Source: Lachnospiraceae bacterium
GTDB lineage: Bacteria > Bacillota > Clostridia > Lachnospirales > Lachnospiraceae
NCBI GenBank assembly: GCA_022768825.1
Contig: JALEJB010000100.1
Span: 1-36,206, forward strand
Reading direction: 5' to 3'
Length of the DNA stretch: 36,206 bases
Translations under genes and position numbers: made by a program
In this document: one piece after another, positions 1-36,206 of the stretch
Layout: each line of letters starts with the position of its first letter
Numbering within the stretch: position 1 is the stretch's first letter
Notes under the pieces: model-generated
Told to the model about the DNA's origin: nothing
Seen by the model: the letters and a program-made list of their open reading frames with translations, nothing else
Database searches by the model: none

Positions 1-180
1 GGATTTTATAAAAATTTAATATTTGAAACCATTGAAGTTGCTTTGTGTAGGTGTTAAAATCTATGCAAAGCAATTTTTTCATTAAACAAAATAATCTAAT
101 ATATCCAAAGTATTTTTCAAAAGTGATTTTATGGAATTCTTGCTTTTAAAACCAATCACACATATGTTAAGCAGGAGTCC

Positions 181-1182
181 ATGAAAAAGCGACTCCTGAG
201 AAGGAGGACATTATTGAAGAAAGACATCACATGGTCTTCGTACTTTGAAGACGAGGAGCGATTTGCGGATTTTGTGAATTGCTTTGGCTGTAATGGTGTA
301 CAGTATGTACAGGAAAAGGATGTACATACTGAGGACGCAAAAGGATATTTCATGGTTCGAAAGGATGCGTTTTCCAAAATGCGGGATATAGTCCGGCGCG
401 TAGCGTTTGGCGTGAATTTTTGCATTATCGGAATTGAGAATCAGGAAGTCATCGACTATGCGTACCCACTCCGGGAACTGACCTACACGGTAGCAAATTA
501 TGAGAAGCAGCGCCGTAAGATTGCAAGAAAAATCAAAAAGCTGCCGAAAGCATTGCTTCAAAGATCGGAATATCTTTATCGTTTCCGGAAAACAGACCGG
601 CTAAAACCAACAATTACTTTTTTATTGTATTCCGGATTGGAAGAGTGGGACGGAAGTACAGATTTACAGGGAATGCTGGATCTGACGCAGTTGCCCGAGG
701 ATTTGAAGGATAAGGTGCAGAATTACCGTGTAAATCTGATCGAAATACGCAAATTGAGTGAGGAACAGATCAGTGAATTAAAGACAGATTTAAAGCAGGT
801 CTTGCAATTTATCAAATGTTCGCAGGATAAGACTGCGATTCGAGCATTGCTTAAAAATGATAGATCTTATCAAAAAGTAGAAAAAGATGCATATCTTGTA
901 ATGAGTCAGTATACGCATTCAGAACAATTATTACAAGAGGCAGAAGTACAGGAAGAAGGAGGATATATAAATATGTGCAAGGCGATTGATGATATATATG
1001 AGGATGGAAAAATTGAGGGCAGAGCAGAGGGCAGAGCAGAGGGCAGAGCCCAGGAAAGACAAGAATTGATTATCAGATTGCTCGGCAAAGGAAAATCGGT
1101 CGAAGAGATTGCAGATATTTGTGATTTTGAGTACGAAAAGGTACAACAGATTCAAAAGAAGCAATTGAGGAAGTCGTTTTGA
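181..1182 (+). CDS. Rpn family recombination-promoting nuclease / PD-(D/E)XK transposase-like protein
   Basis: Translation has 'GIENQEVIDYAYPLRELTYTVANYEKQ', 'ITFLLYSGLEEWDGSTDLQGMLDL' and a GRAEGRAEGRAQERQ...KGKSVEEIADICDF tail, typical of this family. Confidence 0.75.
   Translation: MKKRLLRRRTLLKKDITWSSYFEDEERFADFVNCFGCNGVQYVQEKDVHTEDAKGYFMVRKDAFSKMRDIVRRVAFGVNFCIIGIENQEVIDYAYPLRELTYTVANYEKQRRKIARKIKKLPKALLQRSEYLYRFRKTDRLKPTITFLLYSGLEEWDGSTDLQGMLDLTQLPEDLKDKVQNYRVNLIEIRKLSEEQISELKTDLKQVLQFIKCSQDKTAIRALLKNDRSYQKVEKDAYLVMSQYTHSEQLLQEAEVQEEGGYINMCKAIDDIYEDGKIEGRAEGRAEGRAQERQELIIRLLGKGKSVEEIADICDFEYEKVQQIQKKQLRKSF
1015..1050 (+). repeat. 3 x 12-bp tandem repeat (gagggcagagca) inside the Rpn-like CDS, encoding (E)GRA repeats
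   Basis: Direct reading of gagggcagagca gagggcagagca gagggcagagcc. Confidence 0.9.
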
Positions 1183-1213
1183 AGGATGGAATGTATGAAA
1201 GGTGTCCAACACC

Positions 1214-1242
1214 TTGTATCTCTCTTTTAGAAATGATATAAT
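1214..1242 (+). promoter_or_regulatory. Predicted sigma-A-type promoter of degV: TTGTAT-N17-TATAAT with extended -10 (TGaTATAAT)
   Basis: Motif match 64 bp upstream of the degV ATG. Confidence 0.65.
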
Positions 1243-1305
1243 TCAGTGACAGGTTTTCGCTCGAAAGCCTGTGATTGTAAAACTCGATAAAAAGAGGGGG
1301 ATGAC

Positions 1306-2157
1306 ATGATAAAAATTATTTCTGACAGCACCTGCGATCTGTCAAAAGATATACTGGAAAAATATGATGTGGATATTTTGCCGCTGCATATCATACTTGG
1401 AGATGAAGAGTATCTGGACGGTAAAAATATCACACCGGAAGAAATCTATCGGTGGGCGGATGAACACGCTACGACACCAAAGACTTCCGCACCGGCACTC
1501 GAAGATGCCATCAATCTGATGAAGCCGTATATTGATCGTGGAGACGAGCTGATCTGTTTTTCCATCTCCAATTCCATGTCCAGCAGTGGACAGGTCATGA
1601 TGATGGCAGCGGAGGAACTGGAGGCAAGCAACCGGGTACACGTCATTGACTCGGCCAATCTGTCTACAGGGATCGGACTGCTTGTGGTTGAGGCTGCTAT
1701 ACTTGCAAAAGAAGGAAAACGTGCCGCAGAGATCGTGCAGACAATTGAGGAATACAAACCGTATGTACGGGCAAGCTTTGTGGTTGACACACTGGTATAT
1801 CTGCACCGTGGCGGAAGATGCAGCGGAGTGGCAGCACTGGTCGGAGGAGCGTTAAAGCTGCATCCGCAGATCGTTGTAGAGCAAGGCGCAATGCATCCTG
1901 CAAAAAAATACAGGGGAAAGATCAAGACAGCCGTTCTCTCCTATGTGAAGGATCAGGAGGAAGGCTTGCGAAGAGCAAAAAAAGACCGCATCTTCATCAC
2001 CCATTCCGGCTGTGATGTGCAGATAGTGGGTGAGGTACGCGCTTACTTAGAGAGTCTGGGTATCTTTGATGAGATCATAGAAACCCGGGCCGGCGGCGTC
2101 ATTTCCAGCCACTGCGGTCCGGGAACACTGGGCGTGTTGTATATTGAGCAGAAGTAA
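1306..2157 (+). CDS. DegV family fatty-acid-binding protein
   Basis: 'MIKIISDSTCDLSKDILEKYDVDILPLHI', 'DEGL..RIFITHSGCD' and C-terminal 'SSHCGPGTLGVLYIE' are DegV signatures. SD gaggggg. Confidence 0.93.
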   Translation: MIKIISDSTCDLSKDILEKYDVDILPLHIILGDEEYLDGKNITPEEIYRWADEHATTPKTSAPALEDAINLMKPYIDRGDELICFSISNSMSSSGQVMMMAAEELEASNRVHVIDSANLSTGIGLLVVEAAILAKEGKRAAEIVQTIEEYKPYVRASFVVDTLVYLHRGGRCSGVAALVGGALKLHPQIVVEQGAMHPAKKYRGKIKTAVLSYVKDQEEGLRRAKKDRIFITHSGCDVQIVGEVRAYLESLGIFDEIIETRAGGVISSHCGPGTLGVLYIEQK

Positions 2158-2171
2158 TAAAAAAATTGTTA

Positions 2172-3128
2172 TTAGTAACCTTTTTGTAAATCTACGATAT
2201 CTGATAGTTCCCCGGTCAGGATATAGCTGATCACCTTTTTCGTGATATCTGTGACATATTGTTCATGTCCGCGGCTGACCTTCATCGCCTGATGCGGAGA
2301 GAGAACGATATTATCAAGTGTGTGCAGCGGAACCTCAAAAGGGAAAAAATCCACTTCATCCTTTGCCGGTTTCTGATTCCAGGTGTCGATGGCGGCACCT
2401 GCAAGCTCCTTGTTACTTAGCGCATCAAATAATGCCCGCAGATCAATACAATTACCTCGTCCTACGTTGACGAGGTATTTATTTTTCAGGTGAGTGAGCA
2501 TCTCTCGGTCAATGATACAATCGGTGGCCGGAATCTTGGGCAGTGACAGAATGAGCATATCACAGGTATCACACAGTGTGGTCAGATCCGGTACGGTTTT
2601 GATGTGCGCATATTTTTTTCCCCGATTGATCGTGTAGGTGTCAATCCGGTTGTTGTAGAGGATCTTGTGAATCGCCTGACCGATATGACCATAGCCTGCG
2701 AGACCAATCTTCATTTCAAAAATACTTTTCCAATAAGGATTCTCATGATCATACCAGATGCCGCAGCGGAATTTTTTGTCAAATTCCGGAATCCGGCTGG
2801 TCAGACTGATTCCCAGACCAAAAGCATACTGTGCGATAAAATCCGAATCTGCATGGGAATTGATGACCTGAATTCCCCGTTTTGCGATCTCATCCAGCGG
2901 AAAATCATCGACACCGGTTTTGTAGGCAAAAATAAGCTGCAATTGATCGGCAGTAGCCAAAATCTCGCGACTCATTTTTTTGCCGATAAATATATCGAAG
3001 CCCGCCAGTGAATAACCGCTTAAACCGACAATGGTCACGTTCGCAATTTTTTCTAATGCATGTTTCATACGTGCAAAATCCGGGTCCATTTCTTCAATGC
3101 TTAAACAAATATTATAGTCTTTCATCAT
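2172..3128 (-). CDS. D-isomer-specific 2-hydroxyacid dehydrogenase family protein
   Basis: Rossmann motif 'GLAGYGHIGQAIHKIL', 'LPKIPATDCIID', 'LVNVGRGNCIDLRAL', 'LSPHQAM'. Confidence 0.85.
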   Translation of the reverse strand: MMKDYNICLSIEEMDPDFARMKHALEKIANVTIVGLSGYSLAGFDIFIGKKMSREILATADQLQLIFAYKTGVDDFPLDEIAKRGIQVINSHADSDFIAQYAFGLGISLTSRIPEFDKKFRCGIWYDHENPYWKSIFEMKIGLAGYGHIGQAIHKILYNNRIDTYTINRGKKYAHIKTVPDLTTLCDTCDMLILSLPKIPATDCIIDREMLTHLKNKYLVNVGRGNCIDLRALFDALSNKELAGAAIDTWNQKPAKDEVDFFPFEVPLHTLDNIVLSPHQAMKVSRGHEQYVTDITKKVISYILTGELSDIVDLQKGY

Positions 3129-4123
3129 TATCTCTTTACATCCTTATTTTCTGCCATGTTAAAATCGTTGATTTCTTTTTCGCTGCATACAAGAATATCA
3201 CCATGAATGTAATGTTTCAAGATAAAAGCTGACATTCCGAAATCCAAAATAGCATTTAAATCAGTTGTACCTTTTAATATCTGATGCAGAACTCCGGCAC
3301 AAAAAGCATCACCGGAACCAATGCGGTCTAACACATGATAGGTAAACTTCTCTGTCTTGCCCTGTGTAAGCTGACCGTTTTCAAAATGATAGATTTTGGC
3401 AATCGCACTGTGCCGGTCATCTTTCAGAACCTTGCGTTCTCTGACGACCAGATACTTACAATTGTATTGCTTATAAAAATCAGCTTTCTTTAGATCCAGA
3501 AAAACCTCCAGATCTTTTTTTGAACAAAAGAGAATGTCCACATACGGAACAATCTGCTGGTAGACAGCTTTTGCTTCGTCGATGCTCCAGAGCTTGCCGC
3601 GGTAGTTGAAGTCAAAGCTGATGGGAATCTTTCTTTTTTTTGCCTCTTTTAACAGTGTGAAACACAATTTCCGGCAATCAGCGGATAATGCAAAAGAGAT
3701 ACCGCTGATATGAAACAGCCCGCAGGACGCAAAAATCTCATCCCAATCAAACTGCGATTCAAAGCCTTCCGGTCTGGCAACCTCTGAATACCGGCGGTGA
3801 TAGATTACCTTTGAGGCAAGCGCGTCAAAACCCGGTTCGAAAAAGTAGGAGCCCATGACAGAGCCTTTTTGAATGATGTGGTCGGTGTTGACACGGTATT
3901 TGCATAAATGTCTTTTGGCGGCAGTGCCCAGATCATTGTCCGGAAGCAGTGTCAGAAAGCTTGTCTGATCACCCATCGATGACAGTGCGATCATCACATT
4001 TGCTTCGCTGCCGCCGTAGCAGACGTCAAAGGATGGGGTATCACTTAGCCGGTTTCCCTGTGGTGGAGTGAGTCTCATGAGAATTTCACCGAATGAGACT
4101 ACGGTTGGATGTTGATTTGTCAT
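3128..4123 (-). CDS. PfkB/ribokinase family sugar kinase (2-dehydro-3-deoxygluconokinase-like)
   Basis: 'SFGEILMRLTPP', 'YGGSEANVMIALSSMG', 'DRIGSGDAFCAGVLHQI'. Stop overlaps the next start codon (TAATG). Confidence 0.85.
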   Translation of the reverse strand: MTNQHPTVVSFGEILMRLTPPQGNRLSDTPSFDVCYGGSEANVMIALSSMGDQTSFLTLLPDNDLGTAAKRHLCKYRVNTDHIIQKGSVMGSYFFEPGFDALASKVIYHRRYSEVARPEGFESQFDWDEIFASCGLFHISGISFALSADCRKLCFTLLKEAKKRKIPISFDFNYRGKLWSIDEAKAVYQQIVPYVDILFCSKKDLEVFLDLKKADFYKQYNCKYLVVRERKVLKDDRHSAIAKIYHFENGQLTQGKTEKFTYHVLDRIGSGDAFCAGVLHQILKGTTDLNAILDFGMSAFILKHYIHGDILVCSEKEINDFNMAENKDVKR

Positions 4124-4163
4124 GTGAAGGATTCCTTTCTGTGAATGAGGTTTGTGAGGTTGT

Positions 4164-5816
4164 TTATGCCTGGTTGTCCGCTGCTAATCGTTGACGCTCT
4201 TCGTTGATGCGGTCTTTGCACAATTCATAATAAGCCAGACAGCCCAAAAAGGCTTCGCCGCATTCTTTGCGGTAGTTGTTTTCGAACACTCGGCGATACT
4301 TCATTTTGATCTGATCTCTCATGCAGACCATGCGCATTATCAGATTCGCCAACGGCTTGTGATATTTTTTCTCATATGGGCGGATGCGGTAAAGCCGTTC
4401 GCATTTGTTCAGTTTCATGTTCATGATGTAGTTAAAATCGACTTTTGCTTTTTCCAGTTCATACAGATAAAAACGCCGTTGCAGGTTGTTTGCCGAGATA
4501 TCCGGAAGCTTTTTGTCAGAAGAGGGATCGGTGTAGATTCCTTCCAGCTTCTGTTTGAGCTGTTTGTGGTCCATGTTTACGACCACATAAAAATACATAT
4601 TCGGTTTGCCGCCTTCCAGCAGGTCTCGGGCAATGCCCATAAAATTCTTTTCCGTTTCAAACGAATAATCCTCGTCAATAGACAGACCGAAATTGCCAAA
4701 CAAAAATTTGGAGATCATGTTGCGGATGCGGTCATTGGCTTCTGCGGTAGTTGCAGGAATCGTATCGTCTGCACCGCTTAGCTTCATTGCGGATTTTTTC
4801 ATCGAAAGAGAAATTGGCTGGGAATACTTATTGCGCCAGGTCGTTCGCTGATTGTTGCGTCTTTTTTCAATCAGAGTCCAGCCGTCGGTGGTGATGACTA
4901 ATCCTTCAATACCGATCTGATTTCCCAAAACTGTTTTATCCAGTGGAAGCACGGTGTCCCGATATTCGTAAACCTGACGGAGTGAAAGCTTCGGAGCAAA
5001 TTCATAATCCATACACCGATTTGTCAGCAGCATATTGTTATAGCAGGTTCTGCCGGTATGTATCGTCAGTGTCTTGGTGGTGTCAATATAGGACAGGTCA
5101 TTCATGCGGATCGTCTCTACATTGTCCGTGCTGGAGGTGCGGTGCGCTTCCATCAAAAGCTTGGAATTATTGATGACAAAGCTCGGAAGCGGAAAGACAT
5201 CGCTGGAATCCATAAATTTTATTTTTACATTTCCTTCGAGATTGGCAAAAATATTGACAGAAGGGATAGCGAGCCCTTCGCTTTCTGTGTCATAAAACAT
5301 ATCCAGATCGTGGGTCGTATTCTGATAAACACTTGAGTGGACATCAGCGTGTGGCTGACGAATGCTGCCCAGATAATATTTCTCTGCCCATTTACGGGGC
5401 AGGGAGGTGTCACGCAGACGGTTGATCGTCAGGTAATTACCAACCCGGGAAAAATAGTTTTTGTCTTTTTCAATTTTGGCTGCTTTCGCGTGACCCGAAT
5501 AGAAATGAACGATACCGTGGTGATCATCGCTGGTCTTGTCCGATTCTTCCAGCTTGGTGTCTGCCCAATCGATGACCTTGCGTACGAGAAATGCGGCGAT
5601 TTCAACCAGAATGACGGAAATCGCGACACCGTTTGCAAAGACGTTGGCAACGATATCGAGAATCAGATTGTCACTTGTGGCGTCTGCAATCGATCGCTGT
5701 GAAAAGACGATCGCCAGCACAAAAAATAACACGACCATGAGCGTGTTTCCGACGAGGCCGGCTTTTGGTGAAGAAATAAAATCACGGATCTTCCAGGAAA
5801 AACGTTTCATTAACAT
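4164..5816 (-). CDS. Two-TM membrane protein with a degenerate Nudix-like region, function unknown
   Basis: Start ATG 5816 after AGGAG. Two N-terminal hydrophobic helices, then 'GIEGLVITTDGWTLIEKRRNNQ..W..KYSQPISLSM'. Nudix resemblance is by eye. Confidence 0.55.
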   Translation of the reverse strand: MLMKRFSWKIRDFISSPKAGLVGNTLMVVLFFVLAIVFSQRSIADATSDNLILDIVANVFANGVAISVILVEIAAFLVRKVIDWADTKLEESDKTSDDHHGIVHFYSGHAKAAKIEKDKNYFSRVGNYLTINRLRDTSLPRKWAEKYYLGSIRQPHADVHSSVYQNTTHDLDMFYDTESEGLAIPSVNIFANLEGNVKIKFMDSSDVFPLPSFVINNSKLLMEAHRTSSTDNVETIRMNDLSYIDTTKTLTIHTGRTCYNNMLLTNRCMDYEFAPKLSLRQVYEYRDTVLPLDKTVLGNQIGIEGLVITTDGWTLIEKRRNNQRTTWRNKYSQPISLSMKKSAMKLSGADDTIPATTAEANDRIRNMISKFLFGNFGLSIDEDYSFETEKNFMGIARDLLEGGKPNMYFYVVVNMDHKQLKQKLEGIYTDPSSDKKLPDISANNLQRRFYLYELEKAKVDFNYIMNMKLNKCERLYRIRPYEKKYHKPLANLIMRMVCMRDQIKMKYRRVFENNYRKECGEAFLGCLAYYELCKDRINEERQRLAADNQA

Positions 5817-5944
5817 AAATAAAGACTCCTCATTGTTTTTTTGTATTATATCAAAATATGCATACAAAATCATCACTTTCTGTTATAATAGATTGCAAAA
5901 GGCTGACGAAACAGGGTCAGACACAGAAGAAAAGGAGTACGATC

Positions 5945-6199
5945 ATGGCAAGAAAATGCAGTGAAGAGAGAGCAAAGCAGATCGCCGGAGGATTTGCGAC
6001 AGCGAAAAAGAACATAACGATACAGTTTCAGGGAAGAGAACGTTTAGAAGAAAATCTGCTCAATCTGATTCGCAAGGATGCACTGGATCATGGCATCAAA
6101 GACGAGGAAATCGAGCTGGTAGATGTGTATATCAAACCGGAAGAACAGTTGGTCTATTATGTGATCAATAAGGAAATCAGTGGAAGTATCGCTTTTTAG
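5945..6199 (+). CDS. Small conserved hypothetical protein
   Basis: 84-aa ORF MARKCSEERAKQIAGGFATAKKNITIQFQGRER..., preceded by AAAAGGAG; ends 10 nt before the ParA start. Confidence 0.65.
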   Translation: MARKCSEERAKQIAGGFATAKKNITIQFQGRERLEENLLNLIRKDALDHGIKDEEIELVDVYIKPEEQLVYYVINKEISGSIAF

Positions 6200-6209
6200 G
6201 AGGATGGAC

Positions 6210-6977
6210 ATGGATACAATCGTATATGTAGTGGCAAATCAAAAGGGCGGAATCGGAAAGACGACGACAGCGACCAATCTCGCCGGAATTTTATCAAAGC
6301 AGGGAAAAACACTGCTCATTGACGCCGACCCGCAGGGCAACAGCACGAATACTTATGAGGCACAGATCAAGGATGTGGCAACACTTTATGATGTCATCAT
6401 TGACTCGGACAAGCTTCCGATCGATGAGGCGATCCAGCACATGCCAAACGGAGATATCGTGGCATCTGATCCGCTCCTTGCCAAAGCAGAGAAAATGCTG
6501 GATGGTGACGTGGATGGGTTTTACCGTCTGAAGGATGCACTGGAGATTCTCGAAGGGTATGATTATATCGTGATCGATACGGCACCTTCTTTGAATGTCA
6601 TCCTCTATAACTGTCTGATCGCGGCGGATGAAGTGATCATCCCGGTGACAGCCGATTGTTATTCGATGCAGGGAATCAGTCAGTTGTATGACACGATCAT
6701 GGCGGTGAAACGCAGACAGAATCCGAGGCTTTGTATTGCGGGTCTGTTGCTGGTGAAATATGCAGGCCGTTCGAATCTGGAGAAAAATGTGCGCGTGGAT
6801 ATCGAAGAAGAGGCGAAGAAGATGGGCACGAAATTGTTCCGGACCGCGATCCGCGAGTGTGTAAAGACAAAGGAAGCCCAGGATCAGCACAAATTGCTCA
6901 TCGATTATGCGCCAAAGTGTAATTCAATGCTGGATTATCTGGATTTCTCAAAGGAGTTATTGAAAAAGAAAAAATAA
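6210..6977 (+). CDS. ParA/Soj family ATPase
   Basis: 'VVANQKGGIGKTTTATNLAGILSKQGKTLLIDADPQGNST', 'YDYIVIDTAPSLN'. SD AGGAGG lies 6 nt before ATG 6210 (6204 is the alternative). Confidence 0.9.
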   Translation: MDTIVYVVANQKGGIGKTTTATNLAGILSKQGKTLLIDADPQGNSTNTYEAQIKDVATLYDVIIDSDKLPIDEAIQHMPNGDIVASDPLLAKAEKMLDGDVDGFYRLKDALEILEGYDYIVIDTAPSLNVILYNCLIAADEVIIPVTADCYSMQGISQLYDTIMAVKRRQNPRLCIAGLLLVKYAGRSNLEKNVRVDIEEEAKKMGTKLFRTAIRECVKTKEAQDQHKLLIDYAPKCNSMLDYLDFSKELLKKKK

Positions 6978-7009
6978 TACCAATGGAATGATTTGCGAGG
7001 GATTATGGG

Positions 7010-8713
7010 ATGAAAAGCGACATGGGATATTTGTGGAAAAAGACAGCTGCTTTTTGTTTGATGTGTGTGATCGTTCTTACCATGGCAGCACCAACGCAGG
7101 CGGTGACAAAGAAAGTTGCTCTGAGTGCGACAAAGAAGACGATTTATGTAGGGCAAAGCTTTTCTTTGCAGTTAAACAATGCTTCCAAAAAGGGCAAAAT
7201 CACATGGAAGACCAGTAAAAAGAAAGTAGCGTCAGTGACTGCCAAGGGAAAAGTTACAGGCAAGTCCAAAGGAACTGCAAGTATTACTGCGACCTATAAA
7301 AAGAAAAAATATACCTGCAAGGTGACGGTTAAAAATATTGCAGTGACAGGTGTGCTGCTAAATACGACATCGCTTCGTATGATAACAGGAGATACCTATC
7401 AGTTAGTACCAATCGTCAAGCCGTCGAATGCAACGGATCAGACTGTCATCTACACGAGCAGCAAACCGGAAATCGTATCGGTTGACGATAAAGGAACGAT
7501 TCGTTCAAGAATGCCCGGCGATGCAATGATTACTGCAAAATGCGGTAGTAAGACCGCAAGCTGTAGAGTAGTCGTATATCAGGCAGTTCCAATTTCGGGT
7601 ATTACCATTAGTCAGAGTACGCTTTCTGTTACAAAAGGTTATACAGCGACACTTGTAGCAGAAATCAAGCCTTATAACGCATCGGTGAATGATCTGATCT
7701 GGATGTCAGATACGCCACAGGTTGCAAGTGTGACAGCAACGGGCGGCACAGCCACGATCAAGGGGGAAAGTAAAGGCACAGCAACCATCACAGTGAAAGA
7801 GCCAAATGGAACGTATATGGCATCTTGCGTCGTTACTGTCAATAATCCGGCACCGGTGACTGAAGTGAAAATATATCCAAGAGGAAATGCTGCAGCGACT
7901 GCATCATATTCAATGAGCAAGGCACAGACCGTTCAGATGGAGGCAGTTGTGCTTCCGACTTATGCAACGGATGCGAAAGTGACATGGAGTCTGACGGGAA
8001 TCGATGCAGGCAAATATGCAAACATTGATGCGAATGGGTTACTGACTGCAAAGGAAGTTGGCACAGTCGCAGTCTATGCGACTGCCGATGGAGTAAAGAG
8101 TAATGAGATTACGATTACAATTAAAGAAAAAGAACCGGTAACATCGATCACAGCAGTATCAAATGTCACAGTGGTAGAAGGAAAGACAACAGAGATCATA
8201 GCCTCTGCCCAGCCGAGCAATGCGTCTTTTAGACAGATTACTGCAGTGAGCAGTAATCCGGCGATCGCAACTGTAGCTGTTGCAGATATGGATGCAACCG
8301 GCAATTGTAAAGTGACTGTCCGAGGAGTAGCAGAGGGTAGTTGTTCGGCGATTTTGACTGCCGATGGTGTGGCCAAAACTATTTTGATCACCGTTGAAAA
8401 GAGTGTGGATGTCTCTGCATTTACAATTACGGGAACCGAGAATGAAGAACGCCGGGAATACAAAAACGGGGACAGTGTCACGGTCAAGGTCAAGGCGGCA
8501 GCTGCTTTTAAATATGAGCTGGAGCCAAAAGATGCTAATCAGACGGTTGAGTGGAAGGTTGTTCAAAATTTAAATCCGCTGGCTGCTTCGATATTGCCGG
8601 TAATTACGGAAGATACCGCAATACTAACCGGAATTCGGTCTGGAACAGCAGATTTAAATCTCATGATTGACGGAGTGACAAAAGCGACAATTCATGTGGT
8701 GGTGAGTAATTAG
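7010..8713 (+). CDS. Secreted multi-domain bacterial Ig-like (Big_2) protein
   Basis: Signal peptide, then repeated 'VALSATKKTIYVGQSFSLQL...ITWKTSKKKVASVTAKGKVTGKSKGTASITAT' modules. Confidence 0.88.
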   Translation: MKSDMGYLWKKTAAFCLMCVIVLTMAAPTQAVTKKVALSATKKTIYVGQSFSLQLNNASKKGKITWKTSKKKVASVTAKGKVTGKSKGTASITATYKKKKYTCKVTVKNIAVTGVLLNTTSLRMITGDTYQLVPIVKPSNATDQTVIYTSSKPEIVSVDDKGTIRSRMPGDAMITAKCGSKTASCRVVVYQAVPISGITISQSTLSVTKGYTATLVAEIKPYNASVNDLIWMSDTPQVASVTATGGTATIKGESKGTATITVKEPNGTYMASCVVTVNNPAPVTEVKIYPRGNAAATASYSMSKAQTVQMEAVVLPTYATDAKVTWSLTGIDAGKYANIDANGLLTAKEVGTVAVYATADGVKSNEITITIKEKEPVTSITAVSNVTVVEGKTTEIIASAQPSNASFRQITAVSSNPAIATVAVADMDATGNCKVTVRGVAEGSCSAILTADGVAKTILITVEKSVDVSAFTITGTENEERREYKNGDSVTVKVKAAAAFKYELEPKDANQTVEWKVVQNLNPLAASILPVITEDTAILTGIRSGTADLNLMIDGVTKATIHVVVSN

Positions 8714-8742
8714 AATGATATACAGAATAGGGGATGTGAGTG

Positions 8743-9906
8743 ATGAAAAAACGGGTTGTGAGATGGATGTTATCTGCTGCGATTGCAGTGGGAATTAGCG
8801 TGCTTTCAGGGATGACGGTGCAGGCTTCAAAAATGAGTCTGACCCCATCCTTGAGTGCAGATGATATTTCCAGGTTCCTGAGGGATGCCGCCTCTCAGAT
8901 GGCGGCAGAAGCAGAAACAGAGGCAAATCAGAAATATACCGAATATCTCTCCTCGTTTCCAACCGGGAAGGTGGAAAATCTGCAGGTGATAGATAGAAAT
9001 GTCGATTCGGTGACATTGTTTTGGTCTAATGAGAAAGTTCACAATGCAGAATTTTTTAAGGTTGATTATTGGATGTACAGCAATGCCACAGGAACAAAAC
9101 AGACGGTATATCTTACAAAAAACGCATCTGCCGGAACGGGAAAATCTCAGGTAATTGACAACCCAACATCTGTATTTGAATTGAGCGGCTTGAATCAGGG
9201 AACGTATACCGTTCAGATTACAGCGGGCAATTATGATTCGTCTGCGCCGGATGGTAGAAGATATGAAAAGGATGCGTTGGGTAAGGTTGGCAGTAATTAT
9301 GCAAGTATCACTGTTGCACCGGAACCATCTGCGCCAACAGAAGTGAACTTTCGGACATTGGAAAGCGGATACTGTTCTTTGACGGTGGATGGGGTCAATA
9401 CCTGTGATGATACTTATGGTGTAGAGGCCGTTTTGTATGATTGTTATAAACAGAAGGAAGTTGCAACGTTCCGAGTAGATAAGTATCAGCGTGCTTCCGG
9501 TGTGAATTTAAAAAGTGATCAGGTTGTAAACAATCGTTTTTACGGTGTGAAAACACGCGCATATGTGTTGGATGGAACAACTAGAATCTACTCGGACTGG
9601 TCAGATATGAGCTATGCAGGAAGTAAGATGAATTCCATCGCCCCATCACAGAAAAACAAGCAGATTACCTTGAAATGGAAAGCGGTAAAAGGTGCAACAA
9701 ATTATAGTATCTATATTTCAAAATCGAAAAATAGAGGTTATAAAAAAGTAGTCACGACCCAAAATTTATCACAGAAAATAAAAAAATATAATGGAAAAGC
9801 ATTGAAATCAGACACTTCGTATTATGTAAAGGTGGTGGCAAATTATCATAAGGGCGGCGATATATATAAAGTATCGAGTGTTGCAAAACGAGTGACAATT
9901 GGCTAG
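8743..9906 (+). CDS. Secreted fibronectin type III-like domain protein
   Basis: Signal peptide; 'VENLQVIDRNVDSVTLFWSNEKVHNAEFFKVDYW' and 'ITLKWKAVKGATNYSIYISKSKNRGYKKV...SYYVKV'. Confidence 0.75.
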   Translation: MKKRVVRWMLSAAIAVGISVLSGMTVQASKMSLTPSLSADDISRFLRDAASQMAAEAETEANQKYTEYLSSFPTGKVENLQVIDRNVDSVTLFWSNEKVHNAEFFKVDYWMYSNATGTKQTVYLTKNASAGTGKSQVIDNPTSVFELSGLNQGTYTVQITAGNYDSSAPDGRRYEKDALGKVGSNYASITVAPEPSAPTEVNFRTLESGYCSLTVDGVNTCDDTYGVEAVLYDCYKQKEVATFRVDKYQRASGVNLKSDQVVNNRFYGVKTRAYVLDGTTRIYSDWSDMSYAGSKMNSIAPSQKNKQITLKWKAVKGATNYSIYISKSKNRGYKKVVTTQNLSQKIKKYNGKALKSDTSYYVKVVANYHKGGDIYKVSSVAKRVTIG

Positions 9907-9917
9907 GAGTTGTAGAA

Positions 9918-12020
9918 ATGAAAAATATACGAAAGATTTTAATTCGGGACTTGATCGCATTATTTAAAGCACCTCTTGCTTTATTGATAGCGGGGGGGCT
10001 GTGTCTGCTTCCTGCATTATATGCCTGGTTCAATATATACTCAAATTGGGATCCGTACGCAAATACCGGAGCGGTTCCCATTGCGCTTGCCTGTGAAGAT
10101 CCGGGGTATACAACGGATGCAGGGGAAGAGGTCAATGTGGCAGAATCGGTGATTGATTCTTTGATTGAGACGGCAAGTATCAATTGGATTAAGGTGGATT
10201 CTGAAGCTGAGGCAAGAGACGGTGTGACATCCGGAAAATATTACGCAGCAATTGTTTTTGATGAGAATTTTACAAGCAGCATGTACGAAGGATTTCTAAA
10301 CGGATTAGAGAGACCTCGTGCGACATATATAGAAAATGAAAAGAAAAATGCAATTGCGATCAAGATTACGGATACAGCTGTCGGCAATGTAGAAAATAAG
10401 ATCAATGAACAGTATATCTCATTGGTGGTAAGTACACTTTTTAATAAAGGTGAGAAAATTACAACGGAGATTGATTCGCGAGATTATATTGGAAGACTGG
10501 TTGAAAATGTAGAAACTATGAAGACGACGGTAGATGATTTTTCGACAATGATCAAGTCGATATCTGCAGCAAATGAAAAATTGTCTGCTTCTTTAGAGGG
10601 AGCAACCGGAGACTTAAACGCGATCAGTGCAAATCTGGGAACCGTGGGCGAGAAGATTACGGATGTTCCGGATACCAATGCGCTTGCAAGCAAACTAATA
10701 GCAGCGAATGCGACCGCAGTGAATGCGATTGGGGATAGTGTGGATGCAATAAAGACTGCATCCGGCACAGATCAGGCAAACAATAAGGCAAAAATGTACC
10801 GACAGGCGGCAAAGCACCTGCAGTCGGCGAAAAATTCTGTGGATACGATGTCGAATTCCTTACAATTATTGAATTCCTCATCTATGAATCTGTCACAGTC
10901 GGTAGTTCTTACACAGTTACAGGCGACATCAGTCAGTTTACAGGCGAACATTGACAGTTGTAATGAGGCAGCAGATCACGCGGAAGCGAGTGAACTGATG
11001 CCGGAAACAGAGGCGGAGCTTGCTGCCCAGGCAAAAGCATTACAGACAAATATGCAAACAGTCATCACACAAAGTATGGCACAACTTGGTGTGGAATTAC
11101 AGAATCTTTCAAACAGTGCCAATACAATGATTGCCAACGTGCAGTCAGATATAGAATTGATCCATATGATTCTCGGAAATGGAACGCAGACAATTGATCT
11201 GGCAGATGAAAGCTTTACGGGAATTGCAACCAGGCTAGATCAGATTTCGAGCGAGCTGGATGACGTGGTGGATGTATTGTATGCTTTGTCCAATGCCGGA
11301 TTGACTGAAAAATTTTTAGAATTCATGCAGGGTGATCCGGATGCGTATGGCGAGTTTTTTGCAGAGCCGGTACATATTGTGACAGAATCAGTCTATCCGG
11401 TTGAGAATTACGGATCCGGTATGACCCCATTTTATACAACGCTTGCAATCTGGGTTGGCGGAGTCGTATTGGTGTCATTGATCAAGACAAAATCAGATAA
11501 AAAAGGTGTCGAGACAGCCAAACAATATGAATTGTATTTTGGAAGATATGCATTGTTCTTCATTCTTACAATGATACAGGTGGTTGTCATTGTAATCGGA
11601 AATCTGTATCTGTTGAAGATCCAATGTATGTATCCCGGAAAATTTTTGTTGGCATCCTTGCTGACGGGATTGACATTTTCATTGTTGATCTATACCTTTA
11701 CATTGTCATTTGGAGATATCGGAAAAGCCTTTATTGTTGTGATCATGGTAATTCAGGTAGCTGGTTCAAGTGGTTCTTATCCGATTGAAATTTTACCGGA
11801 GTTTTATCGGAAGATGTATATTTTCTTCCCATTCCCATATGCGATCAATGCGATGCGTGAGGCGATTGCAGGAACTTATGAAAACGATTATGTCATCTAC
11901 TTATTGCAGCTTTTGATTTTTGCGGCAGCAGCACTTGTACTGGGATTATTTATTCGGATACCTTTCGCAAAATTGAATCATTTTGTGGAAGAGAGAATGG
12001 AAGAAACGCACTTTATGTAA
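9918..12020 (+). CDS. YhgE/Pip domain (ABC-2-like) membrane protein
   Basis: 'LLPALYAWFNIYSNWDPYANTGAVPIALACEDPG', central coiled coil, C-terminal multi-TM domain. Confidence 0.88.
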   Translation: MKNIRKILIRDLIALFKAPLALLIAGGLCLLPALYAWFNIYSNWDPYANTGAVPIALACEDPGYTTDAGEEVNVAESVIDSLIETASINWIKVDSEAEARDGVTSGKYYAAIVFDENFTSSMYEGFLNGLERPRATYIENEKKNAIAIKITDTAVGNVENKINEQYISLVVSTLFNKGEKITTEIDSRDYIGRLVENVETMKTTVDDFSTMIKSISAANEKLSASLEGATGDLNAISANLGTVGEKITDVPDTNALASKLIAANATAVNAIGDSVDAIKTASGTDQANNKAKMYRQAAKHLQSAKNSVDTMSNSLQLLNSSSMNLSQSVVLTQLQATSVSLQANIDSCNEAADHAEASELMPETEAELAAQAKALQTNMQTVITQSMAQLGVELQNLSNSANTMIANVQSDIELIHMILGNGTQTIDLADESFTGIATRLDQISSELDDVVDVLYALSNAGLTEKFLEFMQGDPDAYGEFFAEPVHIVTESVYPVENYGSGMTPFYTTLAIWVGGVVLVSLIKTKSDKKGVETAKQYELYFGRYALFFILTMIQVVVIVIGNLYLLKIQCMYPGKFLLASLLTGLTFSLLIYTFTLSFGDIGKAFIVVIMVIQVAGSSGSYPIEILPEFYRKMYIFFPFPYAINAMREAIAGTYENDYVIYLLQLLIFAAAALVLGLFIRIPFAKLNHFVEERMEETHFM

Positions 12021-12036
12021 TGGAAGGATAACGTAC

Positions 12037-12453
12037 ATGGAAGATAAATATCATCAGTTTTATTTACAGCTTCTCGCTTATGAAGAAGAGAAACACAAAC
12101 AAAATCAACAAAAAATAAAGATGACGATTCGTTTTTTGCTCTGGGTACCATTGGTTTTTCTGGCGCTTATGTTTCTTACGGATTCTTCAAAAGTCATTTT
12201 TCTGGTGTTGTGGATCGTTTCGTTATTTGGAATTGCGACTTATGCAATCTATGTAGAATATTCAGACTTTGAATTGCAGGAAAAAATTAAGCACTATAAA
12301 GAGAGCGAAGATGAGACCGACCAGTATCTGATTGGTGGAGAAATCGAAGTGTTAGAGGAGACACTTGCGGAATTTGTTCACATTTTGGATGAGAAAAAGA
12401 TTCAGAACAAAGAAAAAATCATGGAAGCGATAAAAAGCTACAAGGAGAAATAA
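12037..12453 (+). CDS. Small two-TM protein of unknown function
   Basis: ATG 12037 (MEDKYHQFYLQL...) after a GGAAGGA SD; two hydrophobic segments. Located between two YhgE/Pip genes. Confidence 0.7.
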   Translation: MEDKYHQFYLQLLAYEEEKHKQNQQKIKMTIRFLLWVPLVFLALMFLTDSSKVIFLVLWIVSLFGIATYAIYVEYSDFELQEKIKHYKESEDETDQYLIGGEIEVLEETLAEFVHILDEKKIQNKEKIMEAIKSYKEK

Positions 12454-12456
12454 GGT

Positions 12457-14106
12457 ATGCGTAATATTGTAAAAATTATGCTCCGCGATTTTAAGGCAAT
12501 ATCGACCAATGTTGTGGCATTGGTAATTGTAATGGGACTGTGCGTGGTACCTTGCTTGTATGCATGGTTCAATATCAATTCAAACTGGGATCCCTATGGG
12601 GAAGAGTCGACCTCCAATCTTGTGATTGCAGTGTATTCTGCAGATAAAGGACTGACGATTGCGGACAAAACACTGAATATTGGAGATTCGGTTGTCGATG
12701 CGCTGCGTGGAAATTCGACGATAGGCTGGGTATTCCCGGAAGACGAGCGAACGGCAATAAATGGCGTATATTCCGGAGATTATTATGCGGCACTTGTTGT
12801 ACCGGTTGATTTTACCGAACAGATCGCTGGCGTGGTAAAAGGCAATCTGGCGGGTGGCCAGATTACATACTATGCGAATGAGAAGAAGAATTCCATCGGG
12901 ACAAAGATTACCGGAAAAGCAAAGACAACTGTGCAAAATCAGGTCAACAGTACCGTGTTTTCTACAATTACGAAACTGGCAGCCTCAATTGGAAAATCTT
13001 TAGATTCAGACAACACCACTGGCATATTTAAGCAGATGCATAATAGTATTGCGACTGCCAAAGAAGATATTCAAGGTTATATTGATTCGATAGATGTATT
13101 AAATTCTACGGTAGATACAGCACTCCTCACGATGAATGGAATTACGGAGTTGAATGAGAAAATCCTTGCTGATTTAAGCAAGGATCTGAATATGATCAGC
13201 ACGGCTTCCATGGCGATGTCTACCTCCGGAATAGAGACCGCAAATCTTCGTCTGGAAGATTACATCACATTGTTAAAAGCAGGCCAGACCGATTTAGAAA
13301 AGATTCAACAGATTCTAAAAGATATGTATGATGATGTTGAAAAATTAGAAGACAGTCTTGTTGGAGTGGAGGATTCCGAGGCGTTGGCAACCGTTATAGA
13401 CGTATTGCAAAATGATCCGGAAAAGCTGGGAACATTCTTCGCGACGCCGGTTGATATGCAGACCGAGGCAATTTATCCAATTGAGACTTATGGATCACAG
13501 ATGGCAGCCTTTTATACAGTGCTGGCAATCTGGTTTGGATCGCTGATATTGGTTGCGATCATCCACACAAAAGTCCATCCATTTGAGGGATATCGAAACG
13601 GAAAGCATTATCAGGAATATTTTGGACGATATGCAATTTTCTTTTTGATAGGACAAGTACAGGCACTGCTCTGTTGTCTGGGAGATCTGTTTTTTATGGA
13701 GATTCAATGTAAGCAAAAGCTCTTATTCTGGGCGATGTGTGCGCTGGCAAGCTTTGGATTTACCTTGTTTATCTATTCACTGACCTTTGCATTTGGTAAC
13801 GTGGGAGAGGCTTTGGCGGTTGTCGTCATGGTCATTCAGGTTGCAGGAGCAGGAGGAACCTTCCCGAAAGAGTGTCTTCCGGATGTGTTCCAGATGGTAT
13901 ACCGATTCCTGCCATGGACGTATGTAATGGATGCGCTCAAAGAATGTATTGGTGGAATGTATCTCGACACATACCTGAAGAGTGTTCGATTTCTGTTAAT
14001 ATTTATGGCAGTATCCTTGTTTATCGGATTAGTTTTGAGTATTCCGTTCAGGTTTATGAATCATCTGATGGAACGCAGCAAGGAAAAGACTGGATTTATG
14101 GTCTAG
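12457..14106 (+). CDS. YhgE/Pip domain membrane protein (second, divergent paralog)
   Basis: 'VPCLYAWFNINSNWDPYGEESTSNLVIAVYSADKG' and a C-terminal TM block similar to the 9918-12020 product. Confidence 0.88.
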   Translation: MRNIVKIMLRDFKAISTNVVALVIVMGLCVVPCLYAWFNINSNWDPYGEESTSNLVIAVYSADKGLTIADKTLNIGDSVVDALRGNSTIGWVFPEDERTAINGVYSGDYYAALVVPVDFTEQIAGVVKGNLAGGQITYYANEKKNSIGTKITGKAKTTVQNQVNSTVFSTITKLAASIGKSLDSDNTTGIFKQMHNSIATAKEDIQGYIDSIDVLNSTVDTALLTMNGITELNEKILADLSKDLNMISTASMAMSTSGIETANLRLEDYITLLKAGQTDLEKIQQILKDMYDDVEKLEDSLVGVEDSEALATVIDVLQNDPEKLGTFFATPVDMQTEAIYPIETYGSQMAAFYTVLAIWFGSLILVAIIHTKVHPFEGYRNGKHYQEYFGRYAIFFLIGQVQALLCCLGDLFFMEIQCKQKLLFWAMCALASFGFTLFIYSLTFAFGNVGEALAVVVMVIQVAGAGGTFPKECLPDVFQMVYRFLPWTYVMDALKECIGGMYLDTYLKSVRFLLIFMAVSLFIGLVLSIPFRFMNHLMERSKEKTGFMV

Positions 14107-14145
14107 ATATCAAAACAAAAGAGGAAATCATTCTCGTGTAATTTA

Positions 14146-14181
14146 GAACCTGATCAACGCTTGGTTGGTCAGGTTCTTTTC
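14146..14181 (+). terminator. Intrinsic terminator of the YhgE/Pip operon
   Basis: GAACCTGATCAAC / GTTGGTCAGGTTC (one wobble), followed by TTTTCT. Confidence 0.85.
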
Positions 14182-14326
14182 TGTATTAAAAGGATATAAT
14201 TGTCAGAATATAACGATATATTCAGACAATTATTAAGCATAAAGATAAATTATTATTAAAATTACACAAATAAAACACATATGAATTATAATTATTTCAC
14301 AAAACGAAAAAATATTAAAAAAAGTC

Positions 14327-14354
14327 TTGCAATTTGAAAAACAGATGTTATAAT
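14327..14354 (+). promoter_or_regulatory. Strong predicted promoter TTGCAA-N16-TATAAT with extended -10 (TGtTATAAT)
   Basis: Direct motif reading. Confidence 0.75.
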
Positions 14355-14360
14355 AAGATT

Positions 14361-14858
14361 ATCAAATAACACAAGAGAAAAATAAATCTTATTTTTCAAG
14401 AAGAGATGTTATTTTTCAGGATAGATGTTATTCGAAGAAATAAAGAAGAAAGGAAGGTACGGACCACCAAACTACATGAGAAGCATTCGTTTCAAGTTCT
14501 AGCGAAGAGGAAAACGTGGCATACATAAAAAAGAAAACAGAGTTAGTATCAGCCGATTAAAAACCATTTCACATATGATACAATTCTAATTGCCATAAGA
14601 AGAACAGATCGAAGTGAAGATGCGAAGCGAAGAAGATCGAGGGAGCGAGTTCACCCGAAAGAATTCAAAGGAAAATTTAGGAAACGAGGTACAGTCCAAT
14701 GGGATCGTAAGATGAAACAAAATGAAAAGAAAGAGGTAAGGACCAATGGACAGATAAGTTTTAACAAGAAGATGAAGAAAAACGAGGTATAGGCCAATGG
14801 ACGAAATAGTCTAAGGGGCGATGTCGATAATAAAAATTACGATGTCGCCTCTTTTTTT
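14361..14858 (+). ncRNA. Candidate ~500-nt leader / ncRNA upstream of the ABC-F gene, with mini-ORFs
   Basis: Bounded by the extended -10 promoter and an intrinsic terminator; no long ORF. Contains SD-ATG mini-ORFs at 14476-14502, 14516-14560, 14699-14710, 14746-14757 and 14797-14814. Confidence 0.55.
14815..14858 (+). terminator. Intrinsic terminator / putative attenuator upstream of the ABC-F gene
   Basis: GGGGCGATGTCG pairs with CGATGTCGCCTC (12 bp including wobbles), then TTTTTTT. Confidence 0.85.
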
Positions 14859-14931
14859 GTGTGCAAAGATGGTGTATCTATGATACAATCAGTTCTTGTT
14901 AATAAGAAATACTTTTGAAGGTTTGTATGAG

Positions 14932-16764
14932 ATGAGAGCAAATATTTTAACATTAGAAAATATCAAGAAAAATTATACGGAGCGCATGCTGTTTGATGAG
15001 GCGAGCTTCTATTTGCAGGAGGGAGAAAAGGTCGGAATCATCGGTGTAAACGGAACCGGTAAATCGACACTTCTTCGTATGATTGCCGGAACAGAAGTGG
15101 CAGACGAGGGAAAGCGCGTCGTAGCAAACAATCTTGTGATCCGTTTTCTGACACAGCAGCCACAGTTTGCAGATGGAATGAGCGTGTTGCAGGCTGCATT
15201 GTCCATGGACATTCATGAGGAACATGATCTGTCTTACGAAGCCCAGGCAAAGCAGCAGCTGATGGAGCTTGGGATTACAGATTTTGACCAGCCGATGGAA
15301 CAGTTGTCGGGTGGATTAAAAAAGCGGGTGGCAATTGTGGCGACGCTTTTATCCGGGGCAGACATTCTCTTGATGGACGAGCCCACCAACCATCTGGATG
15401 GAAAGACGGCGACCTGGCTGGAAAATTACCTGAAAAATTTTCGTGGGGCATTTGTACTTGTCACACATGATCGGTATTTTCTGGACAGTGTGGTGGATCG
15501 TATCGTGGAGATCGATCATGGAAAGATGTACAGCTATGATACGAACTATGAGGGTTTCTTGGAGTTGAAGGCCGCCAGAGAGGAAGCAGAGGACGCCACC
15601 TGGCAGAAAAATAAATCCCTGCTTCGCACGGAATTAGAGTGGGTGCGTCGAGGAGCACAGGCCCGTACTACAAAACAGAAGGCAAGGTTGCAAAGATATG
15701 AGGAATTAAAAAATAAGAAAGCACCGATCCGTGATGGAAGTGTGGAATTGTCTTCTGTCTCAACAAGAATGGGGCGCACAACCATAGAGCTTCACGGAGT
15801 CTCAAAAGCATATGACAAGCAGCTTTTTAGGGACTTTACCTATATCTTTCTAAAAGGAGACCGGGTTGGGTTTGTGGGAGAAAATGGATGTGGAAAGACA
15901 ACTCTGATGAAGATCATAGCCGGAATGGATAGACCGGATTCTGGTGAAGTTGTAGTTGGTCAGACCGTGAAGATCGGCTATTACTCGCAGGAATTTGATC
16001 ATGACCCGTCTGCGGGCATCGCCTATATGGACCCGAAGCTTCGTGTGATTGATTATATTCGAAATACGGCAGAATATGTAAAGACAAAGGATGGCCTGCT
16101 GTCCGCATCGGTGATGTTGGATAAATTTTTATTTCCACCAAAGGAGCAGTATGCGCTGATCGAGAAACTGTCCGGCGGAGAAAGGAAACGATTGAATCTG
16201 CTTCGTGTTTTGATGGAAGCACCGAATGTACTGATCTTAGATGAGCCCACCAATGATCTGGATATTCAGACACTTACCATATTGGAAGACTATCTGGATT
16301 CCTTTGATGGAATTGTGATTGCTGTCAGCCATGACAGATATTTTCTGGATCGGGTCGTGAGCAGACTTTTCGCGTTTGAAGGTGGGACATCGCCAAGACA
16401 GTTTGAGGGAAGCTACAGTGATTATGAGCTTGTTCGACAGATGGAGACACAACCGCAGCCTGCGCAGAGCAAAGTGGTGACAGAAAAAAAGTCGGATCCG
16501 AATGCGGGCAGAGCGCATGCCGTAAAGGTTCGATTCACATATCAGGAGCAGAAGGACTGGGATACGATTGAAGAGCGGATCGCGGAATTAGAATCGAAAT
16601 TGGAAAAGCTGGATACGGATATCGCCGGTAATGCCAGAGACTTTGTAAAGCTCAATGAATTGACCAAGGAAAAAGAGGAGACAGAAGCAGCACTGGAAGA
16701 GGCGATGGACCGATGGATGTATCTGTCGGACAAGAATGAAATGATAGAAAACGCAAAGAGCTGA
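14932..16764 (+). CDS. ABC-F family ATP-binding protein (Uup-like)
   Basis: Two Walker A motifs (GVNGTGKST, GENGCGKTT), two LSGG signatures, DEPTNHLD / DEPTNDLD, no TM segments, C-terminal coiled coil. Confidence 0.93.
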   Translation: MRANILTLENIKKNYTERMLFDEASFYLQEGEKVGIIGVNGTGKSTLLRMIAGTEVADEGKRVVANNLVIRFLTQQPQFADGMSVLQAALSMDIHEEHDLSYEAQAKQQLMELGITDFDQPMEQLSGGLKKRVAIVATLLSGADILLMDEPTNHLDGKTATWLENYLKNFRGAFVLVTHDRYFLDSVVDRIVEIDHGKMYSYDTNYEGFLELKAAREEAEDATWQKNKSLLRTELEWVRRGAQARTTKQKARLQRYEELKNKKAPIRDGSVELSSVSTRMGRTTIELHGVSKAYDKQLFRDFTYIFLKGDRVGFVGENGCGKTTLMKIIAGMDRPDSGEVVVGQTVKIGYYSQEFDHDPSAGIAYMDPKLRVIDYIRNTAEYVKTKDGLLSASVMLDKFLFPPKEQYALIEKLSGGERKRLNLLRVLMEAPNVLILDEPTNDLDIQTLTILEDYLDSFDGIVIAVSHDRYFLDRVVSRLFAFEGGTSPRQFEGSYSDYELVRQMETQPQPAQSKVVTEKKSDPNAGRAHAVKVRFTYQEQKDWDTIEERIAELESKLEKLDTDIAGNARDFVKLNELTKEKEETEAALEEAMDRWMYLSDKNEMIENAKS

Positions 16765-16892
16765 CGTTTGTTTACTTTTATTCATCTTTAAACTGAAAAG
16801 ATTTCATAGTTTCACTTTACATTTGACGGTAAGGGTATATAATTAATATCGTTGAGAGAAAATCAATTCTAACATGAAAGGAATTATATACA

Positions 16893-17498
16893 ATGAACAA
16901 CGGATATGAGATCAGATGGCACGGCAGAGGCGGTCAGGGCGCAAAGACAGCAGCACTGCTTCTCGCAGATGTAGCATTTCAGACAGGAGCATATGTACAG
17001 GGATTTCCAGAGTACGGTCCGGAGCGTATGGGTGCGCCGATCACTGCTTACAACAGGATCAGCCAGAATCAGATTCGCGTACATTCCAATATCTATACAC
17101 CGGATCTGGTGGTAGTTGTGGATGAGACGTTATTGGAGTCTGTGGATGTGACTGCCGGATTGAAAGAGAACGGTGCATTGATCGTCAATACAAAGCGCAG
17201 CGCAGAGGAAATCAGACCTTTATTAAAGGGCTACAAAGGAGAGATATATACACTGGATGCCAGAGAGATCTCTGTGAAGGCTCTCGGCAAGTATTTTCCG
17301 AATTCACCAATGCTTGCGGCAGCAGTAGCAGTCAGCAATGTCATGGGATGGAGTTCATTTATGCATGAGATGCGCGCATCTTATCAGCATAAATTTGCAA
17401 AGAAGCCGGAAGTCATCGACGGCAATATGAAAGCACTGGAGATGACCTATCAGGCACTGGAAAAAGACTTAAAGCACAACAAAAAGATGAGTGCTTAA
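16893..17498 (+). CDS. porG: 2-oxoacid:acceptor oxidoreductase, gamma subunit (pyruvate:ferredoxin oxidoreductase type)
   Basis: 'EIRWHGRGGQGAKTAALLLADVAFQTGAYVQGFPEYGPERMGAPITAYNR'. Confidence 0.88.
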   Translation: MNNGYEIRWHGRGGQGAKTAALLLADVAFQTGAYVQGFPEYGPERMGAPITAYNRISQNQIRVHSNIYTPDLVVVVDETLLESVDVTAGLKENGALIVNTKRSAEEIRPLLKGYKGEIYTLDAREISVKALGKYFPNSPMLAAAVAVSNVMGWSSFMHEMRASYQHKFAKKPEVIDGNMKALEMTYQALEKDLKHNKKMSA

Positions 17499-17597
17499 CA
17501 TGCATGAAAACCCTGAGACAACATACGAAGGGTTCTATATAGATAAGGAAAGGAAGGAAGCTGCCAGCTTTTTGCGGCAGCTTTTATTAAGGAGTAC

Positions 17598-17900
17598 ATG
17601 AGAACAGATGTAAAGAAAATCAATGAACAGTCAAAGCATCAGGAACTGACCGAGGGACTGATGATCTTTGCCGGAGGAACTGCAAAGGAATTCCATACAG
17701 GAGAGTGGAGAACCAGCACTCCTGTTTTTTATGCGGACAAATGCAAACAGTGCCTGCTGTGCGCACCGGTATGCCCGGACGGAGCGATTCCGGTAAAGGA
17801 CAGCAAGCGTGACGCATTCGACTTAGACCACTGTAAAGGCTGCGGAATCTGCGAAAAAGCATGCCCATTTGGAGCAATTGAGATGAGGGAGGGAAGATAA
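17598..17900 (+). CDS. porD: 2-oxoacid:ferredoxin oxidoreductase delta subunit (2x[4Fe-4S])
   Basis: 'CKQCLLCAPVCPDGAI' and 'CKGCGICEKACPFGAI'. Confidence 0.9.
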   Translation: MRTDVKKINEQSKHQELTEGLMIFAGGTAKEFHTGEWRTSTPVFYADKCKQCLLCAPVCPDGAIPVKDSKRDAFDLDHCKGCGICEKACPFGAIEMREGR

Positions 17901-17901
17901 G

Positions 17902-19083
17902 ATGGCAAGAAAAGATCGTATGTCAGGAAATGAGGCGGTTTCATACGCAATTCGCCAGATTAATCCGGATGTGATGCCGGCATTCCCGATCACTCCGTCT
18001 ACGGAGATCCCGCAGATGGTATCTACCTACATCGCAAACGGTGAGATGGACACCGAGTTTATTCCGGTGGAAAGTGAGCATTCTTCCATGAGTGCGACGA
18101 TCGGAGCCGAGGCGGCAGGTGCGCGAAGCCTGACTGCCACCTCATCAGCGGGTCTTGCCCTGATGTGGGAGGAATTGCTTTTGGCGGCATCCAACCGTAT
18201 GCCGTGTGCGCTGGCTCTGGTAAACAGAACCTTGTCCGGTCCGATCAATATCAACTGTGATCATTCCGATGGAATGGGCGCAAGAGATACCGGCTGGATC
18301 CAGATCTACGCAGAAAACAATCAGGAAGCCTATGACAATTTCATTCAGGCATATCCGATCGCAGAGCATGCAGATGTACATCTGCCGATCATGATCTGTC
18401 AGGATGGTTTCATCACCAGTCATGCGGTAGAAAATATCGAGCTGCTGGAAGATGATGAGGTGAAAAACTTTGTCGGTACCTATGAGCCGGAGGAGTATTT
18501 ACTGAATCCGGGAAAACCGATCTCTGTGGGACCTTATTCCGTTTCCAATTATGCGATGGAGGCAAAGAAAAATCAGGAGATCGCACTGGAAAATTCGAAA
18601 GCGGTCATCCTTGAGGTGGCAAAAAAATTCGAGGCGCTTTCCGGCAGATCTTACGGTTTGTTTGAAGAATACCGCACGGAAGATGCAGAGTATATCATGT
18701 TGCTGATCGGCTCGGCAGCAGGAACTGCCAAAGCAGCTGTGGACGAGCTTCGTGAGCAGGGCAAAAAAGTTGGTGTCTTGAAGCTTCGCGTGTTTCGTCC
18801 GTTCCCGGCGGATGAGATTGCTCACGCCCTTCGTCATTGTAAAGCGGTTGCGATCATGGATCGCTGTGAAAGCTACAATGGAAACGGCGGTCCTCTGGGC
18901 AGTGAGGTGACAGCCGCGTTGTTCAAAAATCGTGTGATGATCACTGCGGTCAATTATATCTATGGTCTGGCGGGCAGAGATTTTACCGTTGACCATGTGA
19001 AAGATATTTTTGCAGAGATGGAAGACGATCTGAAAAACGGAAGAGAAACGAAGCAGTATCAGTATGTAGGACTTAGAAAATAG
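17902..19083 (+). CDS. porA: 2-oxoacid:ferredoxin oxidoreductase alpha subunit
   Basis: 'MSGNEAVSYAIRQINPDVMPAFPITPSTEIPQ', 'FIPVESEHSSMSATIGAEAAGARSLTATSSAGLALMWE'. Confidence 0.9.
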   Translation: MARKDRMSGNEAVSYAIRQINPDVMPAFPITPSTEIPQMVSTYIANGEMDTEFIPVESEHSSMSATIGAEAAGARSLTATSSAGLALMWEELLLAASNRMPCALALVNRTLSGPININCDHSDGMGARDTGWIQIYAENNQEAYDNFIQAYPIAEHADVHLPIMICQDGFITSHAVENIELLEDDEVKNFVGTYEPEEYLLNPGKPISVGPYSVSNYAMEAKKNQEIALENSKAVILEVAKKFEALSGRSYGLFEEYRTEDAEYIMLLIGSAAGTAKAAVDELREQGKKVGVLKLRVFRPFPADEIAHALRHCKAVAIMDRCESYNGNGGPLGSEVTAALFKNRVMITAVNYIYGLAGRDFTVDHVKDIFAEMEDDLKNGRETKQYQYVGLRK

Positions 19084-19100
19084 ATACGGAATTGGAGAAA

Positions 19101-20048
19101 ATGATGAGTAACTATAGCTTAAAAGAGGTTATGAATAAACCGGAGCGTCTGTCTCCGGGACACAGAATGTGTGCAGGCTGCGGAGCGACGATCGGTGTAC
19201 GCGCGGTGTTACGGGCTTTGCACGAGGGAGATCAGGCTGTCATCGGAAATGCCACCGGATGCTTAGAGGTATCGTCTTTTATGTACCCATATACCGCATG
19301 GGAGGACAGCTACATCCACAATGCATTTGAGAATGCGGGTGCCACCTTAAGCGGTGTGGAGACCGCATACAGGGCATTGAAAAAACGTGGACGCATCCCG
19401 GAGGATGTGAACTACAAGTTCATCACATTTGGCGGTGACGGCGGTACCTATGATATCGGATTCCAGTCACTTTCCGGAGCGATGGAGCGCGGACACGATA
19501 TGGTTTATGTCTGCTATGATAACGGTGCGTACATGAATACCGGTATCCAGCGTTCTTCAGCTACTCCGATGTATGCGGACACCACAACCACACCGGTTGG
19601 AAAACAGTCCAACGGTAAGATGCAAAACCGCAAGGATCTGGCAAGCATCATCGCAGACCATGATGTGCCGTATGTGGGACAGTCTACGCTTACGGCAGAC
19701 TTCAGGGACTTACATGAAAAAGCGGAGAAAGCCATCTACACAGAGGGGGCCTGCTTTTTGAATATCATGACACCATGCCCGAGAGGCTGGCGATATGATA
19801 CGGCAGACATCATGAAGATCTGCAAGCTGGCAGTGGAAACCTGTTACTGGCCATTGTTCGAGGTAGATCACGGAAAATGGCGGATCACCTATGAGCCGAA
19901 GAAAAAGCTTCCGATCGAAGACTTCCTTCGTGAGCAGGGACGTTTCAAGCATCTGTTCAAACCGGGCAACGAGGATCTGATCGCGCAGTTCCAGGCTGAG
20001 GTGGATCGTCGTTGGGAGGATCTGCAGTTTAAAGCATCGAGAGGATAA
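19101..20048 (+). CDS. porB: 2-oxoacid:ferredoxin oxidoreductase beta subunit (TPP-binding)
   Basis: 'GHRMCAGCGATIGVRAVLRAL', 'GDGGTYDIGFQSLSGAMERGHDMVYVCYDNGAYMNTGIQRSSATP'. ATG at 19101 or 19104. Confidence 0.9.
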   Translation: MMSNYSLKEVMNKPERLSPGHRMCAGCGATIGVRAVLRALHEGDQAVIGNATGCLEVSSFMYPYTAWEDSYIHNAFENAGATLSGVETAYRALKKRGRIPEDVNYKFITFGGDGGTYDIGFQSLSGAMERGHDMVYVCYDNGAYMNTGIQRSSATPMYADTTTTPVGKQSNGKMQNRKDLASIIADHDVPYVGQSTLTADFRDLHEKAEKAIYTEGACFLNIMTPCPRGWRYDTADIMKICKLAVETCYWPLFEVDHGKWRITYEPKKKLPIEDFLREQGRFKHLFKPGNEDLIAQFQAEVDRRWEDLQFKASRG

Positions 20049-20051
20049 TAT

Positions 20052-20927
20052 ATGACACTTTTAACCTATCAGGTTTTTAAGACAGTAGCGGATATCGGCA
20101 GCTTTCATAAAGCTGCTGATATTTTAGGTTTAACACCTTCTGCGATCAGTCACGCGATCTCATCGATGGAAACAGAGCTGGGTTTTTCCGTGATGACCCG
20201 CGGAAAAAACGGAATCGCGCTGACCAATTACGGGGAACATTTACTGCCCTATGTCAATGCGGTTTTAAACAGTGACGAGAGCTTGCAGCAGGTGATCGCG
20301 GAGATGAACGGTCTGCGGACCGGAAAAGTAAAGATTGGCGTTTTTTCCAGTGTGTGTACCAACTGGCTGCCGGATATTCTGCGCTCCTTTCAGGAGAAGT
20401 ACGCAGAGATCACCATTGAGGTCTTTCAGGGTACCTATGATGAGGTGGCCTACTGGATCAAAAACGGTGTGGTGGATCTGGGATTTTTGTCGGTGTCTTC
20501 TGCCAAGGATATTCCGATCGAGCCTCTTTACCGTGATCCGCTTTTATGTGTATTGCCAAAGGGTCTTCGCAGTCGGGAGGATGATTCGCCGGTTACGATC
20601 GAGGAGATGCGTGAGCATCAGTTTGTGACGCAGCGAGAGTGTACCGATGCGGATATCCAGAATTTCCTGAAGGAGAATCATCTGCGTATTCAGTCCCACT
20701 ATCATGTGGTGGATGATCTGTCCACGGTTCGTCTGGTGGAGAAGGGCTTTGGCATCTGCCTGATGCCGGCGCTTGTCATGCGGGATATTCCCTATCAGGT
20801 GGATGTCTATCCGATTGAACCGGATGCGTGCCGCATCATCGGGATTGCGGCGATGAATCCGAACTTTATGGCTCCGGCGGTTCGAACGATGTATAATCAT
20901 ATTTTGGAAAATTACAGGTCTGTGTAA
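20052..20927 (+). CDS. LysR family transcriptional regulator
   Basis: 'LLTYQVFKTVADIGSFHKAADILGLTPSAISHAISSMETELGFSVMTRGKNGIALTNYGE'. Starts 3 nt after porB ends. Confidence 0.93.
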   Translation: MTLLTYQVFKTVADIGSFHKAADILGLTPSAISHAISSMETELGFSVMTRGKNGIALTNYGEHLLPYVNAVLNSDESLQQVIAEMNGLRTGKVKIGVFSSVCTNWLPDILRSFQEKYAEITIEVFQGTYDEVAYWIKNGVVDLGFLSVSSAKDIPIEPLYRDPLLCVLPKGLRSREDDSPVTIEEMREHQFVTQRECTDADIQNFLKENHLRIQSHYHVVDDLSTVRLVEKGFGICLMPALVMRDIPYQVDVYPIEPDACRIIGIAAMNPNFMAPAVRTMYNHILENYRSV

Positions 20928-20930
20928 AAT

Positions 20931-21172
20931 AAAAGCCACTGTATGCAATTGTAATATCTTAAATACGCCCCGGCATATGGGATTACTCCGAATGTGCTTT
21001 CATTTGACAAGCTTTTCTAATCGCGCCAGCGCTGTGACCAAACTGTGACAGGACTCACAATTTGCTCACAGAGGCGTCGCTCATAAACAGAACGCTTGCA
21101 AATACGCACATAAGTCGTAATTCTATATTCCGGGACGTATTAAAATTATCGCAATTGTATACAGTGGCTTTT
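20931..21172. repeat. ~242-bp imperfect foldback (long inverted repeat) element
   Basis: Left end AAAAGCCACTGTATGCAATTGTAATATCTTAAATACGCCCCGGCATAT is matched by the reverse complement of the right end (AAAAGCCACTGTATACAATTGCGATAATTTTAATACGTCCCGGAATAT). Pairing continues inward to AAACTGTGA-caggac-TCACAATTT. Confidence 0.85.
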
Positions 21173-21407
21173 TTATATGTTCTGTAAGAAGCAAGGAATA
21201 TGGCTTCATAATATCGAATGATTCATCTTGAAAAAAAGTTTAAAGAGTTATAAAGAATAATAAAAAGTATAAAGAGTTATACAGGCGTATATCTCGTTGG
21301 CATTACCGTTTTTTGCAGATTATGTAAAGGAATATTGTTAAAAGCAAAAGATTTCAGCCGGTATCGCTTGGATATGTGAAAACAATGACGAAAAAGCATA
21401 ACAAAAA

Positions 21408-21473
21408 GTCCGCGCTTTGCGTACCACAAGGGAAAATGAATATGCTAGAATGTGATAAATGGCAGACAGTGTC
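21408..21473 (+). promoter_or_regulatory. Copy 1 of three-copy operator/promoter module (GTCCGC-N5-GCGTAC ... TGCTAGAAT ... GGCAGACAGTGTC)
   Basis: Aligns by eye to 27154-27219 and 34693-34758. Confidence 0.75.
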
Positions 21474-21510
21474 CAGAGAACGGCTGACATTGTAGCAGAT
21501 ATGAGGAGAG

Positions 21511-21972
21511 GTGCGGCAGGATTTGATGAAAAAGAAGCTGGATTTTAATTCAAAGACAACGTCCGAACTGTTTCAGATGATTGAGGAGTCACCGGAGCAA
21601 TTTGCAAGCAATATTCAGAAATCGAAAGACTATGGAAGGAAGATGTCCGTAGCCTCCTATCTGGATCAGTTGTTAGAACAGTACAAGATGAGCATTTCGG
21701 ATTTTATTACAAAGACAAATTTAAGCAAATCTTTTGTCTATCAGATTTTTTCGGGCGAGCGCAACCCGGGGCGCGACATTCTGCTACGCATTGCGTTTGC
21801 GATGAATCTGACACTGGAGGAGACACAGGAATTACTTATGATGGGACAGAAAGGGGCGTTGTACCCGAAGGTGCGCAGGGACGCAGCAATCATCTGCTGT
21901 CTGGAGCAGCGGCTGTCGCTGGGTGAGACGGATGAGTTCCTGAAGTCGATAGATGAAAAGACATTACTATAG
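21511..21972 (+). CDS. XRE-like helix-turn-helix protein
   Basis: 'YLDQLLEQYKMSISDFITKTNLSKSFVYQIFSGERNPGRDILLRIAFAMNLTLEETQELL'. GTG 21511 or ATG 21526. Confidence 0.75.
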   Translation: MRQDLMKKKLDFNSKTTSELFQMIEESPEQFASNIQKSKDYGRKMSVASYLDQLLEQYKMSISDFITKTNLSKSFVYQIFSGERNPGRDILLRIAFAMNLTLEETQELLMMGQKGALYPKVRRDAAIICCLEQRLSLGETDEFLKSIDEKTLL

Positions 21973-22032
21973 GAGCGAAGATTGGGGCGGTCTGTTTTTC
22001 GAACAGATCGTGTCAAAAGAAAGGAGTCATTT

Positions 22033-23288
22033 ATGAGATTGAAAAAGTTTCTATCAGCAATACTGTCATTTGTGATGGTATTCACACTCTTTGGCGGCGC
22101 GATGACGACTTCGGCAGCAACCGTCAAACTCGACAGCGAGCTTACCGCTGCAAAAAAGCTGGGCTTTTTGAGCGCCTCGCAGGCGAAGCGCATCAACAAG
22201 ACCGCCACGCAGACTGAGGTCACGAAAATGATCACCACAGCGGTGAAAAAGCGTTATGGCAAAACCGGGAAATTTCTCGCGGACAGAAAAAAAGCGGCAG
22301 GATCTTCCACGGCGACAAGGCACTATTTCGCGAGCACGCTCTATTTTGCGATGTACCAGTAGATACTTTCTCCCAAATACCCCGGCTATGAGGACTACAT
22401 GTTAATGGCAACAGCGGAAATGAGCGATAAAGTCATGGCTGACGCGGAAATTATGGGTGTCAGAAAGGACGGCTCGATCGGTACATTAAACATTTTTGAG
22501 GACTGTGCCGACCTCGAGAGCATTCAGGGAAATGACAAGATCGCGAAAAAGTACAAGTATATGGCCGATTACGGCTCCGACTCATCCGTGGTTTATGTAT
22601 GCGCGCTTTACGACAGGGTAACAGGGCTTCCCGTTATGTCGCTTGACAGCAAGAACAGGTTCCTTCCGCAGAAAAAATGACCGTCGGAGATGTGGCGCGT
22701 GCCACACTGCGGTTTTACAGAAGCCTTGAAGGAAAAGAAAACTATGTCAGGCTGTCAAAGGCGGGCACATACAACAAAAAAATTATTACAGATAAGCTTC
22801 TGAACAAGAAAAGCTCCCTTCCGGAGGCATCCAACCAGAAGCTTCCGGTATGGCGCGGGGTCTTAAATGGCACGATGGGATTTGTGAAGTATCAGGCTTT
22901 GGGTGGCAGAGCGGATAAGGTGATCCGCGAGGGAGACATCAAGGCAGCCGCGGACACCGGCTTTAACCATATGTCGATCATGATCAGCTTCCCGTGGCTC
23001 CAGGGGCTTCATCAAAAGGACGGTTACGTTGACAAGACCCGTCTGGAAGAACTTGACCGGGTGATTGCGCTGTGTATGAAATACGACATGCACGTTACGC
23101 TTGAAAATTGTGAGACACCCGGTATCAGCATGTGGGGCGAGGACGAACACGAGAAGGGTACGGAAAATCTTGCGAAGCCCGGAATGGCAAAAACCTATGC
23201 CGGCTACTGGGGGATGCTTGCAAAGCGATACAAGGGCATTGATAACAAATATTTGGCGTTCAACCTTATGGTGGAGCCGGGGGGTTAA
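22033..23288 (+). pseudogene. Decayed secreted GH5-like (TIM-barrel) glycoside hydrolase gene
   Basis: Signal peptide ORF is interrupted by in-frame TAG (22360-22362), then resumes in the same frame (22399-22680). It shifts -1 at an A6 run near 22677, continues with 'NHMSIMISFPW...NLMVEPGG' and stops before the rest of the catalytic domain. Confidence 0.7.
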
Positions 23289-23310
23289 AGTAAAAAAGGG
23301 GGAATTATTC

Positions 23311-25437
23311 ATGAAGAAACTTTGTTCTATGATTCTAAGTCTTATTCTTGTACTTGACTTTATTACGCCTGTATCTGCCGCGACAACACAGACATATATC
23401 GATATCAAATCTCGGGATTATTATTATGACGCAGCGCTGTGGACGAGGCAGGACAACATTATTCCAGGCGTATCCAAAGCAAAGTTTGCGCCAACGAAGC
23501 AGTGCACAAACGCGCAGATTATTACTGCGCTCTGGCGCGCTTTTGGCAAACCGGCTGTAAAGTCGGTAAAAAATCCCTTTACCGATGTAAAGAAAACAGA
23601 TTCCTGTTACAAGCCGGTGCTCTGGGCTGTAAAACAAGGCATTCTTCCAAACACTGCGAAGAGCAAATTTTATCCGACTAAAAAATGCACAAACGCAAAA
23701 ACCATAACTTATCTCTGGCGTGCTTTTGGCAAACCGGCCGCTTCTGTAAAAGGCACCGTCGCAAAGCGCTATGCTAAGAGCAAGTACTACAGGACTGCGG
23801 TCGCATGGGCAGACCGAAACGGTCTGTTCACGCTTCAGTGTAAAACCTTCAATCCGGGCGCAGTTACCACGCGGGCGGATATCGCTGTTTATCTGTATCT
23901 TGCGCTGGACAAAGATGTAAAAACGCCAACAGAAGCGCTGGCAGACATGAGCGGCTGGGGTATGAACATCTCCGATATCCTTATGGATAACGAACCTGAT
24001 CCTTTGAATCCTGACGACACCATTGGATACGCCACTACACGCCCGATGACCGAACCGTTCGGACTTGCGCTCAACTATTGGAACGGCGGCTTTGAATGGA
24101 TCGCCTACCACGAGCCACATGAAAAATCATTTACCGCCAGCGCATCAATACCTGATTATGAGGGCAAAAAATCATGGGTAGACTGGGTGGACGCACTGTT
24201 CTTTGCAGAAATCTTTACCAATGTACCGGACAAATCGGTAAAGGTCACGCTTAAAGACACCAGAATCGTGCTGGCAAACGGAAGTTTTGTCCCGCTTTCG
24301 GTTATGGACGGCAAGTACAGTCTGGTTACCGGCAGCGATGCCGACCTTAACGGCTGGTATCGTGCGGAACTGAAATTTGACAGGTCAAAACTGCCGGCAC
24401 CGAGTACAAAATTTAATGGCGCAAAAATCGAAACTACCTTGATCTCCGATATGTCTTTTCAATCTCCACAGGATAAGGCAGACTACTATATCCAGCTTTG
24501 CCACATGAAGTATGATCCTATCAAAGCGACGAATAACATTCTCGACCAGGGAACAAACATTGTCCGCCTTCCGGTTACATGGACGCCGTTTGTAAACGAC
24601 ACTACCTTTGAAATCGATGAGGTATGGCTTGAGCGAGTCGCAGAGGAGGTTGGTTACATCCTGCAGAATAACGCTTACTGCATACTTGATCTCCATAACG
24701 ACTATCTGGGAAAAAGCTTTGTCGGAGACCACTGGGAAACGCGTTGGATGGACGCGCGGTACAAAGATTATGTTGACCGCCGTTTTGCCGCAATTTGGCA
24801 GCAGATAGCAACCTATTTTAAGAATTATCCGCGAAAGCTGATGTTTGAGACCTGCAATGAGCCGACAATGTCGTGGTATGATGGTGTAGAGGAAGGCTAT
24901 TTTGAAGGACAGCGTTCGAGGGTAAACGAACTAAATGAGCTGTTTGTAGAAACTGTCCGCGCCACCGGGGGCAAGAATACAGATCGAATTTTAAATGTTG
25001 TCGCAGCAGAATACTCTACGGCTAAGACGCTTGAAAGCATGACTCCACCGCAGGATGACAACCTCATCATGCAGGTACACTCCTATGACCAGATCGAGGC
25101 GAGGAAATCAGGATTTGACAGCAAAGCAGAAACAGACAAATTTTTTGCCGCTATCGACGCATTCGTAAGCCGCACAGGAATACCTGTGATGATTGGCGAG
25201 ACCGGCGTCTCTCATCTGAAGCCAGAGGAGACCTATCTGTCCGAAATATCCTATTTCTTTAGACAGGCGAGGCAACGTAACATCCCCGTTCTATGGTGGG
25301 AAGATTACTACTCTATCAACGAATACAACAAGGACGATCTTGAGCATCTTGGGCGTATCTACTGGCTTTATAACAAGGAAACGGATAAATGGCAGCGAGG
25401 CAAAATACTCCGGACGATAAAGGATGCTGTAAAATAG
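23311..25437 (+). CDS. Secreted GH5-family glycoside hydrolase with N-terminal SLH repeats
   Basis: Signal peptide; three SLH-like repeats (e.g. 'YYDAALWTRQDNIIPG...FAPTKQCTNAQIITALWRAFGKP'); GH5 'NIVRLPVTW', 'LDLHND', 'ETCNEPTM' (acid/base), 'VMIGETGV' (nucleophile). Confidence 0.85.
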   Translation: MKKLCSMILSLILVLDFITPVSAATTQTYIDIKSRDYYYDAALWTRQDNIIPGVSKAKFAPTKQCTNAQIITALWRAFGKPAVKSVKNPFTDVKKTDSCYKPVLWAVKQGILPNTAKSKFYPTKKCTNAKTITYLWRAFGKPAASVKGTVAKRYAKSKYYRTAVAWADRNGLFTLQCKTFNPGAVTTRADIAVYLYLALDKDVKTPTEALADMSGWGMNISDILMDNEPDPLNPDDTIGYATTRPMTEPFGLALNYWNGGFEWIAYHEPHEKSFTASASIPDYEGKKSWVDWVDALFFAEIFTNVPDKSVKVTLKDTRIVLANGSFVPLSVMDGKYSLVTGSDADLNGWYRAELKFDRSKLPAPSTKFNGAKIETTLISDMSFQSPQDKADYYIQLCHMKYDPIKATNNILDQGTNIVRLPVTWTPFVNDTTFEIDEVWLERVAEEVGYILQNNAYCILDLHNDYLGKSFVGDHWETRWMDARYKDYVDRRFAAIWQQIATYFKNYPRKLMFETCNEPTMSWYDGVEEGYFEGQRSRVNELNELFVETVRATGGKNTDRILNVVAAEYSTAKTLESMTPPQDDNLIMQVHSYDQIEARKSGFDSKAETDKFFAAIDAFVSRTGIPVMIGETGVSHLKPEETYLSEISYFFRQARQRNIPVLWWEDYYSINEYNKDDLEHLGRIYWLYNKETDKWQRGKILRTIKDAVK

Positions 25438-25558
25438 TAAAATTCTGTATAGGATAGATATCTATAATCTGGGATTACAAAAAGACCACGCAGTCAATTC
25501 TGATTGCGGAATGGGTAGTTTTTGACACTACCAATAACATTTTTTCAGACAGGAAAAC

Positions 25559-25600
25559 GCAGAGTACGGCGAACCCGGATTTCAGATCAATTATCTCTAA
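25559..25600 (+). pseudogene. Relict 3' end of a kinase gene related to 31613-33358
   Basis: gcagagtacggcgaacccggatttcagatcaattatctctaa (EYGEPGFQINYL*) matches gcggagtatggcgaacccggatttcagatcatttatatctga (EYGEPGFQIIYI*) at 33317-33358. Confidence 0.7.
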
Positions 25601-25681
25601 CCGAGAGAATGTGCATTTTCTGCCCAGAAATAATGGTTTTATTCTAAGTGGAAAACTGCTATACTAAGAAAAAGCGTAACT

Positions 25682-27019
25682 ATGAAGAACGGGATGGTTA
25701 CGAACAGATCTTGGTATAGCGGATTGTTGTATGAATCAGATGTTGCTTATTTTAAACGTGTTTCGGAAAACATGGATGACAGTGATGCTTCTCTGGCACT
25801 GTATCAGCTGTCTGACTATCTGTACCGCTATTACGGCAAAAAGGTTATCATCCTGTTGGATGAGTACGACACACCGATGCAGGAAGCTTATGTAAATGGA
25901 TTCTGGGATGAACTGGTATCCTTTACCAGAAGTATGTTTAATTCTGCATTCAAGACCAATCCCTGGTTGGAGCGCGCCATCATGACAGGAATCACCAGAG
26001 TCAGCAGGGAGTCTATGTTTTCTGATCTGAATAACCTGAAAGTGGTGACCACCACCTCTGATGAATATTCGACTTCCTTTGGCTTTACAGAGGAGGAGGT
26101 CTTTGCTGCGTTGGATGAGTGCGGACGCTCTGATCAGAAACAGCAGGTGAAACAGTGGTATGACGGCTTTATTTTTGGGGAGCATCCGGATATTTATAAT
26201 CCATGGTCTATCCTGAATTTTTTAGACACGGGAAATTTTACTACTTACTGGGCAAATACCAGCTCCAACAGTCTGGTAGGAAAGCTTTTGCGGGAAGGAA
26301 ACCGTAGAATCAAGGAGAAATTTGAGACACTGCTCCGGGGAGAGAACATACAGTCAGCGATCGATGAGCAGATCGTGTATAGCCAGCTGGATGGAAATGA
26401 AAGGGCAGTCTGGAGTCTGCTGTTGGCAAGCGGGTATTTGAAAGTGGTGTCCTTTGAAAGCTATCGGGATATTCCGGAGGGGACGAATCCTAAATATGAG
26501 CTGGCACTGACCAATCTGGAAGTCAGGCTGATGTTTGGAAATATGATACGTGACTGGTTTGCGGCAGCAGAGGCAGATTACAATGATTTTATCAAGGCAT
26601 TGCTGCTTGGAGATGTCAAGGCGATGAATGCTTACATGAATCGTGTGTCTTTGGATGTGTTCAGTTATTTTGACACCGGAAAACGGCCGTCCGGAGAGGA
26701 ACCGGAGCGCTTTTATCATGGGTTTGTACTTGGACTGATCGTGGATCTGCAGGGCAGATATGTGATCACTTCAAATCGGGAGAGCGGATTTGGCAGATAT
26801 GACGTCGTGCTGGAGCCAAAGGATCCGAAAGTGGATGATGCGATCATCTTAGAATTCAAGGTACATGACCCGGAGGACGAGGCGACGCTAAAAGAAACGG
26901 TGCAGGCTGCGCTCTCTCAGATTAAGGAAAAGCAGTATGCAAAAGCCCTGACTGCTAGAGGCATTCCTTCAGAGCATATCCGAAGCTATGGGTTTGCGTT
27001 TGAGGGGAAAAAGTATTGA
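25682..27019 (+). pseudogene. 5'-truncated AAA-ATPase-like / PD-(D/E)XK nuclease family gene
   Basis: 'KKVIILLDEYDTPMQEAY' (Walker B) and a C-terminal 'RYDVVLEPKDPKVDDAIILEFKV' nuclease motif are present. The Walker A P-loop expected in full-length members is absent. Confidence 0.65.
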
Positions 27020-27073
27020 TCGGATGAAAAAGCACGACTGTATGATAGAAAAAATGGAAACGTAGAGTTATAA

Positions 27074-27112
27074 AAATGTTCGGGTCTTCAAATGAGACCC
27101 GGACATTTTTTT
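27074..27112 (+). terminator. Intrinsic terminator
   Basis: AATGTTCGGGTCT-tcaaatg-AGACCCGGACATT followed by TTTTT. Confidence 0.9.
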
Positions 27113-27153
27113 GAGTGGGTGTTTGCAAGTTTGAGTATCTGCAAAAAGCAAAA

Positions 27154-27219
27154 GTCCGCGTCGTGCGTACCAAAAGGGAAACTGAATTTGCTAAAATGTA
27201 ACAAATGGCAGACAGTGTC
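27154..27219 (+). promoter_or_regulatory. Copy 2 of three-copy operator/promoter module
   Basis: GTCCGC gtcgt GCGTAC ... TTTGCTAAAATGTAACAAATGGCAGACAGTGTC. Confidence 0.75.
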
Positions 27220-27249
27220 TAAGGCAGTGTCAAAAGAAAGGAGAAACTT

Positions 27250-36206: not shown

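Follow-up and report, generated by a model that had tools for sequence, protein, structure and literature searches.

Layout of the intergenic element

The window analyzed here, a stretch of 36,206 nucleotides from a Lachnospiraceae bacterium (contig JALEJB010000100.1), contains a tract without long ORFs between a gene at 12457-14106, whose product we take by eye to be YhgE/Pip-like, and a gene for an ABC-F ATPase. The locus raises the question of whether this tract serves the ABC-F gene or is a gene in its own right. A sequence-only reading had described it as the leader of the ABC-F gene, carrying a ribosome-sensing transcription attenuator that would respond to translation stress or an antibiotic. 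Directly upstream of the tract, two adjacent genes (9918-14106) encode related large membrane proteins of 700 and 549 aa, both presumably YhgE/Pip-like as judged by eye.

The physical layout described in that reading was largely recovered (Table 1). The extended -10 promoter is present, with its TG before the -10 hexamer, and the plus strand carries no long ORF from position 14142 to the ABC-F gene. The terminator is also present; it was recovered by folding at -21.5 kcal/mol, and it was missed by a simple terminator scanner because its loop is longer than 8 nt. The proposal of several short ORFs preceded by a Shine-Dalgarno (SD) sequence held for the group but not for the ORF encoding MRSIRFKF (14476-14502), the SD of which is weak. 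The R-F-K of that peptide had been likened to motifs linked to macrolide-dependent stalling, a point that falls given the weak SD and the lack of a conserved equivalent ORF at this place in relatives.

Within the window the motif GAGGTAnnGnCCAATGG occurs three times, beginning at positions 14686, 14733, and 14784, and a degenerate fourth copy carries ACC in place of AATG. We refer to these copies as beads. In relatives, the first bead typically has this ACC form, and many of them read GGAGGTACGGACCACC(A/G). The stop codon of the final ORF, MDEIV* (14812-14814), is followed with zero gap by the terminator stem. We take the tract from 14327 to 14858 to be a probable stand-alone RNA gene.

Table 1. 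Predicted features of the element and the adjacent ABC-F gene
Feature	Position	Strand	Basis
Sigma-A-type promoter of the RNA, TTGCAA-16-TATAAT with TG extension before the -10	14327-14354	+	sequence
Predicted RNA transcript of ~498 nt, starting close to +1 and ending with the last T of the T run	14361-14858	+	promoter and terminator bounds
5'-proximal bead without AUG, GGAAGGTACGGACCACC, ACC variant	14452-14468	+	sequence; relatives
AUG bead GAGGTACAGTCCAATG, 3-codon ORF ATG GGA TCG TAA (14699-14710)	14686-14710	+	motif, frame test
AUG bead GAGGTAAGGACCAATG, 3-codon ORF ATG GAC AGA TAA (14746-14757)	14733-14757	+	motif, frame test
Final bead GAGGTATAGGCCAATG, final ORF MDEIV* (14797-14814), stop adjoining terminator stem	14784-14814	+	motif, folding
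Intrinsic terminator, 12-bp stem (arms GGGGCGATGTCG, 14815-14826, and CGATGTCGCCTC, 14840-14851) and T7 (14852-14858)	14815-14858	+	sequence, folding
Extended -10 TGATACAAT, probably serving the ABC-F gene as its own promoter, weak -35 (3 of 6)	14881-14889	+	sequence
ABC-F ATPase, 610 aa, C-terminal ABC_tran_CTD domain, EttA/Uup-like	14932-16764	+	

Distribution of the RNA family

Following weak DNA matches within the genus, we located arrays of this repeat in six further genomes. A search of GTDB species contigs with the exact two-copy pattern then identified arrays in 74 other stretches, compared with approximately 0.5 expected by chance, a figure that we estimated from how specific the pattern is, and the motif in the window is thus not only a chance occurrence. 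All of these stretches that bear informative titles derive from Clostridia, mostly Lachnospiraceae but also Oscillospiraceae and others, and the carriers include Coprococcus comes, Eubacterium ramulus, Blautia, and [Clostridium] symbiosum. The set used for analysis of the arrays comprised 75 loci with 317 bead copies.

A sequence profile of the bead gave matches at E <= 0.01 in 37 of 120 family genomes, almost all of different genera (our own count from the result rows; about 1 expected by chance). Among 20 weaker profile matches that were fetched, 17 had a promoter matching at least 10 of 12 positions near the bead and on the same strand, mostly at or close to the complete consensus. Many of these loci also carried the final ORF or the hairpin described below. 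The presence of promoters, final ORFs, and hairpins at weaker matches suggests that the true spread is larger. Profile matches in other Clostridia families were sporadic. In a phylum-wide sample, the few pattern matches beyond Clostridia looked like chance matches in coding sequence; the pattern TGACGAGAAAG is by itself too short to be specific.

No match to Rfam 15 at gathering score was obtained over the element in the window or the related elements scanned, and the gathering-score matches elsewhere in the loci were to tRNA, rRNA, and Clostridiales-1. The Clostridiales-1 small RNA lay a few kilobases from the arrays at two scanned loci (L104:5270-5439 and L111:38-214), perhaps by chance. An origin as a phage or plasmid element was rejected, since the leader had no DNA match in phages or plasmids and the strict pattern had none in viral contigs. 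No description of this RNA was found in the open literature, subscription papers and preprints lying outside the scope of the search. The RNA family is widespread in gut Clostridia and apparently undescribed so far.

Autonomy from neighboring genes

When neighbors were defined as ORFs of at least 150 aa, 30 arrays shared their strand with the next downstream gene, and 29 had that gene on the opposite strand. The Pfam families of the neighbors were heterogeneous, and no ABC-F protein was apparent among them except in the window. In five species of the window's genus, a 78-aa MFNP gene lies downstream of the array, a location that is not shared by the genome of the window or by genome G005. One contig of the latter (L060, contig 122) holds two arrays 1.8 kb apart; a separate promoter and terminator bound each of them, and the genes downstream are unrelated. 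A consensus promoter matching at least 11 of 12 positions preceded 44 of 71 arrays, as compared with 0.5 in shuffled sequences and 4 on the opposite strand. The unrelated neighbors on either strand indicate that the RNA is autonomous. Collectively, the sequence data make an autonomous, conserved RNA a well-supported interpretation.

Beads and mini-ORFs

Members of the family are laid out as a sigma-A consensus promoter, 1 to about 11 beads with the consensus GAGGUAYRGWCC-R(AUG/AAG/ACC) joined by AU-rich linkers, and lastly a short ORF at the terminator. Bead spacing is mostly 50 to 70 nt and never below 45 nt. About two thirds of the beads contain an AUG and about one third do not. In 170 of 222 AUG beads an in-frame stop follows one or two further codons on, compared with about 23 in the +1 frame. 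A stop at offset 3 was found in 46 of 186 AUG beads but in 0 of 93 non-AUG beads (p = 2e-9, a value that treats related beads as independent), and 2-codon ORFs were confined to AUG beads. Codons 2 and 3 of the mini-ORFs vary widely. By these frame statistics, the mini-ORFs are real.

Beads with AAG or ACC in place of AUG retain both the core GGUAYRGWCC and the spacer. The maintenance of the core without an AUG indicates that a bead is not simply a place to start translation. A GGA common to all beads was not found: a G precedes the SD core in 39%, and at the positions after the start G, G and A are present in 51% and 67%, respectively. Folding gave a mean z score of -0.6 for the arrays, beads were no more open than linkers, and an unusually structured or unstructured array was rejected on both measures. 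Pairing of UACAGUCC with the anticodon arm of tRNA-Tyr was discarded as well: in both C. comes and C. symbiosum the tRNA-Tyr-like sequence carries a 3' arm, ATCTGC, that breaks the match, and the beads of C. comes read GACC. A role of the motif as a decoy for genuine gene starts was rejected too, since across 60 genomes the sequences that matched the 16-mer exactly fell in this type of RNA and not at gene starts. One rumen Lachnospiraceae clade (L104, L089, and L135) has an extra small ORF, with a product that starts MNIDFYIDI or similar, in the interval between the beads and the terminator.

Final ORF, terminator, and hairpin

The most specific observation of the sequence-only reading, that the last mini-ORF ends against the left arm of the terminator, is by sequence comparison a conserved feature. 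Among the 63 arrays with a recognizable terminator, 44 have an SD-preceded ORF that ends between -10 and +4 nt from the left arm, compared with 6.5 in shuffled sequences, and the same abutment was found in 23 of 37 members of a second set chosen by profile. The final ORF is mostly 5 to 10 codons long, and its peptides fall into few types: MNxDESKE, which is that of the window's genus; MD(E/S/A)IV, which occurs in many genera and includes the MDEIV* of the window; MKLLEIH; and MLDIKSEQK. Changes in the final ORF fall mainly on the third codon position, with pairwise differences at positions 1, 2, and 3 of 41, 29, and 99 in one comparison and 16, 26, and 52 in the other.

In Escherichia coli, a ribosome that ends translation a few base pairs before a terminator nearly silences it (PMC4824070). 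In Bacillus subtilis, RNA polymerase outruns the ribosomes, as stated in PMC9226507, and therefore translation-sensitive termination may not operate. A terminator near a stop codon may be nothing unusual in Bacillus. Regulation through the layout of ORF and terminator is possible.

Some members carry a hairpin with an invariant 11-nt loop, UGACGAGAAAG, and a covarying stem, either in the body of the RNA or as the terminator itself. In 17 examples, chosen by loop and not by stem pairing, the three loop-closing pairs were intact in all 17, and all six pairs had changed on both sides; the covariation score was 0.83, whereas shuffles scored 0.24 and slid controls did not exceed 0.18. Hairpins of this kind form the terminators of L272 and L111 and lie in the body of L264-L270 and L278; none is present in the copy in the window. 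In several members, a CUCGU located 3' of the first bead is a possible pairing partner for the ACGAG within the loop.

Candidate mechanisms

The interpretation that we favor, with a probability of roughly 50%, is a stand-alone, trans-acting RNA in which the beads are decoys for ribosomes or for a factor and the 3' end is sensitive to translation. A sigma-A promoter would drive an RNA of about 500 nt with serial GAGGUAYRGWCC beads, of which those with RAUG would offer an ORF of 2 or 3 codons followed by a stop, while those with AAG or ACC would keep the same core. Each bead would bind either a ribosome or a factor. The ribosome would engage the SD through its 30S subunit and leave once one or two peptide bonds had formed, whereas the factor would recognize the conserved SD and ACRGWCC spacer. 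The RNA would thereby titrate ribosomes or that factor in trans, and the in-frame stops would serve for quick ribosome release. A ribosome on the last ORF (MDEIV) would lower termination and tie the 3' end or amount of the RNA to the state of translation. We infer that the RNA is transcribed, binds ribosomes, and acts in trans. That the RNA represents a new regulatory class, in which serial decoy initiation sites (SD, conserved spacer, AUG, and a stop within three codons) act in trans and translation is measured as ribosomes on the last ORF override the RNA's own terminator, is a doubtful but possible extension.

The composition of the beads bears on simpler versions of this scheme. The third of beads that lack an AUG argues against pure ribosome loading, and the quick in-frame stops behind the AUGs of the remainder argue against a pure untranslated sponge. 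It is unlikely that the RNA is instead a translation sensor acting only on itself, with beads that sense initiating ribosomes and an output in its own 3' end and stability. The conservation of the ORF-terminator abutment whatever the downstream gene, together with the immediate stops of the AUG beads, would be consistent with such a sensor. However, AUG-less beads are common and conserved, and the final AUG lies about 60 nt before the U tract, so that a ribosome would have to load very quickly if polymerase runs ahead.

Still less likely is a sponge for one or more small RNAs, in which the beads would mimic the SD and start regions of mRNA targets and the stops would keep ribosomes from sweeping the sites. 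The core is conserved beyond the needs of an SD, its R and Y positions would tolerate wobble pairing, and AUGs with quick stops would fit. However, no close complement of the bead was found in the genome of the window (5 reverse-strand matches versus 11 in the control) and none was found outside these loci in 60 family genomes; an antisense partner RNA detectable by pattern was thus rejected in both.

The original proposal, in which a ribosome stalled on the last mini-ORF would block the terminator and induce the ABC-F gene, is improbable even beside these alternatives. It draws on the adjoining final ORF and terminator, on the near silencing of an E. coli terminator a few base pairs past a translated gene (PMC4824070), and on the vmlR leader, which senses lincosamides and pleuromutilins through a 3-codon uORF that is Met-Ile-Asn, with natural variants MDN, MDK, and MRK (PMC9226507). 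That example also shows that 3-codon uORFs, which had been considered unusual, are not. As in vmlR, a short SD-driven uORF is followed by an intrinsic terminator upstream of a gene. However, the six comparable ABC-F orthologues of the same genus (L002-L007, 73 to 80% identical) have no element ahead of them and have different upstream genes, and the same RNA lies beside unrelated genes on both strands, including at another locus within the genus. Taken together, the leaderless orthologues and the unrelated neighbors of relatives rule out a conserved ABC-F leader, and a role as an antibiotic sensor for this gene is unsupported.

The protein itself also differs from what the attenuator proposal implied. 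The ABC-F ATPase scored far under the cutoffs of the Vga, Sal, Lsa, Msr, OptrA, and CplR models (265.6 versus 725 for Vga) and passed only a general ribosomal-protection-like model (426.7 versus 380); the solved chains closest to it are EttA and Uup. It thus falls outside the resistance clades, and a resistance ABC-F as the regulated protein, which a vmlR-type system would have, is lacking here. The extended -10 past the terminator probably provides the gene with its own promoter. We regard the ABC-F gene as a bystander outside the RNA system that might at most receive read-through. Overall, the sequence-only reading is partly supported.

An array of minigenes in the manner of lambda bar, whose short peptidyl-tRNAs or formyl di- or tripeptides would act on translation or as signals, is far-fetched despite the 2- and 3-codon ORFs with strong SDs, given that the variability of codons 2 and 3 indicates that no particular tRNA or peptide is selected and that many beads are AUG-less.

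Comparison with known systems

If the decoy interpretation is correct, many gut Lachnospiraceae carry an unannotated and probably strongly transcribed RNA composed of ribosome-binding sites that yield almost no protein. Mini-ORFs would then be used in a new way, in trans and in arrays, and the sensing or buffering of translation initiation in Clostridia would become testable. The locus also carries a caution, in that a uORF and terminator beside an ABC-F gene need not mean a resistance attenuator.

CsrB/CsrC and RsmY/Z are stand-alone sponge RNAs with many repeated SD-like beads and with their own promoter and terminator. The predicted transcript described here has the same stand-alone layout, being by sequence an autonomous transcription unit with repeated SD-like beads. 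CsrA beads require GGA, usually in hairpin loops, whereas here GGUAYRGWCC lies between AU-rich linkers and is accompanied by AUGs and in-frame stops.

The vmlR leader of B. subtilis, an attenuator of an ARE ABC-F gene, resembles this RNA in having a 3-codon, SD-driven uORF (MIN) upstream of an intrinsic terminator (PMC9226507). Its uORF is single, lies within an anti-antiterminator stem, and is fixed to vmlR. In contrast, this RNA has serial beads, no fixed target gene, and an autonomous locus, and no conserved alternative stem like that of the vmlR leader was found in it.

Minigenes such as lambda bar and that of axe-txe (PMC8708949) share with the beads very short ORFs behind an SD, here of 2 or 3 codons. 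They are single copies that act in their own operon or by toxicity, whereas in this RNA such ORFs would form arrays within an autonomous transcript that includes AUG-less beads.
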